A stretch of DNA of 64,000 nt from Macrophomina tecta (lineage: Eukaryota; Ascomycota; Dothideomycetes; Botryosphaeriales; Botryosphaeriaceae), in contig JAKSGN010000022.1 in the NCBI GenBank assembly GCA_024180945.1, positions 1,240,001 through 1,304,000 on the forward strand, in the 5' to 3' direction. This document shows, piece by piece, positions 1 to 64,000 of the stretch. How positions within the stretch are numbered: the first letter of the stretch is position 1; the number at the start of each line of letters is the position of its first letter. Under the pieces are notes generated by a model. That model was not told the origin of the DNA and did no database searches. It saw nothing but the letters and a program-made list of their open reading frames with translations. A program made the translations under genes and the position numbers.

Positions 1-741
1 CGCCCGAAAAGCGCGCGTGCTGGCAGAACCCCTGCGACTGCGGCACCTACCGCACCTACGCCCTCGAGAACATCAACTGGAGCAAAGCATACGGCGGCGT
101 TCGCGCCATGTCCCAGCCGCTCTGTGGCCCGGGTGCTATTGCAAAGACATACACCTACTCCTGGTCCTACACCATCACCGGCTCCATTAGCCCTGGCTGG
201 GTAAGCAGAGCCTAAACCACCAGTAACAATGTCGCTTATTCAAGCTTCGCAGAAACCCAGCCCTGAGTCTCTCTTATCGCTCGGCATTTCCGTCGGCTTC
301 TCTTACACTTTCGGGTAAGACCTCCCCCCCCCCCCCATGCCGCACCTGACCATTCGTCCCTCCCTCTACTCTTCCCGGCTAACGCACAACCACTATGCCC
401 ACAGTGACGCGGTTGCCACGGGTTACACCGCAACTTGCGAAGGCCGCCACCCGTGCATCGCCACATTCAAGCCCTGGGTCGGCACCATCACCGGACGCGG
501 CCTGTGGCGCGACCTCTCCAAAGAGGGAAGCAAGCTGTGCCGGTCCGGCCGCGGCGGGAACATCGAGCTTAAGGTCCCCATTGTCGCCAGCGGCTGCAAG
601 AGCTCCAAGGACTCGTGTGGAGCTGACGGCGCCTGGGGCCACTGCTACTTCCTCGGCGACTTCGCCAAGCGCACCTGCGGCAATACCCTCGGTGCGACGC
701 CCTGGAGCGAAGCTTGCCCCTCGAACTTGTACCCTGCGTAG
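1..741 (+). CDS. Cysteine-rich secreted-type protein, 5' end outside window
   Basis: The protein is not assigned to a known family. Three exons can be read: up to 200, 253-314 and 405-741. Intron 1 (201-252) has donor GTAAGC. Intron 2 (315-404) has donor GTAAGA, a GGCTAAC branch site and a CAG acceptor. These two introns are the only combination I found that keeps one open frame to the TAG at 741. The visible part begins with PEKRACWQNPCDCGTYR and ends SEACPSNLYPA. It is rich in Cys, Gly and Trp, with cysteines spread along both halves, as in extracellular disulfide-bonded proteins. The start codon and any signal peptide lie upstream of base 1, so secretion is inferred from composition only. 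No catalytic motif is evident. Confidence 0.7.
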
Positions 742-2708
742 AGCAGGAATAGAGCTTTCTCCGAGTAGGCTTATAGAAGAATGCTTGAGATATATGTTAC
801 GCCGGGGATTTTTGGGGAGACGTTACGCTTATCATCGGCTAATTCACAGTTTCAGAGCCGCTACGGTGGATATGAGACGCTAATTCTATATTTACTTCCT
901 ACATACATAGATAATAAAGTTTGTTATCCTATTATGGCCTTATCTCTTTTATTATGCTATAAATATGCCTTTTAAATTTTTATATCTATTCTCTTCATCG
1001 CACAGCTTTTGTGGTAGCTACTACTCGCATATTATCCGGTCACTGCCTTAGAAGATGCCCCTGTTAGACATTGCAGGTGGAAGCACTGCAAAGTCAGCTG
1101 TTGAACAGAGCTGTCTTGATTATGGTACCCAGAAGACGTCGTAGGAGCGGATAAAGCCCAAGATCCACGTCGCCGTCGAAAAACCAGGTTTAACACGACG
1201 TTGTGTTACCAGCGCTAAGAGCGCCTTGCCGCTCAGCTGAAAGCATCTATTTGTTCGTACAATTTGCTTGCCGCGGGGGGGATGAGAGCGAAAAGCAGCG
1301 GCGAATGCCTGGATTATTCTTGCGGGTCGAACGTCCCGACGGGAAAAGGCTGGTTTGTTCAGATGCCTCGTTCCGGCTTCCCCCCCGTCCACAGAGGATA
1401 GATGCAGTTAAAAGAATATGGGGGTATGGAATCCTTTTGTTCTTCGGCTGCGAGCCGTTCTCGGTAAATAACGACGCGTCTATGCTCTACTAAGTTGGTC
1501 CCTAAAAGCTTCACCATGCACCTTTACCAGCCACCGAACTTGATGATGCGAGCTTCTCGTATGCAGATTGCCTCAAGCAAAGCCTGGGCCATGCCCCCGG
1601 AAGGCGCTGTCAGACTCGATGTCCTCTAACTGTACAGCCCGCCTAGGCCTCGTGCCCGCGTTGGCGACATCCATAGGCTTCGACAAGCTTTTCAGTATCT
1701 GTTGACTAGCTTGATGGATAGCGCCAGCTGATTAGCCGGTTGCGAGTGCAGCACGACTAACGCTGTGTTGAAGCCTGGGAGCCGCATATCCCCCACCCGG
1801 CCCTCTAGCTGCATGCGATACTTCCAACATTTTGAACTGTCACAGGTAGGTGTCAAGCATTCGCACGTAGCATCAGAGCACCAGAATGCTCGAGAGCGAT
1901 TGAAGAAAACGTGCGACGGGCCGGCTGGTCGATCTGCTGATCATCATTCCGTTTTCCTTGCCCATGGTGTGCCTGATCTGCGAATTCCCCGCTCGCGGAT
2001 CCGGACGACTCCCGGCGTGCCTTGCGGTAGATCTCCTTAAGCTGATCGATCATCTGGCCCGAGCATCAGAAAGCCTTGTGGACGGCAAATGCGTCTTAGA
2101 TGGATGCCGGTACTCTCTGTGCCAATTCCGGGCTACTGATAAAAGACAGCGGTTAACATATCGCACATAGGATAACACGCACTTTAGCACTGCGGTGCCG
2201 TATAAGATTAAGAGAATAAATTATTTTTTCTATTCTATTAGAATTCGTTAATGGACACTTTTTAACCTTTCTAGTAATGTATTTTCTTTATTCCTGTAGA
2301 TGTCTCTACTACCGCCATTTGATTTTCAAACCTTCCATCAAACACACTATAAAACTAAAAAAAAAAAATAAAAAAAATAAAAATTTTACGCTAAATAGTT
2401 AAGTTTAAAATTTAAATTAACAAGAAACAGTAAAAGGGGTCTACTTTCTTCCAGAACAAAAGATAAATTTTATTTTATTAATGCGTAATGAGTTAGAAAT
2501 TATTCTAATTCTTTCTAATCTCGTAAAGGCTGCGCTATCATATTAGAAAATAGAGAAATCTAGTACTTAGAATATTACGCAATAACTATCCGATGCTAAG
2601 AGAGGTTATGCGACCTAGTAAATACTCTAAGCTTCGATAGGACGCAGAGGGTGCAAATTGAGCAACTTAACAAGCAGACAAATTTAGTATACCAGGGGGC
2701 GGCTAAAA
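742..2708. other. Gene-free stretch, no supported gene
   Basis: The 3' flank of the first gene contains AT-rich sequence with an ATAATAAA-like polyadenylation context near 910. Bases 1000-2170 are moderately GC-rich with only short frames on both strands. A short minus-strand frame around 1853-2053 reads like protein but lacks a continuing upstream exon. Bases 2200-2700 are AT-rich with A-runs. No family is recognisable. Confidence 0.5.
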
Positions 2709-3475
2709 TCAGGAAAGGCCAAAAGTACTCATGTGACCGCTGAGGTCGACCGAGAAGAAAGTCAGACCACGCTCCGTTCTCGTTCGGCCCATAACACCGC
2801 CACCAGCAAGGGTTGACATCTGGGCTTTCGAGCGGTAAGGGACAAAGAAGTCATCAGCGACAGGGGCTTGGAAACGCTGTGCCCCGTTCCATGTCATATT
2901 CTGTCTTGTAAGTAATGTTCGATTGGTAAGAAGGGTGTAATCGAGGCCCCAATGCCCGATAACGGTATGCACGCTACGCTCAATTACTCTCTGAAGACCA
3001 GTGAATCCCGTGAACTCTTCAGCACCCAGTTCTCTGAGACACCAGTTGTCGTGTTATAGACATTGCGCGGTGAAGCCGCTGACGAAGCAATAGCTTGAGG
3101 CGCATTGATGACTGCCTTGACTTCGGGCTGGTCAAAGTACACTTTGGCCCCGTTAGGCAGGTATTTAAGTGGACCTGGAAACCCTATGGCATCCCACAGC
3201 AATGGGAAAGTTGTAGTTATCTCGTAGATCCTGAAGCACTATGCACACGGCAACATCGTCGCTGGTTTGTAGTGAAGACTCCCGAGGATTTACCGGGTAG
3301 ACTAGCGTTGCAGCAGCAAGGATATCCAACCAAACATCACATTCCTTTGTTAAAAAATCACCTGTACTTCAATCTGGCGGTGGCGGTGGTGGTATTCCTT
3401 TTGGAGGATAAACCAGGTGCTCTTCATGAAAGGCGTTATAACCGCACTTTTGCGCCCAGTTTTCGACATTGCTAA
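2709..3475 (-). pseudogene. Serine carboxypeptidase (peptidase S10) remnant
   Basis: The minus strand carries the C-terminal third of a fungal secreted serine carboxypeptidase in broken frames. From 3475 downward the pieces read NVENWAQKCGYN, then TKECDVWLDIL, then CFRIYEITTTFPLLWDAIGF, then GAEEFTGFTGLQRVIERSV, then HTVIGHWGLDYTLLTN, ending near VDLSGHM. The GLDY segment holds the expected catalytic Asp and SGHM the catalytic His of the S10 triad. The part with the nucleophilic Ser is missing. A one-base frameshift lies near 3015 and an in-frame stop follows a proline-rich run near 3370. The frame ends just after SGHM instead of continuing to the usual C-terminus. This is a dead fragment of an extracellular peptidase gene. 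Confidence 0.8.
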
Positions 3476-5666
3476 CGAGTGATTGGTTGAGATTAAGCAG
3501 GTTGTTCCAATGTCTTAAAAAGGCAGCTCTGGGCACCTAAGGCATAAAAGCGTTGTTATTCAGAATACATTAATTAATATAAGGTAGGTAAAGCGACTAC
3601 TCAAATAGTAATGATTATAGTAGTACTAGACTTCGTATATAAGTTAAGTAGAGAGATCTACTATTTTCGTAGGTACCCAAGGAGTATGGTTTATATACAA
3701 GTAGGATTCTGTCTAGCCGTCACGCCGCTATAGGGACTAACAGCACTTAAGAAGTGACCTCGAAGGGGATAGTATAAAAGCTTATAGAGGTTGGTTCTAT
3801 TTCACATTTCGTCTCTTATTTTCCTTGCGCTTTGTTGAACTTCCCCTACTTGCGCTCGCGTTTATATCTGTTTTTGGATCGTTAGGTAGGAGAGAAGGGA
3901 CGATTTCTTGATACACAACGTGCCGGGTCTCGAATGGATCGGAATCCCGATACAGCTTAGCGGATGATAGCTCTCTTTGCCCCTATTGCCTGCTGAGGCC
4001 GACGGGATGTAGGATTCATCGTTATCATCATATTGAATTGAGGTGAACGGTGATCACTGATGAAGGTGCCGCTGCTCCATTGCATAGTGCTACTGATGCC
4101 AACTAAATACCTATATTGCTAAATAGCAACGTGTCCATTCAATGAGTCAGTGCAGTTTTGTAACGAATGTAAGGCGCATAATTGCTCATGTATAGGGGGA
4201 TAATGCTAAGACTGTAAGAGACGTGTTTGATAAATAATAAGCAAATGAGCAACGATGAATAAGAAACAACATTAGGTGATGCTGGTTGATACATTATTAT
4301 TATTGTTATTACTATTGTTATCATCGCCTTCTTTGTCGTCCTTATTCTTTTCTGTGGGGGCTGCGCCGTAACATCTCTCTTACTTACTATACCATTCATT
4401 CACGAGTCAAGCTATATTCGCACATCTAAACAAATTTAAAAACTTCTAAGTGTTGCAGTGTGAGCAGATAAATAGGAGAAAAAGCAGGCAGACTTCAAAA
4501 GGTAGTATTCTCAGGTCCGAATCCTTAGTGAAGAGGATTCGGCTACGGTGGCCTAGTTATACCTAAGGCCTGAGCGTCACACGTGATAAGCACGTGGTGC
4601 ACATAGGAGTAGCACGCGGGCGTACTGTCCTGAGATGCAGCAACTTTATTATTAGAAGACTAATACCTAAATTAACTATTTTAAAGTCTGAACTTAATCG
4701 CCGTGTGGAGTAGAATACACGATTATGCCCCTTTAGTTTATAGCAGAGATAATGTAAGGCTGTATAAGTACTTAGCGATGGAAATTTATCTGTTCATCTC
4801 GGCTATATTATTATATGATGGAATGAAGGGAGTCCGTCTATCGCGACACCTCTGCTTAGTCAGCTTAACATATTTAATCTATCCCGCTTAATAGTTCAAT
4901 CATCAGAACCTCTCCTCATTTTGTTCCACGGTTATATCAGCCTATAAGCTTTATTAATTATTCTGAGACGTGGTGGTATTACGACACCAGTCGGAGGGAA
5001 CGAGGACAGAGCGGTCCCACTCCCCAGAAAAGGCTCTATTTCCTCGGATCGGAGAATCTGAAACCCGGTTCACGCCCTCAATATCAGAAAATGCGTCCAA
5101 GATCCGAAGCACTGACCACGGATCACTTGGATTACGGGAGCAAGGTGAGCCACCTGGCGATCTACCATGATCGATCCAAACCATTCTATGTTTATAAACC
5201 ACACTCATTCACAGTATATAGGGTCCTCGTGGTCAACTTGTCAATTGATTCATACCGTAATACCGTGTGCGAACCTCCCCTGGCTAATTTAAAGGCCCCT
5301 AGAAAGCCTAAGCTATCTGATCTTACGCCTTTCCTCCCTAGACAGAGTACCGGCGTAATACTTGGAGCTTATAAATATTTTGTTGGAATATCACGTATTT
5401 GTATGATAAGACTTCAGCTTAGTCACGGACGAGAACGGACAGGGAAGCGTCCCCTAAGCTGCCGTCCTAGTCTTTATGCCCCTTATGGACCAATCGATCA
5501 GATCATCATAATACCCAACATCTATTGTACAAACGCGTGATATTCCAATAGGTGCTCAGGCGTTTCTGATGCATAACCAAGTTAATGAATTTATCTAAGA
5601 ACATAATGGAGATAATTAAGCTCATTGTCCATCACTTGTAATGCTAATTGATACATGATTCCACCC
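3476..5666. other. AT-rich transposon graveyard
   Basis: No gene is supported. Short pieces of the gypsy LTR family seen elsewhere recur. The TATA-region motif GTTTATATACAAGTAGGA is near 3690 and the LTR end GGCTGCGCCGTAACA near 4360-4372, both in minus orientation. A degenerate plus-orientation piece around 5190-5275 contains ATAAACCACACTC and CGTGGTCAACTTG. A small hairpin built from CCGAATCC and GGATTCGG lies near 4516-4541. The stretch is likely old, mutated LTR fragments. Confidence 0.5.
5381..5520 (+). repeat. Degenerate copia-type solo LTR
   Basis: The segment starts TGTTGGAATATCACG and ends ATACCCAACA, so it has TG...CA termini. The start resembles the sequences at 7404 and 15,494. 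The flanking pentamers (TATTT and TCTAT) do not match, so target-site duplications are not preserved or the ends are slightly misplaced. Confidence 0.4.
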
Positions 5667-6185
5667 TTAGCCCGCGTATGCCTTGACGTCAGCGATACCA
5701 GTACCAACACCATCCGGAAGACAGCAATCAACAGCGCTAGTCCACAGGGTGTTCATGCCATTTTTGGACCACACAGCGAGGTATTTAAGGCCGCTGTTAG
5801 GATGCCAATACCCAGCTGGCGAAACATAGAGTCCGTCGATATCGTGCGAATACCAATACCCGTCAGCCCCTTGGTAGGAAAACCCCGTCTGGGTAAGCGT
5901 ATTTCCCTGGCTTGGTCCAAAGATTTGATTGTAGATCTGTCCTCCTGCTTCGCCAAGGGCTCCCTCTCCTACTGCTTTCGCAGCCTGTCTTGCGCCATTC
6001 TTCGCCATGGAACCGCGCCCCCCAGCGCGTCCTCCCGCGCGACCAATCTTCGAGACTCCAATATCTCGATTAACTTGGGCGCAATGAGGCGTGTTTGGAT
6101 TGACGCTCTTGCAAGTATTCCAGGTGTAGTCGGCGTTAACAACTGCGGCCAGAATAGCTGGCAGAAGAAGCTTGAGAGAGACCAT
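5667..6185 (-). CDS. Small secreted protein, 172 aa
   Basis: The family is not recognised. The single-exon frame starts MVSLKLLLPAILAAVVNA, a typical signal peptide with predicted cleavage around residue 18. Two cysteines follow soon after (WNTCK, PHCAQ) and a CC pair lies near the C-terminus (AVDCCLPDG). Residues 45-90 are very rich in Gly and Ala (repeats of GRAGG, then KAVGEGALGEAGG). This could form a flexible or small-residue helical segment. The C-terminal half is aromatic (QGADGYWYSHDIDGLYV). Length, signal peptide and few cysteines fit a fungal small secreted protein, possibly effector-like. A TATATATATG stretch at about 6343-6352 lies upstream on this strand. Both sides are transposon relics. 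Confidence 0.7.
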   Translation of the reverse strand: MVSLKLLLPAILAAVVNADYTWNTCKSVNPNTPHCAQVNRDIGVSKIGRAGGRAGGRGSMAKNGARQAAKAVGEGALGEAGGQIYNQIFGPSQGNTLTQTGFSYQGADGYWYSHDIDGLYVSPAGYWHPNSGLKYLAVWSKNGMNTLWTSAVDCCLPDGVGTGIADVKAYAG

Positions 6186-6541
6186 ATTTGATTGCTAAAT
6201 TGTTGTAAGCATTTAGATAAGGCAAGCCACTTGCAAGACTTACATTTTAGGAATTGCTTTAATGCACCGAAGGGTTGTGTTTGTAGGCTCCGAGAGTTTC
6301 TAGTTGTTGTGTCTGATCGGAGTAAATACTGCACCTCTGTAGTCATATATATATGCGCTCTTCGGAAGCTAACGGAAGCATAGTAACAGGAATATCAAAA
6401 AAAAAAAAAAAAAATGGTACGTAATGACTTGAGTGATCGTACCTTTTGCTATGTACTAATAATATTAAGGTTTCATCTCTTCTGGCTCATCTAAAATATG
6501 ATAGTAGAGGCTGTCAAAGCAGGAGCAGGTGCTGGAACTTC
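6186..6541. other. Upstream region of the 172-aa secreted gene
   Basis: The stretch holds the likely promoter of the minus-strand secreted gene, a run of about 19 A near 6398-6416 and AT-rich sequence up to the palindrome. No other gene is visible. Confidence 0.5.
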
Positions 6542-6664
6542 CGTGTATTTAAGGTTCAGTAGTGGCGGCGGTAGTTCTCAACCATCTGATATGGACTCTA
6601 TCATGCCAAGTCTCTATCAGGTGGTTAAGAACTACCGTCGCCACTACTGAACCTTAAATACACG
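6542..6664. repeat. Long palindrome with 50-bp arms
   Basis: Bases 6542-6591 and 6615-6664 are reverse complements over 50 nt with three mismatches, separated by a 23-nt spacer. Weaker complementarity continues outward for about 12 nt around GGAACTT and AAGTTCC. The structure would form a cruciform or RNA hairpin. It resembles a foldback or MITE-type element. No coding capacity is visible. Confidence 0.85.
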
Positions 6665-6678
6665 AAAGTTCCAACAGC

Positions 6679-7376
6679 AGGCTTAGCGCCTTAGTAGCCA
6701 TAGCTAGTTACTTTCTACCGGCGAGTACGACTTACTGAACGCTAATTAACAACACAATTAGACTTGCTTTACTTCTTCTTGGTTTTGGCATGGCGCTACA
6801 GCAACTAGTAGCTGCGACTTTTTGTTCCTTGTCGCCGGCGCCCGCGGTAAGCACAGCGCGACGACGGGCCTTGGACGTATAGCTCGAAGCCAAGGATCTG
6901 TTGCTAATTACACGTGGAACCATTGAACGCACCGCGCGACAGCAACGGGCCAGCCGCTTTACCGCTATGACTCTTAACCGCCACGCTAATCGATAGAAGC
7001 TCTCTGACGCACAGCGCGAAACTAAGGATCTCCCGCCACTGAGCGAAGCCATTGAACGCATAGCGCGAAACTAATGGACTAGCTACTTTTACCGCCATTG
7101 CAGCCACCAACCTACGCTATTCTTACACGTCACCAAGCTCGCACGGAAAGATCATCAAGGTATTACCGGACTAAATTATACTATGGAATAGGATTAGTGA
7201 TGGCACGAGAACGAGGCTTGTTAAGGAAGGATAGACGTTAAGGCAGGAGTAGGCTTAGCGCCTTAGCAGCCATAGCTAGCTACTTTTTTCTGCCGAGTAA
7301 GACTTCCTAAATGCTATTTCATTATATAATTAGACTTGCTTTTCTTTCTCCCTCCTTTTGGCACGGCGCTATAATA
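6679..7376. repeat. Approx. 125-bp direct repeats flanking a degenerate tandem array
   Basis: A block starting AGGCTTAGCGCCTTAG at 6679 recurs at 7251 and stays similar for about 125 bp through TTAGACTTGCTTT to GGC-CGGCGCTA. Between the copies (6860-7110) degenerate units recur, built around ATTGAACGCA, AGCGCGAAACTAA and GGATCT. The long minus-strand frames here (6732-7110) are Ser/Arg-rich products of the repeats and not accepted as genes. This is probably a relic of an unclassified element. Confidence 0.6.
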
Positions 7377-7403
7377 AAGGCAGATAGTGGCTCTTAAGGG
7401 TCT

Positions 7404-7525
7404 TGTTGGAATATCACGTGTGTATATAATATCTTAGTCACGGAAGAGGAGGGATAAGAGGACTCCCCCTAATTGGCCCTCTTAGTCCTCATGCCACTCA
7501 TTCTCAATTAATAGTATCACCACCA
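7404..7525 (+). repeat. Probable copia-type LTR fragment
   Basis: The start TGTTGGAATATCACGTG matches the termini at 5381 and 15,494. A possible duplicated pentamer (GGTCT before, AGTCT after) differs at one base, as a G-to-A mutation would give. The right boundary is uncertain. Confidence 0.35.
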
Positions 7526-7556
7526 AGTCTAACGCAAATATACCGTATTTGCTTCT

Positions 7557-8033
7557 TGTTACGGCACAGCCTTCACAGGGTTAGGAAACTGCAGAGTAGG
7601 AAGGCGAGCGGGGAGCGCAGCTGCGGTACGGAAAGGACCTACAACGGAATACGTGGCTTACGTAACGCCAAGAGATTGATCTGTTTGATCTTACACGCCT
7701 TAGGCATTAACGGATAGATTAACCAGATCAAAGGCACTATTGATCTGTCGGCACTCTGACCCCTACCCAGATTAGGAATAGATTAATACTAGATTGTAGA
7801 CCTTTCCTACGTGTATATAAACTATACTCTTTAGATAGCTTTGACCTTCGTGGTCAACTTTAATAATAATTCGTATATTGTTAGTAACACGGCCTTCGCA
7901 CGCAGTGCTTAGTCTTATTACGTGTTCGACTTGCTCTTACCCTCTTCTTGTACCCACTTAAGGAAAACCCCCTCGACAGGTTTTCTCCCTCTTCGGTGTT
8001 TGGATCCTTAGAGGTAGAGGCCCGCTCGTTACA
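7557..8033 (+). repeat. Solo gypsy LTR (477 bp), plus orientation
   Basis: It begins TGTTACGGCACAGCC and ends CCCGCTCGTTACA. It is flanked by perfect pentamers CTTCT at 7552-7556 and 8034-8038. The R-U5 half (TTCGTGGTCAACTT onward) matches the gypsy-C LTR, while the U3 half diverges. An intact target duplication around one LTR indicates recombination between the LTRs of a former full element. Confidence 0.9.
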
Positions 8034-8125
8034 CTTCTGTTTTATACTAGTGGCCCGTATTAAAGTAGTTTACCAGTGATTTCGGAAGCTATTACGAAGC
8101 TTAATGCAAACCAGCATAGTCAAAG

Positions 8126-9030
8126 GTGGAGAGCTACAGCAAATCCAAATCCTTAAATAAAGGGTCTGGCAGAACTTTCGCGACCCAAGACTTCGAGCAA
8201 GGATGGGAAACCTTGACTCTTGGGGAGAAAGCTGAATATCCGAGGTTTAGGTTTTTGTTGTTCGCGTGCATTGACAGGTAGGTTGGCACTCTGTAAGGCT
8301 GTATGGAGAAGGCGAAAGACAAGATAGATGAACTGCGTACCCCACGGGAGTTGGTAAGGAGACCGCTGACCGGAAACTGCTTGTAGATGTAACGAGCGGG
8401 CCTCTGCCTCTAAGGATCCGAACACCAAAGAGGGAGAAAACCTGTCGAGGGGGTTTTCCTTGAGTGGGTACAAGAAGAGGGTGAGAGCAAGTCGAACACG
8501 TGATGAGACTGAGCACTGCGTGCGAAGGCCGTGTTACTAACAATGTGCTGAATTGTTATGGAAGTTGACCACGAAGGTCAAAGCTATCTAAGGAGTGTGG
8601 TTTATATACAAGTAGGAAAGTGTATACAATCTAGTGGTGCTGTTGCGAGCCCAGCTCCAGAGGGCTCGAGGTGAGCCGTTGTGAGCCCGGCTCGTAAGGG
8701 CTCGGTGGGTCCGTCCTTGGGTACTCACGTGCTGAGCCACGTGATCCCCTCTTTTCTTTGGAGTTCCCCGCAGAACGTCCTTTCCTTCCTTATTCCCTAT
8801 ACTGTGGAGGCTGCGCCGTAACAGTAGAGCTCTCACAAACCAGGGCGTCTCTGTACGCCAACAACCTCGGCGACAACGTCATGTATCTCACCTACTCCAG
8901 CATTCTCTTTCTTCCCCTGGGATTCTGTGCTTTACCGCGGTCTATAAACCATGAGCTGCCGTACTCGGCCTTTGGGCCAACAATTTGCGTTATTTCGGTT
9001 GCGACGGTTATGTTTCCTCTCTATATCTAA
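8126..9030 (+). pseudogene. CorA-like membrane protein remnant split by a solo LTR
   Basis: Removing the LTR at 8388-8823 and one GTAGA copy joins two protein-like stretches in one frame across the junction (DRKLLVE then LSQTRASLY). The downstream part reads NNLGDNVMYLTYSSILFLPL, a short polar turn (RSIN), a second hydrophobic segment and a stop after FPLYI. Two adjacent C-terminal membrane segments preceded by a helix of this type resemble the end of fungal CorA-like (Mg2+ transporter superfamily) proteins. Upstream, 8126-8270 reads FATQDFEQGWETLTLGEKAE before stops and frameshifts. The assignment is by pattern only and remains tentative; the gene is certainly broken. Confidence 0.4.
8388..8823 (-). 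repeat. Solo gypsy LTR (436 bp), minus orientation
   Basis: It begins TGTAACGAGCGGGCC and ends GGCTGCGCCGTAACA, the reverse orientation of the gypsy-C LTR. It is flanked by GTAGA at 8383-8387 and 8824-8828. Its U3 half (8590-8820) is unrelated in sequence to gypsy-C U3 yet also contains paired inverted repeats (GAGCCC...GGGCTC, twice) and two CACGTG hexamers. It is little mutated, with many CA and TG dinucleotides retained. Confidence 0.92.
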
Positions 9031-9821
9031 ATCTCAGCTTCCGGATCAAGGGCCGATATCTCCTATTAATAAAAAAAAAAAGCGGGCTGCTCGCATATTC
9101 TTTAGCTGTTTATTCAGAATTAAGCCGAGGGAAATTACGACGTTAGAGTAGATATATTTACTTATATCTAAGCATTGATACCATTTGCTGCTTCATCATT
9201 CTGGAATCGAGCATCTATTTTCTGCTCGACGTGCTGACCCTGACGAGCTTCTTATCCAATAGCAGAAAGCAAAAGAGTTATACAGCAGAGACTATTGCAA
9301 ACATATCGGTAGGATATTTCCCGGCTCTGTTTCGGTCCGAGAAGCGCACAATTTTCATCCAATTTGAAATTATCGGGCCGAATGGCCATGTAAAAGGGAG
9401 TCATTCAAGCAAGATCCAATCCACGAAGGCCCCGATGGTATATAATAGTAGTGGGGGCGAGGCAAACAGGTGCACACATATGAGAGAGGGTTTCAGGGAC
9501 GAGAACATAGAGCGGGATCACTCACTGTCCCACTTGCAAGTTTATCGGGGCAACTCGCGCAATGACTTAGTGGGCTTAGACCAGGCCAAGCCAACCTTCG
9601 CCTTGCGACTCCCCTAGAACTCAGGCCGTCAGCATTTCAGTAACATGTCCATATTTTTCTAGCCCCGCGAGTCAGTTTTTTCGTATACACAGACCTCCAT
9701 GACTTCTTCGCGGCCGTCATGAATTCGCGCATGCAATCTCAATAGTGGGAGACAGAATATATAGCGGTCCTGAATGCTTTGAAACAATATCTAGCATATC
9801 CCACCCTCGATTCTACAGAAG
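9031..9821. other. Intergenic, no supported gene
   Basis: There is an A-run near 9070 and a 128-codon open frame at 9231-9617 with no signal peptide, motif or recognisable similarity. The frame is not accepted as a gene. The right end is the promoter of the secreted protein gene at 9923. Confidence 0.5.
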
Positions 9822-9829
9822 TATAAAAG
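9822..9829 (+). promoter_or_regulatory. TATA box of the 133-aa secreted protein gene
   Basis: TATAAAAG lies about 100 bp before the ATG at 9923, with a short C/A-rich leader between. Confidence 0.55.
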
Positions 9830-9922
9830 AAAGTAGCAAGCCATCCGCGCGCCCGTAAGCTTCCCAGCGATTTCCACAATTGCACAGCTAATCATCTAGA
9901 CGCCCGCACACCTCTCGAAAAG

Positions 9923-10324
9923 ATGAAGTTCCTCGCCGGCATCTCCTCCCTCCTCCTTCTCCAACCACTCGCCGCCCTTGCCTGCGACGGCTACCTCCAC
10001 TGCCACTGCTACGACGCCAACGGCCAGCCCAACGATGCCGCCACCTCCACCGTATGCGGCCGGTACAGCGCATCCAACGCGCAAATGATCGCGGCCAACG
10101 CGTGGTCCGACGGCGCGCGCGAGTGCAAGTACGTCGGCCCGGAGGGCGAGTACCGCGGCGTCGGCAAGAGCCGCTCTTACCACTACTATGGCTTCGAGAA
10201 CTGCGACTGGCGCGTCATGTGCCAGGCCGCTGGCGCGACGGGGAAGGATTCGAGCTGTAGGGATAAGCCGCCGGTTGGGGGAAAGAGCAGTGGGGCGGGG
10301 AACCTGTATGCGCCGCACAACTAG
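9923..10324 (+). CDS. Small cysteine-rich secreted protein, 133 aa
   Basis: The single-exon gene starts MKFLAGISSLLLLQPLAALA, a clear signal peptide with likely cleavage before or near the first Cys at residue 21. Cysteines follow in CDGYLHCHCYD, TVCGRY, ECKYVG, NCDWRVMC and SSCRD. That makes eight Cys in the mature chain, enough for four disulfides. There are no membrane segments and no GPI-like tail. It fits a fungal apoplastic or effector-type secreted protein; the molecular function is unknown. A TATA box is about 100 bp upstream and an AATAAA-type signal near 10,498. Codon use is strongly C-ending, unlike the AT-rich relics around it, which argues for a functional gene. Confidence 0.85.
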   Translation: MKFLAGISSLLLLQPLAALACDGYLHCHCYDANGQPNDAATSTVCGRYSASNAQMIAANAWSDGARECKYVGPEGEYRGVGKSRSYHYYGFENCDWRVMCQAAGATGKDSSCRDKPPVGGKSSGAGNLYAPHN

Positions 10325-10593
10325 AAGGCTGATAGGGGGTTAAAAGATCCGGTTGTGGAAGTTGGAAGGAATAACAAGTGAGCTTTTATTTTTTTTTTTT
10401 ATTTTCTTGGTAAGGTCTGTCTCGAGTGATCGCTGGGGACTTTGTAAGCATTGCGTCCATGTGATGTTATGCGTTGGAAAGTGCGCTTCACGAGAACAAT
10501 AAAAAGCCAGACGGACACCACCTCGCTAACAGTCCACTACGGGCTTAACAATTTGGAAGAAGTGTTTACATACAAATTACGCGATCAACTTCC

Positions 10594-11111
10594 ACGGCCG
10601 GACACAAACTGACCGGTGTTGGCACCCACTCCTTCTTCGCCTTGATCTCAATACCCACTAAGACGACGTTACCACCTCGCAGCGCTTCTGCTGGAGAAAT
10701 ATAGGGGACGCTGGGGCATCTCTTTCCTTCGATCCGCGCAGCGACCTCAATATCCAACCACGGCTGGCGGCATGCCCTCAATACCAGAGGATGAGGCTGA
10801 GATCCAAGAGATCTTTTGGGAGTCAAGGCCACCATCAAGACTGGCAGCACCTCTACGCTTTCATAGAGCTCAATAGAAGGATCGGATTCGCCCTCTACCA
10901 CGGCCAGTTCGAAGCACAGCCCTTCACATTCCTCCAAGATTACGAGCACACCTTCACCAAGTCCGACGCCCTGGAGGTAGATCCCAAGGGAGGCTGCCTG
11001 AGGGGCCTTTATCCGAACGTTTCGGTCAAGTAAGAGTGGGTGGCTGCCAACGTGGAATACGCAACGGAACTGATCAAGTGGGTGTTTCCCGGAAGTGAAA
11101 AGAGCAGGTAG
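10594..11111 (+). pseudogene. Coding-like remnant of unknown family
   Basis: Several plus-strand pieces read as plausible protein but are separated by stops. They are HKLTGVGTHSFFALISIPTK (from 10,600), then FALYHGQFEAQPFTFLQDYE (about 10,885-10,945), then, after a stop at 11,031, EWVAANVEYATELIKWVFPG to a TAG at 11,109-11,111. No GT-AG intron set I tried restores one frame. The opposite strand also has a 127-codon open frame (10,566-10,949), so the sense strand is not certain. It is probably a decayed gene; no family is recognised. Confidence 0.3.
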
Positions 11112-11481
11112 AAGAATCAGGCCGGAAGAGATGGTAGTAAACAGGCACGGTCCTCATTTCGAACTCCCACTGCACGCTTTGCGCTGTGATCTTTGCCTTG
11201 GACGCATTGCGGTGCACGCCGAGCCACGCTCTGAATCGTCTCTTTCCGCATCGGAATTCGCCTTCAGGATCTACTATCGCGCTTGTGCTCCACCGGCGCT
11301 TTCGCTTCCGATCGGACTGCCCCGGATTCATTACCTTCCGCTGGAGCCTCGGCTCCATAACTCTGCAAGATCTGTGTTCTGCGAAAGGAGAAGCTGCAAA
11401 ATGCGAGGCTTGTACAGAGTGTTCGAAAATAACGCCTTAAATACAGTCGGTGTATCACGTACGACCGGTGGCGTAGCGGGG

Positions 11482-12159
11482 TCAGCAACGCCACGCGGCT
11501 CTCGCATCTCGCAGGCGATGGAGAAGGGCGTACAGAACGCATTGCTGGGTCTCGTTGGAAATGCGCGCGCCCAGCACCTGCAGTCGTTCGTGATCAGTTC
11601 CTCCTGTCGGAGAAACCATGGAACCTCTGGGACCAGCTGTCCAATCCCCGACTTGTATGTACCACTCATCCCTCCTCTCAGAACCACTTCGTCTATTTCT
11701 TTTGGCCGCGTATGTGTCTCTCGCCTCCATGTCTTGATGAAGTAGTCAGCTACAGCCACACAAACGGGAGTGAATCGACAGGCGTACCGAAGAAAGGCGT
11801 GGTCTTAGAGTTTATTATCCCTTTCAAGCGCCCGTGCCATGTCGCTCCCGCCGCTACTCTCGCACCAAAACTCAGTGGCGGCCGTATCGAAGCTGGCATT
11901 CCTCATCGTCTTCTGTTCTGACGGTGTCTGGCGTTGGAGTTGCAGCAGCAGCATGTTGGCGAGTCATGGTTTTGGTGACAAGTTGGATCTCCGTCCGTGT
12001 CCGCGTCGATGTCGTCGTGAGAGTGAGCGGTCTGGCGTGCTCGTCGACTATCGGTATTTGCTGGCCAGCGCTATCGCGGGGAAGCCGGAACATCGCCTGG
12101 GCTAGCATGGATTGTGCGGCGATCCACAAGAGAACGTGGAGAAGGCGGTTAAAGAGCAT
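11482..12159 (-). CDS. Probable secreted protein gene, structure unresolved
   Basis: The first exon starts at 12,159 with MLFNRLLHVLLWIAAQSML, a signal-peptide-like N-terminus. It continues through a Thr/Arg-rich stretch (LTLTTTSTRTRTE) to DDEECQLRYGRH before a stop at 11,872. An AATATAAA box sits about 57 bp upstream (12,216-12,223). Further down the strand, 11,482-11,730 is another open frame with protein-like sequence (YIQVGDWTAGPRGSMVSPTG, SNETQQCVLYALLHRL). It could be exon 2 behind an acceptor near 11,750. I could not find a GT-AG pair that joins them without a stop, so exon 2 may belong elsewhere or the gene may be broken. No family is recognised. Confidence 0.4.
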
Positions 12160-13164
12160 GGCGTACGCTGGGGGTAGAAGCGGTATTAGGCAGCGGAGAG
12201 CTGGATCGCAGGGTGTTTATATTGCGGGTAGCGCTTGTTACCTCAGATGAAGGACGACAGAGCTAATAAGACTGAAGTATTTTTCTTTCTTGGATGTTGC
12301 TTCTATTTCAACTCTCGAGCACCATGCTTTGCCGCACCCAAAGCTGTGGTCTTCGGCCCCATAAATAATTTTAGGGTTGGAAGTATCCCAAGCGCTGGCC
12401 GTGCCGCACTGTTAAGCGCCCGCTGTGCCGCCCGGAGCTCATGGAGTTGCCGGCTTGAGAAGTCAGGCCGCGTGCGGGGTCAACCTTAAAAATAAATCCC
12501 TGCTCTGTGACGACGTGAAAGACCAATGGTTGCATTCATTTCTGCTAACGGCACGCCATAGCTCCCTAGAGGTGTGCGCCGTTGCGGCAGAATGAGGTTC
12601 TCGCCAAGCCGCATTCGCGGAGCTTTACTTCGTATCTGTTGCGAGCAAGGTAGATCGTCTCCGGTTCCACCAATCCCTGCCTAGATAGCGATCATGTTCT
12701 GCGCCGTTATTTCGCTTTATCGGTAAAGGAAAGTGGGTGCCACTAAAGACGTTTGTCGTTAATAAAGACAGGCCGTGTTCAGTATCTCAACCGTCCCGTG
12801 TTCAGTATCTCAACCGTCCCGTGTTCCGAGGAGAAGCCCTTGCGTCGGTTTGCTCATCATTTCCGAAATAAGGCTTGAAGTCTTCCGGAAGATCATCGTC
12901 GCGCAGTTTCTGTGTGCTCCGGTCCCACCAAGGGCCCTGTTTGGCTTCGACGTTGTAGTATCGATGCATTCTTTCACCATCCAGTCCCGGATTTTTAATG
13001 CCCCGGTCGAGTCTCTTTCCACTATCTTACGAGGACCTAGGTGCACGCTATCTGGTTCTATCGTATAGGCCCCGATTTGCAATAGACCCATCAATGCTCA
13101 AATGGGAAGATTTGACGGATAGTATTCTCAAACATCTAAAAGAAAGATTGACCGAGCTTGCTAA
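12160..13164. other. Intergenic, no supported gene
   Basis: The left end is the promoter of the minus-strand gene at 12,159. Overlapping open frames on both strands at 12,775-13,094 have no recognisable domain. The stretch contains the 23-bp tandem duplication listed separately. Confidence 0.45.
12775..12820. repeat. Perfect 23-bp tandem duplication
   Basis: The unit starting GTGTTCAGTATCTCAACC occupies 12,775-12,797 and again 12,798-12,820, followed by six more matching bases. Its role is unknown. Confidence 0.9.
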
Positions 13165-13820
13165 GTAAGTAACCAATATGTTCTATAAAGTTAATGCTAA
13201 CAGATCTTAGGGCAAGGAATGCGAATCTGCGTCCAGGACACCTGCACTGAGCTATTCATCACCGCCTTCAAAAAAAAAAAAAAAAAAAACACTCTGCTCG
13301 AAGGTGAGGATTGGGCCTGCCACCGACGCTGCATCCGAGATGGGGCCGGTTGCCGATGCGGTCCAGTTCGAGTCTGTTAGCAGATACATCGCGAAGGCCA
13401 AAGAGCCCGGCAATCTCATTGTTGGAGGCGAGCACGAATAAGCGCACGAAGTTTACTACTTCAGGCCGCATATTTTCACAGATATTGCGGATGATTCAGT
13501 TCCTATGAGAGAAGAAATATTCGGCCCTGTCGTCTGAATTGACGCTTTGAATACGGAAGAGGAAGCATTCAAGAGGGCAAATGACACCGACTTCGGCTTG
13601 TATGGATTTGTATCCACCAGCGATCTTGGGCGTGCAATGCGGGCAGCCAGAGTATTGGACGCTACGGCGGTGGATGTCAGTTGCACCAGCTCTACAGTTG
13701 CAGCCGACTTATCCATGGGTGGCCACAAAGCCAGTGGCATTGGGTGAGAGGAAATGAAAGCCAGCTTGCTGAGCTTTCTGGAGAGAAGACTGTGTTGATC
13801 AAAGCCGAGCACTACGTCGT
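13165..13820 (+). pseudogene. Aldehyde dehydrogenase C-terminal remnant
   Basis: An apparent relict intron, GTAAGT (13,165) to CTTAG (13,210) with a GCTAAC branch site, precedes the coding relic. The relic reads GQGMRICVQDTCTELFITAF, then a 20-A run (13,270-13,289), then in another frame SEMGPVADAVQFESVSRYIA. It continues IADDSVPMREEIFGPVV, ERA-type KRANDTDFGLYGFVST and MGGHKASGIG, the conserved C-terminal half of NAD(P)+-dependent aldehyde dehydrogenases. The catalytic Cys expected after GQ is not present in the readable frame. In-frame stops follow GGEHE, FGPVV and SGIG. The poly-A run falls where the family has lysines (AFKK), so slippage expansion probably caused one frameshift. The N-terminal half is absent. 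Confidence 0.85.
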
Positions 13821-14465
13821 AACAATTACCATGTTAAAATATATACAGTGCCACTTAGCAGCCCTGGTCGCCAGTGCAGTGTCGTGCTTTGCTCATAGGG
13901 TATGTACACACAGTTGACTGAATTCAATGGCTTTATTTAGGCTACGATGGCTTCTGCGGAGGCACGAAAGCCATCCTGTATACATTGCCGCGCCTTTCAT
14001 TCGCAGTTGCCTCGCCTCATTTCTGAGTCCGGCTTCGTTTAGTGATCATGCGGCGATTGTACCCACCAACAGTCCCCTCGCGGCGTGACAGTCGAACGGT
14101 TGGCTTTAGGAACTGAATCAGCGCCTTGAGCCCCTCGCAACTAAAGAAAGTAAGGTGCGTAATGGTAAAGAGCAAGCTGCTGTAGTCCCAGCTTCTTGTA
14201 TTCAGCCTCAGTTTCTCAGTCTTGCTTCTGGATGGTGATGGGACTGAACCGTTGGGTAATGGAGTACCTCTCCTTTGTTCTCATAGAATTTGGCTTTCTA
14301 CGCACGATTTCACGGCTGCAACAAAGAACTAGACGATTTCTTTGTAAACCACGGTGCATAGTTTCTCTAGACAACTCGGACTTTGACATTATTCCAGCAC
14401 ATTCATTCAGAGCGAGTGCATAAGTATAAGGAAGCTTCCGTATCTCATCATCACACTGCCTCTCC
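13821..14465. other. Intergenic between ALDH relic and BTB gene
   Basis: Only short frames without features are seen. The last 200 bp are the probable promoter and leader of the BTB gene; no clear TATA box. Confidence 0.5.
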
Positions 14466-15269
14466 ATGATGAATAACGAGAAGGCCTTCCAAGTTCCCAA
14501 GCGTCTTCAGCTTTTCGTCGGCTCGGAGCGGGCCTTCTTTACCATCGATGAGCGGAAGCTTCGCGACAAATGCGTCTTCTTTGACCAAGCGCTTTCCGGA
14601 AGCTGGCTTGAGAGCAGTCAGAAGCCCTTCTCACTTCCGAAAGATGAGCCTCAGGCGGTCGAGGCGCTTGTTTGGTGGGTGGAATCCCGAGACTTGTACA
14701 CTCCGAGGTACGACGCCATGCAGTGGATTCAGGCCTTCTTCTTGGCGGAGAAATTCATCATGCCAGAATTCGGAGACTTCATTGTGCAAACGCTCGTGGA
14801 GGGCTACCTCGCAATGGAAAGAGGCCCCACCAAGGATTTCTCCCCGTTCGGCGTGGACCCGGAGATCTTGAGCTACCTCTATGATGGCTGGACGACAGGG
14901 AACAGGGGCAAGCCCGAGCAGTTCAGGCGAATGTTGAACATGTACATGGACTTCTGGGTATACAGCATGCCGACGTATGGTGCTGAGGGGCACAAAAAGA
15001 GGGTTTTGGAACCTGCTGAGGACGTTCGAGAGATTGCCGAACTTTGCACTGAAGTCATTCCTCACCTACGCGTTGCTATCAAGCACCGTGAGAGCCGCCT
15101 GAACACCTGGGAACTCAACCATGATTTACCCCACATCATTGAGCTTGCGCGGATGGCTCACCGTACCCGCTGTATCACAAACGCTGTGGCACGCGCCGGA
15201 AAGGGCCACCCTGACAGAGAGAATGACCCTGTACCAAAGATCAAATACACCTTAGATTATCTGGGTTAA
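14466..15269 (+). CDS. BTB/POZ domain protein, 267 aa
   Basis: The single-exon gene starts MMNNEKAFQVPKR. A second ATG three bases on could also be used. Residues 14-95 have the fungal BTB/POZ pattern: LFVGSERAFFTIDERKLR, a hydrophobic Phe core (FFDQALSGSWLES), an acidic-aromatic strand (PFSLPKDEPQAVEALVWWV) and a helix starting around YDAMQWIQAFFLAEKF. BTB folds mediate homo- or hetero-dimerisation and often recruit cullin-3. No kelch, zinc-finger or MATH partner domain follows. The C-terminal 150 residues are helical and charged without a recognised motif. Such stand-alone BTB proteins are very numerous in filamentous ascomycetes, mostly of unknown role. The frame is intact and GC-rich, so the gene is probably active. 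Confidence 0.82.
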   Translation: MMNNEKAFQVPKRLQLFVGSERAFFTIDERKLRDKCVFFDQALSGSWLESSQKPFSLPKDEPQAVEALVWWVESRDLYTPRYDAMQWIQAFFLAEKFIMPEFGDFIVQTLVEGYLAMERGPTKDFSPFGVDPEILSYLYDGWTTGNRGKPEQFRRMLNMYMDFWVYSMPTYGAEGHKKRVLEPAEDVREIAELCTEVIPHLRVAIKHRESRLNTWELNHDLPHIIELARMAHRTRCITNAVARAGKGHPDRENDPVPKIKYTLDYLG

Positions 15270-15493
15270 GTTGGGAAGTACGGGCTTGATGGTTGGCAAG
15301 ATGCTATGGGGTAAGCAACGGCACAGAATCGAGGACGCAACAGGCCAATTTGTTTTTTCTCTACCATTAGGTGCGTATTAGTCAATTTACGATGTTATTT
15401 TGTCTCTAACTGATCATGCTATTTCTATCATATGTGGCTGTCCCCCCGTGAAGCCACTAGCTTGCTTTCTTTCATGCGCGACTGCAGGGCTTC

Positions 15494-15651
15494 TGTCGGA
15501 ATATTTGTCTGTCACGTGTGTTTCAGGTTTACCTAATGCAGCTAGCCCTCGAGCCAGAGGATAAAGGGCGTCTCCTGGACCGCCCTTCTCGAACGCTATG
15601 CCAATTCATGTCTTTATTACTGAACAAACTGTCAATGCACACTTCCCAACA
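15494..15651 (+). repeat. Copia-type solo LTR (158 bp)
   Basis: It starts TGTCGGAATATTTGTC and ends ACTTCCCAACA, flanked by GCTTC at 15,489-15,493 and 15,652-15,656. The start resembles TGTTGGAATATCACGTG at 5381 and 7404. The perfect 5-bp duplication marks insertion followed by LTR-LTR recombination. It is an unRIPped-looking copy. Confidence 0.8.
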
Positions 15652-15768
15652 GCTTCCAATCTGTAAGTCAAGCTAAGATAAGCTAAGCCAATCCAACTCA
15701 AGCCACTCCAAGCCACTCAAACACCAGCTCGCAAACCAAAACGTCGTAATGCTTGGCGTAGTGCTCAC

Positions 15769-16405
15769 TCATCGGCCAATTAGAATAGATTGTCCGTCGA
15801 GGCCACCGTACCCTTCTAGATGCGTTCTATACGGAGTACCAGGCACAGTTTCGTAATATTTGGGCGTCCAAGGAGCATGAAAGCCGGGCTTCTTGAAAGC
15901 TCTGATTGGCTGTCCTTCGCGCGTGAACGTACCAAAATCTGTGGCCGGCGAGGGTTTTAGAAGCACAGAGGCGAACGCCAATATCTCAATCTCAGCTGGT
16001 ACGGCGAGATACGGCGAGAGCAGTGGAAGGCCTTGAATCTGCGCTCACGTTCAACGTCAGGAATGGTTCTGCTCGCTGGTCCAGGGGCTTACGGTCTCGG
16101 CCGAGTCCGCGGAGTTGCAATCGCCCCGAAATTTACGAGAACATGCGACAGGAAGCAGCGTGGATCCACAATCAACGATGAAGTCGAAGTACACGCCGCA
16201 CTGATTGGAGATCCAGGGCAAGGCTCCGCAGGGGTTGCTCCGGGATGCGCCTTGTGGAGCAGGGCTCGGCCTCTTTCGTTCCTGGGGGCATGCGATTGGC
16301 TGCGTCTCCTGAGCAGAAACACCAAGGCATTTAAGCGACCTTCGCGACCGTGTTCGTATACGCTTTTACGACAGCGCTGACCAGTGGACGGCGGGCTAAT
16401 GCCAT
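15769..16405 (-). CDS. Cysteine-containing protein of unknown function, spliced
   Basis: The last exon (16,038-15,769) reads LPLLSPYLAVPAEIEILAFA to DGQSILIGR and a stop. An intron at 16,039-16,092 (GTAAGC donor, CTGAC branch, GCGCAG acceptor; 54 nt) joins it in phase 0 to an exon at 16,308-16,093. That exon contains NPCGALPWISNQCGVYFDFI and VDCGSTLLPVACSRKFRGDC, a run of closely spaced Cys. A CTCAG acceptor at 16,309 fits a further upstream intron. A start at 16,405 (MALARRPLVSAV, donor GTAAAA) would give about 173 aa, but this first exon is weak and lacks a clear signal peptide. The family is not recognised. It was found only by reading across introns. Confidence 0.45.
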
Positions 16406-16643
16406 ACAGCCTCTCTAATAGCGCATTCGTAGCAGAAATTGTTCAACGCTGATGTCGCACTGCCCCAGTTTAGAGGCTGGCATCTGACCCAGAATAGAAG
16501 CCGATTTCCGCGATCTGCCCAACAGGACGCTTAAGTACTGGTACTCGACCCACGCATTCTCAACTCTCCAGCCTCTTCCTTTACTCTTCGTTCAATCTTC
16601 GTTCTCCATATCCAACTCAGTCTTTCTTTACTGCACAACAAAA

Positions 16644-17567
16644 ATGTCTTCCACTTACCATCCCTCACTTGACGATCCCAATGCCTTCGTTTTTTACCGT
16701 TACCACCCAAGCATGGGCGCCGCAGTCTTTTTTATCCTGGCTTTTATGGTCACCACATTCCTCCACTGCTGGCAGTGCGTACGCACTCGAACATGGTACT
16801 TCATACCGTTGATATTAGGAGGTTTCTGTAAGCACTCATCCACCGCCCACCCGCCAATCGGGCCCACTGCTGACTTTTCGACGCCAGGCCAATGGATTGG
16901 ATATATCGGACGGGCCATGTCCGCCCACGACCAGTGGGCCCTCGGCCCGTACATGATCCAATCGATGCTGCTCCTCATCGCGCCCGCCCTCTTCGCCGCG
17001 TCCGTCTACATGATCCTCGGCCGCATCATCCTCGTCACGGACGGCGAAAAGCACTCCGTCATCTCGAAAAAGTGGCTCACCAAGGTCTTCGTCATCGGCG
17101 ACACCATCTCGCTGCTCACACAGTCGGGCGGCGGCGGCATCATGGCCGCCGGCTCGCTCGACAGCATGAAGCTCGGCGAGAAGATCGTCATCGTTGGCCT
17201 CTTCATCCAGCTGATCTTCTTCGGCTTCTTCATGTACGTCAGCTCGCGCTTCTTCACCCGCATCCGGGCGAGTCCCACCGCGAGGAGCCTTGACAGCAGC
17301 CTCGGGTGGGCGAAGCACTTCTGGGTGCTGATGGCCGTGAGCTTGTTGATCTTCGTTCGATCCGTCTTCAGGGTCATCGAATACTGCTCCGGCAATAACG
17401 GATACCTGCTGAAACACGAGATCTTTCTTTACCTCTTTGACGCATGCTTGATGCTGGCCGTCATGGTTGTGTTCAATGTCGTTCATCCCAGTCAGATCAC
17501 GAATAAGCTTGGCGGCGACTACGTAGATACTTACAAGATGTATCTGAACCCAACTTCAGAGGTCTGA
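16644..17567 (+). CDS. RTA1-like multi-pass membrane protein
   Basis: It belongs to the RTA1 (lipid-translocating exporter-like) family, seven-helix fungal membrane proteins linked in yeast to resistance to amphipathic compounds. The start MSSTYHPSLDDPNAFVFYRY is followed by membrane segments beginning near residues 25 and 50. After the intron comes the family signature IGYIGRAMSAH, then PALFAASVYMILGRI, the conserved ITD-type loop (GDTISLLTQSGGGG) and further helices to FNVVHPSQI. An intron at 16,828-16,887 (GTAAGC, TGCTGAC branch, GCCAG) is 60 nt and stop-free. Retaining it adds 20 residues inside the second loop. The spliced product, 287 aa, aligns better with the family. The gene is intact. 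Confidence 0.88.
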   Translation: MSSTYHPSLDDPNAFVFYRYHPSMGAAVFFILAFMVTTFLHCWQCVRTRTWYFIPLILGGFCKHSSTAHPPIGPTADFSTPGQWIGYIGRAMSAHDQWALGPYMIQSMLLLIAPALFAASVYMILGRIILVTDGEKHSVISKKWLTKVFVIGDTISLLTQSGGGGIMAAGSLDSMKLGEKIVIVGLFIQLIFFGFFMYVSSRFFTRIRASPTARSLDSSLGWAKHFWVLMAVSLLIFVRSVFRVIEYCSGNNGYLLKHEIFLYLFDACLMLAVMVVFNVVHPSQITNKLGGDYVDTYKMYLNPTSEV

Positions 17568-18212
17568 TCGTCCAGAGACTTGGCGGTGCTCTTTTTTTCG
17601 TTTTCGTTTCTTTCTTTTGTTTCTTTTTTTTTTTTTTTTTTGTTTTTTTACTATATTTGGGTTCGGGGTTGAAAACATAGCCGGAACAGGGACGATATAT
17701 ACCTGATGTAGAGGTTGTGAGCGAATTGCTCAAGCTGTCATCTTTTTTTTTTTTTTTTTTTTGTATGGATTATATCACATCTCCAATATATTTCAGGGTT
17801 GTCATCAGCTTCAGTGGGTCATATTGGTTGTCCTGAAGTTATGCAAAGGCGTTACAAAAAGCGAGCAAGGGATAATACGAATGTCAGCGAGGGGATGCTT
17901 ACATAGTAGCAATAATCTCTCCTTGCTGCTGAAGCAGGCAAGGGTCCAGAGAAGGCTGTTGATAGCTTGCCAAGAGTGCCGGGTGCGACGTCAGGTCCGA
18001 AATACCTGAGTCAGTTCTCACACAGGGTTTTGTTGTATGTACGTGTCCTGTGCGTAGACTACCCGTATTACTGAAGCTTGGCCGACGTATATAATAGCTC
18101 GCTGATCACACAAATCGGGCATCTTGAAAGCGGTAAACTGTCCGCAAGTACAAGTGTCGGACGCTGGTTCCCAGTAAATGGGCCAAAGCCTCACGATTTT
18201 TCACTCTCATCC
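17568..18212. other. Intergenic with poly-T runs
   Basis: Pyrimidine-rich 3' flank of the RTA1-like gene, with T-runs near 17,626-17,648 and 17,742-17,762. Lys-rich minus-strand frames here are artefacts of these runs. The right end is the promoter region of the P450 relic. Confidence 0.55.
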
Positions 18213-18220
18213 TATATATA
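18213..18220 (+). promoter_or_regulatory. TATA-like box of the P450 relic
   Basis: TATATATA lies 77 bp upstream of the ATG at 18,290, the most plausible original start codon of the P450 gene. Confidence 0.4.
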
Positions 18221-18289
18221 AGCCTTCGATGTGGTGGTCCCTCCAGTTTGTTAGTACGTTCTTGATACCTGCCCCAGCATCATTTAAAA

Positions 18290-19779
18290 TGGAGAATATA
18301 CCACATCCCTCCAACAACTTGATCGGAAGAGGCATCACCCTCGAAACAGTCTTGCCGCTTCGGGTTGTCTTCATCGTGTTTCACTTCGCTCTGAGCCGTA
18401 TCACGGCTAAGATGAGACAAAACGCTCCTCTTCTGTACGGCGAAGTTGGCAAAAAAGTCCGGGTCCAAAATGGACCGCAGATGCGGAAAGCCTTCTGCAG
18501 CTCTGTAACGCAAAGTTTGAGGCAAGCGAACCTATGCTGCGTGCTACCATCAAAGACGGATCTGAGACAACTATCTTGAACCCAACGTATCTCAAGGAAT
18601 TCTTTATCAGAAGTTACTCCGACATATCAAACCTATCCAATATTGGCCGGCACGGTATCCATTCCAATCTCACCCAAATCTGTTTCGTCTGATGCCAAAG
18701 ATCATTGAGGAGGCACAGCGTGCCATCGGAAAGATCTTTCTTCATTCCGAGAGCGCCGGTGTCCCAATCCCCGCCTACGATACCTTACTAGACGTCGTTG
18801 CGCGCACGTCGGCACGCTTATTCGTGCGTGATTAGCTGTGCCGCAACAAGAAATGAATCGAGAACTCCAGGAAGATTACGGTTTTATCCCTCAAAGGCTC
18901 TTCTGCAACAAAGGCATGGATTCTTTTGACGCGCCCGCTGGTCCATCGCTTCCTCCCGGAATTGCGCGAGCTGCGACGGATCCGTGTAGAGAGTTCCCGT
19001 TTGTTGCACGAATCTATGAAGGAGCGATCGCCGTACGACCGCGAGAAAGGCACCGAGGAAGATATTTTGATGGGATGGGTCATCAAGAAGCGTCCAGAAA
19101 CTTTCCACGACAAAGGAATGACTCGCCGAAACTCAGCTCATGATATCCATGGCGGCCCTCCACACCACCACCGCCACTTTCACCCATATTTTATTTAATC
19201 TTGCATACCATCCTGAATGTGTGCGGGTGCTCTGTGAGGAGTTTAGAACTGTTTCGAAAGATTGTGGCAGCTTGAACAAAACCGCCATCGCTCAACTGCG
19301 AAAGATGGACAGCTTCATGAAGGGATCCGTTCGCATCAGCCCGGCAACATTAACGGTGTTTCGGCACCTAATTCTCAAAGACGTTACTCTCTCCGATGGC
19401 ACCCTCCTTCCAAAAGGCAATGTCTTTGAAGTCGACATCTCCCAGCGCTACAAGGACACCAATTTCTGGGAGAATGCGGAGGATTTTGAGGGGCTGCGCT
19501 TTTACCGTCCGCACGAGCAGAAGCCGGATGAGAAGATCTCCTACCAATTCGTCTCTGCAAATCCGCATTATCGACACTGGGGTCAGGGTAAGCACGCCGG
19601 CCCAGGAAGATTTTTCGCCGCTGGCCAGATTAAAACGGTTCTTGCCAGGATCCTGCTCAAATACGATGTAGCTCCTCGAGAGGGAACGAGAAGACCGCAG
19701 AACATTGCTTTTGGAGTACAGGTAACGAGTCCGCAATGGTCGCTGATTCAACTCAGCTTACTGACGGTGTGTCACTTAG
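18290..19779 (+). pseudogene. Cytochrome P450 pseudogene, end cut by retrotransposon
   Basis: A fungal microsomal-type P450 is readable in several frames. In order: KWTADAESLLQLCNAKFEAS, YLKEFFIRSYSDISNLSNIG, AYDTLLDVVARTSARLFVRD, ITVLSLKGSSATKAWILLTR, the I-helix region MAALHTTTATFTHILFN, then the K-helix and heme region. At least three frameshifts or stops interrupt it, for example a TAG after LFVRD and a TGA after QICFV. The ExxR glutamate is Gly (codon GGA at 19,323-19,325, MKGSVR). The heme-ligand Cys is Gly (GGC at 19,599-19,601, GKHAGPGRFF). Both catalytic essentials are therefore gone. The gypsy-A LTR begins at 19,780. The displaced 3' end resumes at 49,856 and one frame reaches a stop near 49,898. 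Confidence 0.88.
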
Positions 19780-20225
19780 TGTAACGAGCGGGCCTCTACC
19801 TCTAAGGATCCAAACACCAAAGAGGGAGAAAACCTGTCGAGGGGTTTCCTTGAGTGGGTACAAGAAGAGGGTGAGAGCAAGTCGAACACGTGATGAGACT
19901 AAGCACTGCGTGCGAAGGCCGTGTTACCAATAGAGTCCAAATTCTATTATTAAAGTTAACCACGAAGGTCAAAGCTATCTAAGGAGTATGGTTTATATAT
20001 AGTAGAAAAGTGTAAACAATCTAGTAGTTTAGAGATTCATTCTATCGATCCGTTAAACGTCTGAACTAGTAGTTTATAAGTTCAGAGCGCTAAGCCTTTA
20101 AACAGTTAAACTAGGGGTTATATAACCCGTATAGCCCGTACTTAGGGAATCGTTCTACGATTATACCTTCGCCCCGCTTGTCTTCTTCCCTAACCTCTTA
20201 ACCCCGTAAAGGCTACGCCGTAATA
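19780..20225 (-). repeat. Gypsy-A 3' LTR
   Basis: It starts TGTAACGAGCGGGCC and ends GGCTACGCCGTAATA, the CA end mutated to TA. 446 bp. Its R-U5 half matches the gypsy-C LTR; the U3 part differs. Confidence 0.92.
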
Positions 20226-20326
20226 CTATCCCCCCTTTTAAGAATCTTCGGCCCGAAGATTCCTCCGAGGCGTGTATAATTTATTTGCTAGCGTTTCTTT
20301 TCTTTCTTCCGTAGGTTTCCTTCGTT

Positions 20327-21117
20327 ATAGCTAGTGTAAAACGTTCCCGTAACGAAACAGCCTATCGCGTGGAACTATCTACCGCGATTAACGCCTTTAC
20401 CCCGGTTACACGTGCGTGTTTCGACTATATAGCTAACGGGCGTATCTATAGAATTAGTCCTCGTTCTTCTTACTGTGGGGAGTGTGCCGCTCGAGGCTAT
20501 ACTATATATAATACTTAAAAGGTTTCCGTAGCTACTAATAAGAGGATACTTCCTTTGCCTTTCCTTTTACTAACGGCTTAATAGTAAATCGCTTACGTCG
20601 CTAATAAGAGCGTATTTAGTCTAAAGAGAAGATTACTTATCGTAACTTCTAGAAAGTATCGAAGGCGCTAGAGAAGTTATAGTCTCGTCTTCGTACTTCT
20701 TTCTTAAAGCTAGTGCGCCTTCGTAAATAGTAGAAGCTTCTAGAGAATCGTAGCTTCTCTATTTTAGATCGCGAGCTTTCCTCGGACAGCGTAGCGGCTT
20801 TAGAGGAGAAAGACCGGCGATTATTAGAGTAGTTAGCGGCTAGGAATCCCGGAGATTCTAAAAATTCTAAGGGTCCTTCCTTATTAAAACGGCCACGTTA
20901 CGAGTCGATAGGTTCTACTACGCCGTAGGCGGCTAAGTCTACCGACGAGCCTATGGCTAGTACGCGGACTCCGCGTTCTCTTAGGTATGCGGATTCTGCC
21001 CGTTTATCGTCGTTCTTAGTATAGGATATTACGGCTCTTAAGAATCTTCTATCGTTCTCGCTCGAGGACGGCCTTGTTTCCGCGGGAGGTTAGGGTTCTA
21101 ACGGTAGAACTCTATAA
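20327..21117 (+). pseudogene. RIPped copy of the antisense Zn-cluster/coiled-coil gene in gypsy-A
   Basis: The frame corresponds to the spliced antisense gene of gypsy-C (28,528-29,327). It reads SVKRSRNETAYRVELSTAIN, TPVTRACFDYIANGR and SSYCGECAARGYT, with the ATG mutated to ATA. The intron remains recognisable at the same place, with its pyrimidine-rich body and CTAAC branch region before the splice point leading into AATCGCTTACGTCGC. Several cluster cysteines have become Tyr (TGT to TAT), exactly what RIP does on this strand. The coiled-coil and acidic regions follow with stops, ending at the TAA homologous to the gypsy-C stop. The gene was therefore present in an older, independent copy. 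Confidence 0.82.
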
Positions 21118-22033
21118 CGAGATCTAGGTATATATCGTTTCTTAGTACCTACTAGTTATCTTTATTCCCGTATTCTTTCTATTTAACGAGATATTTAAGC
21201 TAACGTCCGAATCGTTTATAGTCTAAAATCTTTTCGACCGGGTACTAGTCTTCTTCGGCGTTAGGGTTTTCTAGTATAATCTCTTTCTATATTTCTAGGA
21301 CGGTGGCGTTTTCTAGTACTAGCTCGAGTATTACTACGTAAAAGATAAAATTTATTCATAAGTTAGGTAATTTAAGTCGATACGTAACTTCTCTAAGTTT
21401 TTCTATAATTTCGAATAGACCAATTTTCTTAAAATCTAATTTATCGCTCGGTCGCTTTAATTTAATATTTTTTATAAGGAGGTACACTTTATCCCCTCTT
21501 TTAAGGTTCGGTGCCGCCTAGTACCGTCTATTATAGTATTTAGATATTATAGTTCGTACGTATTCGAGGTTGAGACTAATGGCTTTATATAATTCTCTTA
21601 GCTACTCGGCCTTAAGGACGCCTTTTTAGGCTAATTTTCTACTTAGAATAGCCTCTCTATACGCGTCTAGTTTAAACCCATAGTTAGTAAAGAACGGGGA
21701 TACGTTAGTTAACTCTTATTTAGCGCTATTATAGGCGAACTATACTATAGGTAGCTATATAGCCTAGTTATCCTATAGGTAGTTAATATAATAGCGAAGA
21801 TACTATTCGAGAGTCCGGTTTATTCGTTTCGTCTAGCCGTCGGTTTACGCGTATATCGTTATAGAGAGTTTATTCTTTACTCTAAGCTAGCGTATAAGCG
21901 TTTACTAAAATTTAAATCTTATTAGCTTATTATTGGAAAATGACTAATTGGCAGCCTTAATTTAACTAATAAAGATAAGTTCCTATAGATTTGGTATATC
22001 TAGTAGAGGGAGGCCGTATAGGCTTCCCTTATA

Positions 22034-22475
22034 TGTTACGGCGCAGCCTACACAGGACCTGGGTAAGAAGGATAAGAAGGACAAGCGGGGCGCCTACGCG
22101 CCCGCGAGAAAGATCCACCGGCAAGGAGTCACGTGACTCCCGGTTCAACTGTTCAGAGCCTTGGCACTCTGAACTCCTGAACTCGCGAAGTTCAGACGTT
22201 CAACCGCTTGGCAGAATGAACCCATGAACTATCAGATTGTATACACTCTCCCACTATTATATAAACCACACTCTTTAGATAGCTTTGACCTTCGTGGTCA
22301 ACTTCAATAACAATTCGCACATTGTTAGTAACACGGCCTTCGCACGCAGTGCTCAGTCTTGTCACGTGTTCGACTTGCTCTCACCCTCTTCTTGTACCCA
22401 CTCAAGGAAATCCTTCGACAGGTTTTCTCCCTCTTCGGTGTTTGGATCCTTAGAGGCAGAGGCCCGCTCGTTACA
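22034..22475 (+). repeat. Gypsy-C 5' LTR
   Basis: It runs TGTTACGGCGCAGCC to CTCGTTACA. U3 holds a 16-nt perfect palindrome GGAGTCACGTGACTCC (22,125-22,140) and two inverted repeats, GTTCAGAG/CTCTGAAC (22,151-22,174) and CTGAACT/AGTTCAG (22,177-22,195). A TATATAAA box is at 22,258-22,265. A hairpin TTGACC-TTCGT-GGTCAA lies at about the expected transcription start. Confidence 0.95.
22258..22265 (+). promoter_or_regulatory. Gypsy-C LTR TATA box
   Basis: TATATAAA places transcription start at roughly 22,288-22,296, where the GTGGTCAA sequence complementary to the primer site begins (22,294). Confidence 0.6.
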
Positions 22476-22490
22476 CTTTGACCACCATCC
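22476..22490 (+). other. Candidate self-priming primer-binding site
   Basis: The sequence right after the LTR, CTTTGACCACCATCC, contains TTGACCAC (22,478-22,485). This is the exact complement of GTGGTCAA at 22,294-22,301, near the predicted mRNA 5' end. It does not look like the initiator-Met tRNA complement. This arrangement is known from self-priming Tf1-type elements. Confidence 0.45.
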
Positions 22491-22566
22491 TTGCAAGGAG
22501 AGGAAGGTTCCGAGATCAAGTCTCATCGGGTAAGGTATCACCCCCTAACGAGTTTAGGAAACAGCA

Positions 22567-24405
22567 ATGGCACCAGGATCTCAGATGGAGGTCGACCCGG
22601 TCGAGGGTCAGGTTCAGGGTGCCCAGGGGCCAGCTCAGCCCACACAGCAAACGGAGCCCACCAGAGCTGAGCTCTTGCAGCTCATCGAGGAGCTGAAGGC
22701 TCAGAACGCTCGACTGATCGAGCATACGACAAAGCGGAGCGCTACTAAGGTTAAAGTAGCGGCACCCGAGAAGTTCGATGGGGACAGGAAGAAGCTTCAA
22801 TCCTTCCTCCTCCAGATGCAACGCTACCTCCAGTTCAATCAAGCGCAATTCGACAGCGACGCCGAGGAAGTACTCTTCGCATCGACCTACCTCAGAGGAA
22901 CGGCAGAGGCATGGATGGAACCATACCTTCGCGACCACCTAGCCAACGAACACTCTCTCGAGAAGAGACGAGAAAAGACCAAGGAAATCTTCGGCACCTA
23001 TACGGGATTCGCAGACAACCTTAGGGCCACTTTCAACGATCGAGATGAAGTCCGCAAAGCCTCCAACGATATCATGACCGTTAAACAATTGGGATCTGTA
23101 GCTGTCTACGCAACCAAGTTTCAACAGCTTGCAGCCTACCTCGAATGGTCAGACGAGACTTTCCGCGACCTCTTCTACAAAGGCCTGAAGGAAGAAGTCA
23201 AGAAGAACATGATTACCCACGAATACCCGGCCACCTTTCAAAAGATGGTAGACCTTGCGTCTCAGATCGACGGTCGCATGTACGAATGGAAAATGGGTTC
23301 CCGACAAGCCAACACCTCGAAACCTCGCCGTGAAAGAACAACCCTCGAAGGCGGAGACGCTATGGCCCTCGACGCGGCCAACAGACAGGACTCCAAGAAG
23401 GGCAACAACAACGGTCGAAACAAGAAGCCCAAAGGACCTAACCCGAACTGGACGGACGAGCAAAAACAGCGCTACAAGGATCGACTCTGCATCACCTGCG
23501 GAAGTGACAAGCACTTCTCTCCTAAGTGCCCGCAGAACCCTCGCAACAAGAAGGATGGAAAGCAGACCTCGAGCGCTCAACGCGAAGCATCGGTTGCATC
23601 CCGTCAAGACAATCACGATATGCTGCACTGGACAGCCTGCTACAACGATGACTGTCAGACGCACCAAAGCAGCAAGGACATATCGGGATGGTACCCCCAC
23701 GAACCGCGACAATTCGGTATGATGACTAGGAACGAGGAAGTCATCGAGACCGACGATATTATCGACAGTTTCCCCTTGGACGAAGAACTGGTCAACAGCG
23801 AAACAGGAGAACTCTACGAGAGCACGACCGAAAGCGGCGATAGCGTACGGTCAGGGGACCCTCCGATGCTGTCCGATAAATGGGATACCCTCATCTCATT
23901 GGAAGTTCTTGCCGAAAGATACGGCATTAGCAAGCACTTACATGACGAATGGGGCAACCTCAGGACCATCTGGATTCCGCATCAAAGAAGCCTTGCCTTG
24001 ACAGTCCTCTGGGAATGGCGCCAGAATACTCTTTGGGAAATCCGGATCGAACAAAACGGAAAGAAGTACGAACTCCCAGTAACTAAGAATACGACACTTG
24101 TCGAGCGCCACCACCAAGGAACCTCTGCGCGCGAACAGGCAGACTACGACTCCCTCCGAGAGTTAGCGAGGATTCTTTGTCGGCACGGTACGGCAACCAT
24201 CCAGAATCGCACACTCCAGTGGATACCGGACGAGAAACTCAACATGCCGACTTTCCGATACCAGGTGCGAAGGGATATAGTCTACCAGCGGAAACAGTTG
24301 CGTGCCAATAAATGGACCAACTGGAAACAAGCATACCTTCAAGTCAACGAATGGAAAGACTACATGCACAGCGAAGTCTACGGCTATCCGAAGCCAAAAA
24401 ACTAG
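22567..24405 (+). CDS. gag: Gag polyprotein of gypsy-C, 612 aa
   Basis: This is the structural capsid/nucleocapsid protein of the retrotransposon; it packages element RNA in cytoplasmic virus-like particles. An N-terminal helix-rich section (ELLQLIEELKAQNARLIEH) precedes a retrotransposon-gag-like region around residues 60-230, with AEAWMEPYLRDHL and MVDLASQIDGRMYEWK. A basic stretch (KKGNNNGRNKKPKG) leads to a CCHC zinc knuckle at residues 308-321: CITCGSDKHFSPKC, spacing C-x2-C-x4-H-x4-C. The 290-residue tail after the knuckle is long for a gag. It contains acidic and aromatic segments with no recognised function. The stop at 24,405 lies 94 nt inside the pol frame. The frame is intact. Confidence 0.92.
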   Translation: MAPGSQMEVDPVEGQVQGAQGPAQPTQQTEPTRAELLQLIEELKAQNARLIEHTTKRSATKVKVAAPEKFDGDRKKLQSFLLQMQRYLQFNQAQFDSDAEEVLFASTYLRGTAEAWMEPYLRDHLANEHSLEKRREKTKEIFGTYTGFADNLRATFNDRDEVRKASNDIMTVKQLGSVAVYATKFQQLAAYLEWSDETFRDLFYKGLKEEVKKNMITHEYPATFQKMVDLASQIDGRMYEWKMGSRQANTSKPRRERTTLEGGDAMALDAANRQDSKKGNNNGRNKKPKGPNPNWTDEQKQRYKDRLCITCGSDKHFSPKCPQNPRNKKDGKQTSSAQREASVASRQDNHDMLHWTACYNDDCQTHQSSKDISGWYPHEPRQFGMMTRNEEVIETDDIIDSFPLDEELVNSETGELYESTTESGDSVRSGDPPMLSDKWDTLISLEVLAERYGISKHLHDEWGNLRTIWIPHQRSLALTVLWEWRQNTLWEIRIEQNGKKYELPVTKNTTLVERHHQGTSAREQADYDSLRELARILCRHGTATIQNRTLQWIPDEKLNMPTFRYQVRRDIVYQRKQLRANKWTNWKQAYLQVNEWKDYMHSEVYGYPKPKN

Positions 24406-27400
24406 ACGGCCCTACGGCATTGGGATCGACCCAGGGGCCACAGTCTAGGTCCCTTCACATGGTATCACGCACATCGAATACGGAAATTCTCACCGGACCA
24501 AATCTTTGGAAACAATTCAAAACGAAAGGAACACTCAACGGAGTGCCCATCAGGATACTGATCGACACAGGATCAAGCGGAAACTTTATACACAACGAGT
24601 TTGTGGAACAATGCAAGATCCTATACCGGAAGAAGAAAGAGCCATACCCACTCAGCGGATTCGACGGGAAAAGCTCAGTCTACGGAGAAGGCTGGGTAAA
24701 GATAGAAACGGAGGAAGCAACCCTCCAGATCAAGAACCATCGGGAGCAGATTTCCCTCGATGTCCAAAGGATCCCCGGGCATGACATTATTCTAGGTATG
24801 CCCTGGATCCGAACACAGAAACCTATCTTCGACTTCAGCGAAGGAGACGAAATCGTCTTTCGAGAAGAGATCGACGACCTCCTACGAAAATTCGGTTTAC
24901 GCATGGAAAACGGGTTAATGAACACCCTACAGCGACTCTTGTCTACTATGAATCGGGAAGTAGCCAGCGTAAGGCCCAAGAGCGGCAGCTGTGTAGGCGA
25001 CTCCGATAGTGGTGTAAGTCAGAACCAGGACTGCGACGCAGAAGGCGAAGCCTCCTTGGTAAAATGCAACCCTATCGCAGGAATAAGCCCTACCGAGCGA
25101 AACGATACCCTCGAATCATCAAGAGAAGAGCAAGACTCAAACGATGGCGTAAGGCCCAGTGACGGCAACATCAACGGCAACCTTGAGGGAGGCCTAAGAC
25201 AGGACCAGGACTGCAGCGTGCAAGACGCCGCCTCCTCGGTAAAATGCAGCGCCTCAAGCGGAGTAAGCCCTACCGAGTCAAGTATTCCCGAAAATCAGGT
25301 ACAACATTTGTCACGAAGGACCACGCAGAGAAAGCGTAAGGCCAAGAGTAAGGCTTCGCGGAAGCAATTGGCAGCCACCGAACCTCCCGTGGACGTACAG
25401 ACAATCTCAAGAGAGGCATTCAGGCGTATGCGACGCCAAGGACAACAGGTCTGCCTCATGTACATCAAACCCTCACCGGCGGTGCAACAGAGAGCACTGG
25501 CCAGGGCCCAACGGGAAAGGCCAAGGGATGAGGACTGTCCAACTCCCATCGGAGGAGACGATCCTGCGAGGATCAAGAGAGGACAACACGGTAGTTTGGA
25601 GATGTGGCAGCAACCACAAGGAACACCTCCAATCCCAGAAATGGAAACGGTACCCGACGAATATTGGGACTTAGTTGCCGTTTGCCAAGAAAGAGGAAAG
25701 GGAGACTTGCCAAAGCACCAACCGTGGGACCACGAGATTCCGCTCAAGCCAGGAACGAAACCGGCTTATAAGCCTATCTACTCCTTATCAAAGAAGGAAA
25801 TGGAGGCTTTGAAGGAATACATCGAGAAGAACCTCGAACGAGGATACATTCGGCCATCGACGTCATCAGCCGGATATCCGATCCTCTTCGTCCCCAAGAA
25901 GAATGGCAAGTTACGCCTCTGTGTCGACTACCGACAACTTAACGACATCACGATCAAGAACCGATACCCGCTCCCACGCATCGACGAGCTCCAGGACAAG
26001 TTAGGGAACGCAAAGTACTTTACGAAGCTGGACCTACGGGACGGTTACCACTTGGTCAGAATCAAGGAAGGGGAAGAGTGGAAGACAGCCTTCCGCACGA
26101 GACTAGGACTATACGAGTATACGGTTATGCCATTCGGGCTTACCAACGCACCAGCAACCTTTCAGAATCTCGTCAATGACACGCTGCGCGAATACTTGGA
26201 TATCTTCTGCATGGCTTACCTCGACGACATCCTCATCTTTTCAGACACCCTTGAGGAACACAAGAAGCATGTCAGAAAGGTCCTAGAAACGCTTCAAGCA
26301 AAGAATCTCACTATTGCACCGGACAAGTGCTTCTGGCATACCCAGAAAGTGGAATTCTTAGGCTTTGTCATCACCCCCGGACATGTCGGTATGGACGACT
26401 CGAAACTGGATTCCATCAGAGAATGGCCAGTACCGAAGACGATCAAGGAAGTACAGTCCTTCCTTGGGTTCGCGAATTTCTACAGGAAGTTCATCTGGAA
26501 CTATTCAAAGGTCACGGAACCTTTAACGCGACTCACTCAGAAGGAGCATGGCTTCCAATGGGGAGACGATCAGCAGCAAGCCTTCGATTCGCTGAAACGG
26601 ATGTTTTGCGAAGCACCCGTCTTAGGGATATACGATCCCGACAAACCAATCGAAGTAGAAACTGACGCGTCAGGATTCGCCCTAGGAGCATGTCTCAGCC
26701 AGCCTGACGATGAAGGCAGATGGCATCCGATCGCGTTCTACTCAAGAAAGTTCACCCCAGCAGAGCTCAACTACGACACTCATGACAAGGAGCTCTTGGC
26801 TATCGTCTCAGCATTCAAGCACTGGAGACACTACCTAGAAGGAACCGACCAACAGGTGATAGTGCATTGTGACCATCAGAATCTCACGCGCTTCACCACG
26901 ACCAAGGAGCTGAACCGACGACAAGTTCGCTGGTCACAAGAATTGGCATCCTACAATTTCAAGATCACACACAGAAAAGGTGTAGATAACGCCGCCGCTG
27001 ACGCGCTCAGCAGAAGGGTAGACTACATGGAAGGAAGAATCGAGCCGCAACCTGCAGTACTGCAGTGGACAAGCGATGGATCGCTCACCCTTGCCAGACA
27101 GTCTTTCCCAATGCTTCGCATCGAGTCAAACCCGTGGCATCAGAAGATCCGAGAAGCATACGCTCAGGACTCCTTCGCGCAGGAACTTTTAGCGCTTGAG
27201 GACGACCCGCGTGTTGCTCGAGATAGAGAAGGAACGCTTCTCTTCAAAGGGTTAATCTATGTCCCGACAAGACTGCGAGAAGCACTCGTTAAAGACATGC
27301 ACGTAGCACCCGCGCATGGACATCAGGGCATCGACAGGACAACCGAGAGGATCACGCAAAACTTCTACTTTCCGGGATTACGAAAGACGGTCCAGCGTAT

Positions 27401-29621
27401 AGTCTCGCAATGCGACCTTTGCATCCGGAGCAAAGCCGCGACACACGCTCCGTACGGACATTTACAACCCCTGGAAGTACCAGAACGACCATGGCAATGG
27501 GTCACGCTAGACTTCATCACAAAGCTACCAAGGTCTAGGGACCCGCTCACAGAAGTCAAGTTCGACTCGATCCTAGTCTTTGTCGACAGACTCACGAAGT
27601 ACGCCTACTTCTTGCCCTACCTAGAGGCATCGAATGCAGAACAGCTAGCCCACACGTTTCTCCGATACATCTTCGCGGATCACGGAATGCCGGAAGTATT
27701 GGTTTCGGACAGGGACAAGCTGATGAGATCAGAATTTTGGCAAACGCTTATGCGCCAGCTTGGAGCAAAGAACAAACTCTCTACAACGGCACACGCGCAA
27801 ACCGACGGCCAGACAGAACGGATGAACCGGACTCTCGAACAGTATCTTCGCTGTTACATCAACTACCCACAGGATGACTGGGCCACATGGCTACCCATGG
27901 CACAATTCGCCTATAACAGCGCCAAACAAGAGTCAACCAACGTATCCCCGTTCTTTGCCAACTATGGGTTTGAACCAGACGCGTATAGAGAGGCCATCCC
28001 AAGCAGAAAATTGGCCCAGAAAGGCGTTCTCAAGGCCGAGCAGCTAAGGGGATTGCACAAAGCCATCAGTCTCGACCTCGAATATGTACGAATTATGATG
28101 TCCAAATACTACAACAGACGGCACCAGGCGGCACCGAACCTTAAAAGGGGGGATAAAGTGTACCTCCTCACGAAAAACATCAAATCAAAACGACCGAGCG
28201 ACAAATTGGATTTCAAGAAAATCGGTCCATTCGAAATTGCAGAAAAACTCGGAGAAGTCACGTATCGACTCAAATTGCCTAACACACGGATGAACTCCAC
28301 CTTTCACGTGGCAATGCTCGAGCCAGCACCAGAAAACGCCACCATTCCGGAAACTCAGGAAGAAATTATACCAGAAAACCCTGACGCCGAAGAAGACCAG
28401 TACCCAGTCGAGAAGATCCTAGACTGCAAGCGGTTCGGTCGTCAGCTCAAATATCTCGTCAAATGGGAAGGTTACGGGAATGAAGACAACCAGTGGGTGC
28501 CAAAGGACGACATACACTCAGACCTTGTCACGGAGTTCCATCGCCAGAACCCTGACCTCCCGCGGAAACGAGGCCGTCCTCGAACGAGAACGACGGAAGG
28601 CCCTCGAGAGTCGCAACATCCCACACCAGGGACGACGACCGGCGAACAGAATCCACAGGTCCAGGAGAACGCGGGGACCACGCACCAGCCACAGGCTCGC
28701 CGGCAGAATCGGCAAACCCAGCCTCCCGCGGCGCAGCAGGATCCACCGACTCGTGACGTGGCCGTTTTGACGCGGACGGACCCCCGGAATTCTCAGGGTC
28801 AGACGGCTCCCCAGCCGCCAGCTGCTCCAACAGCCTCTGATCCTTCATCTCCAGAGCCGCGACATCCTCCGAAGAAAGTTCGCGATCAAGAATGGAGAAA
28901 CCACGATCCTCCAGCAACTTCTGCTGTTTCCGAAGGCGTACTAGCTTCGAGGAAGAAGCGCGAAGGCGAGATTGTAACCTCTCCAACGCCTCCGAGGCCT
29001 CCTGGAAATCACGATAAGCAGCCTCCTCCTCAGAACGGATCCGCTCTTGTTGGCGACGCAAACGATTCACTGTTAGGACGTCAGCAAGGAAAAGAACAAA
29101 GAAAACGAATCCTTACTAGTGGACACGGAAACCCTCTGAGCGTCACACATGGTATAACCACGAGCCGCACACTCTCCACAACGGGACGAACGAGGACCAA
29201 TCCTACAGACACGCCCGTTAGCGGAACAATCGAAACAAGCACGCGTGACCGGAGCAAAGGAATTGATCGCGGTCGACAACTCAGCGCGATAAGCCGACTC
29301 GTCGCGAGAACGTTTCACGCCAGCCATGACGAAGGAAACTTACGGGAGAAAGAGGAATCACAGCAGCAGACGAATTATAGCCTTTACGGAGAATCTTCGG
29401 GCCGAAGATCCTTAAAGGGGGGGATAGTGTTACGGCGCAGCCTACACAGGACCTGGGTAAGAAGGATAAGAAGGACAAGCGGGGCGCCTACGCGCCCGCG
29501 AGAAAGATCCACCGGCAAGGAGTCACGTGACTCCCGGTTCAACTGTTCAGAGCCTTGGCACTCTGAACTCCTGAACTCGCGAAGTTCAGACGTTCAACCG
29601 CTTGGCAGAATGAACCCATGA
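24312..29621 (+). CDS. pol: Pol polyprotein of gypsy-C (PR-RT-RH-IN-chromodomain)
   Basis: The frame overlaps gag by 94 nt in the -1 frame, suggesting -1 frameshifting or reinitiation. Domains in order: aspartic protease with DTGSSG near residue 85; reverse transcriptase around 490-700 with LCVDYRQLN and the YLDD box near 636; RNase H with ETDASGFALGA near 780; integrase HHCC zinc domain from about 996 (HVAPAHGHQG ... CDLC); a DDE core with LDFITKLP, VSDRDK and a later Glu in the QTDGQTERMNRTLE segment; and a chromodomain near 1363-1410 (YPVEKILDCKRFG, YLVKWEGYG). Chromodomains direct integration to heterochromatin in related elements, in keeping with its position inside RIPped DNA. The last 350 codons overlap the antisense gene and U3 and are Pro/Arg/Thr-rich. 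The true C-terminus may be shorter. Confidence 0.93.
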   Translation: MDQLETSIPSSQRMERLHAQRSLRLSEAKKLDGPTALGSTQGPQSRSLHMVSRTSNTEILTGPNLWKQFKTKGTLNGVPIRILIDTGSSGNFIHNEFVEQCKILYRKKKEPYPLSGFDGKSSVYGEGWVKIETEEATLQIKNHREQISLDVQRIPGHDIILGMPWIRTQKPIFDFSEGDEIVFREEIDDLLRKFGLRMENGLMNTLQRLLSTMNREVASVRPKSGSCVGDSDSGVSQNQDCDAEGEASLVKCNPIAGISPTERNDTLESSREEQDSNDGVRPSDGNINGNLEGGLRQDQDCSVQDAASSVKCSASSGVSPTESSIPENQVQHLSRRTTQRKRKAKSKASRKQLAATEPPVDVQTISREAFRRMRRQGQQVCLMYIKPSPAVQQRALARAQRERPRDEDCPTPIGGDDPARIKRGQHGSLEMWQQPQGTPPIPEMETVPDEYWDLVAVCQERGKGDLPKHQPWDHEIPLKPGTKPAYKPIYSLSKKEMEALKEYIEKNLERGYIRPSTSSAGYPILFVPKKNGKLRLCVDYRQLNDITIKNRYPLPRIDELQDKLGNAKYFTKLDLRDGYHLVRIKEGEEWKTAFRTRLGLYEYTVMPFGLTNAPATFQNLVNDTLREYLDIFCMAYLDDILIFSDTLEEHKKHVRKVLETLQAKNLTIAPDKCFWHTQKVEFLGFVITPGHVGMDDSKLDSIREWPVPKTIKEVQSFLGFANFYRKFIWNYSKVTEPLTRLTQKEHGFQWGDDQQQAFDSLKRMFCEAPVLGIYDPDKPIEVETDASGFALGACLSQPDDEGRWHPIAFYSRKFTPAELNYDTHDKELLAIVSAFKHWRHYLEGTDQQVIVHCDHQNLTRFTTTKELNRRQVRWSQELASYNFKITHRKGVDNAAADALSRRVDYMEGRIEPQPAVLQWTSDGSLTLARQSFPMLRIESNPWHQKIREAYAQDSFAQELLALEDDPRVARDREGTLLFKGLIYVPTRLREALVKDMHVAPAHGHQGIDRTTERITQNFYFPGLRKTVQRIVSQCDLCIRSKAATHAPYGHLQPLEVPERPWQWVTLDFITKLPRSRDPLTEVKFDSILVFVDRLTKYAYFLPYLEASNAEQLAHTFLRYIFADHGMPEVLVSDRDKLMRSEFWQTLMRQLGAKNKLSTTAHAQTDGQTERMNRTLEQYLRCYINYPQDDWATWLPMAQFAYNSAKQESTNVSPFFANYGFEPDAYREAIPSRKLAQKGVLKAEQLRGLHKAISLDLEYVRIMMSKYYNRRHQAAPNLKRGDKVYLLTKNIKSKRPSDKLDFKKIGPFEIAEKLGEVTYRLKLPNTRMNSTFHVAMLEPAPENATIPETQEEIIPENPDAEEDQYPVEKILDCKRFGRQLKYLVKWEGYGNEDNQWVPKDDIHSDLVTEFHRQNPDLPRKRGRPRTRTTEGPRESQHPTPGTTTGEQNPQVQENAGTTHQPQARRQNRQTQPPAAQQDPPTRDVAVLTRTDPRNSQGQTAPQPPAAPTASDPSSPEPRHPPKKVRDQEWRNHDPPATSAVSEGVLASRKKREGEIVTSPTPPRPPGNHDKQPPPQNGSALVGDANDSLLGRQQGKEQRKRILTSGHGNPLSVTHGITTSRTLSTTGRTRTNPTDTPVSGTIETSTRDRSKGIDRGRQLSAISRLVARTFHASHDEGNLREKEESQQQTNYSLYGESSGRRSLKGGIVLRRSLHRTWVRRIRRTSGAPTRPRERSTGKESRDSRFNCSEPWHSELLNSRSSDVQPLGRMNP
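28528..29327 (-). CDS. Antisense spliced gene of gypsy-C: Zn-cluster plus coiled-coil protein, 250 aa
   Basis: Exon 1 is 29,327-29,117 and exon 2 is 29,069-28,528. The 47-nt intron (29,070-29,116) has donor GTAAGG, GCTGAC and CTAAC branch candidates and acceptor CAG, and keeps the frame (753 nt). Residues 31-61 form a six-Cys array, ACFDCSANGRVC then SSRCGECAARGYTMC. The spacing C-x2-C-x6-C-x8-C-x2-C-x7-C is that of Gal4-type Zn2Cys6 clusters, though the usual basic residues between Cys 2 and 3 are missing. A charged heptad-like helix spans about 75-152 (ASEALERLQSRLRASSSK), a dimerisation-type coiled coil. KRPRHE (172-177) could be a nuclear signal. The tail is acidic and Ser/Pro-rich. It lies opposite the end of pol, facing away from the 3' LTR. 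The function is not established; a DNA-binding regulator is the obvious hypothesis. Confidence 0.78.
29414..29424 (+). other. Polypurine tract of gypsy-C
   Basis: AAAGGGGGGGA lies three bases before the 3' LTR, the usual place for the plus-strand primer. The same tract is present before the gypsy-B 3' LTR (about 38,960-38,970). Confidence 0.85.
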
Positions 29622-29869
29622 ACTATCAGATTGTATACACTCTCCCACTATTATATAAACCACACTCTTTAGATAGCTTTGACCTTCGTGGTCAACTTCA
29701 ATAACAATTCGCACATTGTTAGTAACACGGCCTTCGCACGCAGTGCTCAGTCTTGTCACGTGTTCGACTTGCTCTCACCCTCTTCTTGTACCCACTCAAG
29801 GAAATCCTTCGACAGGTTTTCTCCCTCTTCGGTGTTTGGATCCTTAGAGGCAGAGGCCCGCTCGTTACA
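29428..29869 (+). repeat. Gypsy-C 3' LTR
   Basis: 442 bp, apparently identical to the 5' LTR. The antisense gene starts about 100 bp inside the element from here, so this U3 could serve as its promoter in the reverse direction. Confidence 0.95.
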
Positions 29870-31361
29870 TTATACCTATTCTATCTACTAGGGTAAAACG
29901 GGTATGTAACTTGCTTACCTACTAAGATAGGTATGTAACGAGTATAAGATATAACTAAATCTAAAACACTACTAAATTAAATATTCTAATATACCCCCTT
30001 TACGTGTTGCCTGAAAGGGAAGTACGTAATAAAAATAAAAATAGGAATAGGATAAGTGTTGAACTCGTAGTATATAAAAAAAAGTATAGTAGTGCTTAAA
30101 ATCGAACTCGGAATCTTTTAGCCGCGTACTAACTAAGAATTAAACTTAGAACCTTAGTTCTAACGTAATTAGTACTTTTTCTAATACACTACTTAGTCAC
30201 GTAAGTAGGTATATAAGATTAAAAAGCGAAAATCTTTCTATTTAAAGTAACTAAGCTAACTACTATTATATACGCTACGTATAGCTATATTTGGGCTAAT
30301 TACCTATTAGATACTAGCGATCACGAGATCAGGTATATCTAGGTAGTAAATTAAGGGCCCTTCTACTAGGTAACTAGTAGTTAGGAAGAGGGTTATCCGA
30401 CATCGGCTAGATTTCTAAGCCGGTGGGCGTAATACTCTAGCTAGGTAAATCTGCGGGGCGTGCTAAGCCTAGCTACTAACGTAGCTTATTAGTCTTAGTA
30501 TTGTTTTATAGTGTAGCCTAGCTAGGGCCGGCCTTCTTAGAAGTTAGTTAATTCGCTTCTTTTTCTAGTTCTTTCTTTCTTTTATAAAGATAACTAGGGA
30601 AGAGAGTTATACCTCTATAAAAGTAATAATACCGTTTACTAAAATTAACTTGGGCCGTTACTTAAAGAGAGGTATAAGGCTAATTTAATTAACGAACTAA
30701 TAGTGTTTCTAATGTGGTAAGGCTTTAGTTAAGCCGTTTATAAGTATAATAGTTATAGGCGTTTAGCGAAGGTGAACGTTGCCTACCTAAGCCTCTTAGC
30801 GTAGCTAGTAATAATAAATATTAACGTAGCGTAACTTAGTGTTTAGCTTGCCTATTTTCTTCTTTATAAGGCGAAGCGTTTACGTGTTATCGTACTAAAC
30901 CTTAATCTCGTGTTCTAGATTGAACTAAATGCCCCTAAATAGACGCTTCTACTAGAAGCACTACTTAGCTATCTTAGATAAAGCGAGTAGCTCTGCTTCC
31001 GTAGTTAAGGTAGTAATAGTTAGTTATTTAATCGCTTTCTAGTCTACTAGCGTACCGTATATTATAATAATCGATCCTTAGTAACTACGGCGTGTATTTA
31101 GATCGTTTACGTACGCCGTATTACTATTAATAGTAAAGATATTAGCCTAGTTCTCCTAGAATCCTTAATAGTATAAGGCGAGGTTCTTAGTTTCTACTAG
31201 ATATTCGAGGAGACGTTGTGCTAGCTCTAAGTAGCGAGCTAAGGAGTTAGTAAGGTAGGCTAATAGTACTAAATAGGCGTAGGCTATATTCGTACGTATG
31301 CTTATAGCTATAAACTAAGCTAAGCCTATCTTGCTTTAGTACGTATAGATATCTTATGCGC

Positions 31362-32156
31362 TGTTACGAACCCCCGGGGATAAGGGCTTTATAATCCCAC
31401 GGGCTAGGAGCCCGCACGGGAAAAGGCACCGTAGGGGCTAGAAATCCTTACGGGTAATAGAGCCACACGACTAAGGCGCCTACACGGGAAAACTAGCCTT
31501 AAGGAAGAACGGCGCGTACGGGCCTAGGCTAGGTAATAATAGAAGCCTATACGGGAACAACGCCTACGCGGCGTAGCGATATACTAAGGGTAGAATCCCG
31601 TAGAAAAAGAATTAGTCACGGAAGTACGCTAGGCTAAACTAGGTAGTAAGTATAGAAGTATATATCCTTACTAAGGATAGGGGATAGAACCTAGAAAACC
31701 GACTTTCGAGCACGAAGAACGAATAAGAGAAAGGCGGATATATCGTCTATTTATTAAAGAAGAAGTCGGATTCCGGAAAACGGGTATTAGCGCCTAAGTT
31801 ACGTAGAACCTACTAGGCCTACTCGAGGATTAGAAGCCTTAGCACTAATCTAACTCTTAGATTAATCTAATACTATAACTAATCTAATAGTCGTCCTAAT
31901 TTCTAGATTATTATAGCTTTCCTATAGTATATAGAATATACTTATTAGGTAGTACTTTGGCCTTCGTAGTTAACTTAAAGTTCTAATATAACTCTATTAA
32001 AGGTAATAAGCCTAACGCGTACCGTGTACCGATATATTATATAATTACTACTATTATTCTAATTCTTTACCCTTCTCTTATTTTTTAAGGTAAACCCTTT
32101 AGCTATCTAACCCTACTAGGCGATTCTAAAGCCTAGTAAAAGAGGCCGCCGTTATA
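31362..32156 (+). repeat. Gypsy-B 5' LTR
   Basis: 795 bp. Retains a TTCGTAGTTAAC motif, the RIPped form of TTCGTGGTCAAC in the related LTRs. Confidence 0.92.
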
Positions 32157-35100
32157 CTTTAACTACTATTCTTATAAGGGAAGGTAGTTCCGAGAAGAGA
32201 AATACTTAATAATAAGATAGTATTATCCGATACTTAACGCTAACTAAGTAATATAATAAACGACATTAATATAAATAATAACGGTTCTCTATAGCTAACT
32301 ATAGCCGACCTCTTTTAGGTTATTTAAGATATGCAGGGCTAGATCAGCGAACTACGTAGATAACTCTAGAAGTAGACTAACGAGAACACCTAGCTCTATT
32401 AATAAATAGGCGAGCTTCGTAACTAAGCTATTCCGACGACCCTTACCCTAGTACTCGTTTATACTCTAGTATTAACAACGACTTAACCTCCTAATAAAAG
32501 TACGAAGATGGCTAAGCTAGATCTATTTTATAGTAACCGAAAGAAGCTCTAGACCTTTCTCTTATAACTTAACTTATACTTCTTCTTTAACTCTAGAGAC
32601 TTCTCTACTAATAATAAGAAGGTAATGTTCGCTGCTACCTATCTCCGCGATATTACAATATAGTAGTTCGAGCCCTACCTTAGAGACCGAATAGAGAAAG
32701 AACCGAAAGCACGTAAAGAGAATATAAAGAAAGTCTTTAGTAGCTATAAGTACTTCGTAACCTAAATTAAGTAAAGCTTCGGAGACCTCGACGAGGTTAA
32801 TAAGGCCCGACGAGCCGTTATAAATATCTACTAGAAGACCTTAGTAGTAGACTATACTATAGAATTCTAAAAGGCCGTAGCGTATCTAGATAACTAGTCT
32901 GACTGCGCCCTTATAGATTACTACTACCGAGGACTTAAGGAAAGGGTTAAAGACTAACTTATAATATAAGACGATTCTAAGACCCTAGACGAGCTTATTA
33001 AGCTAGCTATTAAATACGATAACCGCCTCTTCGAGCGCTAATCCGAGAAGTATAAGGTAAACTACGGGGCTAATACTTCGCGCCTAGCGCGCCCTAGATA
33101 TACTTAGGAAGGAGGAGATGCTATAGAGCTAAATAATATTAACCGCCGGAACGACCCACCTAAAAGGGATAACTACTATAGGGGAAAGAATAACGGCTAT
33201 AAGAGAAAACGACGTAAAGAATAGATTCTAGAGTAAAAATAAAGGTTTAAAAAAGAACTATACGTCTACTACGGTAAGACTTAGAAAAAGACATACTACT
33301 GCCTTAAGAAGAATAAATAAGTCTCGGCTACAACGTAAGAACCGAAAAGCTAAGAAGTCTCTACGGTTACTAAGTAAGAAAACCCCTTTGCTAAATTCGA
33401 TAAGCGATACGAAGAAAGCTAGAGCCCCAAGTATTAAAAGCTTAGCTAGATAGCCTACTATAATAATAACTATACTACTTACTAGAGCGATAAGAACGCT
33501 ATAGGCTAGTACCCTAAGGAGCTACGATACGTTAATACGACCCTAAGAATAGAGAAAGAGCTTATTAAAGTCTTTCTTAACGACGAGGACCTAGTTAATA
33601 GCGATACGGGGGAACTATACGATAGTACCCTAGCGTTAAGTACGACCGATAACGAGTAATAGTAGGACGAAGCTATGCTTATAAGAATAACTAAATATCT
33701 AATACGATACGGAGAGATACGCCGCGTTATCGATAGCCTAGAACCTACGGTTACCTAGATTCTAGGCTATATAATCGACCTCGGAACGCAGCAATACAAG
33801 GTATAGTAAGAAAAGATATACGTACGCGTATAGTAAAACGACACCTAGAACCCCTAGAAAGAATTACTACTCGAGACGGCCGACGAACTCGTATCTTAGC
33901 TAGAGAACGAGGTATAGGGGGCATAACAACGATAAGACCTATAGTACCTCCGTAATATAGCCTATATTCTCTGTTAGTATAGTACGGTAACTAGGGATAG
34001 GGGCACCTTATAATAGATACCCTACGAAAAATACGACATGCCTACCTTCTAGTATTAGGTCCGAAATAGGTAGATCTACTAGAGACGATTAATTAAACGT
34101 AGTAGACGGACGTAATAGAGAAACACCCTAATTCTAGTTAATAAATAGAACGAGTATATCCGTTGTAAAATAACGGGACGACCTATATTAAAAAACTAGA
34201 CGGCTCCCCTAGATAGGGACCCTAGAAGGGGCCGTTAGATAGGTTCCTTAACTAGGTTATACGTATAGCGAACGGAATTATATCTACCAGATTAAACCTC
34301 TACTAACTCTTATATATCCTAGTTATATTCTACGGGAAAAAGGTGATGGCTATGATTAATAGCGGCGTATAAGGCGTATTCATCGATTCTAAGTTTATTA
34401 TTAAGAACTAACTATTCTAGTAAGCTAAGAATTATTCTTATTAGCTAAGCACGATAGACGGCTTCCTAGCGGAATATAGAAATAGCTAAATACAAATTAA
34501 GATAGGGGAAGTACCCCTTACCGTCGGAAATTACTAAGAACGAATTAACCTCGACGTAATAATAATTCCCGAATACGATATTATCCTAGGGATATTATAG
34601 CTAAAGACTTACGAGCTATATATTAGCTAGAGAATAGAGACTATTACGTTTTCTAACAAATACTATAGACGCCACCTCGTAACGGCAAGAAAAAGCTAAT
34701 AAAGCTAAAAGAAAGCGCTAGAGTCTAAGAGCTAGAGCGGAACCTTCGAGCTAAGATAACGGAATAATAACGTATCTATAGATATTAAGACTATTAGCTA
34801 CCGAGCGCTAAAACTTATAATAAAACGAGGAAAAAAGGCCTATACGATCTACGTAAAACCTAGTAAGAATACCGAGTAGAAAACTCTTACTCGTACGATA
34901 CGGGGCCTTACGGATAAGAATAAGAATAGCCTAAAGCTAGTCGAAGGAGACTACCCCTAGAGGCTTAATAGATAGTACGGCCACCCGGATAAAGTAGATA
35001 CTAGTCCCCTCGGGTATAAGAGCCATAACGATAAAGGTATTTCGGTAGCCAAGGTTAGCATAGATCTTAGCGGAATTATAAAGCCTACTAAGGATAAATT

Positions 35101-38100
35101 AGCACCTATACTAGAATTAGAGATAGTTCTATAGGAATTCTAGAATATACTAAGAATATTCTAAGAAAGAGGCAAGGAATAACTACTAGAGTATTAGCTA
35201 TAGAATTATAAGATACCCTTACTCCCGGGAATATAATCTACTTTTAAGCCTATTTACTCCTTATCTAAGATAGAGGCCGAAGCATTACGGGAATATATCG
35301 ATAAAAACCTAGAACGAGGATATATACAACCCTTATAGTCGTCAGTAGAATATTCTATTCTATTTGTTCTAAAAAAGAATAGTAAGCTCCGCCTTTACGT
35401 CGACTATAAATAGCTAAATAATATTACGGTAAAGAACCAATACCTACTACCTTATATCAACGAATTATAGAATAAGCTTCGCAACGCTAAGTTCTTTACG
35501 AAACTAGATCTTCGAGAAGATTACTACCTAGTCCGTATTAAGAAAGGTAAAGAATAGAAGACGGCGTTCCGAACGCGATTTAGATATTACGAGTATACGG
35601 TAATATCTTTCGGGCTTACTAACGTATCGGCTATCTTCTAGAGCTTAGTTAATGATACCCTACGTTTATATTTAGATGTATTCGCCTTGGCTTACCTAGA
35701 TAATATTCTAATATACTCGGAAACGCTCGAGAAATATACTAAGTACGTAAGAAAAGTTCTAAAGGCCTTAGACAAGCGAAACCTCTAAGTAGCCCTAGAA
35801 AAAAGCGAGTAGTATACCTAAAAGATAGAATACCTAGGGTTTATTATTACCCTAGAATATATCGGCATGGACGATAAGAAACTAGACGTAATTAGAGACT
35901 AGCCGATACCGCGAACTATTAAAGAAGTATAATTCTTTCTTAGATTTACTAACTTTTATCGGAAGTTTATTATAAACTATACTAGAATAGCGGTACCTCT
36001 AACCGATATTACTAAGAAGGAATATAGGTTTATATAGAAAGAAAGGTAATAACGAGCGTTCGACTTACTAAAGCGGATATTTATAGAAGCACCGGTTCTA
36101 GGGCTCTATAACCCGGATCTACTAATTACGGTAGAAACCAACGCTTTAGACTACGCTATAAGAGCCGTACTTAGTTAGCTAAATAAAGAAGATAGACTAT
36201 ATTCTATCGCCTACTACTTAAGAAAAATAATACCTACCGAGAAGAACTATAACGTCTATAATAAAGAACTCTTAGCTATAGTTACGGCTTTTAAAGAATA
36301 GAGATACTACCTTAAAGACGCTAAGTACTAGATTATAGTCTACTACGACTATAAGAACCTCTCGCACTTTACTACTACTAAGAAACTAAACCGACGATAG
36401 ATTCGGTAGGCTAAAGAGCTAGCGTTCTATAATATAAAGATTACCTATAGAAAGAAATCTAAGAACGCTCGCGTAGATGCGCTAAGTAGACGAGCCGACT
36501 ATATTAAAGAAAAGCTAGGTCTATAACCTATAATACTTAATACGTAGGAGAACGGGTCTTTTATACCCGCTAGTCGTAGCCGCTAGATTATAGCTATTTA
36601 TAGCCTAGGATAAACGTGGCTTAAGAGAGGACTAGACGACTCGCTTATCCCGGTTAGACTATTCGCCCTAGCGATACGCCTCGAAGGCAACGAATAGGAG
36701 TAGAAGATCCGAGAAGCCTACATAGATAACGTAACGGCTTAAGAAATCGAAGATCTCGATAACGACCCCCAAGTAACTAGAAACGTAGATAGTATAATTC
36801 TATTTTTAGGATTAGTCTACGTTCCGGTTAAACTACGGGAAGAGCTCGTAAAGAATATATATAAAGCCCTAGCACACGGTTATTAAGGGATAGATAAGAC
36901 AATAGAGCGAATTAAGAAGCTACTACTTTCTAGGGCTAAGAAGAACCATTTAACGGATAGTCTCGTAATACGATCTTTATATTAGAAGTAAGGCCGCGAG
37001 GTATATATTCTATAGACTACTACAGCCGCTATTAGTACTAAAGCGCCCTTAGTAATCCATCTCGCTAGACTTTATTACGGACCTACCTAAGTTAGAAGAA
37101 CCGCTTACTAAGATTAAGTATAACTTAATCTTAGTTATTATTAATAGAATAATAAAGTACGTATATTACCTACTATACCTTAAGATAGTAAATGCGGAAG
37201 AACTCGTCTATACGTTTCTTAGAATAATTCTTAGTAACTACGGGTTACTAGAAGAGCTTATATTAGATAGAGATTAGCTATTTATATTCCAATTTTAGTA
37301 GACTCTTACCCGCTAGCTTAGAGCTAAGTATAAGCTCTTAACCACGGTACACCCGTAAATAGACGAATAGATAGAATAAATAAATTAGACGCTAGAATAA
37401 TACCTACGCTACTACCTTAACTACGCGTAAGATAATTGGGTTAAGCTACTACCGCTCGTATAGTTCGCGTATAATAGCTCGAAAGCGTTAGCTACGCAAG
37501 AATCCCCGTTCTATGCTAACTATAGTTACGAGCCTATAGCTTATAAAGAGCCTATACTAAGCGAATTTCTAGCCTAAAAAGAAATTCTTAAAGTGGACTA
37601 ACTAAAGGTACTCCACGAATAATTATACCTAGACCTCGAATTCGTAGTCCTATAAATAGATAAATACTATAATAAACGGTACTAGGAGGCACCGAAGCTA
37701 AAAGAGGGGGATAAAGTTTACCTTCTTAGAAAAAATATTAAGATAAAACGGCCGAACAACAAATTAGACTTTAAGAAAATCGAACCGTTCGAAATTAAAG
37801 AATAGATTAGAAAGGTTAATTTCCGCCTTAAATTACTAGATACTATGCGGATATACCCTATATTTTACGTCTTACTCCTTAAGCCGGTACTAGAAAACGC
37901 TGCGCCATTATACTAAACGAAGGAAATGCTACCGGAAAATCTAGACGCCGACGAAGATATAGACTAAAATATAAAATAAGTCCTAGATAGTAGCTATATT
38001 AACGATTAGTTTAGATACCTTCTTAAATGGAAGGGAGACTAGAATAATACCTAGAAACTATTAGAACTCTACGATTATTAAGAACTTATTAATAAGTTCT

Positions 38101-38189
38101 ATCGCCGAAACCTAGATCGACTAACACCGCCGACTCGTTATACACGAAGGACCTAAAATTAAAATTAGAAAACGAAGACTGCCGCGCCT

Positions 38190-38869
38190 AATTTATTAGC
38201 TCGGGACCCTCGGGCGGTGTAGTGCTAGAGCTAGCGCTAGAAGAACCAATAGACTAAGACGAACCCGTAACGGTATTAGCTAAGGTATTACTATATAAAC
38301 GCTTTACTTGTCGATCCTTCTCGGCATTTTTAGGGTTAATAGGATTTCTAGCCTCGCGAGCCGCCTCTAAACGATCTAGCTTTTTAAGGTTCTTAATAGA
38401 CTACACCTTCTTGTTTAGTATTAAACTACTACGGCGTTGTAGTAAGACCTTTTATTTTCGAGAACGTTTTAGACGGGACGAAGCGGCGCGTAACTCGGAC
38501 ATTAACTTAGAAATAGTATTTAAGACCTCTATCTTATTCGCGGTAATCTTCGTAATGGCACGCTCTAGACGAACGACTAGAAGGAAAAAGTTAAAATAAG
38601 TTAAATAGAAATAAGAGGAACTTATAGTTACTCTTCTTCGTACTACTAGCGTCGTAATAGGTATTACTACAACGAGTATACTCGCCGTAATGCGAATATC
38701 TTAGAGTAATACGATATACTACCGCCTTACCCTTCTCCTCTAACAAAAGACAACGAGTATAAGGAATTAATATATCTAGGCCTAGAAGGTTATATAAAGA
38801 ATTAATCTTTACGCCAAGATACTTACGCTTAGCTTATTATACGTCGCGCTTGCGCTTGGAAGGTATTAT
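38190..38869 (-). pseudogene. Diverged antisense gene relic in gypsy-B
   Basis: On the minus strand from about 38,869 the sequence reads PSKRKRDV, then after stops PYTRCLLLEEKGKAVVYRI and SHYGEYTRC. This follows the order KRSRDE...PVTRACFDC...CRI...SRCGEC of the gypsy-C antisense protein with clear divergence and RIP damage. The position relative to the chromodomain and 3' LTR is the same. Exon limits cannot be set; the downstream boundary is approximate. Confidence 0.5.
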
Positions 38870-38973
38870 GGGAAATACTTATAACGAAGAGAAACGAAGA
38901 GATAAGAAAAGCCTAGAAAGATATAGATAAACGAATAAATCTTCGGGCCGAAGATTCTTAAAGGGGGGGATAG

Positions 38974-39768
38974 TATTACGAACCCCCGGGAATAAGGGCT
39001 TTATAACCCTACGGGCTAGGAGCCCGCACGGGAAAAGGCACCGTAGGGGCTAGAAACCCTTACGGGTAATAGAGCCGTACGACTAAGGCGCCTATATAGA
39101 AAAACTAGCCTTAAGAAAGAACGGCGCGTACGGGCCTAGACTAGGTAATAATAGAAGCCCACACGGGAACGACGCCTACGCGGCGTAGCAATATACTAAG
39201 GGCAGAATTCCGTAGGAAAAGAATTAGTCACGGAAGTACGCTAGGCTAAACTAGGTAGTAAGTATAGAAGTATACACCCTTACTAAGAGTAGGAAATAGA
39301 ACTTAGGAAACTAACTTTCGAGTACGAAGAATAAATAAGAGAAAGATAGATATATCGTCCGTTTATTAAGAAAGAAGTTAGATTCCGGAAAACGAGTATT
39401 AGCGCCTAAGTTACGTAGAACCTACTAGGCCTACTCGAGGATTAGAAGCCTTAGTACTAATCTAACTCTTAGATTAATCTAATACTATAACTAATTTAAT
39501 AGTCGTCCTAATTTCTAGATTGTTATAGCTTTCCTATAGTATATAGAATATACTTATTAGGTAGTACTTTGGCCTTCGTAGTTAACTTAAAGTTCTAATA
39601 TAACTCTATTAGAGGTAATAAGCCTAACGCGTACCGCGCACTAATATATTACGTAATTACTACTATTATTTTAATTCTTTACCCTTCTCTTATCTTTTAA
39701 GGTAAACCCTTTAGCTACCTAACCCTATTAGGCGATTCTAAAGCCTAGTAGAAGAGACCGCCGTTATA
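38974..39768 (+). repeat. Gypsy-B 3' LTR
   Basis: 795 bp, same length as the 5' copy, differing at scattered C/T and G/A positions. Confidence 0.92.
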
Positions 39769-42700
39769 TACGCTTATATACGTGCCTTAATTCGATTCTA
39801 GTACTTTATTTAATAGAAGAGGTATAGCTAGTACGTAAGTCTTCTTAACGCTATAACGCGTAATAAGGCCGTTAATATATAACTTTTATAAGAGCTATAA
39901 GAGCCGTTACTTACGATTCCGTACTATTTATAAGGCTAAGAACTATTAAGCCTTATTTATTATTCGTATCTTATAGCGCTAGAATAAGTTCTTCTAAAAT
40001 ACGTTAGCGTACTACTTATTACGCTTATAGTAGGCCATGATTACGTTATCTACGAAGAAGAAGACGAATAAGTAGTCGTTTATATAAAGGTACGATACGT
40101 CTAGAATTAGTTCTAATCTAAGCTCTTTTAGTATCTAATAGAAGTGGTTTTACTATAACGCTAGTAATTCTTTTAAGCCGTATAACGCTCGAAGTAGTAG
40201 TAATATTTAGCTAGTAGAAAGGTTTATTTCTTTAGGCGGTTGGTAGAACGTCTTTTCTTAAAGAGGTATATAGGAAAAGACGTTAATAACATCGTACTAA
40301 CGTATCTCTAAATTAAACGCATAGATAATTGCTATTAGTACTCGAAAGATTCGGAAGGCTAGGGTAGCTGCGTACGTATTTTATTAGGTATTTTATAAGT
40401 CTCCCCTTATATAGATACGAGCCTTGACTTTTATAAGCCAACCGTATTTATTAAATTTATATTTAAATACTTAAGTAAGTAGAATAATCTCTTTTTAAAG
40501 ACTTTACACTTCTTTTGCTTATACTATCTTCTATACCCCCTTATCCTAGACTTTCTAAAGCTTTATTTAAATAGCTTTTAATAGGTGGGGTTTTATTAGG
40601 TGTTTAAAGATTTCGTAGTAAAACCGTAGCTTAGGGGGCAGTTAATCTTTATAGATTTATAGAAGCTCGGTTTAGTAATGCTTTATAGTATATATTCGTA
40701 GCTCGTTTAGAATAGTTATAAAGGACGAGTATAGCCCCTAATAACTAAATATATTATTCTATATTAGCGTAATATACGTATTACGGCGCTGGCGACGTGT
40801 CTTTAATCCTTAGATAATTAGGCTCGTGTTAATATTAGTTAATATATTACGGCCTCTAGGTATACGGTTACTAATAGCAGCGCCTAGATCCGGCTTAGTT
40901 TCGTACTAAACTAGAAAAAGGGGTCTAAGCCTTCGAGTTTACTACTATTCTTTACCTCCTAATCCTTAAGAGGATAACTAAGGCGAATTTAGTACTTAGA
41001 CTCGAATACTACTTACTAATAATAATAGGCTTAGTAGATAATCGGTCTACGTAGGTGTTAATTTCTTTTAGGGACTTTTTGCTTAATTTAGTATAGATTC
41101 CCGGCTTATATCGTTAGTGGACGTTTTCGGTTTCTTATTTAAGTAGATAATATTCTTCTCGTTGAGTATAATACGCGGTATAACCGATTCTAGCTTATTA
41201 TCTTATTACTAAGCCGCTAGTAGCTCGTCTAAGTCCTCTAGTAAGAACTTGCTAGATTTATTAAACGTAACGTCTCTTAATCGTATAATACGATTCTTTG
41301 GTGGATACTAAATGCGGTAGATATTAGTTAAATCGTATTTAACTAAATATCTAACTAAGACTCACCCATTTAGCTTATATAAGCGTGGAATTATTTTAAG
41401 TAGTAAGTAGGCTTTATAGCTATATACTTATAGGTAAGCTACCTTAGGCTGCTTTTTATAGACTAACTTAAATAGAGTCTTCTATTAGTGCCGCTTTATT
41501 AGGGTTCTATTATGGATGTAGGTAGCTGCCTTAATTATTTTAGGCTAAAGGCCTTTAGGTAGGTTAGTACTAACGCGTAGAGCGCGTGCTTTAACTATAA
41601 TAGAGTATTCTAAACGTTTTAAAGCTCCGTTTTACTAAGGCGTATAGGGAGCTAATATCTTATAGGTAATTTCCTGCTGCTTAAGCTATTACTTAAACGC
41701 GTACGTAAGTAACACTTCTTTATTTAATCTTAGGAACGCCACTGTCTTTCTAAATCGAGACTTAATTATTTAGATAATATTAAAGAGGTGCTAGGTGTAT
41801 TTATCCTTAGTAACGTGCGTAACTATAATAGTAAACTTAGTAGATATATATTCTACGTACGTTATCTACTAATTACTATTGTTAGCTCGTATTATTTACG
41901 TTAAATTAAATAAAATTTAAAAGAAGGCCTTCGTAGATAATTCTTCTAGCTCTATAGCTCGAGAAATCTGTTAATAGGCCTTCGTACGAGCGTATATATT
42001 ATAGTGCTTAGGTAGCTTCTAATCTATAATAGCCGCTCCTTAAACTACCTTAGGCAACGCGTTAACAGCGTTTTAGCCTATATAGGTAAATATATCGTGC
42101 TACTAAGTAGCTAGCAACGATCGGATAATAAGATTTAAGTTAATCTTTAAATTATTTAACCCCTTATTATACTCTATAAAGAAGTAGTTATACTTAAGGG
42201 TTAGGTTCGCTATAATAACGTTCTTCTTATAGAGGTATAAACGGTCTATATCTAACTAAATACCCTTATCCCTTGCCTTAGTAACGGAGATGAGGTTGGC
42301 CTTAAATAATAGTACGTAGGCTACGTCTAGTAGGGTAATAACGCGGTTTTCTTATTAGTTAGTTGCGTTAACCATTACTTCTCTAAACGCTTTAATTAGT
42401 ATAGTTAAATTTCTAGCTATAACATAATTATTTAGACTCGTATTTCTAGTTTTCTTAAACTGTTTCTGTATAAATTGATTGTAAATGTAGTGCGTAGAGC
42501 CCGTATTAGTAATCCACGAGAGCTTAAGCGTAGTAGGTTTAGTAACGTATTACGTGCTAAAAGCTAAGGCTACTACGGCTAGAAATGATAAAGGATTACT
42601 ATCGTCCGATTCGTTCGTTAATTACTAATCTTGCGGATCCTCTTATAGCTTTTAAGGAGTCGGATTCTCACGTTTACGCTTAAAACGGTTAAGCGAACGC

Positions 42701-43959
42701 TCTACTTAATACTTAGTTTAGGGGTCTTCTAGGCTCTTCTTAATCTTAGCCTAAAGCTCTTTATTAGGTATCTAATTAGCCGGTCTAATTACTGCGTTAT
42801 AATATGCGTATTAGTAATACTAGTAATTCTTTCTATATATATATTTAGGAGGGCCTCGTTTCTGCTTTTAATTACGTAGTGTAGCCGTAAAGGCTATTTT
42901 TGTAACCTTTAGATTTTTGGCTGTATTTTGACGTTAGTAGTTGCGGTACTTAATAATAAGATTAGCTAGTGGCTTAGTAAGCTTACTATTCTAAAGCCTA
43001 ATCTTATAGTTAGTAGCCTACTAAGTATTAAAAGACGAAAGCGCTTTTAGAAAGCTCTTTTTATCTCGGTTACTAGAAACGTTAGGTAGATCGAGTAATT
43101 CTGCCTTAAATAGCGTTTTCTTCTATTAATCTAGCTACTTGGGAATATTCTAGCTGCTAGGTAATTTCTTAAGCTACTTTAGCTAATTAATTACGAGGTC
43201 TTCTTAAGTCTTTTATATAGGCTAAAGCCGTGCTTTAAGCGCAGATAGCTAAGAATAAGGGTATAGGTTATTTCTTAGTTTTTAAAGAATCGGTTAAAGA
43301 GAGGAGCTAATAGAGTCTAGAATAATCGTTAATAGGTCGTTAATTTCTTTTTCTAGCTTCTCGTATTCTCGGAGCTCTTATTTATAGTTTTTACGTTATA
43401 GCTTATAACGCTTCTATGCTCGTGTAGAGTCGTTTTTTAGTTTTATAGAGCTACGTAGCTTAATTAGCTAGATTAGCTTCTCTATAAGGTTCGGATTAAT
43501 ATAGTCGAAGATTTTCCCCTACTTCGCTCGGGCTTAGATAGTAAAATACTACTTATCCTAGTTATCGGACGACTTAAGAACGATAATAGGCTTTAATAAG
43601 ACTATAGTTACTAGTAGTAGCTAGTAGTTGCTTATTAGATAATTGGGCCGAGTCTCGTAGCCGTAGGTAACTTAGGGGAAGCGCTAGTATGTAGTAAAAC
43701 TCGCTTAGATAGCTAGTATATCTACTAGGAACGCTATACCTAGAAAGGGCTACTAAAATAGATACTTAGTAATAGTTTAGATAACCGTTATAAAAATAAC
43801 GAATAAGGGAGGTACTTAGCTCCGCTTATAACTATATAGTAAAAGAATATTAAGCGAGACGTTCGAATACTACGAAACGCTTAAACGTAGTATAAAGAGG
43901 TGCTTCTGGAGGATAGCTTAGATTACGGAAGGTATCTAAGACGCACCCGGGCTTATAAC

Positions 43960-44179
43960 TATTAAAAAATAACTAATTAGTAGTCTTAATTTAACTAATA
44001 AAGATAAGTTTCTATAGATTTAGTATATCTAGTAGAGGGAGGCCGTATAGGCTTCTCTTATATCTATTCTATCTACTAGGGTAAAACGGGTATGTAACTT
44101 GCTTACCTACTAAGATAGGTGTGTAACGAGTATAAGATATAACTAAATCTAAAATACTACTAAATTAAATATTCTAATA
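43960..44179 (-). repeat. Copia 5' LTR (uninterrupted, 220 bp)
   Basis: It starts TATTAAAAAATAACTAATTAG and ends ATATTCTAATA. Around 44,060 it preserves the empty version (CTTCTCTTATATCTATTC) of the site occupied by gypsy-C in the sister LTR, which proves the exact insertion point. Confidence 0.88.
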
Positions 44180-47100
44180 CTTATTTCTATTCGAAACTAA
44201 TACTTCCGGTATTCTGTAATCCGCGAAGATATAACGGAGAAACGTATAGGCTAGCTATTCTATATTTAATACTTCGAGGTAAGGTAAAAAGCATATATAC
44301 TTCGTAAGTTTATTAATAAAGACTAGGATTAAGTCGAACTTAACTTCTATAAACGAATTTCTAGACCTTAGTAGCTTTATAATAAAGTCTAGCGTAATCT
44401 ATTGCTATAGTCATTCTAGAACTTCTAGGGGTTATAGTTATTCGTATAGAGCGTATATTACGGCTTTACTTCGAATATAAAGGTCGCATTATAAAACTAT
44501 ACGCTAGACTATTTTTCGTAATCCCGGAAAGTAGAAGTTTTACGTAATTCTCTTAGTTATTCTATCGATGCTCTAATATCTATACGCGGGTATTACGTAT
44601 ATATCCTTAACGAGTGCTTCTCGTAGTCTTATCGGAATATAGATTAATTCTTTAAAGAGAAGCGTTTCTTCTCTATCTTAAGTAATACGCGGGTCATTTT
44701 TAAGCGCTAAAAGTTTCTACGTAAAAAAGTTCTAAGCGTATACTTCTCGAATCTTCTAATACTACGGGTTTAACTCGATACGAAGCATTAGGAAAGACTA
44801 TCTAGTAAAAATAAGTAATCTATCGCTTATCTATTATAATACTATAGGTTATAGCTCGATTCTACCTTTTATATAGTCTACCCTTCTACTAAGCGCGTTA
44901 GCGGTAGCGTTATCTATACCTTTTCTATATATAATCTTAAAATTATAGGATACTAATTCTTATAACTAGCGAATCTATCGTCGGTTTAGCTCCTTAGTTA
45001 TAGTAAAGTGCGTAAGATTCTAATAGTTATAATATACTATTATTTGCTATTCGGCTCCTTCTAGGTAGTATCTCTAGTACTTAAATACTAAGATGATAGC
45101 CAAGAGCTTCTTATTATAAGTATTATAGTTAAGCTTTACCGGGGTAAACTTTCTTAAGTAGAACGCGATCGGATACTATCTATCTTTATTATTAGGCTAG
45201 CTAAGATATACTTCTAGGGCGAATTCTAACGTATTAGTTTCTACTTCGATTAGTTTATCAGGATCGTATATTCCTAAGACGGGTGCTTCGTAAAATATTT
45301 ATTTTAGCGAATCGAAGGCTTACTACTAATCGTCTCTCTATTAAAAGCTATACTCCTTCTAAGTAAGTCGCGTTAAAGGTTTCGTAACCTTTAAATAATT
45401 CTAAATAAACTTCCTATAGAAGTTTACAAACCTAAGAAAGAACTATACTTTCTTAATCGTCTTTAGTACTAGCTATTCTCTAATAGAATCTAGTTTCGAG
45501 TCGTCTATACCGATATATCTAGGGGTAATAATAAAGCCTAAGAATTCTATCTTCTAGATATACTAAAAGTATTTATCTAGTATAATAGTAAGATTCTTTA
45601 CTTAAAGTATCTCTAGGACCTTTCTAATATACTTCTTATATTCCTTAAGGGTTTCTAAAAAGATAAGGATATCGTCGAGATAAGCTATATAAAAGATATC
45701 TAAGTACTCGCGTAGTGTGTCGTTAACTAGATTTTAAAAGATTACTAGCGCGTTAGTAAGCCCGAATAGTATAACCGTATACTTATATAGTTCTAGTCTT
45801 ATACGAAAGGCTATCTTCTACTCTTCCCCTTTCTTAATTCTAACTAAGTAGTAACCGTTCTAGAGGTCTAGCTTTGTAAAGTACTTTACGTTTCCTAACT
45901 TATTCTAGAGCTCGTTAATACGTAGAAGCGGGTATCGGTTCTTAATTATAATATTATTAAGTTATCGATAGTCGATGTAGAGGCGTAACTTACTATTCTT
46001 CTTAGGGACGAAGAGAATTAGATATCCGGCTAATAACGTTAATAGCCGAATATATTCTCGTTCGAGGTTTTTCTCGATATATTTTTTTAAAGTCTCTATT
46101 TTCTTCTTCGATAAGAAGTAGATAGGCTTATAAGCCGGTTTTATTTCTAGCTTAAGTAGAATCTCGTAGTTCTATAGTTAATACTTAGGTAAGTCTCCCT
46201 TTCCTCTTTCTTAGCAAACGGCTACTAAGTCCTAATACTTATTAGGTATCGTTTTTATTTCCGGTATTAGAGGTATTTCTTATAGTTACTATTATATTTT
46301 TAAACTACCGTATTATTCTCTCTTAATCCTCGTAGAATTATCTCCTTTAATAGAAGTCGAATAGTTTTTATCCCTTAGTCTTTCTTATTAGGCCCTAGCT
46401 AATACTCTCTATTACACCGCCGGTGAGGGTTTAATATATATAAGGTAGACCTATTATCTTTAGCGTCGTATACGCCTAAATACCTCTTCTAAGATTATCT
46501 AGACGTCTACTAAAGGTTTAGAGACTACTAATTACTTTCGCGAAGCCTTACTCTTAGCTTTACACTTTCTCCGCGTAGTCCTTCGTAATAGGTATTATAC
46601 CTAGTTTTCGAAAATACTTAACTCGGTAGGGCTTACTTCGCTTAAGGCGCTATATTTTACCGAGAAGGCGGCGTCTCGTACGCTATAGTTCTAGTCCTAT
46701 CTTAGGCCTTTCTTAAGGTTGCCATTAATACTACCGTTACCGGGCCTTACGCTATTATTTAAGTCTTACGTTTCTTTTAATAATTTAAGGGTATTATTTC
46801 GCTTAGTAGGGCTTATTTCTGCGATAGGGTTATATTTTATTAAAGAGGCTTTGCCTTCTACGTCGTAGTTCTAGTTCTAACTTATACTACTATTAGAGTC
46901 GCCTATATAGTTACCGTATTTAGGCCTTATACTAGCTACTTCTCGATTTATAGTAGATAAGAGTCGCTATAGGATATTTATTAACCCGTTTTCTATATAT
47001 AACCTAAATTTTCGTAGAAGGTCGTTAATCTCTTCTCGAAAGACGATTTCGTCTCCTTCGCTAAAGTCGAAGATAGGTTTCTATATTCGAATCTAGGGTA

Positions 47101-49404
47101 TACCTAGAATAATATCGTGCCCGGGAATTCGTTAGACGTCGAGGAAAATCTATTTCTAATAATTCTTAATTTAGAGGGCTACTTCCTTCATTTCTATTTT
47201 TACCTAGCCTTTTTCGTAGACTAAGCTTTTCCTATTAAATTCGCTAAGCGGATATAGCTCTTTCTTTTTTTAATATAGAATCTTATATTATTCTATAAAC
47301 TCGTTATATATAAAGTTTTCGCTTAACCCTATATTAATTAGTATCGAGATAGGGCATTCGTTAAGCGTTTCTTTCGTCTTAAATTATTTCTAAAGGTTTA
47401 GTCCGGTAAGAATTTCCGTATTCGGTGTATATAATACTATATAAAGGGACCTAGACTATAGCCCCTAAGTTAATTCTAATACCGTAGGGCCGTCTAGTTT
47501 TTTAGCTTTAAATAGCTATAGACTTTACTATATATATAGTCCTTCTATTTATTAACTTAAAGGTATGCTTGCTTCTAGTTAGTCTATTTATTAGTATATA
47601 ACTATTTCCGCTAGTAGACTATATCCTTTCGCACCTAGTATCGGAAGGTTAGTATATTAAGTTTCTTATCTAGTATCTACTAAAGTATATAGTTCTAGAT
47701 AGTTACCATGCTATACTAATAAAGAATCCTTACTAATTCTCGAAGTCGTAGTCTATTTACTATTAAGTAGTTATTCCTTACTAATAAAGTATTATAAGCG
47801 CGGTTTTCTTTATAACGACGAGTTCGTACTTCTTTCTATCTTACTTAATTCGGGTTTTCTAGAAGGTCTCTTAGCGCTATATCTATAGTACTATAAGGGC
47901 TAATTCTCTCTCGTAGGGAATCTAGATTACCTAGGCGAGTTAGTCATTCTCGTTCGTTATTTCTACGCTAATTCTATACTTAGCTATAAGGCGCTTAAGT
48001 TCTAAAAAAGCTATAGGGTTTAGTATAGCTTCTACTTCGCTATTTATTAAATCGTATAGTTCTCCGGTCTCGCTATTCACGAGCTCCTTGTCTAAGGAAA
48101 AACTATTAATAATATCGTCGGTCCCGATAACTTCTTCGTTCCTAGTTATTATACCGAATTATCGAGGTTCGTAGGGGTACTATTCTAATATATCTTTACT
48201 ACTTTAGTGCATCTAGCAGTTATCGTCGTAGTAGGCTATCTAGTATAGCGTATCGTAGTTATTCTAACGGGATATAACCGATGCTTCGCGCTAAGCGCTT
48301 AAGGTCTACTTTCTATCTTTCTTATTATGAGGGTTCTGCGGATGTTTAGGAGAGAAGTACTTATTACTACCGTAGATAATATAAAGTTAATTCTTATAGC
48401 GCTGTTTTTACTCGTTTATTTAGTTTAGATTAGGTCCTTTAGGCTTCTTATTATTATTTCGACTATTATTATTGTTACCCTTCTTAGAATCCTATCGGTT
48501 GGCCGCGTTAAGGGCTATAGCGTCTCCGCCTTCGAGGGTTATTCTTTTACGGCGAGGCTTTGAGGTATTAGCTTATCGAGAATCTATTTTCTATTCGTAT
48601 ATATAATCGTTAATTTAGAATGCAAGGTCTACTATCTTCTAAAAGATAGACGGGTATTCGTAGATAATTATATTCTTCTTAACTTTCTTCTTTAGGCCTT
48701 TATAGAAGAGATCGTAGAAAGTCTCGTCTAACTATTCGAGGTAGGCTATAAGCTATTAAAACTTAGTTGCGTAAATAGCTATAGATCCTAGTTATTTAAT
48801 AATTATAATATTGTTAGAGGCTTTGCGGACTTTATCTTAATCGTTAAAAGTAGCCCTAAGGTTATCTACAAATCCCGTATAGGTGCTAAAGATTTTCTTA
48901 GTCTTTTCCCGTCTCTTCTCGAGAGAGTATTCGTTGGCTAGATAGTTGCGAAGGTATAGTTTTATCTATACCTCTACCGTTCCTCTAAGGTAGGTTAATG
49001 CGAAGAGTACTTCCTCGGCATCGCTATCGAATTACGCTTAATTAAACTAGAGGTAGCGTTATATCTAGAGTAGAAAGAATTAAAGCTTCTTTCTATTTCT
49101 ATCAAACTTCTCGGGTGCCGCTACTTTAACCTTAGTAGCGCTCCGCTTTGTCGTATATTTAAATAGTCGAGCGTTCTAAGTCTTTAGTTCCTCGATAAGC
49201 TATAAGAGCTTAGCTCTAGTAGGCTCCGTTTACTATACGGGCTAAGCTGGCCCCTAGGCACCCTAAACGTAATCCTCGGCCGGGTCGACCTCTATTTAAG
49301 ATCCTAGTGCTATTGCTGTTTCCTAAACTTATTAGGGAGTAATACCTTACCTAATAAGACTTAATCTTAGAGCCTTCCTCTCCTTGCAAGGATAGTAGTT
49401 AAAG

Positions 49405-49850
49405 TATAACGAGCGGGCCTCTACCTCTAAGAATTTAAACACTAAAGAGGGAGAAAACCTATTAAGGGGTTTCTTTAAGTAGGTATAAGAAGAGGGTAAG
49501 AGTAAGTTAAATACGTAATAAGACTAAGTACTACGTGCGAAGGCCGTGTTACTAATAGAGTCTAAATTCTATTATTAAAGTTAACTACGAAGGTTAAAGC
49601 TATCTAAGAAGTATAGTTTATATATAGTAGAAAAGTATAAACAATCTAGTGGTTTAGAGGTTCATTCTATCGATCCGTTGAACGTCTAAACTAGTAGTTC
49701 ATAAGTTCAGAGCGCCAAGCCTTTGAACAGTTAAACTAGGGGTTATGTGACCCGTATGGCCCGTGCTTAGGGAATCGTTCTGCGATTGCACCTTCGCCCC
49801 GCTTGTCTTCTTCCCTAACCTCTTGACCCCGTGAAGGCTGCGCCGTAACA
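49405..49850 (-). repeat. Gypsy-A 5' LTR
   Basis: 446 bp. The part from about 49,630 to 49,850 is less RIPped (TGTGACCCG, CTGCGCCGTAACA retained) than the rest. Its inner neighbour (49,390-49,404) is the RIPped primer-binding site. Confidence 0.92.
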
Positions 49851-49855
49851 CTTAG

Positions 49856-50463
49856 ACGAACCTTGCCCGCTCTGTATTTTTCTGTGCTGCGCCAGATAAT
49901 CTTCGTCTCGGAAGACGGCGGACAAGAAGGCCTCCCCAGAGCCCTTGTATCTGTCCTTATGCCACTCATCAATTGCCTCATTGATTATCACAAATCTCAA
50001 ACAGATCTCAATGATGAGCCAAGCAGTATTGGGCTATCTTTTACTGCCGTTTCGCCGCCTTTTGTCGCGCTTCATGGTCCGGCCCAATAGGATCAGTTAG
50101 TGCTAAAAAGCCGGGTGTCAGATATGCTGGAGAGATGTCTTCAATGCGAGCTGGGACGTTCGGCAGGTTGGGTCAGATCAGGGCCCACGGTCAAGCTTTT
50201 TCCCCGCACTTTTCGACTAATGGGGATGCAGTCATTTCCACATCAAGCATCCAATGTCGCGTGAAAGAAGAGTTCCTATTGGGGAGCGCGAGTAGCAGAG
50301 CCTCTGCAACCCGCTCTTGGTCCGCTGCGGTACCCCACAGCGCCGACGCCGTCGGGACATGCATTTTGGACATCTAAGGCGATCCAACTTCCCCGCGAGA
50401 TTTAGACCACACCTCTTGTAAATCCGCTCCAATCGACGCAAAATACATAATATACGATTCAAA
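49856..50463. other. Displaced P450 3' end and MFS gene upstream region
   Basis: The first bases continue the P450 relic after the second CTTAG copy. One frame reaches a stop near 49,898 and another stays open to about 50,090, but neither gives a convincing P450 tail. From 50,100 on there is only intergenic sequence and the leader of the MFS gene. Confidence 0.5.
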
Positions 50464-52506
50464 ATGTTTACTCCGAGTTCGCCTGCTCACAACTCTGGAA
50501 TTGTCGAGACCAATGTGCCATCAGAGCATGGCAATAATGTCCAGTCTGCTGAAGCGCAGGCGGAAGATGCTCACAAAGTTTCGTCCTCGGTAATGCTGTC
50601 TGTTTTTGTAGGTTCTTTGATCCTAGTTCTGGATGAAGACGCAGAATTAGGAAAGACTGATCTTGAAAATGAAATTCAGTTCCTTGGCATGTCACTAGTG
50701 GCGCCTGTCTCATGCGGTTATGCCATGGTGAACAGCATCCTCAATCCGATCGGGACTGCCCTGAACGATATGGAAAATGTTGTTTGGATTGCCGGTGGCT
50801 GGAGTGTTGCGTCCGCTGTATCATTCTCCATTGCTGGCTCGTGGAGTGATATATTTGGCCGTCGATACGTCACCCTCTCCGGCCAACTGGTCACATTGGC
50901 TGGCTCCGTAGGTGCCTTGCATTTGGTTCGTAGCACCCTATACTGATGTACTAAGTGCCATAGATAGTGGGTGCGACCGCTCAGAAAACAACTACTGTAG
51001 CAGCCGGATCGACGATTATTGGCTTCGGTGCGGGGATCGCCTTTGTCTCATATGCTGGCATCTCAGAAATCATACCAAACAAATATCGGTAAGCTGCGTC
51101 TATGCTGCTAATGGCGCTTTCTGACATGAACAAGCGGCATCGGCCTTGGATGGACCGAATTCTGCATCAACATCCCATGGGTGTCTCTCGGTGTTCTTCT
51201 CGCAAACAAGTTTGCGCAGTCGACCTGGCGGTGGTGCTATTACATTTCAATTATCTACTCTGGACTGTGCTTGGTTGGTATAGCATTGGTGTACTTCCCT
51301 CCTTCTCGTCCACGCAATGATTTCGACAAGACACGTTGGGAGGAATTCAAAGAGCTAGATTGGATTGGCTTATTCTTGTTCACCGGGGGCCTAACTATCT
51401 TGCTTGTCGGCTTGACTTACCTCGGCAAGGAGTCGTATTCAACCGCACTCGTCGCATGCACGATCACAATAGGCGCCCTGGTCACAGCGTCCTGCTTTGC
51501 TTACGAATTTTCGGGACAGCCGAAGATTCCCTTGTTCCCGTGGAGATTGTTCGCCATGGTCCGGAAGTTTACTATCCACCTGCTCATCGTATTCGTATCT
51601 GGCTTCATTTGGTACGCGATGGCCGCTCTCTTACCTCAGGCAACACTATACATGTACACGAACGACCCAATCCAGATTGGAGTCATCGCCATCCCAAACG
51701 GCTTCGGAGTTGCTGTTGGTGGCTGGATTATCCCTTCCCTTGTCGACTACATTAGGCATATTAGAGGCCAAATTGTGCTCGCCGTCCTCATCCAAACGGT
51801 CTTTACGGCTTGCTATGCAGCGGTCATCCCGAACAATCGTGCGGCGTGGATGGTCGTGCAATTCTTCGGCCAAGGCTGCTTTACTTGGCTGACCACGCTG
51901 GCCTACGTCGCCGCAGGCCTGTTTGTCCCGCATGAGGACCTGGGAACGGCGTCGGGCCTGATCGGCACCTTCCGCTCCGCCGGTGGCTCCATCGGCAACG
52001 CAATCTTCAGCACCGTGCTACATTCCGTCGTCAACAGCGATCTGCAAGATAACATCGGCGACGCAGCCGTGGCAGCCGGATTCGAGGCCGCAAACCTGCC
52101 GCAGCTCGTCCCCGCCGTGATCAACGAGGCCGTCGGCGTACCAGGCGCATTGGATGCTGTAGGGGTCTCTGATGCTGTGCGTAGCGCTACTCTCGCGGCC
52201 TTCAAGAGCACCTACGCCAAGGCTTTCCGGATGGTTTTCTACACCAGCATCCCGTTTGGCGTCATCGCGCTGGCGGCGGCTTGGTTCGTGGAAGATCCGT
52301 CGCCGATGCTGACGAATCATGTGGCTGCAGAGCTAGAGCATAGCGTGTTGGCCGGGAGAAAATCCTCCAAGAGGACTCCAGTGCCGGTGCATGGACTCGG
52401 CCTCTCTTCTCCAAAGCCGAGGTCTTTCGCTGAAAAAGCGGGGATGGTCGATGACGAGCAGAAGAGGGAAGTCGAGCATAGAGAGAATGTTGAAGATAGC
52501 GTGTGA
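50464..52506 (+). CDS. TRI12-type MFS efflux transporter, 622 aa
   Basis: It is a major facilitator of the fungal TRI12/DHA2-like class, plasma-membrane proton antiporters that export toxins, siderophores or drugs. Exons: 50,464-50,607; 50,680-50,907; 50,964-51,088; 51,135-52,506. Introns: GTAGGT...TTCAG (72 nt), GTAGGT...CATAG (56 nt) and GTAAGC...CAAG (46 nt, CTGAC branch). Splicing restores FFLGMSLVAPVSCG, the motif-A loop GSWSDIFGRR, IVGATAQK and NKYRGIGLGWTEFCINIPW. The 14-helix layout continues to EDPSPM and a charged cytoplasmic tail. The first intron is stop-free and a multiple of three. Next to a dead P450 and an EBP-like gene, it might have served a metabolite locus, but TRI12 proteins also occur alone. 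Confidence 0.88.
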
Positions 52507-53240
52507 GTCAGCGGACTGAGACTTTTCCGCCGGAACATGGGTTTTGGTTTTGTGGAAGGGGTCCTTCTCCGGAGCGAGGCGCTTTAGTGACGAACGCGTT
52601 TGATTTTGAATATGAAACTTCCGAAGGTTGTGTGATAGCCCACCGAGATATCGGACAGTTTTGTTATACGAAGACGAGGTGTCAACATCGGATTGATGTT
52701 GTTCCCGCTAAGAGTTCTCTCAAATTTCTGCACGCTTAGTTAGCCGGAGATTCGGCTAGCCACTATTCCCCGTCTTCTCGGCCTTCGGTGCAGGCTCCGT
52801 GACGGCCCTGAAGTGATTCCTCTCCCCCCCTCCCCCAAAAAAAGGAAAGGGAGGTGGTGGAGTTGTACTAGCTACCTCTGCAAGACTAAATCTGATGATG
52901 CGCGGCGATTAACATCGAAGCTGATCGCACGTAAGCGAAGTGTGTCGATGGTTGCATTCTCTGAGCAGGCATCGGATTATCAGTTGAGGATGGTTATTTT
53001 ACATCCTCCACACGCCTTCCCTGGCCAACTGAAGTATCTATCCTCAGCTCTTTTCCTACTCAGTAACTTTGGTATCGCTTACTAAGCCCACAATCCATAA
53101 GCGAAACTCAAATTATTCTTTTGTCGTGGTTTTCTCAATTCCTTTTCCTCGTACACTTTGTGATGTCTCTTTGAGGCGCCCGGAGGTTTTTTACCTATCC
53201 TTTTATCTTCCCTGACGTCCGAATCTTTCCGCTACTGAGT
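52507..53240. other. Intergenic, no supported gene
   Basis: 3' flank of the MFS gene, a C/A run near 52,825-52,845 and the promoter of the EBP-like gene. Short frames only. Confidence 0.5.
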
Positions 53241-54146
53241 ATGGTCTCTCATCCGTACTATCCGCTCGACCTCGAGCTGCCCGGCTACGTTGAGAACACG
53301 ATCGACCTCACCACCCTGCTACTTGCCTTCTCCGCTGGTGTCGCCTGTATCCTGGGCACCGCCCTCATTGCTGCCCACAGATATCGTCCAAGTATCAGCA
53401 AGCATGACCAGTTCCTTGTGCTTTGGTTCGTCCTCTGTAAGTACATTCGCTCCAAGAAAGGCCCAACATTGAAATCATCCGGAAGATCCGAACGGTGCAC
53501 GTGATATTGAACAACGGCCCTTTCGCAGCAGGATCACTTCACTGTTTCTTCGAGGCATACTTCCTTTGGAACCATACACGTATGCCTGCTGTCGGAGACC
53601 TTTTCGGACAGCTGTGGAAAGAATACGCTAAGTCGGACTCTCGGTATATGACCGCTGATCCGCTGGTGCTGACCCTCGAGATAATCACTGTTGTATGGAC
53701 GCCACCCTGTGTTTCCGCTGCCAATCAGCGCCGCCTAATGTATATCTGCACAGTTCGTCTGGGGCCCTCTCTCCTTCCTGACCGCATCGTCCATCGTGTC
53801 CGACTCTCCGTTCAGGTTTCCTTTCCAAGCACTAGTTGCGACAGGACACCTCTATAGTTGCACATTGTACTTCGTGATGGCTTTCATAGATATGACAAGA
53901 GGTGTGATACATTCACGGCCGGAGAAATTGTACTTCTGGGTCTACTTCGTGGCTATGAATGCACCTTGGATCGTTGTCCCCGCATGTAAGTCCATCGCGT
54001 TGCGCTGTTCCCATGATTGAAGGTCTCACTAGTGGTCAGTCACACTCTACCAAGCCATCACGGGCTCAGCACGGGCAGTCACCACAACGAGGAAGAGCAC
54101 GGCCCGGAGCAGGGTATCGGGCAGCGCGAAGGAGCACACCTTGTGA
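53241..54146 (+). CDS. EBP-family (emopamil-binding/sterol isomerase-like) protein, 232 aa
   Basis: Four exons: 53,241-53,436; 53,529-53,692; 53,754-53,985; 54,040-54,146. Introns start GTAAGT, GTATGG and GTAAGT and end CGCAG, CACAG and GTCAG. The start MVSHPYYPLDLELPGYV is the family N-terminus. Membrane helix 2 carries H70-x3-E74 (SLHCFFEAYF), followed by LWKEYAKSDSRY, E116 (VLTLEIITVFVWGPL), RPEKLYFWVYFVAMN and APWIVVPAFTLY. The His/Glu/Asn/Trp positions match those lining the active site of delta8-delta7 sterol isomerase EBP. Yeasts use unrelated ERG2 for that step, so filamentous-fungal EBP-like proteins often act elsewhere, for example on isoprenoid-derived metabolites. The substrate here is unknown. 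All residues look intact. Confidence 0.88.
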
Positions 54147-54865
54147 TTTGCTCTTCGTGACCCGTTCTGAACGTGACGACTACATCTTGTATGCGGGGCC
54201 CAAATTTCGGACACAATTGGCAAAGACCACTTGATAGCTTGTCGCTTGTATCGTCCGCTTCTGTTCCAGAAAGAAAAGGTCTGATCTACGGAGGAAAATG
54301 TTCATTGATTGCCCCTGTGCGGAAAAGTGTTCTCCACGCCTACCACGGCGTCCAAGAAGTGAACGGTATCATCAATATGTTCTGGACCCTTGTACCAATG
54401 GCCTTCCTCCTACTCCACCCATTGGAGATGACCCCCCAGTGTTTTGAGTATATCACGTATTTGCAGTCCAAGCTAAATAGGCGTATGTAGGAAAAGCCGC
54501 TCATCCCGCGGCTTCCGAGACAATGTAGGAAGAGACGCTATATCTTGTGCCATATTCGGCACCACTAACTCCGCACACTGGCATCGGCTTGAGTCAGCTC
54601 GGGGCGGTGACCCAGCGATGCTACGTGATTCACGTCCTGCTGGAGAATTCGGCGTCTTAGCATCGAGATATTCTTAGCATATCCAGCCGCCCAACAAATG
54701 AAGCTAAAGAATCTCTCGCAGTATGATTATGGGCATGCAGACCACTGTAGGTGAGTGAAGCGAAGGTCAAGACCATAAAGATGGAAATGCGACATTGCAG
54801 CGTCATTCAATACGTTACCGCCTCGCAGCTCTACTATAATTCGGAAGAAGACGTTATAAAGGTGG
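54147..54865. other. Intergenic, no supported gene
   Basis: A 105-codon plus-strand frame (54,173-54,490) ends with a hydrophobic stretch, but it lacks a family match and splice context. Nothing else is visible. Confidence 0.45.
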
Positions 54866-57045
54866 TTATTCCGGCATTACTCCACACAGGGCATTCTCAT
54901 ACCTCCCAGGCCTCTTCAGCAGCCCCTCAGCGCCGACAGCCAACCTCCCCACGTCATTGTCCTGCATCGCATCACCCACGAACCCCGGCGCCTTATCCAG
55001 GACCTTCTCCCCACCCGCCAGCCTCGCCAGCCCATCCGTCGACAGCGCCATCGCCGCACCCATGCGCATCGTCGCCGTAGCGTCCAGCCGATCCGTCCAA
55101 TGCGGCGAGGACAGCGCAAACACTACGAGCCCCAGCAGCACAAGCAGAAAGAACCCGAGCAACACGGACCCGACAATCAGCCCGGAGAGCGGCATGACGG
55201 GCGCCAGCACCTCGACGCCCGGCTCCACCTGCAGGTATATGCCGCCCCGGACGTCCGGGTTGGCGAGGGTGATCTCGTTGGCGAGGAAGGCGGATATCTG
55301 CAGCGCCGCACGCGTGCGCTCGACATCGAGGAAGCTGGCCAGCCAGTCCGCCGCCCAGGAGCGCAGGGCGCTCGGGTACATGGATGGCCGGATGCACGTG
55401 ATCGCGCGGGCGCTGCCGTAGCTAGAGCCGGGCACCGTGCCGTAGATGCGGCCCAGGGGGACGAAGTCGGCACACTGAAATTCCTGGTCGCCGACAGTGC
55501 TGTTGAGGTAGCTCAGGTACTCGGCAGAGGCGGACGCGTGCAGGAAGGAGCCGTTGCCGAAGAGCGCGACGTACATGGAGGCGAGTGGCCCTTTGTTGAC
55601 GACCTGTTCGAGGGCGGTGGGCAACTCGGCGCCGTCTTCGTCATGCTGGCTTGTGCGGCTTGAGGCGTAATCGTTCAAGAGTCTGCTATCCGTGATTTCA
55701 AACTCGTCCAGGATTGGGCCGTGTCTCGCGTCGTTGTAGTAGTTTGGCAGCTCGAAATATCCGACCGTCGTCCTGGCTGACACTTTGAAGATGGTTTGGT
55801 CCGCCGTTGTGCTGTATTGCCATCCCGAGATAGAGATGTTGAGGTAGAATGCTTCATCAAAGTCCTGGCGGTTTCTTGTCCTGATCAGTGGGCTTCTGAG
55901 GACGTCGTTGCTGATGCATGTCCGGACATGAAAAGATCGATTGTACCCTGGATACGTTTCCTCGAAGCTGTCATAGCTGTATTTGATGAACCCCGCGTTC
56001 TCTTCATCGGAGAAGCAGCCTTCTGGCACATCGTCCACGGACACCATGTCGTACTGGACGCTGGTATTGAGGCGGGGTACGTGATTTCGGCCAACCCCCG
56101 TATTGTACCCATATGGCAACTGGGCTACGAAGTAGTCGCCATCATTTTGGAGAAAATCTGCAAAGGTATCGTATGTACTCCCCCTTTGGCTCTTAGCGCA
56201 CACTTGCTGCCATTCTTCTGTGTCCCCTGTTGCGTTGTTCCACCAGAAACGAGGACTGCAATCCTTAGGGTTCCAGGACTCCATGGCTTTGCGGAGCCTG
56301 ACAACACCCTGATTCTCATACTTTTCGTCGGCAAGAAGCGGAATATCGGTGACTGTGATGGAAGACCACGATGGCATATCACTTGGAGCAACTTTGGTGG
56401 TTGACACCTGTGCCAGAAACCCTTGCTGAATGGGCCAGATCGCTAGGCCTTTGTGGTGGCTAAGTTAGCCTTTTCTATCGTCAGAAAGGGGTTGATCGAA
56501 TTACCTAGGAAGGTGATGAAGGCCGCAAACCACAAGAAGCGGCTTCCATGCGTACGATTGCGCTTCGGGGACAACAGGGCTATTACAGCAAACGGACTCA
56601 TCCAATCTCGGTTTGCGAGAGCCAAGGTTTGCCGGAGCGTTAAGTTTGGATGGCCCGCATGATACTGCGTGAATGGAACAGCTGCACAGGCACAGATCGC
56701 GGCTGTTGTAGGAAGAGCGAGTACAGAAGCGATGCTGGCTATGACCGAAGCGACTTTGAGGTCTCTGGGTCCGTTGGAAGGGTCCCGAAAGTGCCGAATT
56801 TCATCCCGGTAGCCATGGTATATACGCCCACGGCCTATGTGGCAAAGAATGACCCAGGAGGTTACGGCTAAAGCGGCATAGCTGGAAAATATAGAGCAAA
56901 GGTACAGTTTTCGCTTGAGAGTCCTCAGCTCGAATGTATCCTTGCTATACTGTTCTTGTCTGTGACGATGAGCTTGTTGAGGGCTGGTCAGCTCATGATA
57001 GTCAGGTAGTGGTTCAGTGCCCGAGTATGCACTGGGCGTAGCCAT
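54866..57045 (-). CDS. Large fungal membrane protein with extracellular domain, one frameshift
   Basis: The N-terminal frame (57,045-56,443) starts MATPSAYSGTEPLPDYHEL. It has a cytoplasmic head, membrane segments near residues 50-70, 95-120 and 170-190 (FLWFAAFITFLGNSINPF) and ends KANLATTKA. The next frame (about 56,440-54,866) continues GLAIWPIQQGFLAQVSTTK into a roughly 380-residue extracellular domain with N-glycosylation sites and Cys. A C-terminal membrane helix (SGLIVGSVLLGFFLLVLL) and a cytoplasmic tail follow. Between the frames there is no GT-AG pair. One added G in AAGGCC would give a continuous KGLAIW reading. It is either a true one-base deletion or a sequence error. The architecture matches a widespread uncharacterised fungal membrane family. 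Total about 720 residues. Confidence 0.7.
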
Positions 57046-58779
57046 GATCGTGATGGTGCATTGCCGCCTGCCATTTTTCCAGCGGCCATGCCCTCATCTT
57101 AAAAGAAAATCAATAAATCTAAAGAAAGATCATGGCACCACGTCGTAGAACTACACGAGACGCTTGGCGCATTCCTGAGGCTTGGCGAGTCCCGCAATGG
57201 TGCGTTTCTCAGCCCCCAAGATCTCGCGTAGCGGATCACGGCCAGAATACGAGGTGCGTATGGCCCAGCAGGATTCATTCCCGACCACTTGATCCTGCGA
57301 CCCACCTCGAAACCCTAAGAGGTTCCCAGCATAGTGTCTCTTGTCCGAGGCTTTGCATTCAGCCTGTGCTCCAGACTTCAATAACCATTGGTTCGTGTCG
57401 AGCATGTGGCGGGAGCTTAACAATAAGCCTGCATTCTAACGCTGCAAACCGAGCGAATAGCGCTTTTTCCAAGTGAATTGGACTATTTCGACGGTTACAG
57501 AGAACGTGGTTAAGCTTCTCTGCATCGAGAGCATCTTTATTTTAGCTTCTGCGCCTTATTTGGAGTGTTCACCTCACCCAAGCATCATATATTCTACTTG
57601 ACCTTGCGCAGAACCATACTGGAGAAACTGGTTAATATGGGCTTGGCGGTTCACATGATCGGATCCTCCGGCACCAACGGCAGATGCTGCGGTGTGTGCT
57701 CTCTACTCTGAGAACGGTTTATCGCGGTGCCCGAGGTCACCAGTGCCGAAGTCGCACTGCTTAATGATAAAGCACAGTATCACTTTATTCACTAGCAGCT
57801 GGCTATTACTGCATCCGAAATTCTGCCTTCCGACTGTAACAGGTTTTTTCTTGTTCTCCACCCTCACCAAGTTTGCTTTATCCCACGGTGCGAGCCTCTC
57901 GTTAGTAGATATCGGAAAGTAGTCCTAAGCTCAATAGCTAAAAGCCTGTCTCGGACACTCTGCTCGATTATTGAAAGACGCTCCTGAATAAGGTGTATCT
58001 AGTTCTCGCAGGGCTGTGTGAATATCCACACCGGCAATCCGGCATTTAGCACACATACTACTACCTAAATATAAGGATTAAGGGCGATAGCCGCTAGCTG
58101 ATTGCGGAGGCTAATATACTATATAAAGTATCTAACAGCTGCTGCATGGCATCCGCTTGTCGCATCGAGTGTAGCAAGCAACGAGCAGGTATTAGAGACG
58201 CGTGACAAAGGAAGAAAAGTGACGTGTTCGGTGATTATGTGACCCACGAGGCGAGGATATTTTCCATCGGATGGAATAAAATTGTACAGACGAAGTATGC
58301 GAGGTCGAGTTTAATGGAGGCCGCACTCCAAGTCACTAGGCGGCGTTCAGGCAACAGTCATCGCAGGTGCGAAGCGGATTACGAGACGATGGGAACCTTG
58401 ACGAGGAGGTGGAAGAGCTCATATACCAACATGTGGACACATACTCTCTCCGCAGCATGGCTTACGCACATAGTCAAGCGCAATCATCTATCTATATCAT
58501 TCAGCCGGTGGGATAGTGGTGCACAGTCTTCTGGTGCTTGGGCCAATCAGAACTTCCCCACGCCGCAGTCGCCCGGCGACTTCTCTTCCAGTTTGTGCCA
58601 CATGGGCCCTTTCACAGCATGAATTTTCCAAGTTGCAGTCGGGACGTAACAGAACACTTCAGCCAAACACTCATATGCATTTATTAGATAATCGCAAACC
58701 CTCATACTTTTTTCTGGCTAATATGAAGGAAGTTGAAATAACCCGACAGTATGAATATGCAAGGGCCCACCAATGCCCT
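57046..58779. other. Intergenic with possible gene fragment
   Basis: A minus-strand frame at 57,151-57,423 reads NESCWAIRTSYSGRDPLREI to a stop and looks like the end of a protein, but no upstream exon is recognisable. Bases 57,430-58,700 contain only short frames. The right end is the 3' flank of the YVTN gene. Confidence 0.4.
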
Positions 58780-60268
58780 CTACTTCTCATAAACCTCCAA
58801 GCTATCCAGATCGTAGACACCAGTAAACTTGAAGAATCCCAGTACCTGTGGCGCAGTCGCACACCCCGCTTCTCCCGGTATCGGCATCGCCGCCGTAAAC
58901 TCCAACAGCGGTATCTTCACACCGCCGCATGCCTGACAAGTGGCGGTAATCTCGTAGGTTGCATTTAGCTTCATGCTCCGGCCAATGACTTGGAACATAT
59001 CGAGTCCGGCTTCTGGCCTCACAGTGACCAGGGCTGTTGCGTTTGGGTGCGATTCGGAGCCGTTGACGCGGACAAGGATGTTGACTGTTGGCCGATTGAG
59101 CAGGCCTTGACTTCCAAGGTTCTGTGTTCCGTTCCCGGATGTTACCGCGTTGGAGACGTAGACCAGGGCTTGCCCTTCCTGTCCGACGTCCATGGTGTGC
59201 ACGATCTCGAATTCGGAGCTGGTCAGATCTATGACATCAACACTGTCACTGTGCTCGTTGACGATGTAGAGCCGCGTGTTGTCGGCGCTGGGCCAAAGAC
59301 CGTGCGGCTGGACACCGGTGCTCTGGATTGTTGTGATAAAGGTTGGTGGCTTCTCAGAGTCAGACTGTTGGTAGACCTTGGTTGAATCCTCTGCAGCTAC
59401 GGTCACAAAGCCGTACGTCGACCCGTTGATGACTGCGAAGTTGGGATGGTTCGTCTCGGGTCCAGTAGGCAGCACGGATATAACTTCTTTCGAGACGGTG
59501 GAGATGACGGTGACTGTGCCAACCATTTTATGCGCCACCCACAGCCGTTTCCCATCCGCAGATAGCATCATATCTGAAGAGAATGTATGATTGAGACCAG
59601 TGATATTGGCAATTGTCTTGTGGGTGGCAACGTCGAGTACATGGATGTATGGTGCCCGAATATGGTTCACGTAGGCCTGTGTTCCATCTGGGCTGAACAA
59701 GACTGAAGTAGTATGTTATAAGCGGTACCATCAGATAATGCTAAAATGGCTTACCTTTACTTGGCCCCCCGTAAGATGTAATGGTCTCTAACACGCCTCC
59801 ATCAATGCCATCCACAACAGTGACATGATCAACACCTCTCGTTCCGACCCAGATTGTGCGATTATCAGCTGCAAAAAATGCTTCATGGGCTTGTCTGTCC
59901 GTGAAAGTCTGGCTCACAATGCTGTTGTCCAGTGTCCGAATGACAGTGACCGTGTTGCTCGTAACGCTTGTCGAAACGATGTATTTCCCGTCTCGAGAGA
60001 AACCCAGGCCATGCGAATTGACGGAACGGATGTACTGAGGTCCGATCAAGTCGGACAGACGTGTCGCGCCTAGAGAGATTGTGCCGAGAACGGTGTTCGC
60101 GATCGGATCGATGACAGTAATAGTATTTGAGGATTGGTCGCCCGTATATATGCGGTCCCGTGATGAGATAGCACTGCCGACGCCCGCCTCATCAGGTGCT
60201 TGGGCCTGGGCAATTGCCCTACCTACAACTTCGAGAAGGATGAGCAAATATTGGGTACCCAATCGCAT
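58780..60268 (-). CDS. Secreted YVTN beta-propeller protein, 478 aa
   Basis: The start at 60,268 (MRLGTQYLLILLEVVGRAIA) gives a signal peptide. An upstream in-frame start would bury it. Exon 1 is 60,268-59,755 and exon 2 is 59,702-58,780, with a 52-nt intron (GTAAGC...TTCAG). Repeats of about 42 residues follow the YVTN/lactonase-like propeller pattern: IYTGDQSSNTITVIDPIANT, LGFSRDGKYIVSTSVTSNTV, MLSADGKRLWVAHKMVGTVT, GLWPSADNTRLYIVNEHSD. The C-terminal 120 residues depart from the repeat and contain three Cys (TCQACGG, GCATAP). Such proteins are extracellular scaffolds or, in some families, lactonases. No lactonase metal-site residues can be assigned here. N-glycosylation motifs are present. 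The gene is intact. Confidence 0.85.
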
Positions 60269-60568
60269 GTTGAGGTGCAATGTTGAGGGTTGTGGGGGGA
60301 AGGACCCGTTATATATTTTTACACTGAAACTTTGGACGCTTTTGCGGCCCCGCACGAGTGCCGAGACATTGCTTGAGCAATGACGTACACGTGTTACTTC
60401 TTCCGGAAATGGCTTGAGTCTTTACAAAGCTTTTCAGATGACAAACCAGTCAGCAACTTGATTGCATAATGAAATTTTTATCCATATTCATGAGAGCAGA
60501 TGTCTGGAAATGACTGCAAAGAATGCGTACTATGCAAACTAAATCCAAAAAAAAATACGAACAAGCCG

Positions 60569-61364
60569 CTACCACGGGTAAATTCCCGTGTTATGCAAGA
60601 ATTTCCCAGCCTCTTCATCCCGCTTCCCCTCCAAAACATCGATCAATGGCTTGACCGACTCCGCCGCCGTCCTCGCACCGTTCTCAGCTTTGTTGTGACT
60701 GCTCAAATTTGACTGAGTGAATCCAGGATCATACGCAAAGACCTTGATCCCGTCCGACGCGTACTCAACATGCTGACACGCCGTGATCATGTTAAGCGCC
60801 GCTTTGCTAGCTCGGTACTGGACCTCTTGAATCTTGTATATTGGCGACGAAGGATCGAGACGGCGACCGACAGACCCCGCGCCGCTCGAGATATTGACGA
60901 TCCTTGGCGAGGCAGAGGACTTCCTGAGGAGAGGCCCAAAAGCGTTGGTGACAACGGCCGGTCCAGTCGCGTTAGTGTTGAAGCACTCTTGTAATTTCTG
61001 GCGCAGCGGGGCCTCTACGGTGGCGATGGCAGCGTTGTTGACGAGCATGTCCAGCTTCCCGTGCCTACGCTCGACTTCCGCGGCTGCGCTTTCAATAGAG
61101 TTGTCGTCGGTAACATCAATTAGGAGCAATTCCACGGAGCCAGGCAGGTTTCGAGATTGTAGTTCTTGGACGGCCGCGTTGCCCTTTTCTGGGGATCGCG
61201 CTCCAGCAAGAACGTGGTACGAGCCTTTCGCCATCAGTGCTTCTGCGAGGCCGAAGCCAACGCCACTGTTCGCTATAGACACGGTATCAGTAAGAATCCA
61301 TCAATTCGCACCTCATCACAATACCTCCTGTGATCAAAACCAGTGTCTTCGACGCATCAGCCAT
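60569..61364 (-). CDS. Short-chain dehydrogenase/reductase, 247 aa
   Basis: Exon 1 is 61,364-61,325 (MADASKTLVLITG) and exon 2 is 61,272-60,569. The 52-nt intron (GTATTG...CTATAG) splits the dinucleotide-binding loop, and splicing restores TGANSGVGFGLAEAL, the classical T-G-x3-G-x-G Rossmann motif. NNAA lies at 92-95, the Ser pair at 142-143 (NISSGAGS) and Tyr166-x3-Lys170 (YRASK), so the SDR catalytic tetrad is complete. A cytosolic NAD(P)(H)-dependent oxidoreductase is expected, with Arg35-Ser-type residues (GARSPEK) after strand 2 favouring NADP(H). The substrate cannot be inferred. A PGFTQSNLS segment and a short C-terminus are usual for the carbonyl-reductase-like fungal subgroup. Confidence 0.92.
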
Positions 61365-62965
61365 TGTTGAAGGTGTGGATGAGTATTCAGACCATCCTCG
61401 TGTACCCTTAAGTATACAGCTGCAGCGGGCGTACGCCAGTGACATTCGTAAGCTTGGGCGGGGTTAAGCGGACGTTCCGGCCCCGCCTCCAAATTTAGAT
61501 TCCCTCGAGCTGCATGTTAATAAGCGCGGTCGGCGTTAGTGCTGATCAGCGTAGAGTGCAACACTGATGAGCGGAGAGTGTAGCGAGAACGCACAACTTG
61601 ACCAAGATCACGAAGCCGCACATGGGTATTCAAATTCGATCCCATTGACTCGATGGGTTGGGATACATCCGTAATGCGCCGGATCCAATTCAATCACGTG
61701 ATTTCACATATGCACAGACGGCCATTCCAGTAACCAGGCACTGCTCGAGGCTCAAACATCCCGAGGTATTCTTTCGTATGATGGCCTCACGATCAGCATG
61801 GGCTTCCATGATGTTCCTCAAAGAGCAGGAGAGACGCGGCGACGACCGGCGTCGGGCACATCTAGCTACCGCTTTTAACGGCCCTTTGGAAAACGCTAGT
61901 CCGAAGCTGGAGCGCTCTTCCAGCTCAATAATACCGACCAATCAAGAGCTAAACTGTGCGGGATGAATTTCCTTTACGAGATTACACGTGATTGTCCACC
62001 ATACACGACCCTCTTGAACTTAAATTCTCCTACGTAACTGGCCGACCATAAATCGGACCAGAATGGCGTCCCCTTCCCCACGGCCCCGCTTGTACTCGTT
62101 GGCGCGCCCTACACGTTCCATCGGTAGCTGAGTTAACTCTGACTCCATGTAAATAGTCTATGTCAGAAGAGGCGTGTCCCCTCTTAATCTCTCCTTCGTC
62201 TCTTGCATCAAACTTCCATGCACATCCCCGTCTTGTGGACTATTCCGCTCGCCGCCACATCGAGCACGCTATGACAACTCCTTCAAGCGCACGGTCCAGC
62301 ACCGCCAACGTCCCGGATTCCAAAACGTCGAGCACTTTCGAGTCGCGTGGTTTCCGCAATGATGGGAGTCAGTGGCATACCAGCAGCAACGACCTGGGAG
62401 AGGCCCAAATATCCACTAACGACCGACGCCTATCTCTGATTGACCATTCCAACGACTTACGCGGCCCAGGTCTAACACCGCCAGAATCTTTGCCTGACCG
62501 CAACGAGTCGAACTTGCCACCCGTTGATGGCGGCAAAGATGCTCATGTCAAATTTCTGGTGGGATAATCTGCGAGCAATTGGTACCAACACTCCTTAGGG
62601 GTTCTTCGTTGCAGGTACCCGGTACTGGCGGAATCACAGAATCATTTTTTTAAGACCTCATCCTCAGAGTAGAAGTGGAAGACCGTTCCAGCCCTTTCTA
62701 AATATTCTAGACAACTGGAAACAAACAAGAGCCCACAGATTCCGCTAGTGCCTCCCTCTCTCTTTTACTTACTGAAGCGCCGGTAGCGCGCCGCCACAAG
62801 TGATTCCACGTAAATATCCACGCAGTCATACTCTACGCGTGATATACAGAGATAACTCCGCGCCTACCCAGTCTATTTTCGCCAGTATTCTACTACCGAA
62901 AGGTGTCGTATGATTATTCCACTCCAATACCGAAAATTACAGCTCGCAAACATCGCATTGCTCCC
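61365..62965. other. Intergenic; orphan frame at 62,160-62,567
   Basis: Bases 61,365-62,150 hold the SDR promoter and nothing else recognised. The plus-strand frame at 62,160-62,567 (136 codons; alternative start MTTPSSARSS) is Ser/Asp-rich. It ends with LPPVDGGKDA, reminiscent of the N-terminal cytoplasmic tail just before helix 1 of fungal monocarboxylate-transporter-like MFS proteins, but no membrane helices follow in any frame. It may be a truncated remnant or chance. Confidence 0.35.
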
Positions 62966-64000
62966 TCAGCCTCTTCTCTCCTCCCCTCCTTGACCCTGGC
63001 CCTGCTCCCTGTATCCGCCGCCCCAGCCCAGCGGTCCACCTCCAGTGCCATCGTCTTGACCGATGAGAACTTGCTGCTGCCCCTCTTTCCCCTGTCCCTG
63101 CCCATACTGTTCCTGCCGCGGCATCTCAGACCCGCCAAGCCCCGCGCCATGACCACTACCCGTCCAAACATCTCCCTCAGTTGTCTGACTCACCTGGAGG
63201 AATGGATTATAAACGTCGTACGGATTGTCGAAGAAGAGATTGTTCCAGTCGACCATGTTCTCTCTGACGTCCCAAGGCTCGCCAAAGCTGAACTGCTGCT
63301 CGGGCAGGAAGGGGAGGCCGAATTCGGCAAACTCATCTGGACCTATTTGATCATATATCAGCCGGAGATGAGTGGGATCCAGACCTGGGTGATGGGAAGA
63401 GAGAGAGAGGAAAAGGGATGAGTGGATAAAAAACTGACCTTGCAGCCCTGCCGCCGCAGGGGACGTCGCGCCGTACATGACGCCCTCAGAAGAAACGTAC
63501 CGCATCCTGATGTCGTCCTGCTCCTGGGGAGGCTGCTGCTGATGCTGCTCTCTTGGCGGAGACTTGCCTGACGCGAACCTCGGACCACCCCTTCGCCGAA
63601 CAACGTCCGGGCCGATATCCAGGTTTCGAAATAACTCCGCGAGGTTGAGTCTGTTGGACGGCCTGAAGCCCTCGAACTGCTGGCGCACCTGGCGGCTGGC
63701 GCCGATGGCGGCGGCGTTACCAGTGGCCGCCATGGTACCGAGCCAGCGGACGAGCTTGCCGACGACAGCTGTGATGTCGGCGCTGCCGGCGGCGCCCATG
63801 CGCTCGCCGCGCAAGTGGAACTCGCCGAATGCGAGCTCGAGCATCAGCACAGTGATGGCTTGCATGAAGTAGTGCACGATGCACCACCAGGGCCCGTTGT
63901 TGTACAGCCATACGACGTCGGGTAAGACGTCGGCGGCGGCGGTGGGTGATTTGTACGGGAGCAGGTCCGCGACGCTCTTGGCCGCCATTATGCACTCGCG
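62966..64000 (-). CDS. Fungal-specific transcription factor, C-terminal part
   Basis: The frame enters from beyond base 64,000 (RECIMAAKSVADLLPYKS) and ends at 62,966. The segment PDVVWLYNNGPWWCIVHYFMQA with LELAFGEFHL is the end of the fungal-specific transcription factor (middle homology) region found downstream of Gal4-type zinc clusters. An intron at 63,343-63,438 (GTCAGT...AATAG, 96 nt, stop-free) joins GLQ to GPDEFAEFGLPF. The C-terminal activation-type tail has Gln runs, aromatic-acidic motifs (ENMVDWNNLFFDNPYDVYNP) and a Gly/Gln-rich end. The DNA-binding N-terminus lies outside the window. A nuclear regulator is expected; targets are unknown. Confidence 0.8.
   Translation of the reverse strand, partial: RECIMAAKSVADLLPYKSPTAAADVLPDVVWLYNNGPWWCIVHYFMQAITVLMLELAFGEFHLRGERMGAAGSADITAVVGKLVRWLGTMAATGNAAAIGASRQVRQQFEGFRPSNRLNLAELFRNLDIGPDVVRRRGGPRFASGKSPPREQHQQQPPQEQDDIRMRYVSSEGVMYGATSPAAAGLQGQFFIHSSLFLSLSSHHPGLDPTHLRLIYDQIGPDEFAEFGLPFLPEQQFSFGEPWDVRENMVDWNNLFFDNPYDVYNPFLQVSQTTEGDVWTGSGHGAGLGGSEMPRQEQYGQGQGKEGQQQVLIGQDDGTGGGPLGWGGGYREQGQGQGGEERRG

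What the first reader, a model, noticed from the sequence alone, without database searches (positions are those of the whole stretch)
28528..29327. Retrotransposon with a spliced antisense gene for a Zn2Cys6-like, coiled-coil protein
Opposite the end of pol, gypsy-C encodes a 250-aa protein with a perfect small intron, six cysteines in Gal4-class spacing, a coiled coil and a basic KRPR motif. It is neither Gag nor Pol and has its own splicing signals. A self-encoded DNA-binding regulator, perhaps acting on the U3 inverted repeats or on silencing, would be an unusual accessory for a Ty3/gypsy element. Cluster spacing and intron are seen directly; function is inference.
Basis: partly seen in the sequence, partly recalled or inferred. 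Interest (0 to 1): 0.88.

Follow-up and report, generated by a model that had tools for sequence, protein, structure and literature searches.

The report
Retrotransposon's antisense zinc-cluster regulator gene
A group of fungal retrotransposons carries on its opposite strand a conserved gene with a predicted intron, for a protein predicted to bind zinc and to pair up, which likely regulates the element by binding a palindrome just in front of its own start; antisense extra genes are known in other elements, but this pairing of gene and palindrome would be new.

Summary
In detail: 29327..28528 (-) encodes 250 aa with a 47-nt GT-AG intron (29116-29070), six Cys as C-x2-C-x6-C-x8-C-x2-C-x7-C, a long predicted helix and KRPR. 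Pol does not impose it: ten families in this genome (likely Macrophomina or near kin) keep the gene, the six Cys and a phase-1 intron 8-9 residues after Cys6; dN/dS is 0.19-0.36 in the five closest pairs; pol reads exon 1 in all three registers among nine families. Two additions: a 17-nt dyad, ATCTTCGG-N-CCGAAGAT, between PPT and ATG, identical in nine families and changed on both arms in the tenth; and a pol frame open through the gene into the 3' LTR in 9 of 10 families. Zn2Cys6 membership fails Pfam's cut-off. Transcription, splicing, zinc and DNA binding are untested. Antisense genes before the 3' LTR are known in plants and in fungal Boty (brtn), so this is a new variant of a known kind. 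U3 as target is not supported; an autoregulatory site beside the PPT is the better guess.

The parts
22034..22475 (+). 5' LTR (442 nt, TG..CA), TSD TTATA on its outer side
   Evidence: identical to 3' LTR over 442 nt
29428..29869 (+). 3' LTR
22558..24405 (+). gag open frame (stop to stop), with a CCHC-type knuckle
   Evidence: knuckle read by eye
24312..29621 (+). pol open frame (stop to stop, 1769 aa): RT, integrase, chromodomain-like end, then a tail read through the antisense gene, PPT and about 190 nt of 3' LTR
   Evidence: domain names from sequence by eye
29117..29327 (-). antisense gene exon 1 (ATG at 29327); basic N-terminus and six-Cys cluster
29145..29237 (-). six-Cys cluster C31-x2-C-x6-C-x8-C-x2-C-x7-C61
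   Evidence: six Cys kept in 10 of 10 families
29070..29116 (-). predicted phase-1 intron, 47 nt, GTAAGG..CTGAC..CAG
28528..29069 (-). antisense gene exon 2 (stop at 28530-28528)
28879..29064 (-). long predicted helix, coiled-coil type (residues 73-134)
   Evidence: block-mean pLDDT 88-98 over the first 60 residues of exon 2, 71 in the next block; heptad test
28756..28767 (-). KRPR basic motif (residues 172-175), candidate nuclear signal
   Evidence: K, R, R invariant in 8 aligned families; absent in K
29393..29409 (.). palindrome ATCTTCGG-G-CCGAAGAT, candidate operator
   Evidence: identical in nine families, symmetric change in K; genome counts; fixed distance to exon 1
29410..29427 (+). polypurine tract beside the 3' LTR (CCTTAAAGGGGGGGATAG)
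   Evidence: function by position and composition
29375..29380 (-). TATA-like CTATAA between palindrome and ATG, candidate antisense core promoter
   Evidence: TAT(A/T) at this place in nine families; function inferred

Best explanation
A clade of fungal Ty3/gypsy retrotransposons carries, antisense to the end of pol, a conserved gene with a predicted intron for a predicted zinc-cluster, coiled-coil protein that likely binds the palindrome between its own start codon and the polypurine tract and so likely sets its own antisense expression. Shown by sequence: the gene, its splice signals, the invariant Cys, purifying selection, the maintained dyad at a near-fixed distance from the ATG, and the open pol frame through the gene. 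Inferred steps: (1) a compact promoter between 3' LTR and ATG (palindrome, TATA-like CTATAA, CT-rich stretch) starts an antisense mRNA; (2) the intron is removed from that mRNA, whereas the element moves through its sense RNA, so the antisense intron survives each round of copying; (3) the protein enters the nucleus through its basic motifs, folds a two-zinc cluster and dimerises by the helix after it, as Gal4-type proteins do; (4) the dimer reads CGG half-sites in the palindrome, which stands only at the 3' internal end of this element, so the direct target is the antisense promoter and PPT side rather than the 5' LTR promoter; (5) more copies give more protein and shift the sense/antisense balance, a copy-number feedback.
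For: Ten families with six invariant Cys and the intron at one place and phase. dN/dS below 1 in 28 of 28 pairs of eight families, 0.19-0.36 in the five closest; exon 1 alone 0.03-0.17 in those five pairs. Pol reads exon 1 in register 0 (A, D, D2), 1 (G) and 2 (B, C, F, H, J), so pol does not impose the cluster. Long helix directly after the cluster; heptad pattern above shuffles at P<0.05 in 6 of 10 families. Palindrome: 19-nt block identical in 9 of 9 families aligned; in K both arms changed together (TCCTTCGG-N-CCGAAGGA); at up to one mismatch 197 A-type and 18 K-type sites against 7 and 1 for the reversed patterns. 17 of 18 K-type sites lie exactly 64 nt from the start of a K-type exon 1; 16 of 19 listed exon-1 hits on contigs C1-C13 have an exact A-type site at 58-84 nt (hand-typed coordinates). 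K, fetched for its RT alone, had gene and palindrome; J, with a known palindrome but no listed gene, had the gene. Top five solved-structure matches of the cluster profile are Gal4 (3 chains), Leu3 and CBF3 subunit B (that CBF3B is of this class is recalled).
Against: No transcript, protein or binding data. Pfam Zn_clus below cut-off (17.2 and 14.7 bits against 21 for K and D2 exon 1) and not listed for A and J exon 1. The first loop is not basic (SANGRV in A) and is 11-15 long in F, G and J, so the classical DNA contacts (recalled) are not kept. AlphaFold2 of exon 1 is uninformative (pLDDT 56); Foldseek found nothing for the exon 2 model. Heptad test not significant in C, D, D2, F. KRPR is lost in K. 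One decayed K-like copy (C3:2432051) stands beside an A-type palindrome, against strict pairing of protein and site versions. The palindrome can equally form an RNA hairpin beside the PPT. Of 49 exact A-type palindromes on contigs C1-C13, 23 have no listed gene hit within 1.6 kb and 14 neither gene nor RT hit (hit lists are lower bounds; one search adds a K-like gene at one of the 14). Family L has an antisense gene but no such palindrome.
Confidence: 0.45

Rival explanations
1. The protein is a nucleic-acid binder of the copying cycle: it would bind the hairpin or PPT region on the element's RNA or cDNA, for example in plus-strand priming, rather than act as a transcription regulator.
For: The palindrome stands directly beside the PPT; a weak match of the full protein to retroviral nucleocapsid chains (E 0.46-0.79, not significant).
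Against: Nuclear-type basic motifs and a long dimer-type helix; family L has a PPT-like tract and an antisense gene but no palindrome; the best cluster-profile matches are Gal4-class.
Confidence: 0.17
2. The protein acts on the host's silencing (RNAi, methylation, RIP) or chromatin, and the palindrome is an unrelated PPT signal.
For: Many decayed copies show RIP-like change, so counter-defence would pay; coiled-coil, NLS-type protein.
Against: No significant host-factor similarity in Pfam or solved structures; nothing here tests it.
Confidence: 0.2
3. Only the antisense RNA matters (double-stranded RNA silencing); coding is incidental.
For: Antisense element transcripts with such possible roles are discussed for plants and Drosophila (passages).
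Against: Codon-level selection, invariant Cys, kept intron.
Confidence: 0.05
4. Chance antisense frame imposed by pol codon structure.
For: The two frames overlap over the whole gene.
Against: Pol register in exon 1 differs between families while the Cys stay; dN/dS 0.96-1.23 in the pol frame of exon 2 against 0.20-0.73 in the antisense frame (7 pairs).
Confidence: 0.02

Closest known systems
brtn of Boty-like elements (Botrytis cinerea, Sclerotinia sclerotiorum; Zhao et al. 2011, paper itself not seen, only as cited in passages of PMC7264820, PMC8365987, PMC4227169, PMC5987419)
   Same: Gag-pol element with chromodomain in an ascomycete; extra gene antisense, between pol and 3' LTR.
   Different: BRTN's sequence and domains were not seen; none of the three protein searches listed a Botrytis protein, so homology is open.
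Plant aORF-3R genes: Grande gene23, RIRE2, Retand TRP28 proteins (PMC7264820: passages and section 5; PMC11963269: passages)
   Same: Antisense, between pol and 3' LTR, conserved across species, nuclear (gene23) or predicted DNA-binding (TRP28), own promoter for gene23.
   Different: No six-Cys cluster or intron in the passages seen; TRP28 is said there to be confined to flowering plants.
HTLV-1 HBZ and APH-2/3/4 (PMC10186651, passages)
   Same: Antisense gene at the 3' end of a retroelement, spliced, nuclear, coiled-coil class regulator (HBZ).
   Different: HBZ starts in R/U5 of the 3' LTR and is a bZIP protein acting on the 5' LTR; here the dyad is outside the LTR and the cluster is zinc-type.
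Gal4-class Zn2Cys6 transcription factors
   Same: Cys spacing in seven of ten families, helix after the cluster, CGG-N-CCG dyad as candidate site.
   Different: Below Pfam cut-off, non-basic first loop, long first loop in F, G, J.

Membership tests
antisense accessory ORF between pol and 3' LTR (aORF-3R) | antisense frame between pol domains and 3' LTR in many copies of several families | tested here: met
antisense accessory ORF between pol and 3' LTR (aORF-3R) | coding conservation | tested here: met
antisense accessory ORF between pol and 3' LTR (aORF-3R) | antisense transcript | not testable with these tools
   no RNA data
Zn2Cys6 (Pfam PF00172) | six Cys in CX2CX6CX5-12CX2CX6-8C (pattern recalled) | tested here: inconclusive
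   met in 7 of 10 families (A, B, C, D, D2, H, K); first loop 11-15 in F, G, J
Zn2Cys6 (Pfam PF00172) | score above Pfam cut-off | tested here: not met
   17.2 and 14.7 bits vs 21 for K and D2 exon 1; no match listed for A, J exon 1 or for full A, B, D, J, L proteins
Zn2Cys6 (Pfam PF00172) | binds two zinc ions and CGG DNA | not testable with these tools
   -
Boty BRTN | sequence homology to BRTN | not tested
   BRTN sequence not at hand; no Botrytis hit
HBZ-type antisense regulator | start of transcription inside the 3' LTR | not tested
   candidate promoter lies outside the LTR
HBZ-type antisense regulator | coiled-coil class dimer domain | tested here: inconclusive
   long helix, heptads in 6 of 10 families; no oligomer test

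The most novel reading that the evidence does not exclude
An LTR retrotransposon clade encodes its own Zn2Cys6-type regulator together with that regulator's private palindromic operator, on the strand opposite to a pol frame that is itself held open through the whole gene into the LTR: a two-strand-coded, self-regulating cassette with two operator versions (A-type and K-type), a fungal counterpart of HTLV HBZ.
Probability: 0.31. Interest if true: 0.82.

Novelty: new variant of a known kind. Interest (0 to 1): 0.62.

Why it matters
Antisense genes of LTR retrotransposons are known in plants and one fungal group, but the passages read give them no firm function. Here gene, splice signals, selection and a candidate binding site with two natural versions are in one place, so a direct binding test with a built-in specificity comparison (A-type against K-type) becomes possible. 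It would also be a clear case of long two-strand coding: pol free of stops through an antisense gene of about 800 nt in 9 of 10 families.

Tried and rejected
Chance or pol-imposed frame: rejected by six-frame dN/dS, pol register differences and intron position. U3 inverted repeats as conserved target: three pairs of short inverted 8-mers lie in this LTR, but half-sites of the conserved dyad are rare or absent in the roughly 440 nt (256 nt in J) beyond the LTR start of nine families. My first reading that the PPT is in one pol register in every family was wrong: D2 differs. Structure of the cluster: AlphaFold2 on exon 1 with five relatives gave pLDDT 56, not used; Foldseek on the exon 2 model gave no match. 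Pfam and solved-structure searches of full proteins gave nothing significant, nor did K exon 1 alone against solved structures. A GTAAGT-like motif before the ATG (exact in 6 of 9 families) was left unexplained; K does not have it at that spot. The first paper search rested on a wrong guess of the host. Rows dropped: L058, a D copy, was modelled and left out afterwards; family E (L041) has an open exon 2 but a decayed exon 1 and was left out of the counts; decayed or partial copies L045, L046 and L049-L057 were not modelled; C has no motif match but is counted (one stop in the pol frame); K is not, J not in 24 and 25.
Full report
Observation. On the minus strand the gene runs from ATG 29327 to stop 28528; exon 1 ends at 29117, the intron is 29116-29070 (47 nt) and exon 2 starts at 29069. 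Joined, it gives 250 aa with Cys at 31, 34, 41, 50, 53 and 61 and KRPR at 172-175. It lies in a Ty3/gypsy element with identical 442-nt LTRs (22034-22475, 29428-29869) and TSD TTATA. The pol open frame 24312-29621 covers the whole gene and about 190 nt of the 3' LTR.

Distribution. In the genome of the window 13 places, this one included, match the 800 nt at a rounded 100%. A protein search gave 147 matches, many with TAG/TAA inside (only the best candidates are scored); decayed copies examined show RIP-like dinucleotide shifts (for example 20327-21111, TpA/ApT 2.16 against 0.46 in the gene). I modelled the gene in A (window), B, C, D, D2, F, G, H, then J and K. J and K had an intact RT but no gene listed; both had the gene. 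J's palindrome was already known; K's was not. Family E was dropped (decayed exon 1). A third stretch fetched for its RT, family L (RT 58% identical, pol stop about 44 nt short of the antisense stop), has an antisense six-Cys gene with an 89-nt predicted intron beside the last Cys and no dyad; its relation to the others rests on place, Cys order and intron position, not on a significant alignment. Relatives in named records: Macrophomina phaseolina, Botryosphaeria dothidea, Aplosporella prunicola, Thermoascus crustaceus, and records without an organism name. P0005 and P0013 read as if spliced at the position predicted here (by eye; gene predictions, not RNA evidence). That the window is Macrophomina or near kin is inferred from these names.

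Selection. Across eight families dN/dS is below 1 in 28 of 28 pairs; the five closest pairs give 0.19, 0.21, 0.26, 0.26 and 0.36. The wider pairs run up to 0.80 and many are near saturation, and D and H share an identical 3' part, so recombination occurs. In a six-frame control on 7 pairs and 2 exons the antisense frame has the lowest ratio and no stop in 14 of 14, though for A against B and C in exon 2 the lead is small (0.73 and 0.72 against 0.75 and 0.82). The intron lies 9 residues (8 in K) after Cys6, phase 1, in 10 of 10.

The open pol frame. Over 90 nt of leader, exon 1, intron and exon 2 the pol frame has no stop in 9 of 10 families and one in C, while the other two sense frames have 4-12 each. 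Against a null of shuffled synonymous codons and shuffled leader and intron, P is 0.0007-0.024 per family (families are related, so these are not independent). The frame runs on past the LTR start in the same nine (A, B, D, D2, F, G, H; J; K). At the PPT pol reads GGIV in six of seven families scored and GGDS in D2, GGIV also in J and K by eye, so the register at the PPT is not fixed. The tail is rich in P, Q, S and T (34-41%), and its dN/dS in exon 2 is 0.96-1.23 (biased by the overlap, since antisense wobble bases are pol second positions). So openness, not sequence, seems to be kept. Two inferred reasons: translation running to the LTR avoids a long untranslated end, or the tail serves as a loose extension. 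Neither was tested.

Palindrome. Between PPT and ATG a 19-nt block GATCTTCGGCCCGAAGATT is identical in nine of nine families aligned while its gene-side neighbours vary. It reads in different pol frames in A and D, so pol does not impose it. In K both arms differ together: TCCTTCGG-N-CCGAAGGA. Genome counts at up to one mismatch: 197 A-type against 7 for the reversed pattern, 18 K-type against 1. By coordinates 17 of 18 K-type sites lie exactly 64 nt from the start of a K-type exon 1; the other has no listed exon 1. Of 19 listed exon-1 hits on contigs C1-C13 (18, one), 16 have an exact A-type site at 58-84 nt; the one at 84 nt belongs to a decayed K-like copy, so site version and protein version are not strictly paired. 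Of the 49 exact A-type sites on C1-C13, 26 have a listed gene hit within 1.6 kb, 30 an RT hit within 4.6 kb and 14 neither; 12 of 38 gene hits there have no exact palindrome within 1.6 kb (lists incomplete). In this element the full dyad occurs once. A dyad of CGG half-sites suits a Zn2Cys6 dimer (recalled), but a short RNA hairpin would show the same symmetric change.

Protein. AlphaFold2 on exon 2 with eleven relatives gives one helix of about 62 residues right after the cluster (block-mean pLDDT 88-98 over the first 60 residues of exon 2), a second helix, then disorder; heptad spacing beats shuffles in 6 of 10 families. The cluster profile's best matches in solved structures are three Gal4 chains, Leu3 and CBF3 subunit B, E 0.21-1.7, none significant, and the leading Gal4 match is out of register. 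Pfam Zn_clus is the best but sub-threshold match of exon 1 in K and D2, not listed for A and J. I therefore say Zn2Cys6-like, not a member.

Known relatives and novelty. Plant antisense accessory genes (Grande gene23, RIRE2, Retand) and fungal brtn of Boty are in print (passages and one section; the brtn paper itself not seen). In nine paper searches no listed title or abstract opening describes an antisense Zn2Cys6-like gene or a paired palindrome in a fungal element; lists were capped at 10-20 of up to 811 papers and cover open-licence full texts only. A term search in a survey of fungal LTR elements (PMC3248453) found no use of 'antisense'. HTLV HBZ is the closest working analogue (passages). 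Verdict: new variant of a known kind; the paired candidate operator and the stop-free pol frame are the new parts.

Noticed in passing
window 20327-21111 (+): Decayed, RIP-like relative of the antisense gene (stops TAG/TAA), from an element on the minus strand.
   Followed up: partly
window 31364-39275: Another element-like stretch with a 300-nt direct repeat at both ends (93% alike), GC 0.377 and RIP-like dinucleotides; a related RT with many stops falls inside it (about 35384-35971).
   Followed up: no
L060/L061 (C18:504200-507000): Distant Ty3/gypsy family with its own antisense gene (C-x2-C-x31-C-x8-C-x2-C-x6-C, 89-nt predicted intron) tail to tail with pol; 152 exon matches in the genome, most with stops.
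   Followed up: partly
window about 29340 (-), just before the ATG: GTAAGT, a donor-like motif, in the antisense leader; exact in 6 of 9 families, not at that spot in K.
   Followed up: no
D (L040) and H (L044), 3' part of the gene: The last 60 or so residues are identical between two families whose upstream parts differ, which points to recombination between families.
   Followed up: no
C3:2431936 and C3:2432051 (own genome): An A-type palindrome 84 nt from the exon 1 of a decayed K-like gene: a swap, a third subfamily, or loose pairing.
   Followed up: no
P0014 (Aplosporella prunicola): The annotated protein skips the Cys cluster and joins straight to exon 2; annotation error or alternative splice form.
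   Followed up: no
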